This document shows, piece after piece, positions 1 through 64,000 of a stretch of DNA of 64,000 nt; position 1 is the first letter of the stretch; the number at the start of each line of letters is the position of its first letter. The DNA is from Nitrospira sp. GTDB taxonomy: Bacteria > Nitrospirota > Nitrospiria > Nitrospirales > Nitrospiraceae. The notes under the pieces are model-generated. The model was not told where the DNA came from. It searched no databases and saw nothing but the letters and a program-made list of their open reading frames with translations. Position numbers and translations under genes: made by a program. The stretch spans positions 62,001 to 126,000 of the forward strand of contig JAUYAO010000022.1 of NCBI GenBank assembly GCA_030692565.1, given 5' to 3'.

Positions 1-4
1 TGTC

Positions 5-925
5 GTGATCTTCCCCTGGTCGCTCGTGAATATGACCGGCGCACTCTTCTGGGGCGTCATGGCGAGACAACCTGGTTTCCAAAAGTATGTGCGGACGGCC
101 AAGAGCTCCGCCCTGGCCCATAGCTGGTTTCTGTTGAGTTTCGGGCTCGTCGGGGCAGTGGTCATGAGCATCCCCGGCACACTCGTGCAGGCAGCCCTGA
201 ATGAACGCACCGTCTTCGCGTTGAATCCTGAGGTGGCGGAAGCACTCAGCGCGCGCGTGATCCAGTGGGAAACCGTCGTGCGAGGTTCCATTGAGACGAT
301 GCTGGGCGTGCAATGGGGAGAGAGCATCAGCTGGTATGTAGTGAACTGGTTCCAGAACATCGTCCGGTACATTCCGGACAAGACCATGAGCGCGGCCATC
401 GCGCTCGTGGTGCTGAAGTACGGCTATCCGTTGTTTGAGCAGGAATTGATCCACGGCGGCCCTGAAAAAGAACCGCCCGGCGATGAGCGCGTGCTGCCGT
501 TGGTCCTCGGCCTGCTCTATGCGCCGTCCTACGCGACGCTCATCAGCAGCGAGAGCTATGCCGGCATGCAGTTCTGGCCGCTTTGGTCGCTACCCTGGCT
601 CTTCATTGTGATGGGCTACTTCAAGCTGCGCTATTGGGGGGCGACGGATGAGATGTTGCACGAAGCCCGCCTCGAACGCGCGGAGCGCTACGCCCGCGCA
701 CTCAAACCGATCGGGAAGGAGCCGTCCTATGAATTCTGCCGGCGACTGACCTTCGTGACGCTCGTCGCCAGCCTTATCTTTGCCCTGTGCCTGCCCATCC
801 TTTTAATGGACTTCTATCGCGTCACCTTCAAATTCTTCTGCGTGGTCTACGGCTTTCTGCTCGTCGTCCACCTCATCCGCGTCGCCATCGCCCAGAATAT
901 TTCCGTGGCAAGATCGGATGGATGA
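5..925 (+). CDS. Integral membrane protein of unknown function (5' end may lie outside the window)
   Basis: I do not recognise a family. The 306-residue product shows about five or six hydrophobic segments, near residues 42-62, 160-180, 190-208, 248-272 and 275-297. A polar stretch rich in Glu and Arg (about 212-245) lies between the fourth and fifth. The frame is open to the left edge of the window and the only start visible is a GTG at position 5 with no visible ribosome-binding site, so the true start is probably upstream. There is no signal peptide in what is seen. It converges on the site-2 protease gene, with a heptamer-repeat cluster in the gap. Confidence 0.7.
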   Translation: MIFPWSLVNMTGALFWGVMARQPGFQKYVRTAKSSALAHSWFLLSFGLVGAVVMSIPGTLVQAALNERTVFALNPEVAEALSARVIQWETVVRGSIETMLGVQWGESISWYVVNWFQNIVRYIPDKTMSAAIALVVLKYGYPLFEQELIHGGPEKEPPGDERVLPLVLGLLYAPSYATLISSESYAGMQFWPLWSLPWLFIVMGYFKLRYWGATDEMLHEARLERAERYARALKPIGKEPSYEFCRRLTFVTLVASLIFALCLPILLMDFYRVTFKFFCVVYGFLLVVHLIRVAIAQNISVARSDG

Positions 926-927
926 AC

Positions 928-1012
928 ACGTCATTCGTCAGTAGTCACTCGTCAACTGTGGAGGCCGGACCGCCTCAAGCCGATTGACGAATGGCGTTTG
1001 ACGGTTGACGAG
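928..1012. repeat. Heptamer-repeat cluster, inverted arms (TTGACGN type)
   Basis: The left arm (928-958) repeats CGTCAnn-like units and the right arm (982-1012) repeats TTGACGN units, so the two can pair as an imperfect long stem. The same unit, with 7-bp spacing, recurs at seven other places in this window. Here it fills the gap between two convergent genes, where it could act as a transcript-end structure. Confidence 0.7.
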
Positions 1013-1014
1013 GG

Positions 1015-2166
1015 TTACGCTTTGTGCAGTTGTAGGTAGTGCACGATCGCTGAATGGGTGACGAGCCCGATGACCTGGCCCTCTTGCACGACGACCAAAC
1101 GATCCAGCCCTTCCTGACTCATCCGCTGCATCGCCTCCAACACCGGCACATTCGGTTCAATCGTCAAACCGGGCGACGCCGGACGCATGATCTGTTCAAT
1201 CTGCTTCCACGCCCAGAGCGGTTGGGCTATGGCTTGGATATCCGTCACGGTGACGAGGCCGACCAACTCCCCGTTTGACACGACGGGAAAGCCTCCGTAC
1301 CCATGCGGAACAAAAAACTGATTCACGGCGTCTTCGACCGTGCACGCCGGTGGAATCACCACGACGGTCCGTACCATGAGATCGTGAACGGGAACGGCTG
1401 CCAATGACTGGCGCAAGCGGGCCTGCCGGCGACTGGCCAGCGCGGTCGCGAAGAGGAACGTGGCCACGAGGATGATCCAGCTTCCGTCGGAGGCCATTGA
1501 TCCCGGCAGATCCCCGCTGAGCGCGGCGATGACGACCATCACGCCGGCCAATCCGAATAAGACGCCGAATGCCAGCCCGACCCACGAGGCTTGGACGGTC
1601 GCCCGATAGAAATCTTTCCCCCAGGCCCAGAGTCCGGCGCGCAAAACCCGGCCACCATCCAACGGGAATCCTGGAATCAAATTGAACAGACCGAGTTGTA
1701 GATTCACAAATCCCAACAGGCTGCCGAGCATCATCAATCCTCGCCATCCGGTAGCCTCGCCGGCCAGTCCGGCCAACTCCACCGCTCCCAGGCACAACGC
1801 ACCGAGCGCCACGCTCACAGCCGGACCGGCAATGGCGATCAGAAACTCCGCGCGCGGGTGCGGCGGCTCCTCCCGCATGTGCGCGACGCCGCCGAAGATG
1901 AAGAGCGTGATTTGGCTGATGGCGATCCGATAGGTCAACGCGACGTAGGCATGTCCCAACTCATGGAGCAGGACGGACCCGAACAAGAGAACTGCCGCGA
2001 CGGCCCCCATCGCCCAGTAGCGCTCTTCGGACAATCCGGGTAGATTGGCCGGCAAATATCCCGAGGCCAGGCTGGAGGTCACCAGGAAAAAGACGAGAAA
2101 CCAGGACGCATGGACGCGAATGGGAATGCCCAGCGCACGACCGATTTCCCAAGAACCCAGTTGCAT
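1015..2166 (-). CDS. Site-2 protease family membrane metalloprotease with C-terminal CBS pair
   Basis: This is a zinc protease of family M50B (SpoIVFB/Rip3-like) that cleaves substrates within the membrane. With the start at 2166 (383 residues), HELGH lies at residues 68-72 and the second zinc motif NLIPGFPLDGG at about 162-172, with Asp170 as the expected third ligand. Several membrane segments surround both. Two CBS motifs follow (about 260-380), which in this subfamily are thought to sense adenine nucleotides. A longer frame from 2259 is open but would run past the divergent deacetylase start, and similarity to the family begins at MQLGSWEIGR, so I prefer 2166. The substrate is unknown. 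Confidence 0.9.
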   Translation of the reverse strand: MQLGSWEIGRALGIPIRVHASWFLVFFLVTSSLASGYLPANLPGLSEERYWAMGAVAAVLLFGSVLLHELGHAYVALTYRIAISQITLFIFGGVAHMREEPPHPRAEFLIAIAGPAVSVALGALCLGAVELAGLAGEATGWRGLMMLGSLLGFVNLQLGLFNLIPGFPLDGGRVLRAGLWAWGKDFYRATVQASWVGLAFGVLFGLAGVMVVIAALSGDLPGSMASDGSWIILVATFLFATALASRRQARLRQSLAAVPVHDLMVRTVVVIPPACTVEDAVNQFFVPHGYGGFPVVSNGELVGLVTVTDIQAIAQPLWAWKQIEQIMRPASPGLTIEPNVPVLEAMQRMSQEGLDRLVVVQEGQVIGLVTHSAIVHYLQLHKA

Positions 2167-2231
2167 GCCTGCACCGTAACAGCGAACGCCGCACGCGGTC
2201 AATTTATCTTCACTCGGCTTGAGGTATACTT

Positions 2232-2951
2232 GTGCGCATGTCACCCAGAACGTTCCCATGGATATTGAGCGCCCTCCTCATTGGAAGTCTGGGCGCATGG
2301 CCGTCTTCCGACGCGATGGCCCAGGTCATCAAATCAGGTCCGCCCTCCTGCCCGGGCATCGCGCTGACGTTCGATCTCTGTCCCGTAAGAAAAAGCCCGG
2401 GCTATGACCAGGCGCTGGTCGACTACCTGATCCAACACCAAATCCCCGCTACGTTCTTCATGTCCGGCAAATGGATTGCGAAGCATGACGCCGAAGTGGA
2501 GCATCTCCTGGGAATCCAATTCTTTGAAGTCGGCACCCACGGCGAAGTCCATGCGCATCTGCCCATGCACAATGCCGGGGAGCAGCAGAAAGAAATTCAC
2601 GCCCCGGTCCGGCTCCTCAACGAGCACTATGCCCACGAGGCGACACTGTTTCGTCCCCCTTATGGGGAATATAACGACACCACGGTCGATGTCGTGAAAC
2701 TCCTCGGCCTGCGTTTCATTCAATGGAGCATCGAGTCGGGCGATCCCGATCCGACGCTGACGGCGGACCAGATCCTGGCCCGCATCGAGAAACGCGCCAA
2801 GCCCGGCAGCATCGTCGTGCTGCATGCCAACGGCAAAGGCAAGCAGACCAGAGCGGTGATCGAACGACTGACCACTGAAGTGCTCCCGCGAAAGTCGTTG
2901 AAGCCCATGACCGTGAGCGAATTGTTGGCCTGCAAACAAAAGCATCCATGA
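2232..2951 (+). CDS. Polysaccharide deacetylase (NodB/CE4 fold), exported
   Basis: A CE4-family esterase removes acetyl groups from N-acetylglucosamine polymers such as peptidoglycan or exopolysaccharide. A signal peptide covers about residues 1-30 (ending SDAMA). Motif 1 is TFDLC (46-50) rather than the usual TFDDG; the metal-binding motif 2 is HGEVH (103-107), motif 3 is RPPYGEYN (141-148) and the late motif is LHANG (His198). The GTG start at 2232 has GAGG about 7 bases upstream; an ATG follows two codons later. The changed second aspartate position in motif 1 occurs in some family branches and does not by itself mean inactivity. The gene overlaps the next one by four bases. Confidence 0.88.
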   Translation: MRMSPRTFPWILSALLIGSLGAWPSSDAMAQVIKSGPPSCPGIALTFDLCPVRKSPGYDQALVDYLIQHQIPATFFMSGKWIAKHDAEVEHLLGIQFFEVGTHGEVHAHLPMHNAGEQQKEIHAPVRLLNEHYAHEATLFRPPYGEYNDTTVDVVKLLGLRFIQWSIESGDPDPTLTADQILARIEKRAKPGSIVVLHANGKGKQTRAVIERLTTEVLPRKSLKPMTVSELLACKQKHP

Positions 2952-3421
2952 GCACCCCCCGCATCAGATCCATGCAGGCCGCCGACCGCGACGCTGTGGT
3001 GCAGTTCCTCGCGGACTCAGATCCATGGAAAACGCTGGGCTATACCAGCACCGACTGGAACCGGATCTTTGCGCCGATCCCCCAGGGACGGGACGCAATT
3101 GTTGCCTTGGTGGCCGACAAAGTCGCCGGCGTGGCCCTCATCCGGGAGAAGTTTTTGCTGGGAGATTATCTGGAACTGCTCGGAGTGGCTCCATGGGCGA
3201 GACAATCCGGCGTCGGCGGGGCGCTCCTGGCTCACGTAGAGCACGCAGTCTTCGCGAAAACCAAGAACCTGTTTGCCTGCGTCTCCGATTTCAACGAACC
3301 GGCGAGGGCCTTCTACAAGAAACACGGCTTTCAGGAAGTCGGCCCTATGCCGGACTTTTTGATACCAGGCAGCGCAGAAATGCTCCTGCGAAAAACGGCC
3401 GGACCGGCACGAACTAAATAA
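2948..3421 (+). CDS. GNAT family N-acetyltransferase
   Basis: The 157-residue protein has the Gcn5-related acetyltransferase fold. It has an N-terminal IRSMQAADRDAVVQFL strand-helix, the central LGVAPWARQSGVGGALL acetyl-CoA loop (about 77-93, with the RxxGxG-like RQSGVGG), and the late NEPARAFYKKHGFQEVG motif (about 117-133) typical of amino-group acetylation. It starts on the ATG that overlaps the stop of the deacetylase gene (ATGA), so the two are likely translated together. The acceptor substrate cannot be told from the sequence. Confidence 0.88.
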   Translation: MSTPRIRSMQAADRDAVVQFLADSDPWKTLGYTSTDWNRIFAPIPQGRDAIVALVADKVAGVALIREKFLLGDYLELLGVAPWARQSGVGGALLAHVEHAVFAKTKNLFACVSDFNEPARAFYKKHGFQEVGPMPDFLIPGSAEMLLRKTAGPARTK

Positions 3422-3447
3422 GAATGGTTGAGGGCCCCGGAGAAGAA

Positions 3448-3530
3448 ATGGTTCATGGTCAATGGTCGATGGTGAATAAGGGCGAACCGGTTCTGTTGGA
3501 TGTTACCTTCGTCAACCATCGACCATCACC
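3448..3530. repeat. Variant 7-bp repeat pair (ATGGTCG type)
   Basis: Between the GNAT and VOC genes four copies of an ATGGTNN unit (3448-3475) face an inverted arm CCATCGACCATCACC (about 3515-3530). The period is 7 bases as in the TTGACGN clusters but the unit differs, so this looks like a sibling family. It can fold as a hairpin with a loop of about 35 bases. Confidence 0.55.
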
Positions 3531-3551
3531 CGTTCCCCCTATGGAGTCTCT

Positions 3552-3950
3552 ATGCGCGTGACCAAGCTTCTCCACACCAGAATGCGCGTCAGCGACATGG
3601 AACAGACCATCGCATTCTATACCGGCGTACTGGGTCTTGAGGTCATCGAACGGAAGACCTCGCCTCGCGGATCACACCTCGCCTTCTTGAAAGTGCCCAA
3701 CAGCGACGAATTGATCGAACTCACCAGCTTTCCTCCGAGCGGGCCCGTGAAGGTGCAGGAAGATCTGGTCCATCTCGCCTTTCAGGTCGACAGCCTCGAC
3801 GACACCATTGCGTCTCTGACCGCCAAAGGCGTCAAGATCACGGACGGCCCAACCCAGACATCGTCCGGCAGCCGCTTTCTCTTCATCGACGCCCCCGACG
3901 GCTATGAGATCGAGCTCATCGAACGGCCACAGGGTGTGAAGATCGTTTAG
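3552..3950 (+). CDS. VOC family protein (glyoxalase I-like)
   Basis: The 132-residue protein matches the vicinal oxygen chelate fold: two babbab modules with VSDMEQTIAFYTGVLGLEVIER at the front and LFIDAPDGYEIELIER at the end. The likely metal ligands are His8, the Glu in DELIELTS (about 57), His in LVHLAFQV (about 74) and Glu in YEIELIE (about 122), the set used by lactoylglutathione lyases. Length agrees with bacterial GloA-like proteins, but the family also includes dioxygenases and resistance proteins, so I keep the general name. It lies alone between two repeat clusters. Confidence 0.85.
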   Translation: MRVTKLLHTRMRVSDMEQTIAFYTGVLGLEVIERKTSPRGSHLAFLKVPNSDELIELTSFPPSGPVKVQEDLVHLAFQVDSLDDTIASLTAKGVKITDGPTQTSSGSRFLFIDAPDGYEIELIERPQGVKIV

Positions 3951-3953
3951 CCC

Positions 3954-4090
3954 GCGTCATTCGTCAAGCGTCAAACGTCATTCGTAGAGAGGACGCACTG
4001 ATTAACTTGTTTTCTCCTCCCCGTTGACGGCATGACGCCCTCCGAAGTACCTTCTTTCTCCCGATTGACGCATGACGGTTGACGGTCATC
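3954..4090. repeat. Heptamer-repeat cluster upstream of the dapF homologue
   Basis: Units of the form CGTCAAN at 3954-3985 are followed by TTGACGN units at 4022-4039 and 4063-4090. The right arm ends about 18 bases before the start codon of the next gene, so it lies in the expected 5' leader and may affect expression. Confidence 0.7.
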
Positions 4091-4107
4091 TTCTAGAAGG
4101 AGCTCGC

Positions 4108-4977
4108 ATGAAAAACGGTTTCTTCCGCGGTCACGGCCTCGGTAACGACTACATCGTGATGGACCCCAAGGAGCTGACCTTCAAGCTCACGCCCAAGAAC
4201 ATCAAAGCGGTCTGCGATCGCAATTGGGGCCTGGGCAGCGACGGCATTCTCGCGCTCGTCCCGAGCAAGAAAGCCGACTTCGGTCTGCGGATCTACAACC
4301 CGGACGGCAGCGAAGCGGAAAAATCCGGCAATGGATTGCGCATTTTCGCCCGCTATCTGCATGCCACCGGAAAGACGAAGAAGAAACATTTTACCGTCGA
4401 GACCAAAGGTGGCCTCGTGACGATCGATTTGCATATCGATCGCCATGGCGATGCGAGCGCCGTGACGGTCGAGATGGGGCAGGCCACGTTCAAGCCGGCG
4501 GCCCTTCCCTGCACCATGGCCGTCGATGAATTGATTCAGCAGCCGATCGACGCGGCCGGGCGTGCGTTGTCCTTCATGGGCGTGAGCGTCGGGAACCCCC
4601 ATTGCGTGGTCTTCAAGCAGGCGGGAGAATCCTGGTCGCGCGAAGATCTGCTGAAGCTCGGCCCGGTCCTGGAGAACCACGCGCTCTTCCCGAAACGGAC
4701 GAATGTCCAATTGGCCATCCCGACCGGCCCCAAAGAAATCTTCATCTTGATCTGGGAGCGCGGCGCCGGAGAGACGCAGGCATCAGGATCGTCTTCCTGT
4801 GCCGCCGCCAGCGCGGCGGTTCGCCTGGGCCTGGTGAAGAGTCCGGTCACGGTCAAGATGCCGGGCGGCACGTTGAATATCGAAGTGGCGAAGGACTTTT
4901 CGCTCACGATGAAGGGGCCGGTGGCCGAAGTCGCGCGCGGCACCCTGAGCCCGTCGTTCGTGCGGGGGCTGAAGTAG
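4108..4977 (+). CDS. dapF: Diaminopimelate epimerase homologue with both catalytic cysteines replaced by serine
   Basis: DapF interconverts LL- and meso-diaminopimelate using a Cys pair as acid and base. The whole fold is present in 289 residues: GHGLGNDYIVMD at the start, NPDGSEAEKSGNG in the middle, VGNPHCVVF, and RGAGETQASGSSSCAA near the end. In family members the third base of the motif reads CGNG and ACGSGA; here both are Ser (codons TCC and TCA), giving SGNG and ASGSS. Residues around both sites are otherwise conserved. The start at 4108 is preceded by AAGGAG with good spacing. It may be a paralogue with a different reaction, or a weakly active epimerase; the symbol gives homology only. 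It lies between two repeat clusters, upstream of uvrC. Confidence 0.85.
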   Translation: MKNGFFRGHGLGNDYIVMDPKELTFKLTPKNIKAVCDRNWGLGSDGILALVPSKKADFGLRIYNPDGSEAEKSGNGLRIFARYLHATGKTKKKHFTVETKGGLVTIDLHIDRHGDASAVTVEMGQATFKPAALPCTMAVDELIQQPIDAAGRALSFMGVSVGNPHCVVFKQAGESWSREDLLKLGPVLENHALFPKRTNVQLAIPTGPKEIFILIWERGAGETQASGSSSCAAASAAVRLGLVKSPVTVKMPGGTLNIEVAKDFSLTMKGPVAEVARGTLSPSFVRGLK

Positions 4978-4980
4978 CTC

Positions 4981-5075
4981 TCGTCAACCGACATGCGTCA
5001 ATCGTCAACCGGCAAAAATTGGGAGGGATGTTTTTGTTATCCTTGCGCTTGACGTATGACATATGACGAATGACG
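4981..5075. repeat. Heptamer-repeat cluster overlapping the uvrC start
   Basis: The left arm (4981-5012) has CGTCAAN units and the right arm (5045-5075) has TTGACGN and ATGACGN units. The last two units supply the uvrC start codon and its second to fourth codons (Met-Thr-Asn-Asp). A stem formed between the arms would sequester the start region. Confidence 0.7.
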
Positions 5076-6865
5076 TTCTTCAATCCAAGCTCGATCGCCT
5101 GCCCGATCATCCGGGCGTGTATCTCTTTAAAGACGCGTCCGGTGAGTTGCTCTATGTCGGCAAAGCCGCTTCGCTGGCCGACCGTGTCCGCTCCTACTTT
5201 CAGCGCGGCGCCGACCATTCGCCTAAAACGACCTTGCTCGTCGGCCAGATTGCCGATCTCGAAACCATCGTCACCCGCTCGGAACTTGAAGCCCTCATCC
5301 TTGAAAGCAATCTCATCAAACGCCATCGGCCGCGGTTCAATGTGGTGCTGCGCGACGACAAGCAGTATCCCTACCTCCGTCTGCCGATCAAAGACCGCTT
5401 TCCACGGCTCTCCATCGTCCGCCGGGTCCAGAAGGACGGCGCACTGTACTATGGCCCCTATACGCCGGCCGGCGCGCTCCGCGAGACCTTGAAGGTCATC
5501 AAGAAATCGTTCCCCCTCGCCACCTGCACGATCGACATCGACGGCACCGCCGAGCGGGCCTGCCTGGAATTTGAAATCAAGCGCTGCATGGCGCCCTGCA
5601 CGGGGAACCAATCGCAGGCAGACTATTTCAAGATTGTCGGCCAGGTCCGCCAGTTCCTGGAAGGCCGCGACCATGAACTGCTGGACGAGCTTCGCGCCCA
5701 GATGGAAGCGGCCGCCGAGCGGGAGGAGTTTGAAGAGGCCGCCCGACTGCGCGATCGACTCTTCAAAATCGAGCGCACGCTGGAGAAGCAACGCATCACC
5801 CAGACGGCGGCGACCGACCAGGATGTGATCGGCCTCGCGCGACAGGGCACCGCCGTTGATCTGCAATTACTGTTTGTCCGAGGCGGGCTGCTCATCGGAC
5901 GGAAAGATTTCTTCTGGCCGCAATCGGCCGATGTCAGCGACGAAGATCTGGTCCGGTCGGCCATCGAGCAGTTTTACAACAAAGACGGCCAGCCGCCCAA
6001 AGAACTGCTGGTGCCCACCGCGCTCGCCGACGCGGAACTGATCGAGCAATGGCTGAGCGACAAACGGGGCTCCGGCGTAAAGGTCCTCGCCCCGGAACGG
6101 GGGACGAAGCACCAATTGGTCCTGCTGGCGGAAGAAAATGCGGCGGCTTCGGCCGCCAACCATCTGCGCGATGAAGCGCTCGACCGGCAGGCGGTTGAAG
6201 ATCTAAAGCGATTGCTGCATCTGGAGAAAGCGCCCCGGCGTATCGAGGGGTTCGACATCTCCAATACCATGGGCAATCAGTCGGTCGCCTCGATGGTCGT
6301 ATGGGAAGACGGCCAGATGAAAAAGGCGGATTATCGTCGTTTCAAAATCCAGACGGTCATCGGCGCCAACGATTTTGCCAGTATGCAGGAAGTGGTGGCC
6401 CGACGATATGGAGACTCGGAACATCTCGCACGGCCGGATCTGATCCTGATTGATGGTGGCTTGGGACAATTGGCCGCCGCCATGGAGGGGCTGAAGCAGG
6501 CCGGCCATGGCGATCAGGCGATCATGGGATTGGCCAAGGCCCGCGGCGAAAAGGACGAGCGCATCTTTCTCCCCGGCCGCAAGAATCCCATCTTATTGAG
6601 GCCGAACGCCCCTGCCACCCACCTCGTCCAACGCATTCGGGACGAAGCCCATCGGTTCGCCATCACCTACCATCGCAAGTTGCGCGGCAAAGCCTTCACC
6701 GCGTCCAAGCTGGATCAGATCATCGGGATCGGGGAGATCACACGCACCAAGCTGCTCAAGGAATTCGGAAGCGTAGACGCTCTGGTCGGAGCGAGCGATG
6801 CAGCACTTGAAGAAGCCGGCCTGGACGCCAGGACGATCATCGCCCTCCGCAAAACTCTTCAGTGA
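5063..6865 (+). CDS. uvrC: Excinuclease ABC subunit C
   Basis: UvrC makes both incisions around DNA lesions after loading by UvrA and UvrB. The 600-residue protein has all parts in order: GIY-YIG nuclease (about 14-95, GVYLF and LYVGKA), a UVR domain (about 205-240, EEFEEAARLRDRLF), the RNase H-like nuclease (about 395-520, EGFDISN, ILIDGGLGQL) and a helix-hairpin-helix pair at the C-terminus. The start at 5063 is inside a repeat unit and has no clear Shine-Dalgarno; the reading frame has no better start before the GIY motif. uvrA is 25 kb away on the other strand. It converges on the porin gene with 16 bases between. Confidence 0.95.
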   Translation: MTNDVLQSKLDRLPDHPGVYLFKDASGELLYVGKAASLADRVRSYFQRGADHSPKTTLLVGQIADLETIVTRSELEALILESNLIKRHRPRFNVVLRDDKQYPYLRLPIKDRFPRLSIVRRVQKDGALYYGPYTPAGALRETLKVIKKSFPLATCTIDIDGTAERACLEFEIKRCMAPCTGNQSQADYFKIVGQVRQFLEGRDHELLDELRAQMEAAAEREEFEEAARLRDRLFKIERTLEKQRITQTAATDQDVIGLARQGTAVDLQLLFVRGGLLIGRKDFFWPQSADVSDEDLVRSAIEQFYNKDGQPPKELLVPTALADAELIEQWLSDKRGSGVKVLAPERGTKHQLVLLAEENAAASAANHLRDEALDRQAVEDLKRLLHLEKAPRRIEGFDISNTMGNQSVASMVVWEDGQMKKADYRRFKIQTVIGANDFASMQEVVARRYGDSEHLARPDLILIDGGLGQLAAAMEGLKQAGHGDQAIMGLAKARGEKDERIFLPGRKNPILLRPNAPATHLVQRIRDEAHRFAITYHRKLRGKAFTASKLDQIIGIGEITRTKLLKEFGSVDALVGASDAALEEAGLDARTIIALRKTLQ

Positions 6866-6881
6866 GAGGGAACGGGCCTGG

Positions 6882-8237
6882 TCAGAAAAGAAATTTGAAG
6901 CTGAATGTCCCGAGATGGACAAAGGCGTGATAGGTGCCATTGACCGTAGGATTCACATTGCCGACTACGGTACGCGGTTCATAGAACCATTCCTGATAAG
7001 CAATATCCAATCCGATTGCCTTTGGCCAGAGAGCGGATTCGCCTCCACAGGGAATCGCGCCTAGAAATTGTCCCCCCTGCTTGCACAGAAAGCCGGCACC
7101 CAGTGAGAGCGTGTTGGATGATAACGAAATGGTTGCCGGATTGAAGGTGAGATCCGGCACGGGATTTTCGGTCCTGGTATATCCAGCCCTCGCTGCCACG
7201 TCCCAATGCGGCAACCAAGAAGGGTTGAGCCACTTGTACTCAGTACCCACCGAGACGACCTGAACGGTCTTCCATTGTTGCGATTGAGGCACCGTTGATC
7301 CATTGGATAAATAGACGTTCAAATCTTTGTTGGATTTCCAACCAACAAAATCCACATCCAACTCCAGTTTCCACTCCCGCTCACTGGTACGGACCGGCCA
7401 GACGGCTGCGGCGGCTGTATAAATAGGTGGCAACGCGAGACTCGTCGAGGCATCGGCCACTTTGGCTCCGTTCACCAAAAGAGCGCCGCGTAACGGCAAG
7501 ACCGCCTGGCTACGATAGACCAGGCCAATCGAGGCGAGGGGCTTCCCGTCGCTGTTCCTGATCGGGGTATAGAGCATGCTCGCGTTTATGCCCACTCCGG
7601 TCCCTTTCCCATTCAATTCAACAGACGCCCCTGCCGGAATCCCAAAGAGACCGGCCCCCACTTGTTTTTGCTCAACATGGCCCTGCCCGAGAAAACTTGA
7701 GAAGGTGTAGATATCAGCACCAAGCCCCAACGACAGGTCCTCATTGACCTTGTACGCAAGGGTTGGCTTGATATCGATGAGTGGCAGCGCAGCTGATGTC
7801 ACAGCGGTATTGAACACACCATCAACTGGATATCTCGTACTCGAACCATACGGTGAGGTCAGCCCGATCCCCACGGTCATTGCTGACAAGCTTGGGATTC
7901 CGATTGAGCCTAAATTGGCACTGAGATAGAAGTAACTTGGAAGAGGAGTAGAAATACTCCCGCCAAAGTCTCCTCTGGTATCAACACCCGATGAAGCTGT
8001 ATGTTTAATCGATCCGCCCATCAGGCTTGTTCCCAAAAGAGTCTGCAGACCTTCGACTTGGGTCAACCCTGCGGGGTTGAAATGGATGGCGGTCGCATCA
8101 TCGGCTTGCGCACCAAAAGCATGACCTTGCCCAGACGCTGCTGCACCTTGGGGCTGAAATCGAAGAGCCTGAGCATTTGCTGCCATTGGAGTTAGTATTA
8201 GCCATACCCAAACCACCGAAAGACCAAACCAATTCAT
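6882..8237 (-). CDS. FadL/OmpP1/TodX-type outer membrane transport protein
   Basis: FadL-type beta-barrels carry hydrophobic compounds such as fatty acids or aromatics across the outer membrane. The 451-residue protein has a signal peptide ending ANAQA (about 1-24), then the family opening ALRFQPQGAAASGQGHAFGAQADDATAIHFNPAGLTQVEG, where NPAGL is the hallmark. Alternating hydrophobic strands follow. The last residue is Phe (FSFKFLF), the usual signal for barrel insertion by BamA. It is divergent from luxR across a 177-base gap in which I found no lux-box-like palindrome. Substrate is unknown; long-chain lipids would fit the nearby AHL genes but this is speculation. Confidence 0.88.
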   Translation of the reverse strand: MNWFGLSVVWVWLILTPMAANAQALRFQPQGAAASGQGHAFGAQADDATAIHFNPAGLTQVEGLQTLLGTSLMGGSIKHTASSGVDTRGDFGGSISTPLPSYFYLSANLGSIGIPSLSAMTVGIGLTSPYGSSTRYPVDGVFNTAVTSAALPLIDIKPTLAYKVNEDLSLGLGADIYTFSSFLGQGHVEQKQVGAGLFGIPAGASVELNGKGTGVGINASMLYTPIRNSDGKPLASIGLVYRSQAVLPLRGALLVNGAKVADASTSLALPPIYTAAAAVWPVRTSEREWKLELDVDFVGWKSNKDLNVYLSNGSTVPQSQQWKTVQVVSVGTEYKWLNPSWLPHWDVAARAGYTRTENPVPDLTFNPATISLSSNTLSLGAGFLCKQGGQFLGAIPCGGESALWPKAIGLDIAYQEWFYEPRTVVGNVNPTVNGTYHAFVHLGTFSFKFLF

Positions 8238-8414
8238 AATTCAGTTCCTTTGAACAGATTTAGAAAACTTTGATGGTATATCGTGCCCGATTGAGTGTCT
8301 AGACCCTGAATTGGGAATACTGAATTCCAGCCTCAAAGACTGCTATTGCGAAAACTCACCGGGATTGCTAACTTAGCATCGTCCTGTAGAAGTGAACGGG
8401 AAGGAGCTTCCCAG

Positions 8415-9212
8415 ATGAACACTGCCGTATTCCCATTCCCCGCCAGTCTCTTTGACCAAGCTTCCAGAAGCGAACTTCAATGTCTGATGGAAGTCATTCA
8501 CTATGCTGCGCTGGCTCAATCCTCCAAAGATGTCAAAAACGTACTGATTCGCACAAAAGAACTGTTTCCATTTGAGCGTTTGATCGGAGGCCTTATTCGA
8601 TTCAGCCCCGACGGCACCTTCGATGGGTTTTCCGACGTCTTAAACATAAGCTTCCCGCAAACTTGGCTCTTTCAATATTGGAAAAATAGTTACGGGAAGG
8701 TAGATCCCGTTCTCCATGAGTTGGTACGCTCCAATCAGACACAGGTTTGGAATCAGGTGTACGCCAAGGTAGAAACCGAGGAGGAGAAAGAGTTCCTCCA
8801 AGCCGCAGCCGGATATGGGCTGATTGATGGCGTAACGACCGGAGCACTCGACGCCTCTTGCGGAGTGGCAACATTCTTTGCATTCGCCGGAAAAACGCCC
8901 GTAAGAAACGACCGGTATGTGCAGATGCTTTCCTATCTTGGGCAACACCTTCATCTGGCCTTATTGAGAGCCGCATCGAAAACTTCAACCTCAATGAACA
9001 ACTGCGTTACCATGCTTTCTCCTCGGGAAGTCACCATCCTCAATTGGATCAAGGATGGTAAAACGAACGGAGAAATAGGTCAGATCATTGGCCTGACAGA
9101 ACGAACCGTTCGCTTCCATGTCGAAAGCATTTTTGCAAAACTCGACGTCTCTTCACGAACGCAAGCTGTTGCCGTAGCGGTTCAGCATGGCCTCCCAAAT
9201 CTTGTAGCCTAA
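8415..9212 (+). CDS. LuxR-family quorum-sensing transcription factor
   Basis: It has an N-terminal autoinducer-binding domain (about 20-175) and a C-terminal GerE helix-turn-helix (about 200-262). In the ligand domain, TWLFQYWKNSYGKVDPV carries the conserved Trp, Tyr and Asp that contact acyl-homoserine lactones, with a later Trp in TQVWNQVY. The HTH reads LSPREVTILNWIKDGKTNGEIG...ERTVRFHVESIFAKLDVSSRTQAV. AAGGAG lies eight bases before the ATG at 8415; a longer TTG-started frame from 8346 is less likely. A weak sigma70-like pair (TTGCGA, 17 bases, TAACTT) ends 41 bases upstream. The gene is convergent with luxI, and the partner operator lies beyond luxI at 10073-10092. Confidence 0.92.
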   Translation: MNTAVFPFPASLFDQASRSELQCLMEVIHYAALAQSSKDVKNVLIRTKELFPFERLIGGLIRFSPDGTFDGFSDVLNISFPQTWLFQYWKNSYGKVDPVLHELVRSNQTQVWNQVYAKVETEEEKEFLQAAAGYGLIDGVTTGALDASCGVATFFAFAGKTPVRNDRYVQMLSYLGQHLHLALLRAASKTSTSMNNCVTMLSPREVTILNWIKDGKTNGEIGQIIGLTERTVRFHVESIFAKLDVSSRTQAVAVAVQHGLPNLVA

Positions 9213-9308
9213 TCCGTCCACCTTCCATTTTCTCATTTGAGAATCGCCCCTTCCGGCCTCACATTCTTTCGCAAATTGAACCACCGTCTATCCAGAGACT
9301 CATGTCTC

Positions 9309-10001
9309 TTAAACCGCCACCTCTGTGTGGAGAAGAGTTTGTTCGGCCACCACATTCACACTTGATGGGCTCACAGTTGCCATCCATGCCATGAGCTGTG
9401 GCCGTTTCTGCGCAAGGACAGTCTCACATCTGACGATATCAATCGTCGCAGCAATTGATACTGCTCCAGCTGGAGGAAGCGCTACGGGCGGACCCAGCGG
9501 GTCACAGGGAATCCCCATCGCATTCAACATCCGAAAGAGCCGATGCTCAACCTCAAGGTAAAGATATCGGACATCCTGGGCCAGAGCCCACTGGTAGATT
9601 CCCTTGATGAGGCTCAACATCATCCGAGCAGACAATCCCTTGTCTATGATCATGGGGTCAATCGCCAGCCTTGTGATTTCAGCAGTATCTCGCTCCTTGC
9701 GTATCAGATGCCCTGAGGGAAGCAACATGCGGAGATCATGCTCGAGCATGAATTGCCCTGTGGACGGCAATAGTCTGGCAAGGCCGAGAATTCTCCCCTC
9801 TCGGCTGAATAGCCCAATCGATGTCCCCCAAAGATCATACATATCCATCTCTCGTCCATCATCGGACGGACAGACCCATCGCAGGGTTTCCGCGAACACC
9901 CTATGCCGGAGCCGGTATGCCTGATCCAGCTCACCAGAAGAAGTCAGCGTCTTGACTTGCATATCTCCTTCAGAAAATTCGATTCCCGTCTGCATTTCCA
10001 T
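9309..10001 (-). CDS. Acyl-homoserine-lactone synthase (LuxI family)
   Basis: The enzyme joins an acyl chain to S-adenosylmethionine to make the quorum signal. The 230-residue protein shows the invariant residues of LuxI proteins: RLRHRVFAETLRW (Arg, Phe, Trp), REMDMYD (Asp pair), GLARLLPS (Arg) and EITRLAI (Glu, Arg), followed by the GNAT-like core to LYLEVEHRLFRMLNAMG. The start at 10001 has AAGGAGGGG in front of it; the frame opens further to 10049 but without such a site. The lux box lies 72-91 bases upstream of the ATG. N. moscoviensis has been reported to make AHLs, which fits. Acyl length cannot be read from the sequence. Confidence 0.92.
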   Translation of the reverse strand: MEMQTGIEFSEGDMQVKTLTSSGELDQAYRLRHRVFAETLRWVCPSDDGREMDMYDLWGTSIGLFSREGRILGLARLLPSTGQFMLEHDLRMLLPSGHLIRKERDTAEITRLAIDPMIIDKGLSARMMLSLIKGIYQWALAQDVRYLYLEVEHRLFRMLNAMGIPCDPLGPPVALPPAGAVSIAATIDIVRCETVLAQKRPQLMAWMATVSPSSVNVVAEQTLLHTEVAV

Positions 10002-10069
10002 ACTCCCCTCCTTGTTTAGGCCCATGTACTTCTGACTTGAGAAACACATTTCTTGTAATTGGCCGATTT

Positions 10070-10095
10070 GTCACCTGGCGGATCCGCCAGGTGAC
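10070..10095. promoter_or_regulatory. lux box: perfect 26-bp palindrome upstream of luxI
   Basis: The core ACCTGGCGGATCCGCCAGGT (10073-10092) has the ACCTG-N10-CAGGT pattern of the classic Vibrio fischeri lux box, including the central GGATC. The palindrome extends without mismatch to 26 bases. It lies in the divergent gap between luxI (start 10001) and the sensor kinase (start 10203), 72 bases from the first and 108 from the second, so LuxR could act on both. There is no T-run after it, which argues against a terminator. Confidence 0.8.
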
Positions 10096-10202
10096 GAATA
10101 GGCTTGTCTTCGCGTACTACTCTCCACTTAGTTGGGATACGCTCAACAAGAGGTTCGATTGCCCTGCGCCGAGCTGGTTGAACGGAGAGGAGGAATGACA
10201 TA

Positions 10203-11021
10203 GTGAATGAAGGAAAGAGACTCCACATCATCGATGGGTTTCGGCAATCTCCGCCCCTCGCCCGTCGTCATCAATTCGGACAAGGGGAAGGCCAGAGGCG
10301 CAGCAGCGAGAGCCATCGCTTTCCCAAGCTCGCCCCGCCGGCCGGAGGCCAGCTGACGGTCGCGCTCAAAGCCACGGAAAAACGCTTGAGCAGTTTGTTG
10401 GAGGACCGGAACCGCATCAGCCGAGATCTTCACGACTCGGTCTTGCAATCGCTGTATGCCATCGGGCTCAGCCTGGAAACCTCCCACCGTACCAATACAT
10501 CACCACGACCAGGGGCCGATCGCCCATACAGCCATGCCGTGGATCAGCTCAATCGCTTGATTCACGAGGTGCGAGGCATCATCAAGGGGCTTGCGGATGG
10601 ATCGGTGCAGGACATGGACCTGTCTGAGGAACTCAGGCAGGTGGCCGGCAGTTACGAGCAACTCAGCGGCGTCACGATCACGCTCAGCCTGCAGCCTTCG
10701 GCACTGGACGTACTCACCCGGGAGGAAGAGCAGGAGATTCTGAACATTGTGCGAGAGGCCTTGAGCAATTGCGTCCGCCATGCGCAGGCGACTCACGCCG
10801 AGGTGACAATCAGGACGCACGGGAACCGAGTGCGTATCAGTATCTGCGACGACGGAAAGGGATTTGTCGAAACCGGCGCGCACCCCAAGGGGTATGGCTT
10901 GATGAATATGGAAGCGCGGGCCAGGAAACTCGGCGGCAGCTTGCTGCTCCGCTCGAAGCCCGGTCAGGGCACTCGCATTTCAGCGGAATTTTTACTGGAA
11001 CCGATTTTAGCGCCTGTATGA
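10203..11021 (+). CDS. Sensor histidine kinase, HisKA_3/NarX type, cytoplasmic
   Basis: The 272-residue protein has a short N-terminal region without membrane segments, a HisKA_3 dimerisation helix RNRISRDLHDSVLQSLYAIGLSLE (about 77-100, His85 as the phospho-acceptor), and a HATPase domain ending ICDDGKGF and GYGLMNMEARARKLGG. There is no obvious input domain. The GTG at 10203 lies 11 bases after GAGGAGG; no ATG lies in frame before the kinase core. It overlaps the downstream NarL regulator by four bases, so the two form a two-component pair. Its leader carries the lux box in the divergent gap, so quorum control is possible. Confidence 0.88.
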   Translation: MNEGKRLHIIDGFRQSPPLARRHQFGQGEGQRRSSESHRFPKLAPPAGGQLTVALKATEKRLSSLLEDRNRISRDLHDSVLQSLYAIGLSLETSHRTNTSPRPGADRPYSHAVDQLNRLIHEVRGIIKGLADGSVQDMDLSEELRQVAGSYEQLSGVTITLSLQPSALDVLTREEEQEILNIVREALSNCVRHAQATHAEVTIRTHGNRVRISICDDGKGFVETGAHPKGYGLMNMEARARKLGGSLLLRSKPGQGTRISAEFLLEPILAPV

Positions 11022-11698
11022 AACCGGCACGCACCACACTCCTCATCGTCGATGACCACGAAGTCGTCCGGCAGGGTCTCCGAACGCTCCTGAACCTCGA
11101 GCCGGATTTCCGGGTCGTCGGTGAAGCCGCGTCGGTCGAGGCTGCCGTCACAGAAACTGCACGTCTCCGACCCAGTGTCGTATTGCTCGACGTGAAGCTT
11201 CCCGACGGCTCCGGGATCGCGGCCTGCCGCCGGCTGCTCGCGACCACGCCGGCCACCCGCGTCCTGATGCTGACCAGTTTTTCGGAGGACGCCATGGTGG
11301 TCGAGGCCGTTCAAGGCGGAGCCCACGGCTACGCGCTCAAGGATGTCCGAACCACGGACCTGATTCAGGCCATTCGCACCGTCGCCAGCGGCCATGGCTA
11401 TCTGGATCCGCGCGTGGCCCAGCAGACCTTGCATTGGATCCGCGACCGATCCCACGCCGCCGCCGGCCATTCCCAGGATCGCCTCACACGCCTCTCCCCT
11501 CAAGAGCGCGCCATTCTGCCCCTGCTCGCGGAAGGCAAGACCAACAAAGAAATTGCGGTGGACCTTCGCTTAAGCGACAAGACCATCAAAAATTACCTCG
11601 CCAATATCTTCGACAAGCTCCAAGTACGCCGGCGCACCGAGGCCGTGAGCTGGTATATCCGAACGACTCAGACAGCCTCGCGAGACCCCCGCTTCTAG
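11018..11698 (+). CDS. NarL/FixJ-family response regulator
   Basis: The 226-residue protein has a receiver domain (about 6-122: IVDDHEVV, phospho-site Asp in VVLLDVKLPDGSG, Lys in YALKDV) and a LuxR-type helix-turn-helix (about 155-215, LSPQERAILPLLAEGKTNKEIA). It begins at the ATG overlapping the stop of the kinase gene. The stop codon TAG is part of the terminal CTAG of the MITE-like element that follows, so the element has inserted exactly at the 3' end. It is closely similar in layout to the regulator at 15524-16216. Confidence 0.93.
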   Translation: MKPARTTLLIVDDHEVVRQGLRTLLNLEPDFRVVGEAASVEAAVTETARLRPSVVLLDVKLPDGSGIAACRRLLATTPATRVLMLTSFSEDAMVVEAVQGGAHGYALKDVRTTDLIQAIRTVASGHGYLDPRVAQQTLHWIRDRSHAAAGHSQDRLTRLSPQERAILPLLAEGKTNKEIAVDLRLSDKTIKNYLANIFDKLQVRRRTEAVSWYIRTTQTASRDPRF

Positions 11699-11903
11699 CA
11701 GGATGCGGAAAAAGTCCGCCAGCGGCGTTCTCGCATCGCTCAGAGGCTCAACGTACAGCGCAGAGTACGATTCGCCTCTTCGCTCGCTGCGGCCTTGCTG
11801 GACGGCCTGTTTGCGCATCCTGTGGGCTATTCCGGCGCCGACACGGCGAGTGAGTTGGCCGCGGTGCGTTGTGCAACAATCGAGTTTTTCCGCAGCCTGC
11901 TAG
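11695..11903. mobile_element. MITE-like element with 19-bp terminal inverted repeats
   Basis: The ends CTAGCAGGATGCGGAAAAA and its inverted partner (11885-11903) differ at one position. The element of 209 bp has no coding capacity. A second internal end, GCGCATCCTG at about 11813-11822, suggests a composite of a 125-bp unit plus part of another copy. Related sequence occurs in inverse orientation at 21835-21915 and 62151-62305. The rest of the gap to the next gene (11904-12069) shows nothing I can assign. Confidence 0.7.
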
Positions 11904-12069
11904 ACCTTGAGCATTCCACTGCTTTGACTCCCGCGCCCTCTAGAAATTCAGGGGTCCCAGGTTCTATGCTAGGCACTCCGCCAGGGCCGTCGCAGAGATT
12001 GATGAGAATCACTCCGCGGGCGGACCGGTGGCCATCCCGGCTGACCAGCGAACCGAGGCACGACGCGTC

Positions 12070-15000
12070 ATGTCCCATCCCCGCTCTTCCGCGCCGACCG
12101 AGACCCAAGCCAGTGACGGCATCACGCCGGAACGCGCCGCGCTGTCGACTTCCTCCCCCGCCCACCGTGCAGCGGAGGCGGCGCAAATCGGCACATGGGA
12201 ATGGCGGCTCGCCACCGGAGGAATCGCGTGGTCCCCGCAGGCTGATACGATTTTCGGGCTCTCGCCGGGCGATTTTTCCGGCACGTTCGAAGGATTCTTG
12301 CGCCTCGTGCATGAATCGGATCGGCCGCAGTTACAGGCGGCGATTCAGACCGCAATCGAAACCCGTCAGCCCTACCATCTCGACCATCGAATCGTCACGC
12401 CGAACGGAATCATCCGATGGGTCTCCTGTCGAGGCCGCGCGGTGCTGGACTCAGACGGCCACGTCGCAGGCATGGCGGGCACGACCGAAGATATCACCCG
12501 CCGGAAAGAAACCGAGCTGGCCCTTCTTGATCTACAAGCGACCCTGGAGCATCGTGTCAGGGAACGCACCGCCGGCCTCGAACGCGCCGTGCGTGACCTT
12601 CAGGAAGAGATCGAGCGGCGGCAACAGACTGAGGCCGCGCTGAAAGCCAGCGAACAACGGTATCACGCCCTCTACGAACACAACCCCACGATGTACTTCA
12701 CCCTGACGCCTGACGGCACGGTCCTCTCTGTCAACCGGTTCGGGGCAGAAGAGTTGGGGTATCGCGAAAGCGAATTGGTCGGACAATCGGTATTCGCCGT
12801 GTTCCAAGCCGCGGATCATCCTACCGTGCTGGAACAACTCCGCGTGTGCTCACAGAGCCCGGGGCGAACTTTCGACTGGGAAATCCAAAAAGTCAGAAAG
12901 GACGGACACCTCCTCTGGGTCAAAGAACGGGCACGGGCCATCACCGGACCGGACGGGAACCCGATCATTCTCATTGTCTGTGAAGACATCACGGAACAGC
13001 GACAGACACAAGAACTCATCCGAGATCGGGATCAGCAATTACAAGCCACCTCGCAGTTCCTCCATACCCTGGTGCAGGAGTCTCCCCTTCCGATTGTCAG
13101 TCTCGATGCCAGCGCACGGATCACCAGCTGGAATCAAGCCGCCACCAGACTCTTCGGCTGGACGAAAGAGGAGGTCCTGGGCCGGGAACTTCCGTATGTC
13201 CCTCCTGGGCAGGAAGCAGAAGCCGATGCCCTCTGGAGCTACGGCACACACCACGGGATTCGTGGCCCGCTTTCGCTCCGCCGGCAGCGGAAAGACGGAA
13301 AGCTCCTGGAGCTGTTGTTGTGGCCGGTGTTCGTCGAAGATACCAGCGGACAGCTGAAGACAGCGGTCGGGCTCTACGTCGACCAGTCCGATCTCCGCCG
13401 GGCGGAAGATGCCTGCCGGCACAGTGAAGGACGGCTCCGGTCGTTCCTGAATGCGCTCGACGACCTGGCATTCGAATTGGACGAGCACGGCGTCTATCTG
13501 AATGTGTGGACGCGCAACGACGACCTTCTGCTGCTTCCCAGGCAGGAGATTGTCGGCAAATCGATGGACGAGATCCATGGCCGGGAGGCAGGAACCCATT
13601 ACCGCGCCATCCTTCGCCGGGTCCTGGACTCGGGAACACCCGAGTCGGTCGAGTACTCGCTTCATTTAAACGGCCGGCTTCGACACTTCTCCGCCATCCT
13701 CAGCCGTATTCCGGCGAGTGCGAGCACCCGGGCCACCGTCGCCTGCATTGTCCGCGACGTCAGTGAGAATAGGCGCTCCGCGGAAGCCCTACACTTGAGC
13801 GAGCAGCACTTGAAGAGCATCATCGAAACCTCGCCGGAATGCGTCAAGCTGGTTGCGGCCGACGGGACATTGCTCCAAATGAACGCCGCGGGGCTGGCCA
13901 TGATCGAGGCCGACAACGTGCAAGACGTGATCGGTCGCTGCATCTATCCGCTCATCGCGGAATCCCATCGCGATGCCTTTCGGAGGATGAATGAACAGGT
14001 CTGCAGGGGGCAGAAGGAATCCATGGAATTTGAGGTGGTGGGCCTGCGGGGGACCCGTCGTTGGATGGAAACCCATGCCGTACCGCTCCGCAATCCCTCC
14101 GACGGAACCATGGCTCAACTAGCGATCACGCGCGATATCACGGACCGCAAGCAAACCGAACTGGCGCTGCGTGAGAGTGAACAGCGCTTCGAGATTGCCT
14201 TCCGGTCAAGCCCCCATCCGGTGCTCATCACCGAATTGGCCACCGGCCGCTGCCTCGAAGTCAACGACACCGCGTTGCAGCTCTTTGGGTTCCAGCGCCA
14301 TGAAGCGGTCGGACAGACCACCATCGCCATTGAACTGTGGCCGAAGCCGGAAGACCGGACGAGATTCGTCACGCAACTCCTGGAAACGGGAACTCTCCGA
14401 GGAGTGGAATTCACCTTCCAAACCAAAGACCGGCGCTTGCGGCACTGCCTGGTCTCGAGTGAATTGATCGAGCTCAACGGCACCAGATGCATCCTCACCG
14501 TCGGGACCGATGTCACGGAGAAGAAGGAAGCCGAAGCCGCTCTGCGGGAGAGCGAGGAACGCTGGCAGCGCTTCGTCGCCGACGCCCCGGTGGGGCTGGT
14601 CGTCGTCGGTGCCGACAAACACATCCTGAGCGCCAACAAAGCTTTTTGCGCGCTCACGGGCTATACCGAACAGGAGGTGATCAGCCATACCTACGCGCTC
14701 TACACCCATCCCGACGACCTGCCCAAGAATCTGGTGTTGACCGACGAGTTTTTCACAGGGCAGCGGCAGGCCTACACGTACGAGAAACGGTATATCCGAA
14801 AAAACGGCGAAGTCATCTGGGTGTCCGTCCGCGCGAGTCATCTCACCGTTCACGGGCACGATGCGCCGCTCGTGCTCGCGGTCGTGGAGGATATCACCGA
14901 CCGCAAACAGGCCTTGGCCGATCGGGAGCGGATCAGCCAGGACCTGCACGACAATATTCTCCAATCCCTCTATGCCGTCGGCATGCAGCTCGAAGCGGGG

Positions 15001-15534
15001 AAACTGCTGGCGGGGAAAGCCCCGCGCAAATCCAAGCAGCATGTCACTCAAGCTATCCGGCAGTTGAACCATCTCGTCTTGGAAGTCCGGCAATTCATCA
15101 CCGACCTGACCTGCCGCACGGCGCCGACACTGGATTTCACGGTGGCCCTGAACCAGCTCGCCGCCTCCTGCTCATCGGAAACTCGCACCGCGCCCGAGCT
15201 GATTATCGACCCCACTGCGCTCACGGTCATCACCCCGGCGATCGGCGAGCAGTTGCTGAGTATTGCGCGAGAAGCCTTGAGCAACAGTGTCCGCCATGCC
15301 GGCGCGACACACCGTGCTGTCAGCCTCACGAAGACCGGCCGCTCCATCCGGTTGCGCGTCACCGATGACGGCACAGGCTTTGACCCCGGCCGCAAACGCC
15401 GCCGCGGCCACGGACTGGCCAATATGGCCGCACGGGCCAGAACCATCGGCGCGCAGTTCACGCTCGACAGCACGCCGGACCGCGGCACCTCAGTCACGAT
15501 CGACGTCCCCACAGGAGAGCCTCATGCCTGCTAA
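12070..15534 (+). CDS. Multi-PAS sensor histidine kinase (HisKA_3 type)
   Basis: The protein of about 1154 residues has seven PAS/PAC modules in a row, beginning near residues 35, 200, 330, 460, 575, 695 and 830. Most are followed by a short EDITxRK-type linker. A HisKA_3 helix (RERISQDLHDNILQSLYAVGMQLE, about 955-980) and a HATPase domain (TDDGTGFDP, GHGLANMAARARTIGA) end it. No membrane segment is seen, so it senses cytoplasmic or diffusible cues. The ATG at 12070 is chosen; a GTG at 12028 in frame is possible. It overlaps the next regulator gene by 11 bases. The kinase core resembles that of 10203-11021, so the two pairs look like a duplication. Confidence 0.9.
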   Translation: MSHPRSSAPTETQASDGITPERAALSTSSPAHRAAEAAQIGTWEWRLATGGIAWSPQADTIFGLSPGDFSGTFEGFLRLVHESDRPQLQAAIQTAIETRQPYHLDHRIVTPNGIIRWVSCRGRAVLDSDGHVAGMAGTTEDITRRKETELALLDLQATLEHRVRERTAGLERAVRDLQEEIERRQQTEAALKASEQRYHALYEHNPTMYFTLTPDGTVLSVNRFGAEELGYRESELVGQSVFAVFQAADHPTVLEQLRVCSQSPGRTFDWEIQKVRKDGHLLWVKERARAITGPDGNPIILIVCEDITEQRQTQELIRDRDQQLQATSQFLHTLVQESPLPIVSLDASARITSWNQAATRLFGWTKEEVLGRELPYVPPGQEAEADALWSYGTHHGIRGPLSLRRQRKDGKLLELLLWPVFVEDTSGQLKTAVGLYVDQSDLRRAEDACRHSEGRLRSFLNALDDLAFELDEHGVYLNVWTRNDDLLLLPRQEIVGKSMDEIHGREAGTHYRAILRRVLDSGTPESVEYSLHLNGRLRHFSAILSRIPASASTRATVACIVRDVSENRRSAEALHLSEQHLKSIIETSPECVKLVAADGTLLQMNAAGLAMIEADNVQDVIGRCIYPLIAESHRDAFRRMNEQVCRGQKESMEFEVVGLRGTRRWMETHAVPLRNPSDGTMAQLAITRDITDRKQTELALRESEQRFEIAFRSSPHPVLITELATGRCLEVNDTALQLFGFQRHEAVGQTTIAIELWPKPEDRTRFVTQLLETGTLRGVEFTFQTKDRRLRHCLVSSELIELNGTRCILTVGTDVTEKKEAEAALRESEERWQRFVADAPVGLVVVGADKHILSANKAFCALTGYTEQEVISHTYALYTHPDDLPKNLVLTDEFFTGQRQAYTYEKRYIRKNGEVIWVSVRASHLTVHGHDAPLVLAVVEDITDRKQALADRERISQDLHDNILQSLYAVGMQLEAGKLLAGKAPRKSKQHVTQAIRQLNHLVLEVRQFITDLTCRTAPTLDFTVALNQLAASCSSETRTAPELIIDPTALTVITPAIGEQLLSIAREALSNSVRHAGATHRAVSLTKTGRSIRLRVTDDGTGFDPGRKRRRGHGLANMAARARTIGAQFTLDSTPDRGTSVTIDVPTGEPHAC

Positions 15535-16216
15535 AACGAAACCCTCGCCCATTCGCTTGCTGATCGTCGACGACCACGAGGTGGTGCGCATCGGGCTCGG
15601 CGCCGTGCTCGATCTGACACCGGGGATGAAAGTGATCGGCCAAGCCCGGAGTAAAGCCGATGCCATCGCGCAATGCCGTCGCACAAAGGCCGACGTCGTG
15701 TTGCTCGACATCCGCCTGCCGGACGGCAGCGGGATCGATGCCGCACGCGAGATTCTCTCGGCCCACCCCAAGATCCGTATCCTCTTTCTGACCAGCTTCG
15801 CGGATGAACACACCGTCCTTGAAGCGATTCTCTCCGGCGCCCAGGGCTATGTGCTGAAAGACATTGCCTCCGCCGCGCTGATCCGCGCCATCAAGACCGT
15901 CGCCGCCGGACAACCCTTGATCGACCCGCGCCTGGCCACCCATACGCTCTCGTGGATGAAGCACCTGCCGGCCGGCCGGCCCCCTGCCAAACGATCACTC
16001 CTCTCCCCCCAAGAGCAGCGCATCCTGCCCCATGTCGCCGGAGGCCTGACCAACAAGGAAATCGCGCAACGCCTGGATCTGAGCGAGAAGACCGTGAAAA
16101 ATTATCTGGCGAACATCTACTCCAAACTCCAGATCGGACGGCGATCTCAAGTGGCCGCCATGTACGCCGGGAGTTTCAAGGGCTCTATACCGCCGCTGCC
16201 CTCCAAATCCCCCTAA
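15524..16216 (+). CDS. NarL/FixJ-family response regulator
   Basis: The 230-residue protein is built like the regulator at 11018-11698: receiver domain with IVDDHEVVRIGLG, phospho-Asp in VVLLDIRLPDGSG and YVLKDI, then the HTH LSPQEQRILPHVAGGLTNKEIAQRLDLSEKTVKNYLANIY. AGGAG stands eight bases before the start, inside the 3' end of the kinase gene. It is the likely partner of the multi-PAS kinase. The 207-base gap after it holds no gene or clear signal. Confidence 0.93.
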   Translation: MPAKTKPSPIRLLIVDDHEVVRIGLGAVLDLTPGMKVIGQARSKADAIAQCRRTKADVVLLDIRLPDGSGIDAAREILSAHPKIRILFLTSFADEHTVLEAILSGAQGYVLKDIASAALIRAIKTVAAGQPLIDPRLATHTLSWMKHLPAGRPPAKRSLLSPQEQRILPHVAGGLTNKEIAQRLDLSEKTVKNYLANIYSKLQIGRRSQVAAMYAGSFKGSIPPLPSKSP

Positions 16217-16423
16217 GACCAGCCTTCCCAGCACGCGCCCGCCTAAAGATTCTTCGGCAAACACCGATACAGGGGGGTCACGACCTGACAAGACATCCGG
16301 CCCTCCCTTCCCTGCAATCCTCACCAGCCTGCGCGACGGTTACCGCATCAAGTTTGTCCGGTTTCGATCCGAAAAAGATGTGGATCTCCGCAGCCCTCCG
16401 TCTATCTGCGCCCCGAGGACGCC

Positions 16424-19400
16424 ATGTTCGACGTCTCCACATTCCGGCTCCAAGACATGACCGCCTGCAGTGCGGCCTTGCGACAGCTTGGGACCGATGC
16501 GTCTTCCATTGAAATCGCGGCAGACCGAATTACACGATACCTCTATACCACTCTGACGACCGGACCGGACGAAGATCCGGCCTGCGTCCTCGTACGGTTG
16601 TTCAAGACTCACCCCTACGACCGGCTCAGCCCCGAACTGCAAGCGCTGGCCGATGCCCGCCTTGGAGGCAAACCTGCCAATCCCGGCATGAAGTGCTTGA
16701 CTCTGCTTGCCAGCACGGGAGCCGTTGAAGGCTGGAACCACCCGGCTCAATCCAGCCGCTTCCGCGTCATCCCGCTGAGCGGACCGGATGCCCTGGCCAA
16801 ACTGCCGATGTTCTCCCAGCTCTTCGCCCAATTTCACATTGATCTGCCGTTTCTCGAACAAGCCGGCTCCTCCCTCTTGATGGATCAATACGCCACCACC
16901 TTCAACGCCTTCCATGTCCCACAGGCGCTCGGCAGTCCCTACGTGCCGGGCCAGACCGAATTCGTCGTGCCGTTTGGCATTCAATCCGTGTTCGGCTTCG
17001 GAGGGTTGCTCGCGACCGGCGAAATGTTCACAGTGATTCTCTTTGCGAACATTCCCGTCACGAAAGATACCGCCGACCTCTGTAAAGCGTTCGCCCTCTC
17101 AACCAAACTGACCCTGGCGCCATTCGAGCACAATCGGCTGATCCTTCCCCCAACAGTAACCACCTCGTCGGTCGATCAGGCATTGGCAACGAACCAGCTC
17201 GCCTCCTTGCAGGACCGTGTCGCGACCCTTGAATCGATTCTGGCCGTACAAGAGCATGCGGTTGCAATCCAATCCGACAGGCTCGCAGCAACTTTGGCGG
17301 ACGAAGTCAGGCATGGACGGGAACTGCAGGAGCAGAGTTTGCGATTTGAAACCCTGTCGGCCACCTCCCCAGTCGGCATCTTTGAAACCGATGCGAATGG
17401 AAGCTATCTCTATACCAATGATGCTTGGCGGACGATCTCCGGGCTATCCCTCGCAGAGAGCTTGGGCGAAGGGTGGAGTCGAGCCATTTTTGCGGAGGAT
17501 CGCCCCACAGTGTCTACGGCCTGGAGTCAGACCGCGAAGACTGGGGGAGAATTTTCGCTTGAGTTCAGGATGCAACGGCCCGACGGGACGATCCGCTGGG
17601 TGCATGCCCGCTCACGCCCGTTGAGGAACGCGACCGATCAAGTGGTCGGCCATGTCGGCACCACGGAAGACATCACCGAAAGAAAGCAGAAGGACGCGGC
17701 GCTGCGCAAAAGCGAAGCCCGACTGCGGGAAGCCCAGGCCATGGCGCATCTGGGAAACTGGGAACTGGATCTGGTGAACGACCGGCTGCTGTGGTCGGAC
17801 GAAATCTTCCGGATCTTTGAGATCGACCAGGCGCAGTTCAGCGCCTCCTACGAGGCCTTTCTCAACGCCGTCCATCCCGACGACCGGGCGCTCGTGAATG
17901 AGGCCTACACGCGCTCGGTGCAGAACCGCACCCCCTACGAGATCGTCCATCGGCTGCTGATGCCGGATGGACGAATCAAGTATGTGCAGGAACGCGGCGG
18001 GACGCACTACGATCGCGAGGGGCGGCCACAACGCTCAGCGGGCACGGTGCAAGACATCACGGAACGACGGGAAGACCAGCTGCAACTGCAGCACTCCCAG
18101 GCGTTGCTGAATGCGGTGTTCGACCACCTGCCCAATATGGTGTTTGTGAAGGATGCCAAGACTCTGCGCTTCGTTGAATTCAATAAGGCGGGCGAGCGCC
18201 TCACCGGCTTTTCGCGCGAGGAATTGCTGGGGAAATCGGACTACGATTTCTTTCCCCAAGAAGAGGCCGACTTCTTTACCGGCAAAGACCGCGCCGTCCT
18301 GGCCAGCGGCGCCATGCTGGAAATTCCCGAGGAAGAGATTCAGACCAAACACCGGGGCATCCGCATCCTGCAGACCAAAAAGCTCCCGCTGTACGATACC
18401 GCCGGCGTGCCGCAGTATCTCTTAGGCATTTCCGAAGACATCACCGATCGGAGAGCCGCCGAAGTACAGTTCACGCAGGTGTTCGAATCGAGTTACGTCG
18501 GCATGTTGATGGTGGCGGACGACGGAAGGATCACTCTGGCGAACCCCCAGATAGAACAAACGTTCGGCTATCGCCGCGACGAACTGATCGGACAACCGGT
18601 GGAGATCCTTCTTCCGAAACGCTTCCGAACGACCCATCATGGTCAACGAATGTCGTTCGTAGCCTCAGGGGCGTCCAGACCGATGGCCAAAGGCCGAGAA
18701 CTCTACGGATGCCGCAAGGATGGAAGGGAGTTTCCCCTTGAGATCGGGTTGACTCCGGTCAATACCCCGCAAGGGCATCAGGTGCTCGCCTCGATTACCG
18801 ATATCACCGACCGTAAGAAGAGCGAGGCGTCCCGATTCAGACTCCAGCAAGCCGTCAATCACGCGCAAGACGGGACGGCGCTGCTCGACGACACCGGCGA
18901 GTACATCTACATGAACCCGGCGCACGCCGCGATCTATGGTTATACTGTCGACGAACTGCTCGGTCACAGCTGGAAAGACCTCTACCACTCAGAATGGGCG
19001 TCCATGATTGAGCAGCTTTATCTCCCTGTCCTGCACGCGGACGGGCAGTGGCAAGGCGAAGTGGTGGGGAAAAAGAAAACCGGTGACGCGTTCCATGTGG
19101 ATCTCTCGCTGACCCTCTTGGAAGAACCCGGCACAGGCCGACAGACCATCCTCTGTACCTGTCGAGATATCACCCTCCGTAAACGGATGGAACGCGATCT
19201 CATCACCGCGAAGGAGGCCGCGGAGGCAGGCATCCGGACAAAGTCCGAGTTCCTCGCCACCATGAGCCACGAAATCCGCACGCCGATGAACGGGGTCATC
19301 GGCATGACCGGACTCTTGCTCGACACTCCGTTAACGCCAGAACAGCGCGAGTATGCGGAAACGGTCCGGCGGTCCGGTGAGGCCCTTTTGGCGATCATCA

Positions 19401-20887
19401 ACGACATCCTCGACTTCTCGAAAATCGAAGCCGGGAAACTGGCGCTCGAAATCATCGAGTTCGATCTGCGCACAACCGTCGAAGAGACGCTCGACCTCCT
19501 GGCTGAACCGGCTCAACGCAAAGACCTGGAAGTGGTGGGACTTGTCGATGGCGCGGTGCCGGCGGACGTGAAAGGCGATCCAGGGCGTCTCCGCCAAATT
19601 CTCACCAACCTGCTTGGAAACGCCATCAAGTTCACCGAGCGGGGAGAAGTCGTCCTCGCCCTGTCCGTGCTGAAGGAATCGGATCGATCTGTCACGCTCC
19701 GATTCACCGTGACGGATACCGGCGTGGGCATCACGCCGGAAGGCCGCGCCAGATTGTTCCAATCCTTCAGCCAAGCCGATGGATCGACCACCAGGAGGTT
19801 TGGCGGAACGGGCCTGGGATTGGCTATTTCCAAACAACTCGTGGAGTTGATGCGGGGTGAGATCGGAGCGGACAGCCTGCCGGGATCCGGAAGCACATTT
19901 TGGTTCACCATCGAATTGGAACGTCCGCCGCACAGACCGGCTCCTCCGACGCCGGCCCAGGACCTGGCTGGGCTCCGCGTCTGTCTGATCGACGACAATG
20001 CGACGAACCGCTTGTTGCTCGAACATCATGCGCGCGCGTGGGGCATGACGCATGCGTCCGCCGAAGACGGACCGGCGGGCCTGGCGCTCATTCAGGACGC
20101 GCATCAATCGGGCCATCCATTCGACCTGGCGATCATCGATATGCAGATGCCTGGCATGGACGGGATGCGGCTGGCCGAAGCGATCAACACCGCGACGGGC
20201 GCCACGCAAACCAGGCTGGTGCTGCTGACCTCCCTCACCCGGCGCGGCGATGCCAAGCTGGCGCAGCAGCGAGGATTCTCCGCATACCTCACCAAACCGA
20301 TTCGCCAACACCAGCTCTACGACTCCCTCCGGCTGGTCATGGGGCGCACTCCCGCCAAGACGCCGCAGGATTCGTCGTTGATCACCCTCCATAGCCTGGC
20401 GGAAGCCCATGCGCGGATCGACGGACGCCTCTTGCTGGCGGAAGACAACGTCATCAACCAGAAAGTCGCCGTCAAGATGCTGGAGAAGCTCGGGTGCCGC
20501 GTCGATGTCGTCGCCGATGGCCGGGAAGCGGTCGAAGCCTGCTCCCGCATCCCGTACGCATTGATTTTCATGGACTGCCAGATGCCTGAAATGGACGGAT
20601 TCGAAGCCACCCGACGCATCAGACAGCGGGAAGGAACCGCTCGCCACACCCCGATTATCGCCATGACGGCAAACGCCATGGCAAGTGACCGCGAACAATG
20701 TCTGGCTGCCGGAATGGACGATTATCTGAGTAAACCCGTCCACTCCGTGGCCTTGGCCGACATCCTCGCCCGCTGGGTTCCTGCGCCGGGTTCAACCGCC
20801 AACACAGCAGAGAGCCGCCCATTGCGTCCGGTCTCCGATGATACGGACGCTACGCCTCCGGGCAGACCGGATGGGTGTAACCCATGA
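16424..20887 (+). CDS. Hybrid sensor histidine kinase with five PAS and two receiver domains
   Basis: The 1487-residue protein opens with a 240-residue region I do not recognise (residues 1-245), followed by a coiled coil (about 250-305) and five PAS modules (about 306-425, 430-555, 560-685, 687-800, 805-925). Then come HisKA ([14 protein letters not shown], about 946-959), HATPase ([20 protein letters not shown] and TDTGVGI), and two receivers. The first (about 1185-1305) reads LIDDNATN and [11 protein letters not shown]; the second (about 1330-1450) reads LAEDNVINQ and [11 protein letters not shown]. This is a BarA-like phosphorelay sensor without its own HPt domain. GAGG is six bases before the ATG. 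No membrane segment is obvious. The next gene is a lone receiver protein. Confidence 0.92.
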
Positions 20888-20933
20888 ACAGGCGGTTTCA
20901 CCCCCATACCGTACCGGGAAAGGAACGAGGATA

Positions 20934-21659
20934 ATGTCTATTCTGATCGTGGAAGACAATCCGGTCAACGCCACGCTGCTCGCGCTCATGCTGCGGGGGG
21001 GGGGGTACCAGACCGTCGTCGCGAAAAACGGCAAGGAGGCCCTGGCGGCGGCCACGGAGACTCCCGGCCTTCAGCTGATCATCACCGACTACATGATGCC
21101 AGAAATGGACGGGCTGGAGTTTATCGCAAAGGTCAAGACCTTGCCGGCCTGGCGCCCTGTTCCGATCCTGATCGCATCGGCGCAAGCCGATCTCGACACC
21201 GTCAAACAAGCGCAGGCCTTACAATGCGCCGGCTTTCTGGTGAAACCCATCGACAAAACGCAGCTGCTCAGGCGCGTGGCGGAGCTGATCCGCGCGCAGC
21301 CGGCCCTGTTGCAGCCTCAACAGCAGGCGATGGACCAGCTGGAATGCGGTCTGGCAGACTACCGCGAACTGATCCGGACGTTTGCGGCGCAAGTAACCGC
21401 CACGATCCCGATCGTGGTATTGGAGCTCGACGACTCGGACCAGCCCTTCTCCGACAATCTACGCCGGCGGCTCAGCGACCTTGCGGAGAGCGCGGCCATG
21501 CTGGGGGCGGAGAAATTTGTCCAGTGGCAGGCGCAGAGCGTTGCGAATGGACACCCGGCCCGGGCGCAGGGCCGCGCCTTGCAAACACTCCTGCAAGAAT
21601 TGGAGGGCGCGCTCCTGGCCCGTGTGCCGCCGCAACCGGATACTCAGCCGCCTGCGTGA
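20934..21659 (+). CDS. Response regulator, receiver plus C-terminal helical region
   Basis: The 241-residue protein starts with a receiver domain (1-120): ILIVEDNPVN, phospho-Asp in LIITDYMMPEMDG, and FLVKPIDK. The remaining 120 residues are helical (ECGLADYRELIRTFAAQV, LRRRLSDLAESAAMLGAEKFVQWQ) and recall an HPt bundle, but I see no His at the expected place. There is no DNA-binding domain. It follows the hybrid kinase by 46 bases and may pass or sink phosphoryl groups from it. The start at 20934 has ACGAGG ahead of it. Confidence 0.87.
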   Translation: MSILIVEDNPVNATLLALMLRGGGYQTVVAKNGKEALAAATETPGLQLIITDYMMPEMDGLEFIAKVKTLPAWRPVPILIASAQADLDTVKQAQALQCAGFLVKPIDKTQLLRRVAELIRAQPALLQPQQQAMDQLECGLADYRELIRTFAAQVTATIPIVVLELDDSDQPFSDNLRRRLSDLAESAAMLGAEKFVQWQAQSVANGHPARAQGRALQTLLQELEGALLARVPPQPDTQPPA

Positions 21660-21834
21660 ACGCCACGGCGATCCTCCGGACTCGCCATGCTCAAGATCGC
21701 CGGCATCCAGCCGATAAGAACGACACGCGAGCGATTCTCGGACGGGCCGGACTGGAGAGCCGCAGAAAAAATCCGTGAAGCCCCTTGAACTCGACAAGCT
21801 AAACGGGAGAGACAAAACCGATCCATCGGCACAA

Positions 21835-21915
21835 GAGGATCAACAAGGCCGCCTGCCTGCGCGAAGCGCTTCGGCGGAGGCAGGGGACGCCGCTGGCGGA
21901 CTTGGTCAGCATCCG
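21835..21915. mobile_element. Degenerate copy of the MITE-like element (reverse orientation)
   Basis: Read on the minus strand, the segment begins GGATGCTGACCAAGTCCGCC and continues AGCGGCGT, matching the left part of the element at 11695. The middle (about 21853-21885) instead holds a palindrome around CCTGCCTGCGCGAAGCGCTT. It ends 12 bases before the next start codon, so it forms the leader of that gene. The rest of the gap 21660-21834 shows nothing assignable. Confidence 0.55.
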
Positions 21916-21926
21916 CCGAGACAACA

Positions 21927-22589
21927 ATGCGCGTACACGAACCAACGTCCATTTTGCTGCTCGGGTCCCAAGCCCCCCTCGTCGGGACCCTCGACGCATG
22001 GATGCACACACACTTTGCTGAACCTCTGAACGTGGCATCCGTGACCACCGTTCCTGAGGCGCTGGTTTATCTCCAGTCACACCGAGTCGATCTGATCCTT
22101 GTCGACGAAGCAACGGCACGGACCGAACTGCGCACGATCCACACCGCCTCACCCGCCACTGCAATCATCGGGCTGGTCATGAAGATGGACGAATCCGTTC
22201 AGCTTCTCATGCTGCGGCAAGGCGTTCACGAGGTTCTCTCCCTGCTCCCGTCGACCGACGCCGAACAAGCTCGCACCATTGAACGGGCCCTGGCCCGTGT
22301 GAATGGACGTGCCGGGCTGCTCAAGTCGGGTGAACCGTGCCCCGACATCGCGACCGCTCCGCCCCGGTTGATCCATGATCTGAACAATCTCCTGACCTCC
22401 ATCAACGGGTTTGCCGATCTTCTGCTCGCGCAACTCACGCCGGACCATCCCGCACGAACGGGCGCCGAGCACATTCGTCTGGCCGGAAAGCGCGCGGCCA
22501 CGTTGCTCAAGACGCAGTCAGCGGCACATTCAAGCGCGGCGCCGCCCTCCTCACCGACCGTCCCGTCGATCACCGCCAACGCTGCGTAG
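21927..22589 (+). CDS. Receiver-like protein with a DHp (histidine phosphotransfer) helix pair and no ATPase domain
   Basis: The first 120 of 220 residues look like a divergent receiver domain (ILLLGSQAPLVGTLDAWM, Asp in DLILVDEATA). After a linker, residues 150-195 read LIHDLNNLLTSINGFADLLLAQL, the H-D-x-N-N-x-L pattern of histidine-kinase dimerisation helices. No HATPase domain follows; the C-terminus is Ala/Ser/Pro-rich and ends at 22589. It could be a Spo0B-like phosphotransfer protein or a truncated kinase. It closes the signalling island. The start is taken at the first ATG after the MITE-like repeat; the ribosome-binding site is weak. Confidence 0.7.
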   Translation: MRVHEPTSILLLGSQAPLVGTLDAWMHTHFAEPLNVASVTTVPEALVYLQSHRVDLILVDEATARTELRTIHTASPATAIIGLVMKMDESVQLLMLRQGVHEVLSLLPSTDAEQARTIERALARVNGRAGLLKSGEPCPDIATAPPRLIHDLNNLLTSINGFADLLLAQLTPDHPARTGAEHIRLAGKRAATLLKTQSAAHSSAAPPSSPTVPSITANAA

Positions 22590-22711
22590 CCGGCGACACT
22601 CCGGCGGAGTCGCTGAACTTCTCACAGCTGAATTGACAGGTCGTACGACGCACTTTAGGATACGCGGCACACGTGGCCCTGAGCGGGCCTATGACTGGTT
22701 GAGGAGGCCTG

Positions 22712-23278
22712 ATGTCCAGCGAGCATTCGTCCCCGTCCCATACTCCGACACGATCGCACCGGACCCCGGTTGCCCAGATCGAACATCTGTTTGAACTCGT
22801 CGTCTTTGCCAGCCGCTGGATTCAAGCGCCGCTGTATGGAGGGCTCATCGTCGCGGAGCTGCTCTACGCCTACAAGTTTTTGATCGAGCTTTGGGAGATG
22901 GTCCGGCATATCAATCAGCAGGAAGAGACCATCTTCATGCTGGGCGTGCTGGGATTGATCGACGTCACCATGGTGGCGAATCTGCTCACCATGGTCATCA
23001 TCGGCGGGTATGCCACCTTCGTCAGCAAGTTGGATCTGGAAGAGCATCCGGATCGGCCGGACTGGCTGACGCACATCGACCCCGGCACAATTAAGATCAA
23101 GCTGGCGGCGTCGCTGATCGGCATTTCGAGCATCCACCTCTTGAAATCGTTCGTGAACATCCACAACGAAAACTACGACGACATCAAATGGAAAATCTTC
23201 ATCCACCTCACCTTTCTCGGCTCCGCCATTCTCCTGGCCTGGACCGATAAGATTATGCAGAGAGACAAGAAGCACTGA
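22712..23278 (+). CDS. YqhA/UPF0114 family membrane protein
   Basis: The 188-residue product matches the TIGR00645/UPF0114 family of inner-membrane proteins of unknown function. Hydrophobic segments are at about 43-68 (APLYGGLIVAELLYAYKFLI), 82-108 (LGVLGLIDVTMVANLLTMVI), 132-150 (AASLIGISSIHLL) and 160-180. The family-typical FVNIHNENYDDIKWKIFIHLTFL is present near the end. The N-terminal 25 residues are polar and extra. A GAGG sits ahead of the ATG. No neighbour suggests a role. Confidence 0.88.
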   Translation: MSSEHSSPSHTPTRSHRTPVAQIEHLFELVVFASRWIQAPLYGGLIVAELLYAYKFLIELWEMVRHINQQEETIFMLGVLGLIDVTMVANLLTMVIIGGYATFVSKLDLEEHPDRPDWLTHIDPGTIKIKLAASLIGISSIHLLKSFVNIHNENYDDIKWKIFIHLTFLGSAILLAWTDKIMQRDKKH

Positions 23279-23478
23279 GCCGGTATCGAAACCCCTACAG
23301 AGCTGTATCGTTCCCGGCCGATTGATCCGCACCCTCTACAGTCTGCGCGACACCCGTTCGGGAGCAATCCTTTCTTTCAGGCCTTGCAGGCCCTCCCCAT
23401 CAAGGCATGGCTCTTGCGAACATTTCAGCACCGCACTTGGCGGTGAATCCTCGATAACATCCGCGATTGGAGACATGC

Positions 23479-24540
23479 ATGACTCGCCTTGGTCTCGCGG
23501 CACTCCTGACATTTCCGCTCCTCACCGCCTGTACGTCTTCGCTCCTCGATCTGCGGGAGCATTTCGATGTCCATCGTTCCTCGTTTGAGGAAAAGCTGGC
23601 GGGCGATTCGGCGAAGGCGGAACAGTTCCGGACCTGTACCCAACAAGCCCACGATGGCAGCAGCCTGCCCATCAGGACGGCAGCAGGGACCCCTGCCGCA
23701 CGATCGGTCGGTGCGCCGATCACGGTCGGCGGCAGGCTCCGAGCCCCCGTGCAGGCGTTGGTGGAACGGATTCACGAGGAGGTCGGGAACAAGGCCACGT
23801 CCTTCAGCGTCCTTTCCGACATGGCAGACGATTTCGCCGATCCTTCGCGTCGCCGGGTGGATCTGGACAAGCTCCATCGGCTCACCGACGCCATCCGGCA
23901 TTGGCAGGCCCATCTCGACTTCGACGAAGAGGCCTTCGCGCGGGACACGTCGCTCTTTGCTCAACTCTTCCTCGCCTACAGCCGGGCCTACTTCGGCGAC
24001 GTGCGATATGCCCTCGCCCCCAACCCCGCCTCAGGGACAGTGCGCGGGATCGTCCAGGTCACCTCGCGGGGGTTTGTGGACCGCAGCGGAAACACCGTTC
24101 GGTTTCCCGGCCTCTCGGCCGCCGCCCAGGCGGACGAAACCCACGCGATCGAACTCGCCGCCACGTCCATCGACTCCCGGCGAGTCAGCGCCGACCTTAC
24201 CCGCATCTTTCTCGAAGCCTTCTTCGATGCCACGTTCCGTGTTCCCGCCGTACAACAGGCGACGGCCCTCCGTCTGCCGGCGACGACCGCGTCCTATCCG
24301 GCTTTTGATCCGGCTCACCCGCCCATCTCGCTTGACGCGCTGGCCGCCGTCTCGCGCAACGCGCTCAGGACGGAAGCCGTGGCAACCTCGCTGGTCGGCA
24401 AAGCCGTGCGCGGCGGGAGCCTGTTCGGCACAAACAACGAAACCGTCGCCGCCACGCTTGAAACAGCCGCGGGAGTTTTTGCAAAGAAACTCGTCGAGCA
24501 CGAAGGCTTCTGTTATTTTCAAGTCACACAGCACCCCTAA
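23479..24540 (+). CDS. Putative lipoprotein of unknown function
   Basis: A lipoprotein signal peptide ends with the lipobox LTAC (cleavage before Cys18), so the 353-residue protein should be anchored to a membrane. The remainder is largely helical with no motif I know. The start at 23479 has GGAG six bases before it; a TTG four codons upstream is possible. It lies 41 bases before a patatin-like lipoprotein gene, and a membrane-bound patatin follows that, so the three probably form one lipid-related operon. The 200-base gap before it holds no feature I can name. Confidence 0.75.
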   Translation: MTRLGLAALLTFPLLTACTSSLLDLREHFDVHRSSFEEKLAGDSAKAEQFRTCTQQAHDGSSLPIRTAAGTPAARSVGAPITVGGRLRAPVQALVERIHEEVGNKATSFSVLSDMADDFADPSRRRVDLDKLHRLTDAIRHWQAHLDFDEEAFARDTSLFAQLFLAYSRAYFGDVRYALAPNPASGTVRGIVQVTSRGFVDRSGNTVRFPGLSAAAQADETHAIELAATSIDSRRVSADLTRIFLEAFFDATFRVPAVQQATALRLPATTASYPAFDPAHPPISLDALAAVSRNALRTEAVATSLVGKAVRGGSLFGTNNETVAATLETAAGVFAKKLVEHEGFCYFQVTQHP

Positions 24541-24581
24541 CCGCCCACGGGCCGCGCCTGTGCCGCACCGACGAGGACGCC

Positions 24582-26021
24582 ATGATACGCATACTCTCAT
24601 TCAGCCTGAGCCTGGGATGCCTGCTCGCTCTCAGCGGATGCTTCGCCAAAATCCACCAGCTCCCCGCCCATACCGACCAGCACCAGCCGGTCTTTGCCCC
24701 GCTACCCGACCGAGGCACACTGGTCGGCCTTGCGGTCTCCGGCGGCGGCAGTCGCGCCGCAACCTTCGCGGCCGGCACACTGGAAGCGCTGGCGAATGTC
24801 CGCTTCGTGGAAGAGGGACAGGAACGCAGTGTCCTGCAAGCCGTCACGCACATGTCGAGCGTCTCGGGCGGGAGTTTGGCCACGGCTTACTATGCCGTGA
24901 AGAAACCGGCCAAGACCGAACCAGTGTTCGCCGGTCAACAACTGTCTCCCGCCTATCAGCAGTTTTTCGCCCGTTTCAAATCCGACATGCAGAAGAATTT
25001 TCAGATCCGGGCACTGGGGCGCCAGGTGCTGAACTTCCGGGTGGCTAACCCAACCAAGTTTGCTCATTCGTTCGCCGACGTCTGGGATGCCAACTTCTTT
25101 GACGAGATCACCTTTGCCGGATTGTATGAGCGGACCAGACGAGGGGATGCCCCGCAGATCATGCTGAACGGCACGATGTACAACTCAGGCCGACGGCTGG
25201 TGCTGACGACACTGGCCCCGGCGGACTTTGCCTACGATTTCACCGCAGAGTTGCGCGCCAAGCTGATCGCCAAGGGACTCCAATTCACCCCGGAAGGCAA
25301 GGCCAGCTTTGACCGAAGCGTGGATCGAGCCAAGAATCAATTCCTGCCACTGACGATGGAAGAAATCGGCGGTGATCACCGCACGCTGCCGGTGTCGCTC
25401 GCCGTGGCCACCTCCGCCTCATTTCCTCCGGTAGTCGGACCGGTGACCTATCAGACAGCGGGATCCTCATCGTATACCCACGTCGGCGATGGCGGCCTCT
25501 TCGACAACCTCGGCACGGAATCACTGACGACCCTTTTCCTGAACAAATTGAATCCAGCTCACCCGCAAACACAACGCGGGCTGATCCTCGTCATCGATAC
25601 TTCCTATCCCTTCGATGAGGGGGCGGCCGACCTCGGTAGGAGTGAAAAAGGGTTTGACGTATTTATCGACGATCCTTCCCGGATTGTCGGCATCATGGAA
25701 GAACGAGCCAACGCCTATCAGGCGATGCTCTGGCACAGCCTCAGGACAGAAGGCGTCCTGCTCCCCGACTACAATCAGCTCAAACTCATCATCCTCCGGC
25801 ATACCGACGCCGAGTGGACGACAGACGATCCGCTTCCTCCCGGATGCCCGTCCGGCCTCACCCCCGCGGACATCAAGCGCGTGATTCGGCAGATTCCAAC
25901 ATTGTTTAAGATCGACGCGGATTGTCACGCGCCGCTGCTATTCGCCGCGGCGAAGAAAGTCGTGCAGAAGCAGCAGGACCGGATCGTGAGATTCCTGCAA
26001 GCGGCAGCCGCAATCCAATGA
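24582..26021 (+). CDS. Patatin-like phospholipase, lipoprotein
   Basis: Patatin-fold lipases use a Ser-Asp dyad to release fatty acids from lipids. A lipoprotein signal peptide ends LSGC (Cys20). The oxyanion loop VSGGGSRAA is at about 52-60, the nucleophile elbow SVSGGS at about 91-96, and the catalytic Asp in DGGLFDNLG at about 303-311. Length 479 residues. It is the second gene of a likely three-gene operon; the next gene carries the same fold with membrane helices. GAGGACGCC precedes the ATG. Confidence 0.88.
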   Translation: MIRILSFSLSLGCLLALSGCFAKIHQLPAHTDQHQPVFAPLPDRGTLVGLAVSGGGSRAATFAAGTLEALANVRFVEEGQERSVLQAVTHMSSVSGGSLATAYYAVKKPAKTEPVFAGQQLSPAYQQFFARFKSDMQKNFQIRALGRQVLNFRVANPTKFAHSFADVWDANFFDEITFAGLYERTRRGDAPQIMLNGTMYNSGRRLVLTTLAPADFAYDFTAELRAKLIAKGLQFTPEGKASFDRSVDRAKNQFLPLTMEEIGGDHRTLPVSLAVATSASFPPVVGPVTYQTAGSSSYTHVGDGGLFDNLGTESLTTLFLNKLNPAHPQTQRGLILVIDTSYPFDEGAADLGRSEKGFDVFIDDPSRIVGIMEERANAYQAMLWHSLRTEGVLLPDYNQLKLIILRHTDAEWTTDDPLPPGCPSGLTPADIKRVIRQIPTLFKIDADCHAPLLFAAAKKVVQKQQDRIVRFLQAAAAIQ

Positions 26022-26040
26022 GTCAGCGGGAGGGCCTACC

Positions 26041-28044
26041 ATGATATGGTCGTGGAAAACGGTGCAACGAATCCTGGCCGTCCTACACCCTTCATGGTTT
26101 GCAGCACTGGTGATTCTCGGGACGAGCCTGACCTTCCAAGCGCCTCAAACGCTGGATGTCATCGACGCCGTGGCAATTGAGCACGGTGCACTCTCTCCGC
26201 AACACGTCTCACTTGCCATGTTCCTGCTCATCCTCGCGGTCAGCGGCTGGTATTTTCCGCGCGCCTTGTTGTCGGTGAAGTACTGGAACACCCCAGAGCC
26301 CGATCATGACCGCGAGCGCCAATACTTTGAACGATGGCGCCGCTACGTACCTCGGGCACTAGGGACCGCCCCCATTGCCTCCGTATCTATGGCCTTCTTC
26401 CGAGTCGGAAACCCCGGCTACGGACTCTTCTACCTCACGCTGGCCGCGGCCTTCCTGGCCAGCATCATCCTGCGCCGGCGGCGGTTTCTGGCTGAGAAGA
26501 CCATTGTCGTGTCCGAGCCCACACTCTCGACAGCCACGTTCAGAAGCCTGCTGGCACTGCTGCTATTGTCATGCGTCATCTTCTGGGTCTTCGTCCTAGC
26601 GCCGATCGAAGCGCCGACACTCGTCGGGTCAGCGGCGATTCTTGTGTATGCCGCCGCCGCCTGGATCGCGTTCGGCTGTCTGGTGCTGCTCCATCCCACG
26701 TACCGCTACCGGCTACCGTCGCTCTTTCTGCTCATGATTGCGCTCTCAGGCCTGTTCGGCCTGTGGAACGACAACCACGCCATTCGTCAGGCTACGGTCG
26801 AGCCGGAACCGTGGATGCGGGAATCCATCGACCACCATCTGGATGCCTGGCTCGATGCCAGACAAACGCAATGGTCCGCCCCCTCCACAGCGTATCCCGT
26901 TTACATTGCGTCCGCAGAAGGTGGTGGAATTCGCGCCGGCTATTGGACCGCTTCCGTACTGGGCAAGCTGGAGGATACCCATCCCGGCTTTGCCTGCCAT
27001 CTCTTGGCCATCAGCGGAGTCTCAGGGGGAAGCCTTGGCGGGGGAGTATTCTCTGCCCTGATTGCCGACCGTATTCAGCATGACGGCGATGAGTGTGCGG
27101 AGGCCCCTCACACAACACACGCGCCGCTTCTGCCACTGATTCGGCGCATGCTCGGACGCGACTTTCTAGCGCCAACACTGGCGGGCTTGCTCTTTCCCGA
27201 TCTGGTGCAACGGCTTTCCCCGCTCTCGGGATCCTGGACCTTCCCTGACCGCGCCTCCTACCTTGAACGGTCTTGGGAACAGGCATGGGCCGAGACAACC
27301 CGAACCGATCGATTTCATGAAAGCTTCCGACGGCTCTGGGACGGATCGCAAGCCCGCTATGCGGTTCCATCTCTCTTTTTGAACGCCACCTGGGTCGACT
27401 CCGGAGACCGAAGCATTGTCAGCAACATCTTACTTGATCCAATCCACTTTGCCCGCGCCGACGATCTCGTGGCCTTTTCGTCTACCCCCATCCTGACCAG
27501 TGCCGCTATCCATGCCAGCGCCCGATTCACCTACGTCAGCCCGCCGGGGACGGTTCAAGGGACGACACGGGTGAGGCAGGTCGTCGACGGAGGGTACTTC
27601 GAGAACTCAGGCACCCTCACCGCCGGCGAAATCGCGCGCGCGTTAGTCGCAGCGCGGGACCGCTACTGTATCCGGCAGCCTCAACCAGAAGCGGCCCGTT
27701 GCATCACACCACCAATCGAACCCGTGATACTCATCCTCAGCAACGACCCCAAAAATCCTAACAACGAATCGGCAAAGGGAAACCTTCCTCCATCAAGCGG
27801 CGGCCGTTTTCTTACGGAAACGCTGGCTCCCTGGCTGACCCTCTTCAATACCCGTAGCGCACGCGGCTACGGATCTGAGCATGCCGTGGCCAGAGAGTTC
27901 ACGACCGTCCGATTCGCACTGGGGGACTACAAGCATGCGGACGTACCGCTGGGGTGGATGCTGTCACAAGAAACGCGGGCGCTGATCGATCAACAGATCG
28001 ATCAGCTGAGAGGGTTGGACGCGTTGTCCCACGGAAATCATTAG
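26041..28044 (+). CDS. Patatin-like phospholipase with N-terminal membrane domain
   Basis: The first 250 of 667 residues contain about six hydrophobic segments (near 18-35, 58-78, 115-140, 165-188, 195-220, 222-240). The patatin domain follows: SAEGGGIRAGYW (oxyanion loop, about 285-296), ISGVSGGSLGGG (nucleophile Ser, about 322-333), and DGGYFENSG (catalytic Asp, about 516-524). It begins 20 bases after the lipoprotein patatin gene. Two different patatins side by side, one lipid-anchored and one integral, suggests work on a shared lipid or on two leaflets; this is inference. Confidence 0.86.
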   Translation: MIWSWKTVQRILAVLHPSWFAALVILGTSLTFQAPQTLDVIDAVAIEHGALSPQHVSLAMFLLILAVSGWYFPRALLSVKYWNTPEPDHDRERQYFERWRRYVPRALGTAPIASVSMAFFRVGNPGYGLFYLTLAAAFLASIILRRRRFLAEKTIVVSEPTLSTATFRSLLALLLLSCVIFWVFVLAPIEAPTLVGSAAILVYAAAAWIAFGCLVLLHPTYRYRLPSLFLLMIALSGLFGLWNDNHAIRQATVEPEPWMRESIDHHLDAWLDARQTQWSAPSTAYPVYIASAEGGGIRAGYWTASVLGKLEDTHPGFACHLLAISGVSGGSLGGGVFSALIADRIQHDGDECAEAPHTTHAPLLPLIRRMLGRDFLAPTLAGLLFPDLVQRLSPLSGSWTFPDRASYLERSWEQAWAETTRTDRFHESFRRLWDGSQARYAVPSLFLNATWVDSGDRSIVSNILLDPIHFARADDLVAFSSTPILTSAAIHASARFTYVSPPGTVQGTTRVRQVVDGGYFENSGTLTAGEIARALVAARDRYCIRQPQPEAARCITPPIEPVILILSNDPKNPNNESAKGNLPPSSGGRFLTETLAPWLTLFNTRSARGYGSEHAVAREFTTVRFALGDYKHADVPLGWMLSQETRALIDQQIDQLRGLDALSHGNH

Positions 28045-28103
28045 CACCCCGCGCGGACAGATTGGCTGAGACGCGACTGCGTGCCTCAACCAGCCGAAAA
28101 ACC

Positions 28104-30599
28104 CTACAACCAGGCCGGGGTCATGATCCCCTTCGCATCCCGCCATTGCGGGGTCCAAGCGAGGGCTACGAGCTTCACCGCGATATTGGATTTAGTGGGC
28201 TTGATGGAAATGGTCTCGAGCTTTTCGTTCAACGGATCGGTCGCGGCGGCCAATGCGTCGCTCTCGGTTTTGAATTGCGCTTCAAGATCGGCCAACTGTT
28301 GCTGCAACGCCGCCACGTTTTCTTCAGCGTGGCCGACATCCTGCGACTCTTTCATTACACGGCCGGCGCTCTTGATTGCCGTCGTCGCGCGCCCGATATT
28401 CGTGGCGCTGATCGTCTTCCGACCCAAGAATGCGCCAAGGATCGAAGCGCCGACCGTGATGGCGGCCTGCACCTGGCTGGAACGAGACTCCGCTTGCTGC
28501 TTGGCCTTCATCTGATCGGCTCGCCTGATGCGGTCTTGCAACGCAGCGATCTTGGGTGCGTATTTCTGGCGCAACGACTCGGCCGCCTGATCTCGCAATT
28601 CGCGGCCGGACTGTTGGAGCCGCACGCGGAAATCCCGTTCGGACTCGCCCGGCTTGGAAACGTCTTTCGTAGTCGGGCTTTTGAACAGCTCGATCTTCTG
28701 AGTCCTGAACAGCCAGCCTCCGAAGTCTTTACTCCAGTCGGCGTAACTCTTGGCCTTGCTCGCACTGGCCGGAAGCGGAAGGAACTGGGCATCGCTCTCC
28801 GGCGACTGCTCCAGATCCGCGACAGCCAGATCCGCGGCAACGGCATGATCCCAATCGACCGCCACGGCACCGTCGCTCATGGGCGCTAACACCGTCACGT
28901 CCTGCATCTGGTCGATGCCGCTCTTCGTCTCGGAGAAGCGGATCTGGGACGATCCCAACAGCATCGGGGCATACACAAGTTCGTTCCCCTCCGGCTTGGA
29001 CCCACGCAGCGACACAAACTGCTGCGGCACGTCCGGGGGAACAATCGGACGAACGGACGTCAAACGTGAACCGTCATTCGTCATTCGTGAAGAAGTCGAT
29101 GTATCCATTCCGACCGTTTGACGCTTGACACTTGACGCTTGACGCCGTACCGGGTCCATGAGTGCCTTGATCTGCGTTCTCGTCAGAGGGCCGCGCAAGT
29201 ATGACAGGCACCAGCGGGTTTCGAATACGACCGGCTCGTCTTCATGCACGTTGTTCATCAGGAAGATGCGGTTGCCGAGGCCTGCAAGCGTCTGTTCCAT
29301 GCGCCCCTTGTCGAATTTCTTTCCCGCGCTGGAGGAGGCGCCCTCCAATCCCTCGAGCACCCGCGCCTTGTCGCGCTCCGTCTGCAAGCGGCCGATGAAC
29401 CAGGTGCCGGTGTTGGCGAGGCCTTTGTAGTCGAGATCGACGGGATTTTGCGTCGCCAGCACCACGCCCAGTCCGAACGCGCGGGCCTGCTTGAGCAGGG
29501 TCATCAGCGGCAGCTTCGACGGCGGATTCGCCACCGGCGGGAAATAGCCGAAAATTTCATCCATATAGAGGAGCGCCCGCAGGCTGGTCGTGCCAGATTG
29601 CGCCCGCATCCATCCGACCATCTGACTCAGTAAGAGCGTCACGAAGAACATGCGTTCGGCGTCGTTCAGATGCGCGATGGAGAAAATCGCCAGACGCGGC
29701 TTGCCTGCCGGTGTGTAGAGGAGCGACTGAATATCGAGCGCCTCTCCTTCGAGCCAGGATTGGAAGCCGGGCGCGGCGAGCAGATTATTCAACTTCATGG
29801 CCAGCGCAAAACGATCCTTCGAGGGGAAGAAGGAATCCACGTCCATTACGCCGATCTTCGTGACCGGCGGAGTTTGAATGGCATGAATGAGCGCGGCAAG
29901 ATCCAGATCTTCCTCGTTCCTCCAGGTGCGATCCAGAATCGTGGAAAGCAGAATGTGTTCGCGGCTCTGGATCGGATCGGCTTCGATACCGAGCAAACCC
30001 AGCAAACTGGTCACGGTGGTGCTGATGCGTTCGCGGAACAGTTCAGCATCCTCGCGCACATCAGCGGCCGGCGCGGCGAAGGACTTCAGAATGGAAACCG
30101 GAAGCCCTGCGTTGCTGCCCGGCGTGTAGATAGCCACATCGGCCGCATCGCGCAACCGCTGAATGCGCGCGCCGTCCTGCTGCCAGCCCGCCAACCCCTT
30201 CGTCCACAACTCGGCCTGCGCCTTGGCATAGTCGGCCGGCGACAATCCCTTCTTCCGTGCGTCGTCTTCGTTGATCCAGGGTTGAAAGTCTTCGCCCTTG
30301 AGACCAGGGAAGGTGAGCATCAGGTTCCCCAGATCGCCCTTGGGGTCGATGATGATGGCTGGAATATTGTCGATCGCCGCTTCTTCGAGAAGCGACAGAC
30401 AAAGGCCGGTCTTGCCGCTGCCGGTCATGCCGACGCAGACCGCATGGGTCACGAGGTCTTTCGAATCGTACAGCAGCCAGCCCGGCTTCGCCTGCTTCGC
30501 CGCCATGTCATAGGGACGACCGAGGTAGAAGACGCCGAGCCCTTCGAAGTCCTGCGCCTTTGATGGCTCCTGTGCTACTGACTTCTTTGTTTTTGCCAT
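28104..30599 (-). CDS. HerA-like ATPase (DUF853/DUF87 family)
   Basis: The 831-residue protein has a HerA/FtsK-type P-loop domain: Walker A GMTGSGKT (57-64), IIIDPKGDLGNLMLTFPG, Walker B RALLYMDEIFGYFPP (about 350), and ATQNPVDLDYKGLANTGTWFIGRLQ. The last 150 residues form a coiled coil with a Lys/Ala-rich stretch. The fold suggests a DNA translocase or helicase, but the job of this branch is not known. The start at 30599 is chosen because the preceding 12 codons come from a heptamer repeat. A second repeat cluster is translated within the protein at about residues 484-514 (RRQASSVKRQ, SSRMTND), between the ATPase core and the C-terminal region. Confidence 0.85.
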   Translation of the reverse strand: MAKTKKSVAQEPSKAQDFEGLGVFYLGRPYDMAAKQAKPGWLLYDSKDLVTHAVCVGMTGSGKTGLCLSLLEEAAIDNIPAIIIDPKGDLGNLMLTFPGLKGEDFQPWINEDDARKKGLSPADYAKAQAELWTKGLAGWQQDGARIQRLRDAADVAIYTPGSNAGLPVSILKSFAAPAADVREDAELFRERISTTVTSLLGLLGIEADPIQSREHILLSTILDRTWRNEEDLDLAALIHAIQTPPVTKIGVMDVDSFFPSKDRFALAMKLNNLLAAPGFQSWLEGEALDIQSLLYTPAGKPRLAIFSIAHLNDAERMFFVTLLLSQMVGWMRAQSGTTSLRALLYMDEIFGYFPPVANPPSKLPLMTLLKQARAFGLGVVLATQNPVDLDYKGLANTGTWFIGRLQTERDKARVLEGLEGASSSAGKKFDKGRMEQTLAGLGNRIFLMNNVHEDEPVVFETRWCLSYLRGPLTRTQIKALMDPVRRQASSVKRQTVGMDTSTSSRMTNDGSRLTSVRPIVPPDVPQQFVSLRGSKPEGNELVYAPMLLGSSQIRFSETKSGIDQMQDVTVLAPMSDGAVAVDWDHAVAADLAVADLEQSPESDAQFLPLPASASKAKSYADWSKDFGGWLFRTQKIELFKSPTTKDVSKPGESERDFRVRLQQSGRELRDQAAESLRQKYAPKIAALQDRIRRADQMKAKQQAESRSSQVQAAITVGASILGAFLGRKTISATNIGRATTAIKSAGRVMKESQDVGHAEENVAALQQQLADLEAQFKTESDALAAATDPLNEKLETISIKPTKSNIAVKLVALAWTPQWRDAKGIMTPAWL
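29057..29148. repeat. Heptamer-repeat cluster inside the HerA-like gene
   Basis: CGTCAAN-type units at 29057-29092 face TTGACGN units at 29112-29148, giving the same inverted layout as the intergenic clusters. The frame stays open through about 30 codons, so it is translated in place as a Ser/Arg/Thr-rich linker. Confidence 0.75.
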
Positions 30600-30621
30600 G
30601 GCACCATCCCCCTGACCTGTT

Positions 30622-30650
30622 TCGTCAACCGTCAACCGTCATTCGTAACG
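30622..30650. repeat. Heptamer-repeat arm on the left of the four-helix-bundle gene
   Basis: Three to four CGTCAAN units. The inverted partner units TTGACGN lie at 31158-31257 on the other side of the broken gene, so the gene sits between the two arms. Confidence 0.65.
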
Positions 30651-31148
30651 GAACCAGTTGCTGGCTTATTGCCTACTCGTCCAATACTTCCATTATAACC
30701 GTTGATGAGTTGAATAAATCGAAGAAGCTTTCCCTTGAGACCCTCGTGCTGACCCTCGTTCAAATAGCCCTGATCCGTACAAGTAATCAGGTGATCGAGC
30801 AGTTCATACGCCGACCCACGTGCGATTCGGCAGGACTGGATGTTCTCCTTACTGAGGAGGTCACCAAATAGTGCGTAGCGAGTCATCAATAATCAACGGT
30901 TTTCCCTTTAGAGATACCACTTGTAAAGCAATGCACACGCACACTTTGACGGTCTTATCAGTAAAATGGAATCGTCCGTAACCTTCAGCGATGTTGGCGG
31001 TGAGAGAGATTGCAGCCGTTCTGACTTGTTGGCCTAAGCAGTATTGCTCTTGTTTAGGGAAACCTGCCGTCAAAGCATACAATTCGCTTCTGATCTGTCT
31101 GCCCACCTTCCAGACATCCAGATCTTCAAAGGACGTGATGGCCTTCAT
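30632..31148 (-). pseudogene. Broken four-helix-bundle protein gene (23S rRNA intervening-sequence family)
   Basis: Two overlapping frames match successive parts of the TIGR02436 four-helix-bundle family. The first (31148 to 30861) carries SFEDLDVWKVGRQIRSELYAL and ISLTANIAEGYGRFHFTD; the second (30889 to 30632) carries KENIQSCRIARGSAYELLDHL. In intact members these blocks are contiguous. About 106 bases at roughly 30856-30961 lie between them, and since 106 is not a multiple of three the frame shifts. The segment is less GC-rich than its surroundings. The gene lies between inverted heptamer arms, which suggests it came with, or into, the repeat. I call it a pseudogene, though two small proteins cannot be excluded. 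Confidence 0.65.
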
Positions 31149-31157
31149 TCTCTCCCT

Positions 31158-31257
31158 CGATTGACGTTTGACGGACGGTGCTTTTTACTCTGCCCAGTTG
31201 ACGTATGACGCCTTCCATCCTTACCCGCTTGACGTTTGACGAATGACGCTTGACGCC
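31158..31257. repeat. Heptamer-repeat arm between the broken gene and uvrA
   Basis: TTGACGN units at 31158-31178, 31195-31212 and 31227-31257, the last ending at the uvrA stop codon. They are inverted with respect to the arm at 30622-30650. Confidence 0.7.
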
Positions 31258-33845
31258 TATATCCCTGCTTCACGGAGCACCTGCCCCGTATAGGACCGCT
31301 TGGACTTGGCCACTTCGCGGGGCGAGCCTTCGACCACGATTTCGCCGCCGCGATCGCCGCCCTCTGGACCGAGATCGATGACCCAGTCGGCGTTCTTAAT
31401 TACGTCGAGATTGTGCTCAATGACGAGGACCGTATTACCCGCTTCCACCAATCGATCCAGCACATCGATCAGCCGTTGCACGTCGGCAAAATGGAGGCCG
31501 GTGGTCGGCTCATCCAAAATGTACATGGTCCGTCCGGTGGGCCGCTTCGAGAGTTCACGCGACAGTTTCACACGCTGAGCCTCGCCACCGGAGAGCGTCG
31601 TGGCGGATTGGCCGAGCTTCACATAGTGCAACCCGACATCGTGCAGGGTTTCGAGTTTCCGTTTGATAAACGGAATATGCTCGAAGAATTCCACCGCGTC
31701 GTCGACGGTCATGTTCAACACGTCGGCGATGCTCTTGCCCTTGTGCAAAATCTCCATCGTCTCGCGGTTGTACCGCTGACCCTTGCAGACCTCGCAGGTC
31801 ACATAGACATCGGGCAGAAAATGCATCTCGATCTTGATGAGCCCGTCGCCCTGGCAGGCTTCGCACCGTCCGCCCTTGACGTTGAAACTGTAGCGCCCGG
31901 GCTTGTAGCCCCGCACGCGCGACTCGGGTAAATTCGAATAGAGATCCCGGATAAAACTGAACAGACCGGTATAGGTGGCCGGATTAGATCGCGGCGTGCG
32001 GCCGATCGGGGATTGATCGATGTCGATCACCTTATCCAGCGCATCGACACCGAGAAGTTCTTTACAGCCGTCGATCCTGGGTTTCCCCTCACCCTTCCCT
32101 CTCCCCGCTGGGGCGAGGGCTCGTCCAATTTTCCTCTCCCCTCTGGGGAGAGGAGAAGGTGAGGGGGGGCGTCCGAGTAACTGCGACAGCGAATGGAACA
32201 GAACTTCGAGGACGAGCGTGCTCTTCCCCGAACCGGAGACGCCGGTCACGCAGGTCAACATGCCCAACGGAATCTTCGCCGTCACATTCTTGAGATTGTG
32301 CTTCTGCGCGTTCACGACCGAGAGATAGCCCTTCGGTTTGCGCTCGCGCTTGGGCAGCGAGACCGTCTGAATGCCGCGCAGATACTGGCCGGTGATGGAA
32401 TCGGGATTGCCCATTACCTCTTGCGGCGTGCCTTGGGCGATGACATGGCCGCCTTGCGTGCCCGCGCCGGGCCCCATGTCGAGCAGATGATCCGCGGCCA
32501 TCATCGTTTCGGCGTCATGCTCCACGACGACGACCGTATTGCCGAGATCGCGGAGTCGCAGCAGAGTCTGCAAGAGCCGACGGTTGTCGCGCTGGTGCAA
32601 CCCGATAGACGGTTCGTCAAGAATGTAGAGAACGCCTACGAGGCCTGAGCCGATTTGCGTCGCGAGCCGGATACGCTGCCCTTCGCCACCGGACAAGGTG
32701 GCAGCTGCCCGATCCAGCGTGAGGTAGTCCAGGCCGACATTCACCAGAAAGCCCAGCCGCTCGCGAATCTCTTTCAGAATGCGATGCGCGATGACCAGCT
32801 CACGATCGGTAAACTTCAGCGAGACAAAAAACTCCGCCGCCGCCCGGATCGACAGACTCGTGACTTCGGCGATGGATTTCTTCTCCAACTTGATCGCGAG
32901 GCTTTCCGGCTTGAGCCTGGCGCCCTGGCAGACCTCGCAGGCATCCAATAACGTAAAGTCTTCTTCCTCCGGACAACCGGGGGTCATCGCGTAGCCGATG
33001 CCGTCGCAGGCGGGACAGGCGCCGTGCGGGCTATTGAAGGAGAAAATGCGCGGTTCGACTTCCGGATAGCTCACGCCGCACTTGATACAGGCCAGCTTGT
33101 CGCTATAGAGCTTGGTCTTGCCGTTGTCGGTCAGGACCGCCACCAGCCCGCCGGTGAGTTTCAACGAGGTCTCGACGGAATCGGCCAGGCGACGCATGAG
33201 CGCATCGCCCGCCTTCATCACGAGGCGATCGACGATGATCTCAATCGTGTGCTTTTTCTGTTTATCGAGGACGATATCCTCGCCGAGATCGACGATCTCG
33301 CCGTTCACGCGCGCCCGCACATAGCCGGCCTTGCGCATCTCCAGCAGCTCTTTGCGATATTCCCCTTTGCGCCCCCGGACAATCGGCGCCAGAATCTGAA
33401 ACTTCGCGCCTTCGGGAAGACCGGCAATCGCATCGACCATCTGCTGGACGGTCTGCGCGGCGATTTCTTCCCCGCATTGAAAACAGTAGGGCCGCCCGAC
33501 CCGCGCGAATAAGAGGCGCAGATAATCGTAAATCTCCGTGACCGTGCCGACAGTTGAGCGCGGGTTGTGACTGGTGCTCTTCTGCTCGATGGAAATCGCG
33601 GGCGACAGCCCCTCGATCGAATCGACATCCGGCTTGCCCATCTGCTCCAGGAACTGCCGGGCGTAGGCCGACAGGGATTCGACATAACGCCGCTGCCCTT
33701 CGGCGTAAATAGTGTCGAACGCGAGCGATGACTTGCCCGATCCGCTCAAGCCGGTGATGACGACCAGCTTGTCGCGCGGAATGACGACGTCAATATTCTT
33801 GAGATTATGTTCGCGGGCGCCTTTTATCGTGATCGTATTGCTCAT
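31257..33845 (-). CDS. uvrA: Excinuclease ABC subunit A, shortened form
   Basis: UvrA is the dimeric ATPase that finds DNA damage and loads UvrB. The 862-residue protein has both ABC modules (Walker A GLSGSGKS near 32 and GVSGSGKS near 560; signatures LSGGEGQR and LSGGEAQR), and both zinc fingers (CIKC...CPAC, CEAC...CEVC). Typical UvrA is about 940 residues. The region after the first zinc finger jumps from [14 protein letters not shown] to [13 protein letters not shown], dropping about 80 residues of the DNA-binding insertion domain. In contrast, about 30 residues coded by C-rich palindromes are inserted after the second Walker A. The start at 33845 begins the family-typical [18 protein letters not shown]. 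Confidence 0.94.
32085..32169. repeat. C-rich palindromic repeat pair translated within uvrA
   Basis: Two palindromes (32085-32119 and 32132-32169) with the CCCTCACCC and CTCTCCCC cores are translated in frame as [12 protein letters not shown] and [12 protein letters not shown]. They fill the variable loop between the second Walker A and [17 protein letters not shown]. The same family occurs in hsdM. Confidence 0.8.
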
Positions 33846-33893
33846 AGGCGCGGGATTATAACACGCAGCCCGATCGAACCAGTGAGGACAGCC

Positions 33894-35486
33894 TCACCTG
33901 CGGGGCCTGCGGCGCGGCCGGTCGAGGGCTTCGCCCCAATGGGTCAGGAAGGCCGTCACAAACTCATGTTCTTCGGCCGGCGGTACGGCCAGGCGGGCCA
34001 GGGCCAACGCAACCGCCAAGGCGATGTGATACCCCTCCGAGCGGGACGCGATGGCGCGGCGATAGGCGGGATGGGCGTCGTTGATGACCACGGTGGATTC
34101 GACAAGGCGGCCGAGATCCGGATCTCCTTCGCGCGACTCGAACCGGATGCTGAGCCCATAGTGGGCCGGCCGCGACCGACCTTTCGGTCCCGGCACGACA
34201 GCGACGCCGGGCGGAGATTCCGGTTGAGGGGGCGGCGTTCCCGGCTCTTCTTCGGCCGAAAGCGGCCCCCCGGCCGTTTCCGGCGGCGCTTCGGGAGGAG
34301 CGACCGCTTCATCGAGGGCATCGGCGCCGCTCATGACGGACGCCGTGAGGAACCTCTGCCCATCATCGAGCGAACCCGATGTTCGTCCGATGGGCAATCG
34401 CTTCTGACCGCCGGCTCGCTGCTCGACCAGCGACGAGAGCAACGGAAATTCTTCGGCCAGGTCCACCAGCACGGTTTCCAAATCGCGCTCCAGCGGTCGC
34501 ATCGCGCGGCGGCCGGCCTGGTTGCCGCTGGCGGGAGCATCTCCCCACTGGGCCAGTTGCCGCGAGACGGCTTCCTGAATTGCCTTGCGATAGCCCAGAT
34601 ACAGCGCCCCCCGCGCGCCGACCCGGACGAAGTCTCCCTTGTTGAGGGTGAGCGCGGCGGCCAACTCCGGGGCCTCGATCATCCCGGCTATTCTGTCCGG
34701 AGCAGCCGATGTGATTCCGAGCCAATCCCACCCGCGCTTGATGACCTTGCCGAAGGTGCTGATCGCCAGGCCGCGCTGGTCATCCGGCAAGGGCGTCTCG
34801 CTTCGGGCCAGATAGCCGACCGCCGTCGGCTTGCGCCTGCGCGCCGGACACACGGCAATTCGCGACACCTCCGTGCCATGCGCATGCCGGCGAGCCAGGA
34901 CCCGGCCATTGACCTCGAATCGGAACCCCTTCGGATAATGCTGCCCGAGGATCTCGTCGAACTCCGGCTCCAGCAGCGGCTGGTACTGGCGGCGCAGCGC
35001 GCCCTCAAGATAGCCCTCGTCCAGCAGCGGCGAAAGCGCGTTCTGCAGCGTGAGCCGCACCGCCGTGCCATGATCGGCCACCAAGCCCAATGGAGGCATC
35101 CATTTCCACGGCGCCTTGTGGCGCCCGGCCAGATGCCACAGGCTCGCGACATGTTCCTTGCCGCGCTTCGTTTCAGTGACGACGTCTTCGCACACCAGCA
35201 GGCCGAGTTTGATCCCGACCCCGGCGAAGCCGATGCCGTGGCCGCGCGTTTTCGTGCTGGCGGCCAGGTCGTGGTACCGGACCAGATCCCGGCGCCTCAT
35301 GCCGGAGCCGTCGTCCAGGATGGTCAGCGTCGCCGAAGCCGGGTCCGCCGTGAGACGCAGGCAGGTGGCGCCGGAGTCCAGCGCATTGGCGACTACTTCG
35401 GTGAGAATGGTTTCTTCGAGCGCGCCGGGGTAGGCGTCGCGCAAGTCTTCGAGCAGATGATGCAGGTCAACCCGGGTTTCGCCCAT
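33894..35486 (-). CDS. GHKL-fold ATP-binding protein
   Basis: The 530-residue protein has a Bergerat ATP-binding fold at the N-terminus: the N-box ILTEVVANALDSGA (about 27-40), DDGSGM (about 58-63) and the lid GIGFAGVGIKLGL (about 84-96). These resemble MORC/Hsp90/MutL-type ATPases more than histidine kinases, and there is no DHp helix. After a middle region comes a Pro/Glu-rich linker (about 400-440) and a conserved tail that may be a separate domain. It lies directly beyond the restriction-modification genes on the same strand, 139 bases after the DUF45 gene, so a defence role is possible but unproven. Confidence 0.75.
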   Translation of the reverse strand: MGETRVDLHHLLEDLRDAYPGALEETILTEVVANALDSGATCLRLTADPASATLTILDDGSGMRRRDLVRYHDLAASTKTRGHGIGFAGVGIKLGLLVCEDVVTETKRGKEHVASLWHLAGRHKAPWKWMPPLGLVADHGTAVRLTLQNALSPLLDEGYLEGALRRQYQPLLEPEFDEILGQHYPKGFRFEVNGRVLARRHAHGTEVSRIAVCPARRRKPTAVGYLARSETPLPDDQRGLAISTFGKVIKRGWDWLGITSAAPDRIAGMIEAPELAAALTLNKGDFVRVGARGALYLGYRKAIQEAVSRQLAQWGDAPASGNQAGRRAMRPLERDLETVLVDLAEEFPLLSSLVEQRAGGQKRLPIGRTSGSLDDGQRFLTASVMSGADALDEAVAPPEAPPETAGGPLSAEEEPGTPPPQPESPPGVAVVPGPKGRSRPAHYGLSIRFESREGDPDLGRLVESTVVINDAHPAYRRAIASRSEGYHIALAVALALARLAVPPAEEHEFVTAFLTHWGEALDRPRRRPRR

Positions 35487-35625
35487 CAGCCGTTCTCCTC
35501 ATTGCCCACGTGGCACGTCGTGACAGCCGAGTATCGACTAGCCGGGCCGACGCGGTCAAACCGGGAGGTAGCGGCAGGGGGCTGGCCGCTCTCACTGATC
35601 GCGTCACCCTCGTTCATGCTTGTCA

Positions 35626-36330
35626 TCACACATCCATCGCCGCGCCATTCTTCTTCAGCCATTCCTTTCGCTCATGGTAGTCAGGCATGACCTTGTCCAT
35701 CTCATTCCAGAACGCCTGGGTGTGATCCATGCAATGAACGTGACAGAGTTCGTGCGCCACGATGTAGTCAATAATAGTTGGAGGGGCCATCATGCACTTC
35801 CAATGAAAGGCGAGATTGCCTTTCGGTGAGCAAGAAGCCCACCGGTGTCCAAGCTCTCGCACATCGATGTCGCGAGGCGTCACCCCGACCTTTGGCGCGT
35901 AATAGCGCACTCGCTGGGTGATACGCTCAAGGCCACGTACGATGAAGTAGTCCCGAAACGCGGATTTCGCGGCGGCCACTTCACCCTGATCGACCAAATC
36001 ACGGCGCAGACAAAACCGTCCACCCTTTAACAATAGCGGCTCTTCCTGGTCCGCGACGAGAGAGAGCCGGTAGGAGCGGCCGAGATAGAGAAACCCCTCA
36101 CCGTTGCGATACTCGCGCAAGACCCGCGTGGCGTTGAGATCGCGCCACTCCGCAAGCGTTTTATAGATCCAGTACTGCTTCGACTGGATGATATCCTCAA
36201 TATGTTCATCGGGAAGCTCAGCCGGCGCGCGTACGATGACCCGCCCGTCTCGCTCAACCACGATATCTGCCGTCGCACGGCGGCTTCTGACAACCCCATA
36301 GACGATGTCCTGGTTACGCGATACCGTCAT
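35626..36330 (-). CDS. DUF45/YgjP-like (M48-type) metallopeptidase
   Basis: The 234-residue protein matches the DUF45 (YgjP, WLM-related) family. The zinc site is HELCHVHCMDHTQAFW (about 191-206), with the HExxH helix and a third His, and GHRWASCSPKGNLAFHW precedes it. Genes of this family are often found next to type I restriction genes. Here it overlaps the hsdR stop by four bases, so it is the last gene of the hsd operon. Substrate unknown. Confidence 0.88.
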   Translation of the reverse strand: MTVSRNQDIVYGVVRSRRATADIVVERDGRVIVRAPAELPDEHIEDIIQSKQYWIYKTLAEWRDLNATRVLREYRNGEGFLYLGRSYRLSLVADQEEPLLLKGGRFCLRRDLVDQGEVAAAKSAFRDYFIVRGLERITQRVRYYAPKVGVTPRDIDVRELGHRWASCSPKGNLAFHWKCMMAPPTIIDYIVAHELCHVHCMDHTQAFWNEMDKVMPDYHERKEWLKKNGAAMDV

Positions 36331-39300
36331 TTCGTCAGTTCCTCATGGCGTTTTTCTGCAAGCTTGACGATCTCAACGGCAATTCGTTCATGCTGCTCGG
36401 CGAGTTGCGGAATATTGGCGAGAAGAATTTCGGTGTCGATATCGCCTCGCAGCCGCTTCACTTCAATCGGCTTCTTCCAAAAGTCGATAATCCCGATCGA
36501 ATCTTGAAGCATCTCCACAATGCGCAGCATGAGTTCCTTCAATCGCTGCCGGTCCTGGGAGGGCACATCGCCTTGATTGAAGGCCAGTTGCGTCACGTAA
36601 TCATAGAACGTCGTGGCTTCCCTGGTCAGCCCTTCGATGGCTTCGGTGCGCCCCGCTAATGCTTCCGATCTGAGCTGCTCATAACCCTCCGCCAACGCCT
36701 CCCAGTTATTCTTGTGCTCCTGAATAAGTTTTTCCAATTTATCGCTCAATCGTTTATAGAAGGCTGGGTCTTCGTCGAAATGTACCGTATAGTGCTTGCG
36801 AAGGGCATGTTCCATCTCGCTTGCCTTGGCCTCAGGATCGCCACCGGCATGCGTCCGCACACTGGCCAGAAAATCGGCTGAGAGCAATTCGACAGGAGGA
36901 ATCTTCGGGTTAATGCCGAGGTCAATGAGGTGCTCATTGATGAGCGCTTTCACCTTGGCCCCGGCATCGGCAAGGTCGAGCGAATCGTCCTTGTAGCGCT
37001 CCTTCACCATCCGCAAGAGATACCCGAATCGCCGAGCCGGCCCTCGATATGAATGTCCCGATTCGTGCGGCAGAATCAGGTTCAAGCTCTGGAGAAACGC
37101 CTTCAAATAGACCTCAAAGTCCGCTCGCCGCTTGATGTCCTTCATGGCGCCGACGGCTGCATGCACCACGGCGACTTCTGCCGCCGGTGTTGTCAGTCTC
37201 CCCGTCACAAACGCCTCGATCTCCGCGACGCCGGCTGACCTAAAGTGTTGCAAGAGCCGTTGATACCGCTCTTCAAGGATCGGCACTTCCGTGAGCAGAT
37301 TCTTCAGCCCCTGCTGGATGTCCTGCGCATCTTCCTCGGCATAGATGGATAAGGCGTGGGTCAAATGATTGGCCAGTCCGATATAGTCCACGATGAAGCC
37401 CCGGGACTTACCCTTCGACACGCGGTTCACACGGGCGATGGCTTGCAGCAGGTTATGCTCGCGCAAGCGTTTGTCGATATACATGACCTGCTCGACCGGC
37501 GCGTCGAAGCCGGTCAGCAGCATGTCGCAGACGATCAGAAAGGCAATGCCCGTGAGGTCCTTATCCGGATCGTCGAGATCAAACGGTTTGCAGAAGTTTT
37601 CCACCGCATTCCAGCGCTTGGCCTCCTTGCGGGCCTCCGTGATCACCGCAAGCTCATTCGTGGCATCGGACGACACCACCACCACCGCCTTCAAGAATGC
37701 GATGCGCCGGATCAAGTCCAGCTGAGGCGTAGGCTTCCGCTTCTCCGATTCAAGCCGCTCGACCAGCGCCGCTCGCATGAACTGTTGATACCGGATGGCC
37801 GCCAGCTTGGAGTGGCACACCACCTGAGCCTTGAATCCGTCGGGCAGGATGTTGTCGATATAATGGCCCACCAAATCACGGGCGATGGCTTCGATGCGCT
37901 TCTCCGCTTCGAGGATGTCGCCGCTCGCGCCGTACTTTTTCTTGATCGCCAGCAACTCTTCTTCTGTGCGGTCCTTAAATAGATCTTCAAATTTCGTATC
38001 GAAGCCGTGCTTGTCCTTCAACGCGGTATCCGCCGTGCGGCCTTCGTAGAGAATTTGCAGCGTCGCATGGTCGTTGACCGCGTCCATCAGCTTGTAGGTA
38101 TCGATGTATTCGCCGAACCGTTTCACCGTCCGTCTCGTGCCATGCTGTTCGGTAATGAGAGGGGTCCCGGTGAAGGCAATCCTGGTCGCGTTCGGGAAGG
38201 CCTCGAAGAGGTTGTCGCCGAGATCTGAGCTTTGTGTGCGGTGCGCCTCGTCGATCATCAGGAGAATCCGCTCCGACCGGTTCACGATGCCAGAGGTCTC
38301 CGCCGTCGGAGGTTTACCATAAAGCGCCAGTGTCTCGGCCACCATCAGCGGCAATTCCTCTGTCCGTTCTGTGAATTTGTGGACCATCACCATATTCACA
38401 TCAGACGCGTCGGTGCTCAGGTGCTCCCGGAGCTGGGCGGTACTGGCGATGATGTTCACCTTCCCGCCTATCAGGCGAGCGGTCGCAGACAGCTGCGCTT
38501 CCAGGTCGATCCGGTCGTTGACCATCACAATCTTAAAGTCGGCCAGATCGGAAGAAGCCCGCAGCATCCTGGCGACGAACACCATCGTGAGCGATTTACC
38601 GGATCCTTGTGTATGCCAGACCACGCCGGATCGTTCCTCCGCCGTCTTACCCCTGCGCAACCGTTCGAGAATGCGGCGGGCGGCCCGGTATTGCTGATAG
38701 CGGCAAACCACCTTCACTCGCTTGCCCTCATCCGTATCCATGAAGACCGTGCAGGTGCGCAGCAGATCGAGCAATGTGTCCGGAGCCAGCAGACCCTGAA
38801 TCATCGTTTTCTGCTCACGCGCAATGCCAAGCGGCGGCTGATAGGAGCGGCGGCTTTCCGGCCAGATATCTTTCCAGGCATGAAAATGTTCGTGACCGGA
38901 GGTGATCGTGCCGAACTCCGCCTTCTCCCCGCAGGTCCGGATCAAGAGCAGGTTGGAATAGAACAGGCGCGGCTCACCTTCGCGCAGTCCCGCGGCAATC
39001 GTCTCAGGCCGCGCATTCCTGTAGCGGAGCAATTGTTCGAACGCAGCGTGCAGCGGGTTGGCGGTATTGGGATCGCCGATCTTCGCCTCGACCACCACCA
39101 GCGGAATGCCGTTCACAAAGAGGACGATGTCGGGGATGATGCAGCTCTTCACGCAGCCCGGCGTATCGATGCGGAACTGGTTGATGGCGTGAAAGACGTT
39201 CCGCTCCGGATGGGCGAAGTCGATCAACCGCACCACCGGGTCCGCCTCCCCGGTCAGTTCATTCACATCCACTTGCGCCTTGAAGAACAGCGCCTGCACC

Positions 39301-39581
39301 GCCTCATTCGCCTCCAACAATGTCCGGCTGGGCTGGCGGACGATCTGGTCGCGCAGATCATCGAGCTGGCGATCCGTCAACCAGGCCAGGCCATCGGCGG
39401 TGAGATTGAGCGAGCGGACCGACGTGCGGAAGACCTCCGGCAGGAGCCACTCGCGGAAGCTCCCGCGCAGGCTGGCAACCGGGTCGGAGGGAATGAAGCC
39501 CTGCCCCTGGTCGATGACCGACCAGCCCAGAGAGGCAAGCTGGTCGAGGAACGGTTTTTCGACGTGGAGGTATTCCGACAT
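36327..39581 (-). CDS. hsdR: Type I restriction endonuclease subunit R
   Basis: HsdR cuts unmodified DNA after translocating it. The 1084-residue protein has the nuclease domain near the N-terminus (IIPDIVLFVNGIPLVVVEAK, with the Asp and ExK of the PD-(D/E)xK site), then an SF2 helicase core: HTQGSGKSLTM (Walker A), LLMIDEAHRTQ, AFTGTPL, LTGFDAPVEQVMYIDK and QAIARVNRV. A C-terminal helical domain follows. It looks intact. The order on the minus strand is hsdM, hsdS, AlbA_2 gene, hsdR, DUF45 gene. A gap of 118 bases separates it from the AlbA_2 gene and may hold its own promoter. Confidence 0.95.
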   Translation of the reverse strand: MSEYLHVEKPFLDQLASLGWSVIDQGQGFIPSDPVASLRGSFREWLLPEVFRTSVRSLNLTADGLAWLTDRQLDDLRDQIVRQPSRTLLEANEAVQALFFKAQVDVNELTGEADPVVRLIDFAHPERNVFHAINQFRIDTPGCVKSCIIPDIVLFVNGIPLVVVEAKIGDPNTANPLHAAFEQLLRYRNARPETIAAGLREGEPRLFYSNLLLIRTCGEKAEFGTITSGHEHFHAWKDIWPESRRSYQPPLGIAREQKTMIQGLLAPDTLLDLLRTCTVFMDTDEGKRVKVVCRYQQYRAARRILERLRRGKTAEERSGVVWHTQGSGKSLTMVFVARMLRASSDLADFKIVMVNDRIDLEAQLSATARLIGGKVNIIASTAQLREHLSTDASDVNMVMVHKFTERTEELPLMVAETLALYGKPPTAETSGIVNRSERILLMIDEAHRTQSSDLGDNLFEAFPNATRIAFTGTPLITEQHGTRRTVKRFGEYIDTYKLMDAVNDHATLQILYEGRTADTALKDKHGFDTKFEDLFKDRTEEELLAIKKKYGASGDILEAEKRIEAIARDLVGHYIDNILPDGFKAQVVCHSKLAAIRYQQFMRAALVERLESEKRKPTPQLDLIRRIAFLKAVVVVSSDATNELAVITEARKEAKRWNAVENFCKPFDLDDPDKDLTGIAFLIVCDMLLTGFDAPVEQVMYIDKRLREHNLLQAIARVNRVSKGKSRGFIVDYIGLANHLTHALSIYAEEDAQDIQQGLKNLLTEVPILEERYQRLLQHFRSAGVAEIEAFVTGRLTTPAAEVAVVHAAVGAMKDIKRRADFEVYLKAFLQSLNLILPHESGHSYRGPARRFGYLLRMVKERYKDDSLDLADAGAKVKALINEHLIDLGINPKIPPVELLSADFLASVRTHAGGDPEAKASEMEHALRKHYTVHFDEDPAFYKRLSDKLEKLIQEHKNNWEALAEGYEQLRSEALAGRTEAIEGLTREATTFYDYVTQLAFNQGDVPSQDRQRLKELMLRIVEMLQDSIGIIDFWKKPIEVKRLRGDIDTEILLANIPQLAEQHERIAVEIVKLAEKRHEELTK

Positions 39582-39699
39582 GAAATTCTTTTCTCTTTGT
39601 CTAAACGATAGAAACTTGCCACGAGTAGACTATTCCTAACTCCTTCATATTTCAGAATTTCAGCTGACCAGAACCCTGCAAGAAAGGCTAAAAAGAAAG

Positions 39700-41382
39700 C
39701 TAAATTTTCTGATTGGAAGCCGGTTTAGCTAACCTCCAGATTGCCGCTGGACCATGGCCTTCGCAGGTCAGCGTACCTTCACGCCGCATCTCTTGCAGCA
39801 GATTTCGAATTCGGTTGGTTTTCTGGTCTAACGAGAGGGCGTCGGAAATCTTCTCCCGCAGGAAACCTTCGATGTCTCCTCTTACAGACTGCTCGAATTT
39901 CTCCAAAAAAGAAACCACCAACGCCTTGTAGTGCGTTTTGTCCAGCCCGCGATGCTTGATATACGCCGCCTTGGTTCCGGTAACGGCAGCAATGTGCGCG
40001 GAGATGAAGACGTTCGGGCGGCGACCTTCGATCAGCTTCCATTTCTTGAGTCTAGCGAAAGTCTCATCATCAATCGGGCGCTTCTTCTGGACCTTGTCCA
40101 GGGCAATAATCGTGTCCAAATCAAGATCCGTATGGTCCATCAGCATCCGTGTATACTTTTCATCGAGGATCTTTCCCATATGACGCACTTTCACGCGGCC
40201 CGGCTCGGCCAAATCAAAATCCGGCAGGGGGAAGAAACGGGAACGCTGAATCGTGAACATTCTCCTGATGCCGCTACCGATGGTGTCAATCATATTCAGG
40301 TTCACCATAGCCTGAGCCAGGAAGGGATTCCGGTACACCTCCGGAGGCGCATCGCGGTGAATCATATTCTCAACTGATCCAGGGATGAACCCGCCAAGGT
40401 TCGTGAAGAGGAGCGAATCCGGTTCTTCTACAACATTGATCCTGCCGCCAAGGCGATAATCTTGATGCGCAATGCAGTTATGAAGAGTCTCGCGCACCAC
40501 CCACTCGTCATATTGCTTCACTTCCGTCGGAAAGAGGGTAGCGCTCGAAAGATAGCGATAGGTGAGATTCCGCACTCGGCTGAACACTTGGTTCACCGCT
40601 AAGATAAAGGGCGGGCCGAAATGGGCATAGTCCTTCTCCATTCCCCTCTCGTCCTTCAACACCCAGGTGATTTGTGCGACGGCAGGCATCAGCAGTGACG
40701 ACGCCTCTAGCCTTCCCAGCAGAACAAGCGCCGCATGGGTGACCCGCCCTTCCAGGCAGACCTTCGTCTTGTTGAGAAACGTCATGTCGTCCCAGCCATC
40801 AATGTCCTTGGCCAGTTTCGGATGCTTCTCTTTGAACTGGCTCCGTGCGAATTGGATGGCGGGCGGATCGAGATGGGCGAGAGTCGCAGAGGAGCAGACC
40901 TGCGCGGACCAGTCCTCCCTCAAGGGAGCCCGAATGCGATCGATTTCCGAGAGCGATAGCGGACTGACCGATTCCCCATGCCGCCCATACACGCGGCCGC
41001 GCCATTCCGTCGGGACGCCATTGATGCTGGCAGGGATCTGGAAGAGCAGCACGCGCTGATCCTCGACGCGTAAATCATGAATCGCATGGAAGGTGAGCTG
41101 ATGATTGGTCTCCTGTGCAATCTCATGCTTGAGCTTGTTTAGCGAGTCCTGGCTTTCTTTATAGCGTGTTCCGCAGGCGCGCCTCGGATGCTCGTTCGTT
41201 ACGCCGAGCACCAACCAGCCAAAGGCTTGTGCGTAAAGACAGGCCTCGTTGCTCAAAGCCGAGAAGTAGCGGCCGAGTTGATCGAAGTCAAACTCACCCC
41301 GCGCCGCCTTGAACTCTACCCACTCCGTCTCAGCAGGCAAAGCGAGAAGCTCTTGCAGCTTCTTATGTACCTCCAGCGTCAT
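39700..41382 (-). CDS. Schlafen/AlbA_2 domain ATP-binding protein
   Basis: The 560-residue protein starts with an AlbA_2 (Schlafen-like) domain, about 15-150: ETEWVEFKAARGEFDFDQLGRYFSALSNEA and GWLVLGVTNE. A middle region and an ATPase-like block follow (RETLHNCIAHQDYRLGGRINV, FTNLGGFIPGS, NLNMIDTIGSGIRRM, about 300-420). The end looks like a winged helix. Such proteins are annotated as transcriptional regulators or RNA-acting effectors and often lie inside type I restriction loci. It starts on the base where hsdS stops (TGATG), so it is coupled to it. Whether it regulates the locus or is an effector is not clear. Confidence 0.85.
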   Translation of the reverse strand: MTLEVHKKLQELLALPAETEWVEFKAARGEFDFDQLGRYFSALSNEACLYAQAFGWLVLGVTNEHPRRACGTRYKESQDSLNKLKHEIAQETNHQLTFHAIHDLRVEDQRVLLFQIPASINGVPTEWRGRVYGRHGESVSPLSLSEIDRIRAPLREDWSAQVCSSATLAHLDPPAIQFARSQFKEKHPKLAKDIDGWDDMTFLNKTKVCLEGRVTHAALVLLGRLEASSLLMPAVAQITWVLKDERGMEKDYAHFGPPFILAVNQVFSRVRNLTYRYLSSATLFPTEVKQYDEWVVRETLHNCIAHQDYRLGGRINVVEEPDSLLFTNLGGFIPGSVENMIHRDAPPEVYRNPFLAQAMVNLNMIDTIGSGIRRMFTIQRSRFFPLPDFDLAEPGRVKVRHMGKILDEKYTRMLMDHTDLDLDTIIALDKVQKKRPIDDETFARLKKWKLIEGRRPNVFISAHIAAVTGTKAAYIKHRGLDKTHYKALVVSFLEKFEQSVRGDIEGFLREKISDALSLDQKTNRIRNLLQEMRREGTLTCEGHGPAAIWRLAKPASNQKI

Positions 41383-42674
41383 CAGACCATGGCCCCCACA
41401 GGTTCAGCCACCTTCACGCGCACACGGCCGGTCAGAAGGTCTTGCATGAGGCCGTGTTTGATCTGCGTACTATTGGCCAGATGACGCTGCGCAAGCCGCA
41501 GGCTTTGGTCTAGGCTACCGAGTCGCTCGGTAATTCGTGATTGCTCATCAGGATCACAATATGGGAACAGAAGGCGTTCCATGACATTGTTGTTGAGGCT
41601 TGGCATTGTCGTTCCCACAGCCATCCCTGCGATCTGCCGCTGAACGACATCATGCCGATAAACAAGAGCCGCAAAGTCCCCGTGCAATGAGCTTCGACCG
41701 AGCCGCAGCAAGAAGCACCCTGTTCCACAGAGCCAAGCTTCTTCACGATCCGTAATCACTGAGGCACGTGATAGGTCTCCTCGGCGCGCAATGACGATAT
41801 CGCCAGTCTTCATCCGGTGACGCGAAAGATCTTCAGCGCGCCGCTCAGATATTCGTGCAATCTGTTCCGTCGAAACGATGCCATCGTTGATATCCTGCGG
41901 CATCACCACGGGCACACCCTCATGCTGATATTCATAGGCGTGAAGCTGACTCCCGAAAGGACCGGTCTGAAAATACCCACCGCATTCCTTCAGAATTACG
42001 CCCAGCCGCCTCACCTCCCACTCTTTCGGAATCCAGCCGAGGGGGGATTCTTTGTAGAGTTGGGGGGCTTGGGCGCTGGTGGGGCGAAGGTGGCCGTCGG
42101 GGGACAAGCCACGAGTAAAGAGGTCGTGCATCAGCCCCGCCTTGATCTGCTGATACTTCGCAATCAACGCCTCCGTATGCTCAATCGCCTCGTCCACCGT
42201 CGAAAGAATTTCGGCGATCCGACATTGCTGCGATAACGAGAATTCGGGAAAGAGGATCTGTCCTATCGTTGATTGATTGATAGAGGGAAGAGCACCAGTT
42301 TGAACGTAGTTGGCAAAATCTACCGAGCATAAAAAGTGATAGAGAAACTCCGGATCAGCAGTCGTTGGAACCGCAGCCATCATATTATTATCAATGATGG
42401 TTGGCTCCATAAGCATTCTGCGTCTATTCAGCAATAAGGCTGCACCGACTTTTGCAAATACTGTTGAACGAGGTGGAAACGCACTTGCGTGTAGCTGTTC
42501 TGCAACAACCCTGTCCACATAGTTATTGGCAACCGTGATTGTCCTCTGATTGCCAGGCAAGGACATATCGCTTACTTTGATGAAAGCAACATCGCCTTCC
42601 TGGTTTCCCTGAAATGACTCTGGGAAGCCAGTCCCCCCTTTCAAAGTACAGTAGTTGCTAAGCGGCCTACTCAT
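41382..42674 (-). CDS. hsdS: Type I restriction-modification specificity subunit
   Basis: HsdS sets the DNA target through two recognition domains. The 430-residue protein has a first TRD (about 5-140), a central conserved helix ([37 protein letters not shown], about 160-195), a second TRD (about 220-370, with [28 protein letters not shown]) and the C-terminal helix ([29 protein letters not shown]). The two-half layout is complete. It overlaps hsdM by eight bases. Confidence 0.94.
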
Positions 42675-45600
42675 ATCCCAACTCTGTCAAGATCGTTTTC
42701 AACTTCGCCGCTTCGGCGTCCCGTTTGGCTTCGATGATCTTGGCTGTTACTGCATACTTCGCATGCAAGTTTTCCAGCGCAGCGGTGCAGGCTCGTTGGT
42801 CGGCGCGGAGATAACCCTCGTAGGTCTGAACGAGTATTCGGTGCAGGCGGTCGAGGATGACGCGGCGGGCCTCGTCCCGGTCGATCTTCTCGCGAGCGGC
42901 AGTCACCAGTTCTTCCTTCTTCTTTTCCGTGGCACGGAGGTCGGCCTTCAATTGCCTTTCCTCGTCCTCCAGTGCTTTATGACGGGCAAGCCGTATCTCC
43001 GCCGCTTCGGCGTGAGCGATGAACTTGGACTGGTCACGTTTTTCTTTCTTTGCCAGCTTGGCTTGGGCTTTCGCTTCCTTCAGTTCAGCCTTGAGCGCCT
43101 TCACCTCGCTGTCGGGTAACAGGCCGGTATCGTCGCTGTCTTCGTAGGCCTCTTCATCGGCAGCGGCAAAGAGGGCAGACAGCTCAGCCAGACGCAGACG
43201 CTTCTGCTCCATGTCGGCCAAAACTTCAGGAAACTGGCTCTGGAGAATGTCGTCGTCGGGAATCAGCTCCGGTCCCCATCCGCTGAAGGCAATTGACTTG
43301 AATTCCGGTTTGAAGAACTCGAAATAGCTGGCCAGTGCGCCGCGAATCTGATGCTCCGTCAGGATGGAAGACGCGCCCTCACCCTGCCCTCTCCCGGTGG
43401 GAGAGGGAAACCGTTGCGTGATGCTGGACAGCAGCGTGCGTCGAAGCTCGTAGACATTGCCCCGCTTGCCATTCTTCGGCGCGAGAGATTCGATGAGCGA
43501 AAGGTGCTCCTTCCACCACAGCTCCAATGTTTCAAGAAAACGCGTATGGGCCTTTGCGACTCCTGGGTCGCTCTTGACCAGTTCCGCGAGGGCGCGACGG
43601 TCGGTAACTGCTGGGGCGAAGTCAACATAAATGCCCTCACCCCTCCCCTCTCCCAGAGGGAGAGGGCCACTCTCGGTCACGGAATGTGGGTCACCCTCTC
43701 CCTTCGGGAGAGGGCAGGGTGAGGGTCCTGCGGCTTGCGATTCCACCACAGCTTGATAGACCGCCTCCAAGACTGCTTCGGTCTCAGCCAGCACCTGATT
43801 GTTCCAAAAGCGGAGCGTCCGGATGCCAGTCTTGACAAGAAAGGACTCTCTTCGCGCATCGTGCGCGCGCCCCGCCAGCTCATTGTGCTGCCCCCCATCC
43901 ACCTCGACGGCGAGTTTCAACTCATGACAGTAGAAATCGAGGACATACGGTTCGAGCGGATGTTGGCGGCGAAATTTGTATCCAGCGATCTGGCGATCCC
44001 GTAAGAGTTGCCACATGAGGGCTTCCGCATCGGTACGCTCTTGACGGAGGGTGCGTGCCAACTGGAGGAGCTCATAAGGCAGCGGTGTGTTCGTGCGCAT
44101 GTCGGATGACGGGTTTTCTGCCCTCACCCCAGCCCTCTCCCAAGGGGAGAGGGAGCCGCTGGTGCGTGAGATGAATACGCGATCGCGCAAGCCTGGATAG
44201 TTCTTCCAGAAGTGGCTGAGTGCGTCGACCTCCACCACTGGCACCCCGCCTTGTAGATGGGCTCGTACGTCGTGCGGCTCAGGTGGCGGGGCATTGTCCA
44301 CGTAGCGGCGGATGTTGCAGTTGAAGTCTTCGGCGGCGATCTCGCTGACCGGTACAAGCCTGGCGTAGCCTTCGACATTCTTTCGTTCACGATAGACGTG
44401 AACCATCTTTGAGATGTCTTCTGGACGGAGGAAGTTCTGCGCCTTGCCTTCGCGGTATTCCCGGTCGGCGTTGATGAAGAAAACCTGCTTGCGAGAAGCG
44501 GCATCCTTCTTGTTCATCACGAGCACACAGGCTGGAATGCCCGTCCCGTAGAACAGCCCCGCGGGCAGGCCGATGATTGCCTCCAGCCAGCCACGCTCGA
44601 TGAAATGTTTGCGCGCTTCCTTCTCCTCGCCGCCCCGGAACAGCACACCATGGGGCATGATGGTGGCCATCTTTCCGTCCGCCTTGAGCACGGCCAGCAT
44701 GTGCTGGACGAACATGAGGTCGGCTTTCTTGCCCTTCTCCGGCATCCAGACGGCGAAGCGGCCTGAATATTCGATATCTTTTTTGATGTAGTTCTGGCTG
44801 AAGGGCGGATTGGCGAGGACACGGTCATAACGCTTGAGTTCGTTGTTCTCGGCCTTATGCTGCGGGCGGCGGATCGTATCCTCCTGGCGGATATTGGCGT
44901 CAGCAATGCCATGCAGCAGCATGTTCATTTTGCAGATGGACCAGGTGGTGCCGATGCTCTCTTGGCCAAAGAACGAGACGTCCTTCGGGTTTCCGCCGCA
45001 CTCACGAATATAATCGCGCGTCTGAATGAGCATGCCGCCGGAGCCGCAGGTCGGGTCATAGATGCTCATGCCAGGATGAGGATCGACGATCTCCACAAGG
45101 GTGCGCACTACATCAGCCGGCGTATAGAACTCGCCGGCCTTCTTCCCTGCCGAGTCGGCAAAGAATTTGATGAGGTATTCATAGGCGGCGCCGAGTAAGT
45201 CGGGAAACTCGAAGTTCTCGTCGCGGAGCGGAATCTTTTCGAAGTTCTGCACGAAGTTCGACAGCGTGTCGTCGTCGAGCGTGCGCTGGCCGATCTTGCG
45301 GTTGAAGTTGATGTGTTTGAGCACATCCTGGAGCGCTTCAACGTTGGCGTCCTCCAAGGCTTCGAGGGCTTTATTGAGTCCACTGCCGACATTGGTCTTT
45401 AGATGGCGAATCTTCGACCAGCGCGCGCGCTCAGGAACGAAGAAGGTGTATTTGTCCGGATTGGTGAGCTGCGCGGCAACTTTAGCCTCCGACATGCCCC
45501 TGGCTTTCAACTCTTTCGCCAGTTGTTCTTGCTCCTGATCGAAGAGATCGCTCATTCGTTTCAGGAAGAGCATGCCGAAAATGTATTCCTTGTACTCGGA

Positions 45601-45678
45601 CGCATCCATGTTCCCGCGCAGGTCGTCGCAGGCGCGGAACAGGAGGCTGGACAGCTGGCTGAGGGTGAGTTTGGTCAT
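42667..45678 (-). CDS. hsdM: Type I DNA methyltransferase subunit HsdM with an internal DUF559 endonuclease domain
   Basis: HsdM methylates adenine in the target and forms the core of the R2M2S complex. The 1003-residue protein has HsdM_N (about 1-150), the N6-adenine methyltransferase core (about 155-480: PTCGSGGML and the catalytic [11 protein letters not shown]), then a C-terminal region ending in a long coiled coil (about 790-1000). Between RDRVFIS (about 503) and YVDFAPAV (about 682) lies an in-frame insert of some 180 residues that holds a DUF559 domain and palindrome-coded linkers. A further palindrome sits near residue 765. Typical HsdM proteins are 500-850 residues. The start at 45678 begins the HsdM_N-like [22 protein letters not shown]; the frame is open to 45846. 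Confidence 0.93.
43374..43411. repeat. C-rich palindromic repeat in hsdM 3' part
   Basis: CCCTCACCCTGCCCTCTCCC is followed by GGTGGGAGAGGG, forming a hairpin. It is translated in frame as [15 protein letters not shown], about 75 codons after the DUF559 insert. Confidence 0.8.
43633..44168 (-). mobile_element. In-frame DUF559 cassette bounded by palindromic repeats, inside hsdM
   Basis: The segment interrupts the HsdM sequence. On the plus strand it holds palindromes at 43633-43668, 43693-43726 and 44120-44154, all with CCCTCACCC/CCCTCTCCC cores. Between them (about 44100 down to 43733) is a complete DUF559 domain: [51 protein letters not shown] and [23 protein letters not shown]559 is a Vsr-like PD-(D/E)xK nuclease family; the Asp of LDFYC and the Glu/Asp of VEVDGGQH are present, so it may be active. 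No stop codon or frameshift occurs, so it is translated with HsdM. Confidence 0.75.
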
Positions 45679-45797
45679 ACCGCGCCGAAGTCTAGCGAAT
45701 TCCCCCTGGTGGGGCAATGAGAATGGATGCTGAAGTCCAGCCGCCACCGACATGTTCCGCCTTGACACCGGCTCAAAGCAGGTGTTACCACGCTGCC

Positions 45798-46574
45798 ATG
45801 CTACGAACCGGACAGCCGCCCGTGACACAGGATTCCCACGCGCCACCCCAAGCCGTATCGACCTGGTCCGGACCGGCGCGCGAACAGGCCGTGCAACGGA
45901 TGTTCACCGCCATCGCCGGTGTCTACGATCTCAACAACACGCTGCTGAGTTTCGGACTCCATTACCGCTGGAAGAAAATCACGGCGTCGTTCGTCCCGCA
46001 CGTCGAACAGGGCACGGCGCTCGATGTGGGCGCCGGCACGGCAGACTTAGCTTTATTAGTCGAGCCCCGCATGGGGACCAACGGCCGCGTGGTCGCCTCC
46101 GATCTCAATCACGCGATGCTCGCCGAGGGGCTCAAGAAGGTGGATCTCAAAGGGCGCACGGGCAAGATCTCCTGCCTGCAAGCCAATGCAGAGCATCTCG
46201 GATTCACGGACAACACGTTCGATGCAGTGACGACCGGCTTCTGCATGCGTAACGTCGGCAACCTCCCGCAAGCGGTCGGTGAAATTCGCCGGGTGATGAA
46301 ACCGGGCGGCACGTTTGTCTGCCTGGAGTTCTCCCGTCCGGTCTTTGGATGGCTGCGGGCACTCTATGATTGGTATTCGTTTACATTGCTGCCCTGGATC
46401 GGAACGAAGGTCGCGCGGGACACGACCGGCGTGTATGAGTATCTACCCGCCTCGATCCGCACGTTCCCCGATCAGGAGCGACTCTGCCAGGTCCTGCGCG
46501 AGGCCGGCTTCCGCCAAGTGTCCTATAAGAACCTCACGGGCGGGATCGTCGCGATCCATGTGGCGGTGAAGTGA
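45798..46574 (+). CDS. ubiE: Demethylmenaquinone methyltransferase, UbiE/MenG family
   Basis: This SAM-dependent enzyme does the C-methylation in menaquinone (or ubiquinone) synthesis. The 258-residue protein has the family opening [29 protein letters not shown], the SAM-binding [13 protein letters not shown] (about 76-88), [18 protein letters not shown] and [15 protein letters not shown], and it ends with [13 protein letters not shown]. The frame is open to 45717 but similarity begins well after the ATG at 45798. It is divergent from hsdM and followed by a heptamer cluster. Confidence 0.93.
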
Positions 46575-46683
46575 CGTCAATGGTGATTCGCCAAACGTCA
46601 ATCGTAGGACTGATCCGCGCATGTTCGTCATGGCCTAACATTCTTTGTCCATCTTCACAATTGACGATTGACGGTTGACCTCC
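46571..46683. repeat. Heptamer-repeat cluster between ubiE and the radical SAM gene
   Basis: CGTCAAN-type units lie at 46571-46608 and TTGACGN units at 46656-46683. The right arm ends just ahead of the ATG at 46685, where its last unit runs into the CTCC that stands in front of the start. Confidence 0.7.
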
Positions 46684-46684
46684 T

Positions 46685-48310
46685 ATGGAATCGATCCTTT
46701 ATGTCTTTCTGCCATGCAAGAAGGTCTATCCGATAGGGATCACCTATCTGGCCGACTTCATTCACCGCCGGCAGCCGGACGTGCGCCAACAGATCCTCGA
46801 CCTGTCGCTCTTTCCCGTCTCGCAACGCAGCCAGGCCCTGCGCGATACGGCGGCAGCCTTCAAGCCCGACCTGGTCTGTTTCTCCTGGCGGGATATTCAG
46901 ATCTTCTCTCCCCACGAAGGCGATTCGTCGCTGGAGCATGCGTTCAATTTCTACTTTGCCAGCAATCCGCTCAAGCGCGTGGTGGCATCGTTCGAGGGCG
47001 TGAAGCAGCTCTACCGCTACTACAGCCACATCTACAAAATTCTGTCGTATCCCTGGCTGATCCGGAAAGAGTTCTCAACGGCACAGATCATGATCGGGGG
47101 CGGAGCCTTTACGGCCTTTGCCGATCAGCTTATCGAGAAGTTGCCGGAAGGGACGATCGGCCTGCTCGGCGAAGGGGAAGATGCGATCCTGAAGGTGATC
47201 GAAGGACGCTCGATCGAAGACGAACGCTATATCATCAAAGAAGGCGGGAAAGTCCGGAAAGGCCAGCAGGGCTCACCGGCGCTGCTCGATGCCCTGACGG
47301 TCGATCTGCCTTACCTGACGTCGATCTTCCCTCAGCACCGAGAATTTATCGGCGAATCCATCGGCGTACAGACCAAACGGGGCTGTCCCTACGACTGCGC
47401 CTTCTGCCTGTACCCCTATATTGAAGGAAAGCGGGTCCGGTATCGGCCGCCGGCCATGGTAGTGAAGGATATTTCTCAGCATTACCACCAGTGGGGCGCT
47501 CGGCGGTTCTGGTTTACCGATGCCCAGTTCATCACCGGGAAAGAGGCCTATCCGCAATGCACGGAGATTCTGGAGCGGATTGTCAGCGAAAAGCTGGACA
47601 TCGAGTGGTCCGGCTATATCCGCACCTCGCTCATTACGCCTGAGCTGGCGAAGCTGATGGTGCGGTCGGGCGTGGGAGATCTGGAAGTGGCCATCACGTC
47701 CGGCTCTCAGGAGGTGCTCAACAACCTCCATATGGGGTTCAAGCTCGAGCGCCTCTATGATGGATGCCGCTACCTGGCTGAAGCCGGCTTCAAGGGCAAA
47801 GTTATCCTGAACTATTCGCTCAATTCTCCCAAAGAGACGGAAGAGACGCTTTTGCAAAGCGTGGAGTCCTATAAGATCGTGGCCTCGATCCTGGGAGAGG
47901 AGCGGGTATTCCCTCTGATGTTCTTCCTGGGAATCCAGCCGAATACCGATCTTGAACAGCGCCTGCTTGAAGAAGGGTACCTGTCGGCCGGCTATAACCC
48001 CTTGATGCTCACCCCGACCAGTATCCGGAAGCTGCTCTATAACCCGGCCCCCCTCAATAGCTTCATTGCGAAAGCCTGCCTGAAGGCCTGGGAACGGAAG
48101 GAGGGCAGTCGCGACCCCAGAAAATGGACCGGCTCCCTCTCTCAAACAGCGTCCGCCGATGCCACGAGTCAATCCGGCCAATACGCGGACAAAAGCCTGG
48201 TCAAAGGGATCGAAGGGAACTCCGGCCGGGACGCCCTGCTGTCGCTGGAAGAGATACTCCGATCACGCCCGAGCGCTCGTGGGACGTCAACCGCCACTCG
48301 TCAATCGTGA
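46685..48310 (+). CDS. B12-binding domain radical SAM protein
   Basis: The 541-residue protein has an N-terminal cobalamin-binding-like region (about 1-190: FLPCKKVYPIGITYLADFI, IMIGGGAFT, LLGEGEDAI) and a radical SAM core with the cluster motif RGCPYDCAFC (about 231-240). A later part reads NYSLNSPKETEETLLQSVESY. Proteins of this class methylate or rearrange carbon skeletons (HpnP, BchE and others); the substrate here is unknown. The last dozen codons (RGTSTATRQS) are coded by a heptamer repeat. It precedes the USP/PCP_red gene by 174 bases. Confidence 0.87.
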   Translation: MESILYVFLPCKKVYPIGITYLADFIHRRQPDVRQQILDLSLFPVSQRSQALRDTAAAFKPDLVCFSWRDIQIFSPHEGDSSLEHAFNFYFASNPLKRVVASFEGVKQLYRYYSHIYKILSYPWLIRKEFSTAQIMIGGGAFTAFADQLIEKLPEGTIGLLGEGEDAILKVIEGRSIEDERYIIKEGGKVRKGQQGSPALLDALTVDLPYLTSIFPQHREFIGESIGVQTKRGCPYDCAFCLYPYIEGKRVRYRPPAMVVKDISQHYHQWGARRFWFTDAQFITGKEAYPQCTEILERIVSEKLDIEWSGYIRTSLITPELAKLMVRSGVGDLEVAITSGSQEVLNNLHMGFKLERLYDGCRYLAEAGFKGKVILNYSLNSPKETEETLLQSVESYKIVASILGEERVFPLMFFLGIQPNTDLEQRLLEEGYLSAGYNPLMLTPTSIRKLLYNPAPLNSFIAKACLKAWERKEGSRDPRKWTGSLSQTASADATSQSGQYADKSLVKGIEGNSGRDALLSLEEILRSRPSARGTSTATRQS

Positions 48311-48342
48311 ACTGAGCCGGGTGACGCATGGCGGTTGACGTC
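48283..48342. repeat. Heptamer-repeat cluster forming the 3' end of the radical SAM gene
   Basis: CGTCAAN-type units at 48283-48310 supply the last codons and the stop of the upstream gene; TTGACGN-type units at 48321-48342 form the inverted arm. Confidence 0.65.
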
Positions 48343-48354
48343 CCCCTCCTCGCC

Positions 48355-48384
48355 TTGCATTCCAGATTGGCCCAATGCTATTAT
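48355..48384 (+). promoter_or_regulatory. Predicted sigma70-type promoter for the USP/PCP_red operon
   Basis: TTGCAT (48355-48360), an 18-base spacer, then TATTAT (48379-48384). It lies 100 bases before the start codon at 48485, in an otherwise featureless leader, and after the repeat arm. Prediction from sequence only. Confidence 0.4.
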
Positions 48385-48484
48385 CCGACCTCTTTTATGC
48401 CGGGGATATCAGGCAACCGTTTGGTTTTCCTCACAATTATGACGGTTCTCCCCGACAAAAAGAGGCCTTGGAGGAGGCGTCTCA

Positions 48485-50578
48485 ATGTATAAGACCATCT
48501 ATATCCCGGTCGATAATTCCGACCATTCGAATACAGCGGTCGACGTGGGCGTCGAGTTCGCGAAGACCTTCGGGTCCAAGATTGTCGGCAGCCACGTGTA
48601 CGCCGCGAAGATGCACGACAAGCGCTTCAAGCAAATGGAAGCGGGACTGCCTGAGGAATATCACGATGAAAAGGAACTGGACCGCCAGCGGCAGATCCAC
48701 GATTCGCTGATCACGCGCGGACTCCAGATCATCACGGACTCCTACCTCGACTACGTCGACAAGAAGTGCAACGAGTCCAACCTCCCGATCGAACGCAAAT
48801 CCCTCGAAGGGCGCAATTGGAAAGTGCTCGTCGAAGATATCAATACCAACGCCTACGATCTGGTCATCATGGGCGCGCTAGGCGTCGGCGCGGTGAAAGA
48901 CAGCGTGATCGGCAGCAATACCGAACGCGTGATCCGCCGCATCCGCAACTCGGACATGTTCATCATCAAGAACACCGAGCCGATGAACAACGGCAAGATC
49001 GTGGTGGCGGTCGACGGTAGCCCCTATTCCTTCGGCGGGTTGATGACGGGTCTGGCCCTCGGCAAGGCTTTCAACCGGCCGGTCGAAGTCATCTCCGCCT
49101 TCGATCCGTACTTCCATTACGCGGCCTTCCACAGCATCTCCGGCGTGTTGAACGAAGAAGCCGGCAAGGTCTTCCGGTTCAAGGAACAGGAAAAGCTGCA
49201 CGAAGAAATTATCGACAGCGGCCTGGCCAAAATCTATCAGTCGCACCTCGATGTGTCCCGTGAAATTGCCCAAGCCGAGAACACCGACGTCAAGACGACC
49301 CTTCTTGACGGCAAAGCCTTTGAAAAAATCATTCAGTACGTCCGCAAGGATACCCCCTGGCTGCTCATCGTCGGCCGCATCGGCGTCCATAGCGATGAAG
49401 ACATGGACATCGGCAGCAACACGGAAAACCTGTTGCGCAGCGCCGCCTGCAACGTCCTGGTGTCCAATCGCAAGTACGTGCCGCCGATCGATACGCAAGC
49501 CGAGTACACCATCGCTTGGACGGAAGAAGCCTTGCGGCGGATGGAAAAGATTCCGATCTTCGCTCGCGGCGTGGCCAAGACCGCGGTCCATCGTTATGCC
49601 ATTGAAAAAGGCCACACGATAATCAGCAACACGGTTCTCGATATCGCCATCGGACACATTCTTCCCAAAGGAGCCATGGATGCCATGCGCGCCCTCGGGG
49701 GCAGTCTGGATGCCGCCGGCATCGACCGGGACAAGATGCAGGCGGACGATTCGGTCGCCAAGGACCTCATGGGCAACACCCTGAGCGGCATGATGACCGG
49801 CATCGTCGAAGAAAAGCCGAAGAACTCGGTCGGGACCCAGGCCTACCTCGACCGCATGAGCCAGAATTATTTCGTCTGCGACGGATGCGGCTACATCGGG
49901 AAGGGCGACGCGCCCGTGAAATGCCCGGTCTGCTCCGCCGACGGCGACAAGTTCAAGCTGGTCGACAAACAGATTTTCGAAGCGGCCGCCAAGGCCGAAG
50001 GCGAGCTGGAAACCGATCTCGCTTACGACGATGTCCCCATGCAATGGACGAAGGACGCGAAAGAAGCGATCCGCGCGGTTCCCGCCGGATTCCAACGTCG
50101 CCGCGCCAAGGCCAGAATCGAAAAAAGCGCCCGCAAGCTCGGCATGACGACGATTACACTCGAATACGCCGCCCCCACGATCAAGGAAGCGGCGGACGAA
50201 GACTATCAGCCGATTTTCGCGAACAAAGGCACCGGCACCGCGCCGGAAGCCGAAGAAAAGCTGGCCGCCATGGCCAATGGGACGAACGGCGAGCATGCGA
50301 ACGGCAACGGCGCTGCCAAGCCGGCGGAAACTTCTCCGTTTACCTGGAGCGCTGACGCCCAGGCCAGGCTGGAGCGGGCTCCGGAAGGCTTCATGCGCGA
50401 TTGCACCAAGGCATTGATTGAAAAGCATGCGGAGAAGATCGGAGCGACCCTCATTACGGCTGAAGTGGCCAATGAGGGGATCGAACAGGCCAAGGGCTAT
50501 ATGGCCGATGCGATGAAGACCGGCAATCTGAAGGACATGATTGCCAATCTCACCGGTTCGAAGTCCGGGGCCAACTGA
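48485..50578 (+). CDS. Universal stress protein fused to rubredoxin-like and three PCP_red domains
   Basis: The 697-residue protein starts with two UspA domains (about 1-165 and 168-330; GALGVGAVKDSVIGSNTERV and GRIGVHSDEDMDIGSNTENLL are the nucleotide loops). PCP_red-like modules, the small C-terminal domain of the BchB/ChlB subunit of dark protochlorophyllide reductase, lie at about 338-392 (IAWTEEALRRMEKIP), 517-565 (MQWTKDAKEAIRAVP) and 618-665 (FTWSADAQARLERAP). A rubredoxin-type ribbon (CDGCGYIGKGDAPVKCPVC, about 463-481) lies between the first and second. GGAGGAGG stands about seven bases ahead of the ATG. No photosynthesis gene is in the window. The arrangement suggests a stress-linked redox role around a tetrapyrrole; this is inference. 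Confidence 0.88.
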   Translation: MYKTIYIPVDNSDHSNTAVDVGVEFAKTFGSKIVGSHVYAAKMHDKRFKQMEAGLPEEYHDEKELDRQRQIHDSLITRGLQIITDSYLDYVDKKCNESNLPIERKSLEGRNWKVLVEDINTNAYDLVIMGALGVGAVKDSVIGSNTERVIRRIRNSDMFIIKNTEPMNNGKIVVAVDGSPYSFGGLMTGLALGKAFNRPVEVISAFDPYFHYAAFHSISGVLNEEAGKVFRFKEQEKLHEEIIDSGLAKIYQSHLDVSREIAQAENTDVKTTLLDGKAFEKIIQYVRKDTPWLLIVGRIGVHSDEDMDIGSNTENLLRSAACNVLVSNRKYVPPIDTQAEYTIAWTEEALRRMEKIPIFARGVAKTAVHRYAIEKGHTIISNTVLDIAIGHILPKGAMDAMRALGGSLDAAGIDRDKMQADDSVAKDLMGNTLSGMMTGIVEEKPKNSVGTQAYLDRMSQNYFVCDGCGYIGKGDAPVKCPVCSADGDKFKLVDKQIFEAAAKAEGELETDLAYDDVPMQWTKDAKEAIRAVPAGFQRRRAKARIEKSARKLGMTTITLEYAAPTIKEAADEDYQPIFANKGTGTAPEAEEKLAAMANGTNGEHANGNGAAKPAETSPFTWSADAQARLERAPEGFMRDCTKALIEKHAEKIGATLITAEVANEGIEQAKGYMADAMKTGNLKDMIANLTGSKSGAN

Positions 50579-51981
50579 TGGGTAAATCGCTCCCGATGCT
50601 GAGCCTCCCGTCTTTGCAGGGAGCGCTCGGGTCGCTTCAACAACAGATCACGCAGTTCATGACCCCTGCGCCGAAGGGCGAAGGAGTGTACGACGGCCGG
50701 ACCGTCGATGACTTCAAGCCATATCTCGTTGCGCTCAATCTGACAAAACGCTGCAATCTCAAGTGCGATCACTGCTACCTCGATGCCACCACCAAGTCGG
50801 CCGGCGGCGACGACGAGCTCTCCACTGAAGAGTGTTACAAGCTCATTGATCAAATTGCCGAAGTGAATAAAGGCTGCCTGCTGGTCATCACCGGCGGAGA
50901 GCCGCTGGTCCGTCCCGACATTCTCGATATCGCCCGCCACGCGGTGAAGCTCGGCTTCATGGTGGTCTTCGGAACCAACGGCATGCTCATCAACGATCAG
51001 ATGGCCAAAGCCCTCGTCGAGATCGGCGTGATGGGCGTCGGCATCAGCATCGATTCGCTCGATGCCGCCAAGCACAATTCTTTCCGTGGCGTCCCGGGCG
51101 CCTGGGAGGCCGCGGTGGCCGGCATTGAAGCCAGCAAGCGCAACGGCCTTCAATTCCAAGTCCATTTCAGCGCGCAACCGATGAACTATCAGGAGCTGCC
51201 CGCGGTCATCGAGTGGTCACATCAACTGGGTGCGCGAGTCCTCAATGTGTTCTTCATGGTCTGCACGGGCCGCGGCGAAGAGCTCACGGACATCACGCCG
51301 GCGCAGTACGAGGAAGTGCTGGGCTATCTGGTCAATTGCCAGGACAATTATAAGGGCATGCTGGTCCGCGCCCGTTGCGCCCCCCACTTCAAGCGCCTGG
51401 CTTACGAGAAAGATCCGAACTCTCCCATCACGAAAGCGACCGGTTACATGGGCGGCGGCTGCCTCGCCGGCACCAATTACGCGCGCGTGACGCCGAACGG
51501 TGAATTGACGCCCTGTCCCTATATGCCGCTCTCTGCCGGCAATGTCCGCGAGAACAGCTTCGTCGATCTCTGGGAAAAGTCCGACGTCTTCAATTCCTTC
51601 CGCTACCCGCAGCTCAAGGGGAAATGCGGCGACTGCGAATATACCGATATCTGCGGGGGCTGCCGCGCCCGTCCGTACGTGGATCATGGCGACTGGCTGG
51701 ATGAAGATGAGTGGTGTCTCTACACCCCCAAAGGCGGCGAGAAGATCAAGGTGGCCTTCAACGTCCCAGAAGAATCCGTCATCCCCTGGGACGAGGCATC
51801 CGAGCTGCGTTTGAGCCGTATCCCCTATTTTCTCCGCGCGATGGTCAAAAAAGGCGTCGAGAAGCATGCCCGCGAGAATAGCGTCTCGCTCATCACCATC
51901 GAGCTGATGGAAGAGCTCAGAAAAAAGCGATTCGGCAACGACGCGCCCGTCTTCAATTTCGACATGAAGGGTAAGGAGTGA
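50578..51981 (+). CDS. Radical SAM/SPASM protein (NirJ/AhbD-like) with C-terminal PCP_red domain
   Basis: The 467-residue protein has a radical SAM core (about 50-260) with CNLKCDHC (about 60-67), the GGEP loop ITGGEPLV, and NPDG-like VTPNGELTPCPY. A SPASM region holds extra cluster cysteines (CPYMPLS, CGDCEYTDICGGCRA, about 302-368). NirJ and AhbD use this layout to trim side chains of heme precursors. The last 60 residues (IPWDEASELRLSRIPYFLRAMVKKGVEKHARENS) are a PCP_red module like those in the upstream protein. It starts on the base where the upstream gene stops, so the two are translationally coupled. Confidence 0.88.
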   Translation: MGKSLPMLSLPSLQGALGSLQQQITQFMTPAPKGEGVYDGRTVDDFKPYLVALNLTKRCNLKCDHCYLDATTKSAGGDDELSTEECYKLIDQIAEVNKGCLLVITGGEPLVRPDILDIARHAVKLGFMVVFGTNGMLINDQMAKALVEIGVMGVGISIDSLDAAKHNSFRGVPGAWEAAVAGIEASKRNGLQFQVHFSAQPMNYQELPAVIEWSHQLGARVLNVFFMVCTGRGEELTDITPAQYEEVLGYLVNCQDNYKGMLVRARCAPHFKRLAYEKDPNSPITKATGYMGGGCLAGTNYARVTPNGELTPCPYMPLSAGNVRENSFVDLWEKSDVFNSFRYPQLKGKCGDCEYTDICGGCRARPYVDHGDWLDEDEWCLYTPKGGEKIKVAFNVPEESVIPWDEASELRLSRIPYFLRAMVKKGVEKHARENSVSLITIELMEELRKKRFGNDAPVFNFDMKGKE

Positions 51982-52028
51982 GGCCGTAACGCGGGCGAAC
52001 TTTCGCTGCGTTCCCTCATGAAAGCTCT

Positions 52029-52538
52029 ATGGACGCCCTCCAAAGCATCGTCACCGATCTGAACACCCTGATTCCGATCATCAATCACTGGTTCCATCTG
52101 CTGTCGGCCATCATTTGGATCGGCGGACTGGCGTTTCTTGTCATGGCCGTTACTCCGGGGCTGAAGAAAGCCGTGGCCAAAGAACAGATCAAGCCCATCA
52201 GTGATGTGTTTTACCAGCACTATAGGAAGATAGCCGGGATCCTCTTGGTGGTGCTCCTGTTTACCGGCGGGATCAATCTGCACTACGTCAATCAGGTCAT
52301 GACCTCGCAGACCCAGCTGGGGATCCAGCACAATGCCAAGTACTTGACCATTTTCTTCATCAAGCTCGGGTTAGTCCTGTGCTTGCTCACCCTGTTTCTC
52401 TACACCGTCATCTTCAAGTCAGATGATGAAGCAGAGGAGGATGAGGATTATGAAGTCATTCCCTATCAGCGCGCGGCTCTCTGGATGGGATTTTTTATCG
52501 TCCTCTGTGCTGCCGCAATGAAACATCTGCACCTATAA
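52029..52538 (+). CDS. CopD-like/DUF2269-type membrane protein
   Basis: The 169-residue protein has four hydrophobic segments (about 16-45, 68-88, 105-130, 145-165) with His in the first (NHWFHLLSAIIWIGGLAF) and later (INLHYV, MKHLHL). This recalls the CopD/DUF2269 group of b-type heme or copper membrane proteins. An acidic loop (SDDEAEEDEDYE) lies before the last segment. It follows the radical SAM gene by 47 bases on the same strand and could give the system a membrane partner. Confidence 0.78.
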   Translation: MDALQSIVTDLNTLIPIINHWFHLLSAIIWIGGLAFLVMAVTPGLKKAVAKEQIKPISDVFYQHYRKIAGILLVVLLFTGGINLHYVNQVMTSQTQLGIQHNAKYLTIFFIKLGLVLCLLTLFLYTVIFKSDDEAEEDEDYEVIPYQRAALWMGFFIVLCAAAMKHLHL

Positions 52539-53058
52539 ACACTTCATACGCCCTCTCGCTCGCACCCTGTATCAAAGCAGATAGCCCTCGTACCGGTTCA
52601 GATACATCGATCTGATCCAGATTTTCTCCTTCGCTCGGCGTCATCGCCGCCTCAATTCTCCACTGCAAGAAATCAACGTCTTAGAACTCATTCGCTCGAA
52701 TGAGTGACGTGACCCGCCTGGTACGCCCATTGCTGTACTACTAGTCCGTACTTGTTCTCCCATACATACCTTCGAACAAGGGATCGTTCACTTTGGCTAT
52801 GACGACTTTTTCGTTCATTACTCCATTCGACCGGATATGGCATGGCGCGACGCTGCCAGTTACGCACCTTGTCTCTGAGGGTTCCCCTCTGCAGGGTGAT
52901 GCGGTTTCTGGATTGTGCCCATCCAGAAACACGCTGGTGCCTTCGTCCATGGCCATGAGCGCCGTGCCTCCGAAAGGAGGCACGGCCTATCGCCACCATT
53001 GCGTTACACAGACTCACGGAAACTTCTTATGCACCGCCTTCATCATGAAAGGGCTGCC
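52539..53058. other. 520-bp gap with three strong hairpins and no convincing gene
   Basis: Perfect or near-perfect inverted repeats are ACTCATTCG-CT-CGAATGAGT (52686-52705), a 10-bp stem GTTTCTGGAT with a 7-base loop (52904-52930), and an 11-bp stem GCCGTGCCTCC closed by a GAAA tetraloop (52961-52986). Small frames of about 80-110 codons exist on both strands, but none shows a plausible family or a ribosome-binding site. It may hold a structured RNA or a small non-autonomous repeat. Confidence 0.45.
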
Positions 53059-53529
53059 ATGGTGATGACCAATCCCCCAGCAGAGTCGATCATGGAGAAT
53101 ACCCCGAGACCTGAACGGGCTCGAGCTCAGGACGATCCTCAGAAGGTTTCCGCACATCACAGACCGACCACCAGACTGACGATCACACTTCCAATGCAGC
53201 TGGTCAATCAATTGCGGGATGCCGCCTACTGGACACCCCACACCACACTGGCCTGGCTCGTAGAAGATGCCCTTCGTGCGACGCTCACGACGATGGAACT
53301 CGCAAACCGTGGCCCATTCCCTCCTCGCGAGCAGGAATTGAAAGCTGGACGCCCTCGCGGAGCACGAGGGGCTGGACGAACCCAAATGCTCCCGATACGG
53401 CAACCGGTGTCCAGAAAACCGAACGGAGAGGCAGCCATATCGCCGAAGCAATGGCCCGCATCCCCGGGACAAAATAGGGTGAGTGGGAAGTCCGTCATAC
53501 CCAACGCAGAAGGACACGTGAGCGGCTAA
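53059..53529 (+). CDS. Small ribbon-helix-helix-like protein
   Basis: The 156-residue protein has a core of about 60 residues, [22 protein letters not shown] followed by [24 protein letters not shown]. That is a beta strand and two helices as in ribbon-helix-helix DNA-binding or antitoxin proteins. The flanks are Pro/Arg-rich and look disordered. The start at 53059 has AAAGGG about seven bases before it. No toxin-like gene is adjacent. It could be a DNA-binding regulator or a lone antitoxin-like protein. Confidence 0.65.
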
Positions 53530-53577
53530 GCGGCTCTACTGTTCCACTGCCCCGGGGCGGATTCGTCGAGCGGGATA

Positions 53578-54339
53578 TTAGGAGGTGCGTTGACCGGAGG
53601 ACGCCCGTTTGAACACGGCCTTCAATCCGAAATAGGCGAACGAGTCTTTCAGGTTTGAGTACAGACGATGAAACCGGCCCATTTCAGGATTCGTGACATA
53701 CTCCATCGTCAGCGCCACCCGCTCCTCCCCCTCCGCCGGAGGGGTGACCGCATGCCAGAGCTTGTCGCCGTTGAAAATGACCATGTCCCCGGGCTCGGTA
53801 ATGAGTTCGAGATGCTGCGTCTCCTTCGCCGGATCGTCCTTAAACAGATCACACACCAGCTTGCAGTGCGATGACCGGTCGACCATTCCCATCAAGATCG
53901 TATAGCGCGCGCCCTTGTAGTACGACGTATCGTAATGAAAGCCGATATGGTCCCCCGGCTCCGTGTAGTAGTAGAGCGCACAGGAATGCGGATCATCGTC
54001 CGGGCATAACAGCAGATTCGCATGCACCAACCGGTTGAGAAAGCTGCGATAGGCGGTCGACCGGTAGAGGTCGAGGAACAAGGGCGCCTGCTCCTGCACC
54101 GTATAGTAGCTGACGCTGCCGCCCTTCTTGTGGCCGGGGATATAGTTGCGGTTGATGCGCGGCTTGAGCCCTTCCACCTGCGGCACAAATGCTGATTCGA
54201 CAAACGACCACGGAAGAAATTGCTTGATGACAAGAAACTCGTTCTGATCCCAGTAGGTCTTGTGCAACCGGTCGAAATCGAGCGCCGCAACGGCCCGGTC
54301 GACGGCTTCCGTCACTGACTGTGCGCTGGTCGATTGCAT
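53578..54339 (-). CDS. 2OG-Fe(II) oxygenase family protein
   Basis: The 253-residue protein has the double-stranded beta-helix iron site: HYDTSYYKGARYTILMGMVDRS carries the HxD pair (about 134-136) and LWHAVTPP the distal His (about 197), with Arg in EERVALTMEY to bind oxoglutarate (about 207). Such enzymes hydroxylate small molecules, proteins or nucleic-acid bases; the substrate is unknown. It is the first gene seen at the left end of the minus-strand run, 63 bases from lolA, with which it may share a transcript. Confidence 0.85.
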   Translation of the reverse strand: MQSTSAQSVTEAVDRAVAALDFDRLHKTYWDQNEFLVIKQFLPWSFVESAFVPQVEGLKPRINRNYIPGHKKGGSVSYYTVQEQAPLFLDLYRSTAYRSFLNRLVHANLLLCPDDDPHSCALYYYTEPGDHIGFHYDTSYYKGARYTILMGMVDRSSHCKLVCDLFKDDPAKETQHLELITEPGDMVIFNGDKLWHAVTPPAEGEERVALTMEYVTNPEMGRFHRLYSNLKDSFAYFGLKAVFKRASSGQRTS

Positions 54340-54402
54340 GTCTTCGCCCTCTCCCTCCCGTCTCGCTCTCGCGACGACCTCAACTCGCCTGACAGAAGCC
54401 GG

Positions 54403-55113
54403 CTAATTCAATACCGGCGCCTTGACCACCTCGACATCGGCCGGTGCCTTGAAGTCGAAGACCTCTTCCCCCAGTCCGAGATTCGGTTTTAACGAGGAAA
54501 ATTCGAACGTGGCCACATTCCCGCTGATCTCATGGAGCCACACGGTACGAATAAAATAGGTCTTCGGAAAGACCTCCACGACGATCCGCTGCACATGCCG
54601 CGAGGGATCTGTCTCGCGCCCCTTCGGCACCAGACTCAGGAGGCGAAGCCCGCCCGCACCGCGCTCTTTCCCGGTCGCCGGAGAAATCTCAAAGGACTCT
54701 TCCAGCTTCGCCGCTCCCTGCAACAGTTCCAACGGCGCCTGCGATGCCGCCATGTGCGTCAGCTTCCCGATGAGCACCTGCTTATGCTCCGGCACATACA
54801 CTTTGACGTCGTCGTGGTTCACATAAATCTGTTCGTTAGCCGGATCGAGATAGTCCCACCGCAGTCGTCCCGGCTTCTTGATGTAGACCTTGCCCGAGGA
54901 CGTCACCGGCCGCTCGAATCCCTCAATTCTGGTCTTTTGCGTAAAGTCCGCCTGGAGATCCTTCGTCTTTTCATAACGGGCCTGCAACTGCCGCACGACC
55001 TCGTGCACTTCCTGCATCGCTTTCTCATCAGGCACCGCATCGACGGCCCAGACAGACCATACCGGCACGCACACCGCAATCCCGACGAACACCAGGGCTT
55101 TCCATCCACTCAT
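54403..55113 (-). CDS. lolA: Outer-membrane lipoprotein carrier protein LolA
   Basis: LolA carries lipoproteins across the periplasm to LolB or the outer membrane. The 236-residue protein has a signal peptide ending near WAVDA (about 1-26), then VRQLQARYEKTKDLQADFTQKT, GKVYIKKPGRLRWDYLDP and QIYVNHDDVKVYVPEHKQV, which match the LolA fold, and ends with LGLGEEVFDFKAPADVEVV. It overlaps the ftsK stop by four bases. The lolA-ftsK pairing is common in bacteria with two membranes. Confidence 0.9.
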   Translation of the reverse strand: MSGWKALVFVGIAVCVPVWSVWAVDAVPDEKAMQEVHEVVRQLQARYEKTKDLQADFTQKTRIEGFERPVTSSGKVYIKKPGRLRWDYLDPANEQIYVNHDDVKVYVPEHKQVLIGKLTHMAASQAPLELLQGAAKLEESFEISPATGKERGAGGLRLLSLVPKGRETDPSRHVQRIVVEVFPKTYFIRTVWLHEISGNVATFEFSSLKPNLGLGEEVFDFKAPADVEVVKAPVLN

Positions 55114-57533
55114 GCTTCAGTTGCTCCCACCGGGCCACGGCGGCCCAACACTTCCCGGCGCCCGTCCCGGCCCGCCGCGCCGACAATCCCATCCGCTTCC
55201 ATTTGCTCAATCATCCTGGCAGCGCGGGGATAGCCGACGCGCAACCGCCGCTGAATCAACGACGCGGAGGCCTGACCGGTCGAGAGCACCAAATCTTTCG
55301 CCTGCTCGTAGACTTCGTCTTTGGCTTCCTCTTCCGCCGCGTCTTCCTGCTTCAATGATTGCAGCTCGGGATCGTATTTGGGCAGCGCCTGCTTCTTCAC
55401 AAAGTCCACGACCCGCCGCACGTCGTCATCGGAGACGAAGGATCCGTGCAGCCGGGCCAGCCGCCCTGTCCCTGACGCCAGATACAGCATGTCGCCGCGA
55501 CCCAGCAACGCTTCGGCGCCGTTGGCGTCCAGAATCGTGCGCGAGTCGGTCTTCGACGAAACCTGGAACGCGATCCGGGCGGGGAAGTTCGCCTTGATCA
55601 AGCCCGTCAACACATCCACCGACGGCCGCTGCGTCGCCAGCACGAGATGGATGCCGGACGCCCTGGCCATCTGCGCCAACCGGGCGATCTTGTCCTCGAC
55701 ATCCTTCGGCGCCACCATCATCAAATCGGCCAACTCATCGATCATCACGACAATATAGGGCAGCGGCTCAGGCGGCGTCGGACGATCGCGAGGACCGGGG
55801 GCGACCTCGGGATCCGTCGACTCACCGGCAGAAAGGCGCTGCTCTTCCGTCAGAAACTGGATCGGCAATTCGGGCTGATTCGCCGCCGCCGTCTCTTCCG
55901 CAAACACCTCATGCAACCCGGCTACCTTGCGATTGTACGCGTCGATATTCCGGACGCCGGCTTCCGACAGCAACTTGTACCGCCGTTCCATCTCGGCGAC
56001 CACCCATCCCAACCCGCGCGCCGCCGACTTCGCATCGGTGATGACGGGCCGCAGCAAGTGGGGGATGCCGTCATACGACGAAAACTCCAACATCTTCGGA
56101 TCGATCAGGAGAAGCTTGACCTCGCTCGGCCGCGCGGAAAACAGAATGCTCAACAACATCGTATTGAGCCCGACGCTCTTGCCGGCCCCGGTGGCGCCGG
56201 CCACCAGCAGATGCGGCATCGTCTTGAGATCCGCGATCGCCGGAGCGCCGAAGATATCTTTGCCCAGCGCCAGCGTGAGCTTCGAGCGGGCCTTCGTGAA
56301 GGTCTCGCTCATCACGACTTCTTTCATCGACACCGTTTCGCGAGCCAGGTTCGGCACTTCGATCCCGACCACCGACTTCCCCGGAATCGGCGCGACAATG
56401 CGCAGACTGATCGCCTTCAGCCCCAGAGCCAGATCGTCCGCCAGATTCACAATCCTCGCGACCTTGGTTCCCGGCGACGGCTCGAACTCATACATCGTCA
56501 CGACCGGCCCGGGCCGCACTTCCGTCACCTTGCCGATGATGCCAAAACTCGCCAAGGCGCGCATGAGCACATCCGACTGCGCCTTCAGCTCCTCGTCCGA
56601 CATGCGCGTAATCGGACCGGTCGGATCACTCAGCAACTCATCCGGATCGGGAAGTTCATAATCCCCGGCATCGACCTGCGTTGACACCGCTTCCACCTCG
56701 GGTTCATTCGCTTCGACAGGAGGGGGAAACGATGCGATCGGCGGCTGAATCACCGGCCACTCGGTCACCGGGGCCGATTCGCTTTCAGCAATGGTCGTGG
56801 CCTCTACGAGGGCTTCCGGTTCGGGCTCCGGACTGTCCTTCACGATGCGGCTCCGCTGCCGGCGGTTCCCGGACTCCACCGGCGGTTCAACCGCCGGTTC
56901 CGGCATCAGCGCCGCAAGCTTTTCTCTCCAGGCATCCCAGCGTGCGGGAAAGCCCTGAACCAACTCGGTCAGTGACAGCGGGGTCGTGAACAAGAGCGAG
57001 ACTAAGAAGCTGGCCAGAATCACAATGTGGGCGCCGGTGCTGGCAAACCAGGACTTGAGCCCATCTGCCAGGACCTGGCCGAAGACTCCGCCTGCCATCC
57101 CTCGATGGACGAAACCGCTGCTCAACGTGGGCACGGCGGTGGCTTCAAGATGCAGAAAGGCACTCAGGAAACAGACCGCCCCGAGCGAACTGACGGCCGT
57201 GCGCAACCGGACGCTGACGGGACTCTGAGAGAAACAGCGCAGGCCAAGCTTGCCGAGCAAGGGAGGAAACAGGTACGCGGCCCCGCCGATCAGGAAAAAG
57301 AATCCCCCGGCGAGTACCGCCCCGAAGGAACCGATCAAATTGCGTGGAGGAGCCGCTGCCGGAGCGCCGGACGCCACCGTCTCGGCTTCGCCCGGCACAA
57401 ATGACAAGAGACTCAACAGCGTGAGCAAGCTCAGCGCGATTAAGATCACGCCGATGACTTCACGCTGAATATGGGAAGGAGGAGCAGGGGCGCGACGGGG
57501 TTCTCCCCGCTTCGCCGACGTAGTAGCACCCAT
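55110..57533 (-). CDS. ftsK: DNA translocase FtsK
   Basis: FtsK pumps DNA at the division septum and helps resolve chromosome dimers. The 807-residue protein has four hydrophobic segments in the first 210 residues, a Pro/Glu-rich linker (about 230-310), the alpha-beta motor (about 330-720: PGPVVTMYEFEP, GATGAGKSVGLNTML, YIVVMIDELADLMM, LVLATQRPSVDVLTG) and the gamma winged helix (about 740-800: QASASLIQRRLRVGYPRAARMIEQME). The ATG at 57533 is chosen as the first start ahead of the membrane segments; an alternative lies at 57593. It is followed by lolA. Confidence 0.95.
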   Translation of the reverse strand: MGATTSAKRGEPRRAPAPPSHIQREVIGVILIALSLLTLLSLLSFVPGEAETVASGAPAAAPPRNLIGSFGAVLAGGFFFLIGGAAYLFPPLLGKLGLRCFSQSPVSVRLRTAVSSLGAVCFLSAFLHLEATAVPTLSSGFVHRGMAGGVFGQVLADGLKSWFASTGAHIVILASFLVSLLFTTPLSLTELVQGFPARWDAWREKLAALMPEPAVEPPVESGNRRQRSRIVKDSPEPEPEALVEATTIAESESAPVTEWPVIQPPIASFPPPVEANEPEVEAVSTQVDAGDYELPDPDELLSDPTGPITRMSDEELKAQSDVLMRALASFGIIGKVTEVRPGPVVTMYEFEPSPGTKVARIVNLADDLALGLKAISLRIVAPIPGKSVVGIEVPNLARETVSMKEVVMSETFTKARSKLTLALGKDIFGAPAIADLKTMPHLLVAGATGAGKSVGLNTMLLSILFSARPSEVKLLLIDPKMLEFSSYDGIPHLLRPVITDAKSAARGLGWVVAEMERRYKLLSEAGVRNIDAYNRKVAGLHEVFAEETAAANQPELPIQFLTEEQRLSAGESTDPEVAPGPRDRPTPPEPLPYIVVMIDELADLMMVAPKDVEDKIARLAQMARASGIHLVLATQRPSVDVLTGLIKANFPARIAFQVSSKTDSRTILDANGAEALLGRGDMLYLASGTGRLARLHGSFVSDDDVRRVVDFVKKQALPKYDPELQSLKQEDAAEEEAKDEVYEQAKDLVLSTGQASASLIQRRLRVGYPRAARMIEQMEADGIVGAAGRDGRREVLGRRGPVGATEA

Positions 57534-57620
57534 GTCGCGGATGCTAACACAGGGGGGAAATCGTTTCAAACAACGACCGCACGGCAAGACCAATCCTGGC
57601 GCTATCCAGACGCTCCAGAT

Positions 57621-58436
57621 TTACGCCGGAAAGTGCATGCAGCGCGCGAACTGGATCAGTTGCTCAAGCGAGAGCACTTCCGCCCTGACGGACGGAGAAA
57701 GAGTCAGCCGCTCAAGCGCTCCGGCAATGCGCATCTGGTCATAGCCTTCATCCTTGAGCGAGTTGACCAGCGTTTTGCGTCTGTGGGCAAACGCCGCTTT
57801 CACCAGCGAGGCAAACTTCGGCTCTTCTTGCGGGCTGAGTTCCCGCCGCGCTCTCGTCCGCAGTAACACCACGGCAGAACCGACTGCCGGCCTGGGTCGG
57901 AAACATTGGGCGGAGACACGGAAGGCTTTCGTGATCTCGGCGGCGTACTGCGCCATGACGGACAAGACGCCATAGTCGGAACTGCCGGGCTTGGCGACCA
58001 ACCGGTCGGCCACTTCATTCTGGAGCATGAGCACCAGCCGGGAGAATCGATCGCGTTGATCCAACAATCTGAACAGCAACGGCGTCGAGATGTAGTACGG
58101 CAAATTGGCGACCACGATGGTCCCGACCGGCAGATGCTCCACGGGATAGACTAATGCGTCTTCAAGCACGAGCGTCAGATTGGGAAACTCCGCCTGCCGT
58201 TCGGCAAGATAGGCATGAAGCCGGGGGTCGATTTCAACAGCCGTGACATGGCCGGCGGCTTTGCACAGTATCTCGGTCAGAACACCGCGGCCAGGGCCGA
58301 TTTCGAGGACCCGGTCGTTCGGGGCAATGTCCGCCAGCGCCACGATTTTGCGGACGATGTTGGGATCGATGAGAAAGTTCTGACCGAGCCGTTTGATCGC
58401 GGCGGGAGGATCGGCAGGAGAATCCGGACGTCCCAC
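57621..58436 (-). CDS. rsmA: 16S rRNA (adenine1518-N6/adenine1519-N6)-dimethyltransferase
   Basis: RsmA (KsgA) dimethylates two adenines near the 3' end of 16S rRNA during 30S maturation. The 271-residue protein shows KRLGQNFLIDPNIVRKIV (about 14-31), the SAM site VLEIGPGRGVLTE, and the catalytic NLPYYIS motif (about 110). The start is a GTG three bases after the stop of the upstream small gene, preceded by GAGG. Length is normal. Confidence 0.95.
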   Translation of the reverse strand: MGRPDSPADPPAAIKRLGQNFLIDPNIVRKIVALADIAPNDRVLEIGPGRGVLTEILCKAAGHVTAVEIDPRLHAYLAERQAEFPNLTLVLEDALVYPVEHLPVGTIVVANLPYYISTPLLFRLLDQRDRFSRLVLMLQNEVADRLVAKPGSSDYGVLSVMAQYAAEITKAFRVSAQCFRPRPAVGSAVVLLRTRARRELSPQEEPKFASLVKAAFAHRRKTLVNSLKDEGYDQMRIAGALERLTLSPSVRAEVLSLEQLIQFARCMHFPA

Positions 58437-58439
58437 GCC

Positions 58440-58766
58440 TCACGCACCGGGAGCAGGGCGTGGTGGGATTGCCGCCAACCGCTTGGCCAGCGCCGCCAAC
58501 GGCGTACGATAGCCGTCGATCAAGTCGTTGAACTCTTCGACCAGATCATTGGTAAACGACGGGCCCGGGTGAATCGCGGCAAACTTCTGCCCCTCCGCCG
58601 CCCCCACCGCCTCGGTAATGAGCGTGACCGTACGGGTTTTCCATTTGGCCACGCGCTCGTCACCCGCCACCGTGTTCAAATCTTCAAGCGTTTGCTTGGC
58701 CAGCGCATCCAGTTCTTTGATCTGCTGTTGGATCACTGCGAGTCCCTTAGATACTTCCTGCGACAT
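58440..58766 (-). CDS. Conserved-looking small protein of unknown function
   Basis: The 108-residue protein has a helical N-terminus (VSKGLAVIQQQIKELDALAKQTLEDL), then GDERVAKWKTRTVTLITEAVG and GPSFTNDLVEEFNDLIDGYRTPLAALAKRL. No signal peptide or membrane segment. It lies between pdxA (16 bases) and rsmA (3 bases), so it belongs to the same operon. I do not recognise the family. Confidence 0.8.
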   Translation of the reverse strand: MSQEVSKGLAVIQQQIKELDALAKQTLEDLNTVAGDERVAKWKTRTVTLITEAVGAAEGQKFAAIHPGPSFTNDLVEEFNDLIDGYRTPLAALAKRLAAIPPRPAPGA

Positions 58767-58782
58767 ATCGGTGGTGTCCTTC

Positions 58783-59826
58783 CTATTTCACGCGCGCCGT
58801 CGCGCGACTCTGGGCAATCCTGGCGGCCAGCGTGATCGCTTCCAATAGACTGCCGGGATCGGCCACGCCTTTCCCGACAATATCGAACGCCGTGCCGTGA
58901 TCGACGGAGGTGCGGATGATCGGGAGTCCGACCGTCAGATTCACGCAGGTCCCGAACGCCACGAGCTTCAACGGGATCAAGCCCTGATCATGATACATCG
59001 CCACGATGCCGTCATACTGCCCCTTGACCGCTTTGCCGAAGAGCGTATCGGCCGGCTGCGGGTCGCTGGCCAGAATTCCCTGCGCCTGCGCGGCACGGGC
59101 GGCCGGGAGGATCACCCGGGCTTCCTCATTGCCGAAGAGCCCATGTTCACCGGCATGGGGATTCAACGCGGCGACTCCGATTCTGGGCTTCTTGATGCCA
59201 TAGAGAGTAGTGAGCGCCTGATGGGCGAGGCGAATCGCCTTCTCGATCTTCGCCTGAGTCAGGAGCTTGGACAAATCCTTGATCGCAACATGCGTGGTGA
59301 CGAACATGATGCGGAGCGGACCGCCGACGATCATCATGCCGGACTCTTTGGCGTGGGTCAGATCGGCCAGCAATTCGGTATGGCCAGGGTAGTGACAGCC
59401 CGCCATATTGATGGCTTCTTTATTGATCGGCGCCGTGACGATGCCGTCGATGCAGCCGATTGCCGCCAGATGCACGGCTTTCTTGATGAACTCGACAGAC
59501 GCCGCGCCGGTTTCCGCCGCCGCCACGCCCGCGGTAAATGTTTTCAGCGGCCTCTCCATCGGATCCAGCACCGCCACCGTATTCCCCTTCAGCGGAACAG
59601 GATCGTGGCCATGGACCGGCACCACATTCAGCTTGAGCCGTAACTTCTTGACCGTCCGCTCCATGACCGGCACAGACCCGATGACCAGCGGCAAACAGAG
59701 GCGCTGCACCTCCCGGCCCGCCAGCGCTTTGGCGATCACCTCCGGTCCGATCCCGGCGGGATCGCCCATGGTAATCCCAAGCAACGGTTTTTCACTCAAT
59801 TCCATCTTCAGCTTTTTCGCACTCAT
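58783..59826 (-). CDS. pdxA: 4-hydroxythreonine-4-phosphate dehydrogenase
   Basis: PdxA oxidises 4-phosphohydroxy-threonine in the DXP-dependent route to pyridoxal phosphate. The 347-residue protein has LGITMGDPAGIGPEVIAKAL (about 16-35), GCHYPGHTELLADLT (metal-ligand His, about 142-156), ALNPHAGEHGLFG and AMYHDQGLIPLKL. ATG at 59826 is preferred over the GTG just before it; AAGGG lies nine bases upstream. It is 20 bases from the cation exchanger gene and likely cotranscribed. Confidence 0.94.
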   Translation of the reverse strand: MSAKKLKMELSEKPLLGITMGDPAGIGPEVIAKALAGREVQRLCLPLVIGSVPVMERTVKKLRLKLNVVPVHGHDPVPLKGNTVAVLDPMERPLKTFTAGVAAAETGAASVEFIKKAVHLAAIGCIDGIVTAPINKEAINMAGCHYPGHTELLADLTHAKESGMMIVGGPLRIMFVTTHVAIKDLSKLLTQAKIEKAIRLAHQALTTLYGIKKPRIGVAALNPHAGEHGLFGNEEARVILPAARAAQAQGILASDPQPADTLFGKAVKGQYDGIVAMYHDQGLIPLKLVAFGTCVNLTVGLPIIRTSVDHGTAFDIVGKGVADPGSLLEAITLAARIAQSRATARVK

Positions 59827-59846
59827 CACTCGTCACCCTTCACATG

Positions 59847-60854
59847 TCACCCCCCGACATAGAGATACACCGTATACCCCACATACAGGATGGCGCCGGC
59901 GCCCAGCAACAAGGGTTGCCATCGGCCGCCGACGAGAATTTGGAGCAGGCAGAGGCCTGCTGCGACCACGGCCAACACCATCGTGAGCATCGCCGAAGGC
60001 GCCAGGGCCCATTCGGTTCCGATCAACCCCACTGAAACAGGAAAGGTTCCTTGGAACACCATGGCCCCGGTCACATTCCCGATTGCCAGACGATCTTTCT
60101 TCCGATAGAGCCAGAGAAAGCTGTTCGACATTTCCGGTAATTCCGTCGCCAAAGGCGCGATCAACAACGCCAGGATCAGCGGGGAGATGGCAAACGTCGC
60201 AGCCACAGTTTCCGCGGCGGTCACAAATAAATGCGCTCCCGCAATCAACCCGCCGAGACCTGCGACGGCCTGCAGCCCGATCATCATATAGGATGGTGTC
60301 GTGGCCTGCTTGGCAAACAACAACGGCTCCAGCGAACCATCGCCGCCCTCTTCGTCTTCGGCGCTGAATTTGATCTTCATGTAGTAGACATAGAGACTCA
60401 TGAGCCCGACGGCGGCTGCGACATGAACCGCATGGGATGGAATAAACACACAGCCCAGCGCGACGGCGTACCCGATCGTGAAGAACGTCAGATCCGTCCT
60501 GACCTCGCCGTAGTTCAAATGGAACTGGGCCGACCGCTTGCCGGCTCGGGCGAACAGGATCAGCAGCAGGGCGAGAATCGGCAACACCAGCGTGCTGAGC
60601 ATGAAGGGAGCCCCGAGAATCGCGCCCAAACCGACTTCCGCTTCCTGCTGGCTCTTCCCGAAAAAGATCGCGATGACAGGAATCGATGTTTCCGGCAGCG
60701 TGGTTCCGATCGCCGCGAAGATACTGCCGACCGCGCCTTCGGAGATTCCGAGCCGCTTCCCCAACCACTCGATGGCATTGGTGAATAAGCCGCAGCCACC
60801 CAACGTGACGGCCACCGACACAAGAAACAGCACCACGTAGAAGAGCAGGGTCAC
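59847..60854 (-). CDS. CaCA-family cation (sodium/calcium) exchanger
   Basis: The 335-residue membrane protein has ten to eleven hydrophobic segments and the two inverted alpha repeats of the family: GAVGSIFAAIGTTLPETSI (about 41-59) and LIAPLATELPEMSNSFLW (about 235-252), each with the conserved acidic residue that binds the cation. Family members swap Ca2+ or K+ for Na+ or H+. The GTG start overlaps the larC stop by four bases. The ion cannot be named from sequence. Confidence 0.88.
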   Translation of the reverse strand: MTLLFYVVLFLVSVAVTLGGCGLFTNAIEWLGKRLGISEGAVGSIFAAIGTTLPETSIPVIAIFFGKSQQEAEVGLGAILGAPFMLSTLVLPILALLLILFARAGKRSAQFHLNYGEVRTDLTFFTIGYAVALGCVFIPSHAVHVAAAVGLMSLYVYYMKIKFSAEDEEGGDGSLEPLLFAKQATTPSYMMIGLQAVAGLGGLIAGAHLFVTAAETVAATFAISPLILALLIAPLATELPEMSNSFLWLYRKKDRLAIGNVTGAMVFQGTFPVSVGLIGTEWALAPSAMLTMVLAVVAAGLCLLQILVGGRWQPLLLGAGAILYVGYTVYLYVGG

Positions 60855-62062
60855 GAACGTGCCCCCTTCTTTCCCTTCCGCGGCGCCACCCGAGAGTACG
60901 CGACGCGCGCCTCATCCATGACATCTTTCAACGGACGTCCGGTCCGAACCGCAATCTTCTGACAATCGACATATTCCGGCGCCGCTTTTTCCCACCCGGC
61001 TCCGACCTCGCCGATTTTCATCCGGACCGATCCACCCGTCACTTTCACCGTCATGAACCGCCGCGGGAGCACCTGCCGGTCGAGCTCTTGAATCCGGACA
61101 CCCAGCGCCGTGGTTTCCTGCAACACCACTTCCATCACCGCATCGGCATGTTCGCGCGGCGCGAGACAACTCAGGATGACGCCGGGCCGGCTGCGTTTCA
61201 TAATGACGGGGATCAAGGCCACATCGAGCGCTCCGACGGCAAACAACTGCGCCATTACATGTTCGTAGGCTTGGGGATTGAGATCGTCGAGATTCGTTTC
61301 GATCTGCACCACTCGATCGGTCGGCCGCCCGCTTGACGCGGTCTCATCGGCCAGAAAGACCCGGAGCGCATTAGGCCACCCCTCAGGATCAGCGTCTCCG
61401 GCACCATACCCGACTTGCGCGGACTCGAGCACAGGCATCGACCCGAACGAAGCCGCCAACGTACGCAACAGCGCCATCCCGGTCGGCGTCGCCAGCTCAC
61501 AGCGCGGCCCTTCCGAATAGATGGGAATGCCCTTCGCAAGCGCGGCGACTGCCGGTCCGGGAACCGGGAGCAACCCGTGAGCCGTTCGAATCGTCCCGGC
61601 TCCGACATTCACCGCCGAAGCCGTGACCGTCGTGACCCCGAGCAGATGACAGCCCAACACTCCCCCAACAACATCGATAAACGAATCGATGACGCCGACT
61701 TCATGAAAATGGACATCGCGCGTGGCGACTCGATGGGCCAGCCCTTCAGCTGCCGCAAGATGGTCGAACACCGTCCGGCTCTGCTCTTTCACAACCGCCG
61801 GCAACGTGCTGGCGGCCAGAATTTTTTGAATACGGGAAAGCGTGAGCGGACGATCGAATCCGCGTTGAATCGCAACCGTGATCTTGGTCGCATGCAATGC
61901 GCCACGATGCACTTGCCGTTGTTCAAGACGATATCCGGTCAACTTGAGTCGTTTGAGTTCGGTGCGCAGCGTGGCCAGCGAAAGCCCGACATCGACCAGG
62001 GCGCCGAGCACCATGTCGCCGCTCACGCCCGAGAAACAATCGAAATGCAACCGTCGTCCCAC
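60851..62062 (-). CDS. larC: Nickel pincer cofactor biosynthesis protein LarC
   Basis: LarC inserts nickel into the pyridinium dithiocarboxylate cofactor of lactate racemase-type enzymes, using CTP. The 403-residue protein begins RRLHFDCFSGVSGDMVLGALVDVG, the DUF111 signature, and continues with HFHEVGVIDSFIDVVGG and NLDDLNPQAYEHVMAQLF. In Lactobacillus the protein is made by frameshifting between two frames; here it is one frame. larB is 0.9 kb upstream, separated by a MITE-like element and a gene on the other strand. larE and larA are not in the window. Confidence 0.92.
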   Translation of the reverse strand: MGRRLHFDCFSGVSGDMVLGALVDVGLSLATLRTELKRLKLTGYRLEQRQVHRGALHATKITVAIQRGFDRPLTLSRIQKILAASTLPAVVKEQSRTVFDHLAAAEGLAHRVATRDVHFHEVGVIDSFIDVVGGVLGCHLLGVTTVTASAVNVGAGTIRTAHGLLPVPGPAVAALAKGIPIYSEGPRCELATPTGMALLRTLAASFGSMPVLESAQVGYGAGDADPEGWPNALRVFLADETASSGRPTDRVVQIETNLDDLNPQAYEHVMAQLFAVGALDVALIPVIMKRSRPGVILSCLAPREHADAVMEVVLQETTALGVRIQELDRQVLPRRFMTVKVTGGSVRMKIGEVGAGWEKAAPEYVDCQKIAVRTGRPLKDVMDEARVAYSRVAPRKGKKGARS

Positions 62063-62150
62063 TCCCGCTCCTTATCGACACATCGTAACAAGCCGCACAT
62101 CTTACCCAAGGCGCCGCACAACGGCAATCGCTACATTCAGGTTGCCGCAG

Positions 62151-62305
62151 CAGGATGCTCAAAAAGACCGTTCAGCAAGACCGCAGCAAGCGAAGAGATG
62201 AGTCGTACGCTCCGGTATCTCGAGCTTCCGCGCGACGCGACCTGCCCGTGCGAAACGTTTCTGCAAAGGCGGGGAACAACGCGGGCGGTCTTTTCGAGCA
62301 CCCTG
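62151..62305. mobile_element. MITE-like element, reverse copy
   Basis: Its ends AGGATGCTCAAAAAGACCG (62152-62170) and the inverted partner (62286-62304) differ at two positions. Read on the minus strand its right part (CTCTTCGCTTGCTGCGGTCT) matches 11776-11795 of the first element with few changes. It fills most of the 289-base gap between larC and the next gene; the rest of the gap shows nothing assignable. Confidence 0.65.
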
Positions 62306-62351
62306 GCGGTCTTTCATTGACAGCCCCCAGAGCCTATGTTATCCCCCATAT

Positions 62352-62951
62352 ATGATAAACAACTGTTCTGAGTCCGCCGCCTTCCACTCACACACTTCCG
62401 ACAGCACACAACCAGCCTTGCGAGACCACCGGGCACCAGGACGCGCAGGGCGCTTCGCGACGACGGGCCTGATGCTGAGCTGCATCGTCGGCCTCGTCAT
62501 GCTGGCTCCCCTCGACGGCTTTGCCAAAACAAAGCCTCCGCGTGTCCCGCGCCCGGAACCGGAACTCAAAATTCTGGACTTACGCATCGCGCCGACGCCC
62601 TATGAGGCAGGCAACGGGCCCTTGGAATTCTCCGTGAACGTCCAGCTCCCGAAAGAGCTGAATGGCGCGACCGTCCTTGAAGTTTCCTCCCTGATCAGTT
62701 CCCCCTCGAAAACATCGTTGCGTTTTCTGACGCATCGCCAGGCACTTCAGCCGCAATCAACCAAGCCCGGCGAAGCACGAACGACGCTCCCGATTCGCCT
62801 GTCCTGGGACGGGAAAGATCATCGGAAGCAACTGGCTGGCCCGGGGACCTATGCGTACGAAGTCCGCATTAAGTTGCTGACGAACAGTGAGAAAGGGCTG
62901 CGCACCATGATGGTGGCCTGGCCTAAACGCGGGGAACTGACCGTCAAGTAG
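62352..62951 (+). CDS. Putative secreted protein with FlgD-like beta region
   Basis: The 199-residue product has a hydrophobic segment at about 40-58 (LMLSCIVGLVMLAPLDGFAK), so the real start may be nearer to it (for example the ATG at 62472), giving a normal signal peptide. The rest is beta-rich and ends with RLSWDGKDHRKQLAGPGTYAYEVRIKLL, which resembles the FlgD-type Ig fold seen in export-related tails. Function unknown. It converges on larB and overlaps it by eight bases. Confidence 0.65.
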   Translation: MINNCSESAAFHSHTSDSTQPALRDHRAPGRAGRFATTGLMLSCIVGLVMLAPLDGFAKTKPPRVPRPEPELKILDLRIAPTPYEAGNGPLEFSVNVQLPKELNGATVLEVSSLISSPSKTSLRFLTHRQALQPQSTKPGEARTTLPIRLSWDGKDHRKQLAGPGTYAYEVRIKLLTNSEKGLRTMMVAWPKRGELTVK

Positions 62952-63717
62952 CTGCCGGCAGACGAGGGGAGTTGCCCATCAGATTGATGCGATGGGCGAG
63001 ACACCCCGCCCCGAATCCGTTATCGATATTCATCACTCCGACACCGGCCGCGCAGGAATTCAGCATCGTGAGCAACGCGGCAAGGCCACCGAAGCTTGCG
63101 CCGTATCCCCGGCTCGTCGGCACCGCCACGACAGGACAGTCGACCAACCCTCCGACCACGCTTGGCAACACGCCATCCATCCCGGCCACCACGATTGCCA
63201 CGCGCGCTTCGAAGAGCCGATCCTTCCGGCCTAACAACCGATGCAGTCCCGCGACGCCCACGTCGTACAGCGTTTCGACATGACTGCCCATCACCTCTGC
63301 CGTCACTCGCGCCTCCTCGGCGACCGGCACGTCCGCGGTCCCGGCGGTCAGAACCAGAATATGCCCTGCACGCCGCGCAGGCTTGCTGTCGATCGCCACG
63401 ATGCGCGCATCGGCATGATAGCGGGCACGGCGATCAAGTTTCATGATGGCTTTGGCGACGGACGGCTCGGCCCGGGTTGCCAGAAACGGCCCGCCCTTCT
63501 TGATCAGCGCGCGGGCAATGGCGACCGACTGCTTCGCCGTCTTGCCTTCGCACAACAGCACTTCAGGAAAGCCCTGACGGAGCGACCGATGATGATCCAG
63601 CGAGGCAAAGCCGAGATTTTCGAACGGCAGGCTGCGCAACCGCTGGACCGCGCGTGCAACGGTCATCCGACCGGTTCGTACATCCGTTAACAGCTGCTCA
63701 ATCCCCTCCGGACTCAT
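62944..63717 (-). CDS. larB: Nickel pincer cofactor biosynthesis protein LarB
   Basis: LarB carboxylates and hydrolyses nicotinic acid adenine dinucleotide as the first step to the nickel pincer cofactor. The 257-residue protein has the PurE-like fold of the family: ILVLTAGTADVPVAEEA (about 119-135), DVGVAGLHRL, VVAGMDGVLPSVVGGL and AVPTSRGYGASFGG. The start overlaps the gpsA stop by four bases. With larC near by, the cell can probably make the cofactor; the host racemase-like enzyme is not seen here. Confidence 0.93.
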   Translation of the reverse strand: MSPEGIEQLLTDVRTGRMTVARAVQRLRSLPFENLGFASLDHHRSLRQGFPEVLLCEGKTAKQSVAIARALIKKGGPFLATRAEPSVAKAIMKLDRRARYHADARIVAIDSKPARRAGHILVLTAGTADVPVAEEARVTAEVMGSHVETLYDVGVAGLHRLLGRKDRLFEARVAIVVAGMDGVLPSVVGGLVDCPVVAVPTSRGYGASFGGLAALLTMLNSCAAGVGVMNIDNGFGAGCLAHRINLMGNSPRLPAAT

Positions 63718-64000
63718 ATCCGCCCTTTCTCCGGCTTCGCATCCCGCTCCATCAGATCACTCACCGCCTTCCGGCAGGACTTTCCTTCGAACAGCACAGC
63801 ATTGATCTCCTGCGTGATCGGCATGTCGACCTGATGCCGCCGCGCCAAACCCAGCGCCGCCCGAGCCGTGCGGACCCCTTCCGCCACGGCCTGCATCCCA
63901 CCCAAAATAGCATCGAGGGATTCGCCCTGGCCCAATCGCACCCCAACCGTATGGTTCCGGCTGAGCGAACCGGTGCAGGTCAATACCAGATCGCCCACGC
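63714..64000 (-). CDS. gpsA: Glycerol-3-phosphate dehydrogenase [NAD(P)+], 3' part
   Basis: GpsA makes sn-glycerol 3-phosphate for membrane lipids. Only the last 95 residues are inside the window: GDLVLTCTGSLSRNHTVGVRLGQG is the typical C-domain motif, and LGLARRHQVDMPITQEINAVLFEGKS follows. The gene continues beyond the right edge, so the start is not visible. It is coupled to larB by a four-base overlap. Confidence 0.9.
   Translation of the reverse strand, partial: VGDLVLTCTGSLSRNHTVGVRLGQGESLDAILGGMQAVAEGVRTARAALGLARRHQVDMPITQEINAVLFEGKSCRKAVSDLMERDAKPEKGRI

Follow-up and report, generated by a model that had tools for sequence, protein, structure and literature searches.

The central question raised by this locus is what four copies of PCP_red, a module otherwise known from chlorophyll synthesis, are doing in two adjoining genes of Nitrospira, one encoding a universal stress protein and the other a radical SAM enzyme. 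Nitrospira are the main nitrite oxidizers in many habitats and possess many bd-like oxidases, the cofactor of which is unknown. An earlier note on this DNA had grouped the two genes with a B12-radical SAM gene upstream and a CopD-like membrane protein gene downstream, and had proposed a four-gene tetrapyrrole or redox system linked to stress sensing. We examined the window (the whole 64,000-nucleotide stretch analyzed) together with the source genome and its relatives. The pair, whose products we call Usp-PCP and rSAM-PCP, is real and conserved across Nitrospira and its relatives and apparently undescribed; it appears to combine a new AhbD-type radical SAM variant with a fixed stress-protein partner. 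Its features are as follows.

48485-50578, + strand: Usp-PCP, 697 aa, tandem-Usp / PCP_red / rubredoxin-ribbon protein (Pfam: two Usp, three PCP_red, RUBY_RBDX)
48485-48943, + strand: Usp domain 1 (Pfam PF00582), residues 1-153, full ATP motif G-2X-G-9X-G-S at residues 130-144 (motif scan)
48992-49465, + strand: Usp domain 2 (Pfam; limits approximate), full ATP motif at residues 297-311 (motif scan)
49517-49648, + strand: PCP_red copy 1 (Usp-PCP), 50.8 bits
49871-49957, + strand: rubredoxin-like ribbon RUBY_RBDX, residues 463-491, Cys465/468/480/483 (Pfam, 29.4 bits against a cut-off of 26.5)
50045-50164, + strand: PCP_red copy 2 (Usp-PCP), 41.8 bits
50345-50470, + strand: PCP_red copy 3 (Usp-PCP), 38.3 bits
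50578-51981, + strand: rSAM-PCP, 467 aa, AhbD/NirJ2-like radical SAM-SPASM-PCP_red protein (Pfam, NCBIfam, tree)
50737-51153, + strand: radical SAM core, CX3CX2C at C59/C63/C66 (Pfam, alignment)
51376-51387, + strand: CAPH motif, C267-H270, common to the AhbD groups and unseen in PqqE
51460-51717, + strand: SPASM region, C295, C313 and C350-X2-C353-X5-C359-X20-C380 (Pfam, alignment)
51787-51921, + strand: PCP_red copy 4 (C-terminus of rSAM-PCP), 53.2 bits

Domain content of the pair

Pfam places three PCP_red modules (PF08369) in Usp-PCP and one in rSAM-PCP, all four above the curated gathering cut-off of 32.5 bits, and finds two Usp domains and a rubredoxin-like ribbon in the first protein. 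This is the domain content that the earlier note had read, and the coupling of the two genes that it described is equally borne out, with the stop codon of Usp-PCP overlapping the start codon of rSAM-PCP (TGATG at 50576-50580). Scans for promoters and terminators gave a signal no better than in shuffled sequences. The assignment of the ribbon is further supported by its four cysteines, which are invariant in 12 aligned sequences. The two proteins were modeled with AlphaFold on alignments restricted to close relatives; mean pLDDT values were 54.6 and 61.3, and the active site is not resolvable in these models.

Each of the two Usp domains has the combination that defines ATP-binding universal stress proteins, a Usp domain with G-2X-G-9X-G-S/T. 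Since the motif is kept in both domains and its glycines are invariant in both among the aligned relatives, Usp-PCP is likely to bind ATP, and it may thereby place the radical SAM enzyme under ATP control. In N. marina, several UspA proteins are upregulated at low oxygen, with Usp-PCP not singled out among them (PMC8115632).

The source genome holds eleven PCP_red copies across five genes. A profile made from these copies retrieves the C-termini of ChlB/BchB structures from the PDB (2kru at E=1e-10, 2xdq, 2ynm and 3aek) as well as Asr4154 of Nostoc (2l09). The resemblance to BchB/ChlB is thus that of the module itself, whereas the Oxidored_nitro core (PF00148) of those proteins is missing here and the modules are carried by a stress protein and a radical SAM enzyme. 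PF00148 has zero matches in the source genome, which encodes no nitrogenase/DPOR-type protein, consistent with the non-phototrophic host that had been suspected. Given eleven copies and no such protein, PCP_red is unrelated to chlorophyll in this genome, and the module loses its chlorophyll-only label. An origin of the modules as DPOR remnants was considered and rejected. Asr4154 likewise carries PCP_red outside DPOR but differs in being a single short protein of 62 aa without known function. Our literature search on PCP_red, PCP reductase and the function of the DPOR C-terminus found no account that explains the module. Elsewhere in the source genome, a ribbon-PCP_red gene separate from the pair lies near a bd-like oxidase gene. 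Another PCP_red protein is encoded next to an Mrp-type P-loop gene.

Relation of rSAM-PCP to AhbD and NirJ2

The best NCBIfam models for rSAM-PCP are NirJ2 (TIGR04055, 324 bits across the whole enzyme) and then AhbD (TIGR04545, 316-317 bits), both below their curated cut-off of 500. NirJ2 belongs to the heme d1 pathway. The Usp-linked radical SAM proteins of deep families score similarly; in the comparison with AhbD, scores lie at 285-345 bits against the cut-off of 500. Mycofactocin, PqqE and sactipeptide maturase models also score on rSAM-PCP. The protein carries both cluster motifs that characterize AhbD, CX3CX2C (C59, C63, C66) and CX2CX5CX20C (C350, C353, C359, C380); the latter is the motif reported for AhbD (PMC3942049), and the C-terminal cysteine motif of NirJ is close to it (PMC10548856).

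A 48-protein tree unites the Usp-linked enzymes in one clade with support 100/100, apart from AhbD; the AhbD proteins above the cut-off form a second group and a further AhbD-like set a third. The members from families f20 and f21 sit on long branches, and their exact placement is therefore less certain. CX3CX2C, TGR, CAPH and the CGGCRAR region are shared by all three groups. The neighborhood of the earlier note's second protein to the tetrapyrrole-trimming NirJ/AhbD enzymes accordingly holds in scores, tree and motifs, at a distance that leaves it below both cut-offs.

rSAM-PCP has the radical SAM-SPASM architecture of AhbD and is about 35-39% identical to the AhbD homologues of the phylum. 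The differences from AhbD are its separate clade, its fixed tandem-Usp partner, conserved substitutions close to the active motifs (N54 for E, Y67/D69) and an extra C-terminal PCP_red. At least one such C-terminal module is present in every full-length Usp-linked enzyme scanned in Pfam, whereas the AhbD proteins compared (355-422 aa) end without one. Judged by sequence, rSAM-PCP is a subfamily of its own among AhbD/NirJ-type enzymes, marked by the C-terminal PCP_red. PqqE, the nearest solved structure, has neither CAPH nor TGR. Because these two motifs and the cluster motifs are common to rSAM-PCP and AhbD, and PqqE lacks CAPH and TGR, we think that its substrate is probably a tetrapyrrole.

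Conservation and gene neighborhood

Usp-PCP was found in 29/29 relatives searched and, in a phylum-wide Nitrospirota sample, in 41 of 118 genomes and 14 of 50 genera, so the pair extends throughout Nitrospirota, well beyond the source genome. Among named genomes we scanned the best 80 of 380 relatives, all Nitrospira-type; the closest loci in this set belong to Nitrospira species including N. defluvii and N. moscoviensis, and the rSAM-PCP gene is the next neighbor of the Usp-PCP gene in all 78 loci whose contig is long enough. The pair also occurs in families f6, f10, f12, f20 and f21, with 38-57% identity in the radical SAM protein. The number of PCP_red modules on the Usp partner ranges from none (f20, f21) to three. 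Because this count varies while every full-length Usp-linked radical SAM protein scanned has its C-terminal PCP_red, the ancestral unit was probably a tandem Usp protein with a radical SAM-SPASM-PCP_red protein, the other modules having been added later.

Beyond the pair, neighbors vary by family. At the f12 locus, a bd-like oxidase, a cytochrome c and a cytochrome c with an ethylbenzene-dehydrogenase-type domain precede Usp-PCP, rSAM-PCP and hemY. At the f21 locus, a Crp-type regulator, rSAM-PCP and the Usp protein are followed by a bd-like oxidase, two cytochromes c, a molybdopterin oxidoreductase and an Fe-S subunit. Respiratory genes or hemY thus flank the pair in these two deep families. 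At the f20 locus, inspected by eye, the neighbors are an Rrf2-type regulator, a cysteine desulfurase and an IscU-like gene. In Nitrospira, no heme gene adjoins the pair, and bd-like oxidase and cytochrome-type neighbors are absent at this locus. The PCP_red modules and the pair may be tied to respiration, a link that, with neighbors varying in this way, rests on two or three cases.

Three flanking genes bear on the extent of the system.

45717-46574, + strand: mpqE, methyl-plastoquinone methyltransferase, partner of the B12-radical SAM gene (NF052510, 407.7 bits against a cut-off of 335)
46685-48310, + strand: B12-radical SAM protein (Slr0320/BzaD-like), a neighbor judged outside the pair (NCBIfam, neighborhood survey)
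52029-52538, + strand: CopD-like membrane protein, 169 aa, with conserved His20/His23/Lys112/His168 (profile scores, alignment)

Of the four-gene block, the pair and, within Nitrospirales, the CopD-like gene are upheld, while the B12-radical SAM gene drops out. The CopD-like gene follows the pair in 70 of 71 testable Nitrospira-type loci among the same best 80 of 380 relatives, and it is absent from this position in the deeper families examined. In family f4, of the same order, it adjoins the Usp gene, which has no rSAM-PCP gene beside it. The window protein scores 35 bits against the cut-off of 195 for NF033808 and has no PF05425 match; its f4 homologue exceeds the PF05425 cut-off. The four conserved residues listed would be fit for binding heme or copper.

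The B12-radical SAM gene occurs in 55 of 118 genomes, and all 55 have mpqE (57/118 genomes qualify at the threshold of at least 315 bits). In 53 of the 55, the two genes sit side by side in the same orientation, as a rule less than 115 bases apart; in the other two they lie on different contigs. Furthermore, 28 genomes have mpqE but not the pair, the B12-radical SAM gene is also found in families without the pair, and in family f3 it stays with mpqE, far from the pair. It is missing between mpqE and the pair at several named loci among the best 80 of 380 relatives, having been lost there from a few Nitrospira. We therefore rejected it as a member of the block, since it tracks mpqE also in genomes that lack the pair or have it at another place. 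Its product is homologous over nearly its whole length to Slr0320 of Synechocystis, but it scores 447 bits against the curated cut-off of 775 (NF045585) and is encoded beside mpqE, not beside photosystem genes. Efficient electron transfer from QA to QB depends on Slr0320, and the authors of that work made the unproven suggestion that the protein may methylate plastoquinone (PMC8065906). The pairing with mpqE provides independent support for a putative role in (methyl-)plastoquinone synthesis.

Possible roles of the pair

The reading we favor, though only tentatively, is that the pair is a functional unit in which an ATP-sensing Usp protein works with an AhbD-like enzyme, and that this enzyme trims an iron-tetrapyrrole used in the respiratory chain. 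The radical reaction of rSAM-PCP would take place at a side chain of the iron-tetrapyrrole. Usp-PCP, binding ATP through its two Usp domains, would respond to energy or oxygen state by gating the enzyme or delivering to it; docking and electron handling might fall to its PCP_red modules and ribbon. The product would enter the respiratory chain, for example as heme for bd-like oxidases and cytochromes at low oxygen. The CopD-like protein of Nitrospirales might act at the membrane side. In favor of this reading are the phylum-wide occurrence of the pair from 38% identity up, the single fully supported clade with its C-terminal PCP_red, the motifs identical with those of both AhbD groups, the ATP motif in both Usp domains, the respiratory or hemY neighbors in f12 and f21, and the ribbon-PCP_red gene near a bd-like oxidase gene in the source genome. 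Against it count the scores far below the AhbD and NirJ2 cut-offs, the lack of an adjoining heme gene in Nitrospira and the variation of neighbors between families. SPASM enzymes, moreover, often modify peptides, which counts against a tetrapyrrole substrate. The link to stress sensing drawn in the earlier note and a heme or corrin substrate are likewise putative.

A simpler role, which we consider unlikely, is that of a plain oxygen-independent heme b synthase, a coproheme decarboxylase like AhbD that backs up the peroxide-dependent ChdC at low oxygen, with the Usp protein as regulator. AhbD is the nearest relative, with identical motifs, and is known to replace HemQ (PMC10548856). In the source genome, hemE, hemH and hemY are consecutive and a ChdC-like protein is encoded, so coproheme is probably available; in f12, hemY adjoins the pair, and one genome there (G036) has neither ChdC nor AhbD. 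Yet the pair coexists with an AhbD-type gene in eight other genomes, where a second anaerobic coproheme decarboxylase would be superfluous, and the separate clade, the low scores and the conserved differences by the active motifs also speak against this role. Since Nitrospirales have ChdC-like proteins throughout and those eight genomes have AhbD too, rSAM-PCP is probably not the main heme b synthase, though it may act as a backup at low oxygen; as the sole one, we rejected it.

Other proposals move the chemistry away from heme synthesis. The pair could help to assemble or repair respiratory metalloproteins such as the bd-like oxidase or NXR-like enzymes, with electrons or apo-proteins handled by its PCP_red modules and ribbon and an existing cofactor there as the target of the radical SAM chemistry. 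The operons with a bd-like oxidase, cytochromes c and a molybdopterin enzyme suit this, as do the separate PCP_red proteins near a bd-like oxidase and beside an Mrp-type P-loop gene, but the association is not universal, such neighbors being missing at this locus in Nitrospira, and we regard the proposal as quite improbable. Modification of a peptide or protein, with Usp-PCP or the CopD-like protein as substrate and PCP_red as recognition module, would account for the SPASM domain and the fixed protein partner, and the peptide-enzyme models score as well; the top scores nevertheless go to tetrapyrrole enzymes, CAPH and TGR are common to AhbD and not to PqqE, and no conserved small precursor-peptide gene was found at the loci among ORFs of at least 70 aa. 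We hold this to be decidedly unlikely. That all four genes serve one tetrapyrrole or redox pathway is largely refuted and almost certainly wrong: the genes do lie consecutively at this locus and at most Nitrospira loci, but the B12-radical SAM gene goes with mpqE, not with the pair.

The iron-tetrapyrrole reading has a bolder form, which we consider doubtful: a phylum-wide, undescribed Nitrospirota system in which an ATP-gated Usp protein would control an AhbD-derived radical SAM enzyme whose product would be a special heme destined for bd-like oxidases. PCP_red would then be a docking module of tetrapyrrole enzymes in general, not one specific to chlorophyll. With an AhbD-type pair near respiratory or heme genes in relatives, one can ask directly whether a special heme is made in these bacteria or whether they reach heme by an oxygen-free route.

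The Slr0320-like B12-radical SAM gene and mpqE

Two genes of the window are considered together here:
45717-46574 (+), mpqE, methyl-plastoquinone methyltransferase gene
46685-48310 (+), Slr0320-like B12-radical SAM gene

Among 118 genomes surveyed across the phylum Nitrospirota, the Slr0320-like gene was present in 55 of the 57 that carry mpqE (scored at 315 bits or more), and the two genes were adjacent in 53 genomes. In the Slr0320 mutant, photosystem II is defective on its quinone side (PMC8065906). Given this co-occurrence and the mutant's defect, the Slr0320-like protein is a candidate enzyme of (methyl-)plastoquinone biosynthesis, for example a ring methylase.

Further PCP_red and chlorite-dismutase-family genes

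Three further PCP_red genes were found on C47 and C1 of the source genome (L039:3823-4824, L040:8259-9014, and L041, about 9900-10400). One is made up solely of PCP_red repeats, while the others each encode a Cys ribbon, one adjoining an Mrp-type P-loop gene and the other lying near a bd-like oxidase gene. The same genome holds two chlorite-dismutase-family genes (C37:19098-19673 and C52:72084-72644); one product resembles the coproheme decarboxylase ChdC, and the other, which bears a signal peptide, resembles chlorite dismutase.

Additional observations

A 2OG-Fe(II) oxygenase gene (53578-54339, -), retained beside the Usp-PCP/radical SAM-PCP block in several Nitrospira, weakly matches the halogenase HalD (29 bits versus a cut-off of 26).

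By eye, the HsdM-type methylase ORF (42667-45846, -) contains an in-frame DUF559-like endonuclease segment with GC-rich, repeat-like peptides (17 protein letters) on either side of it; this looks like a repeat element carrying cargo within the gene.

Also by eye, three radical SAM/SPASM genes (L176, C15:16093-19805 of the source genome) cluster with an ABC transporter and with genes resembling those for HPr kinase and signal peptidase, an arrangement that looks like a peptide natural product cluster.
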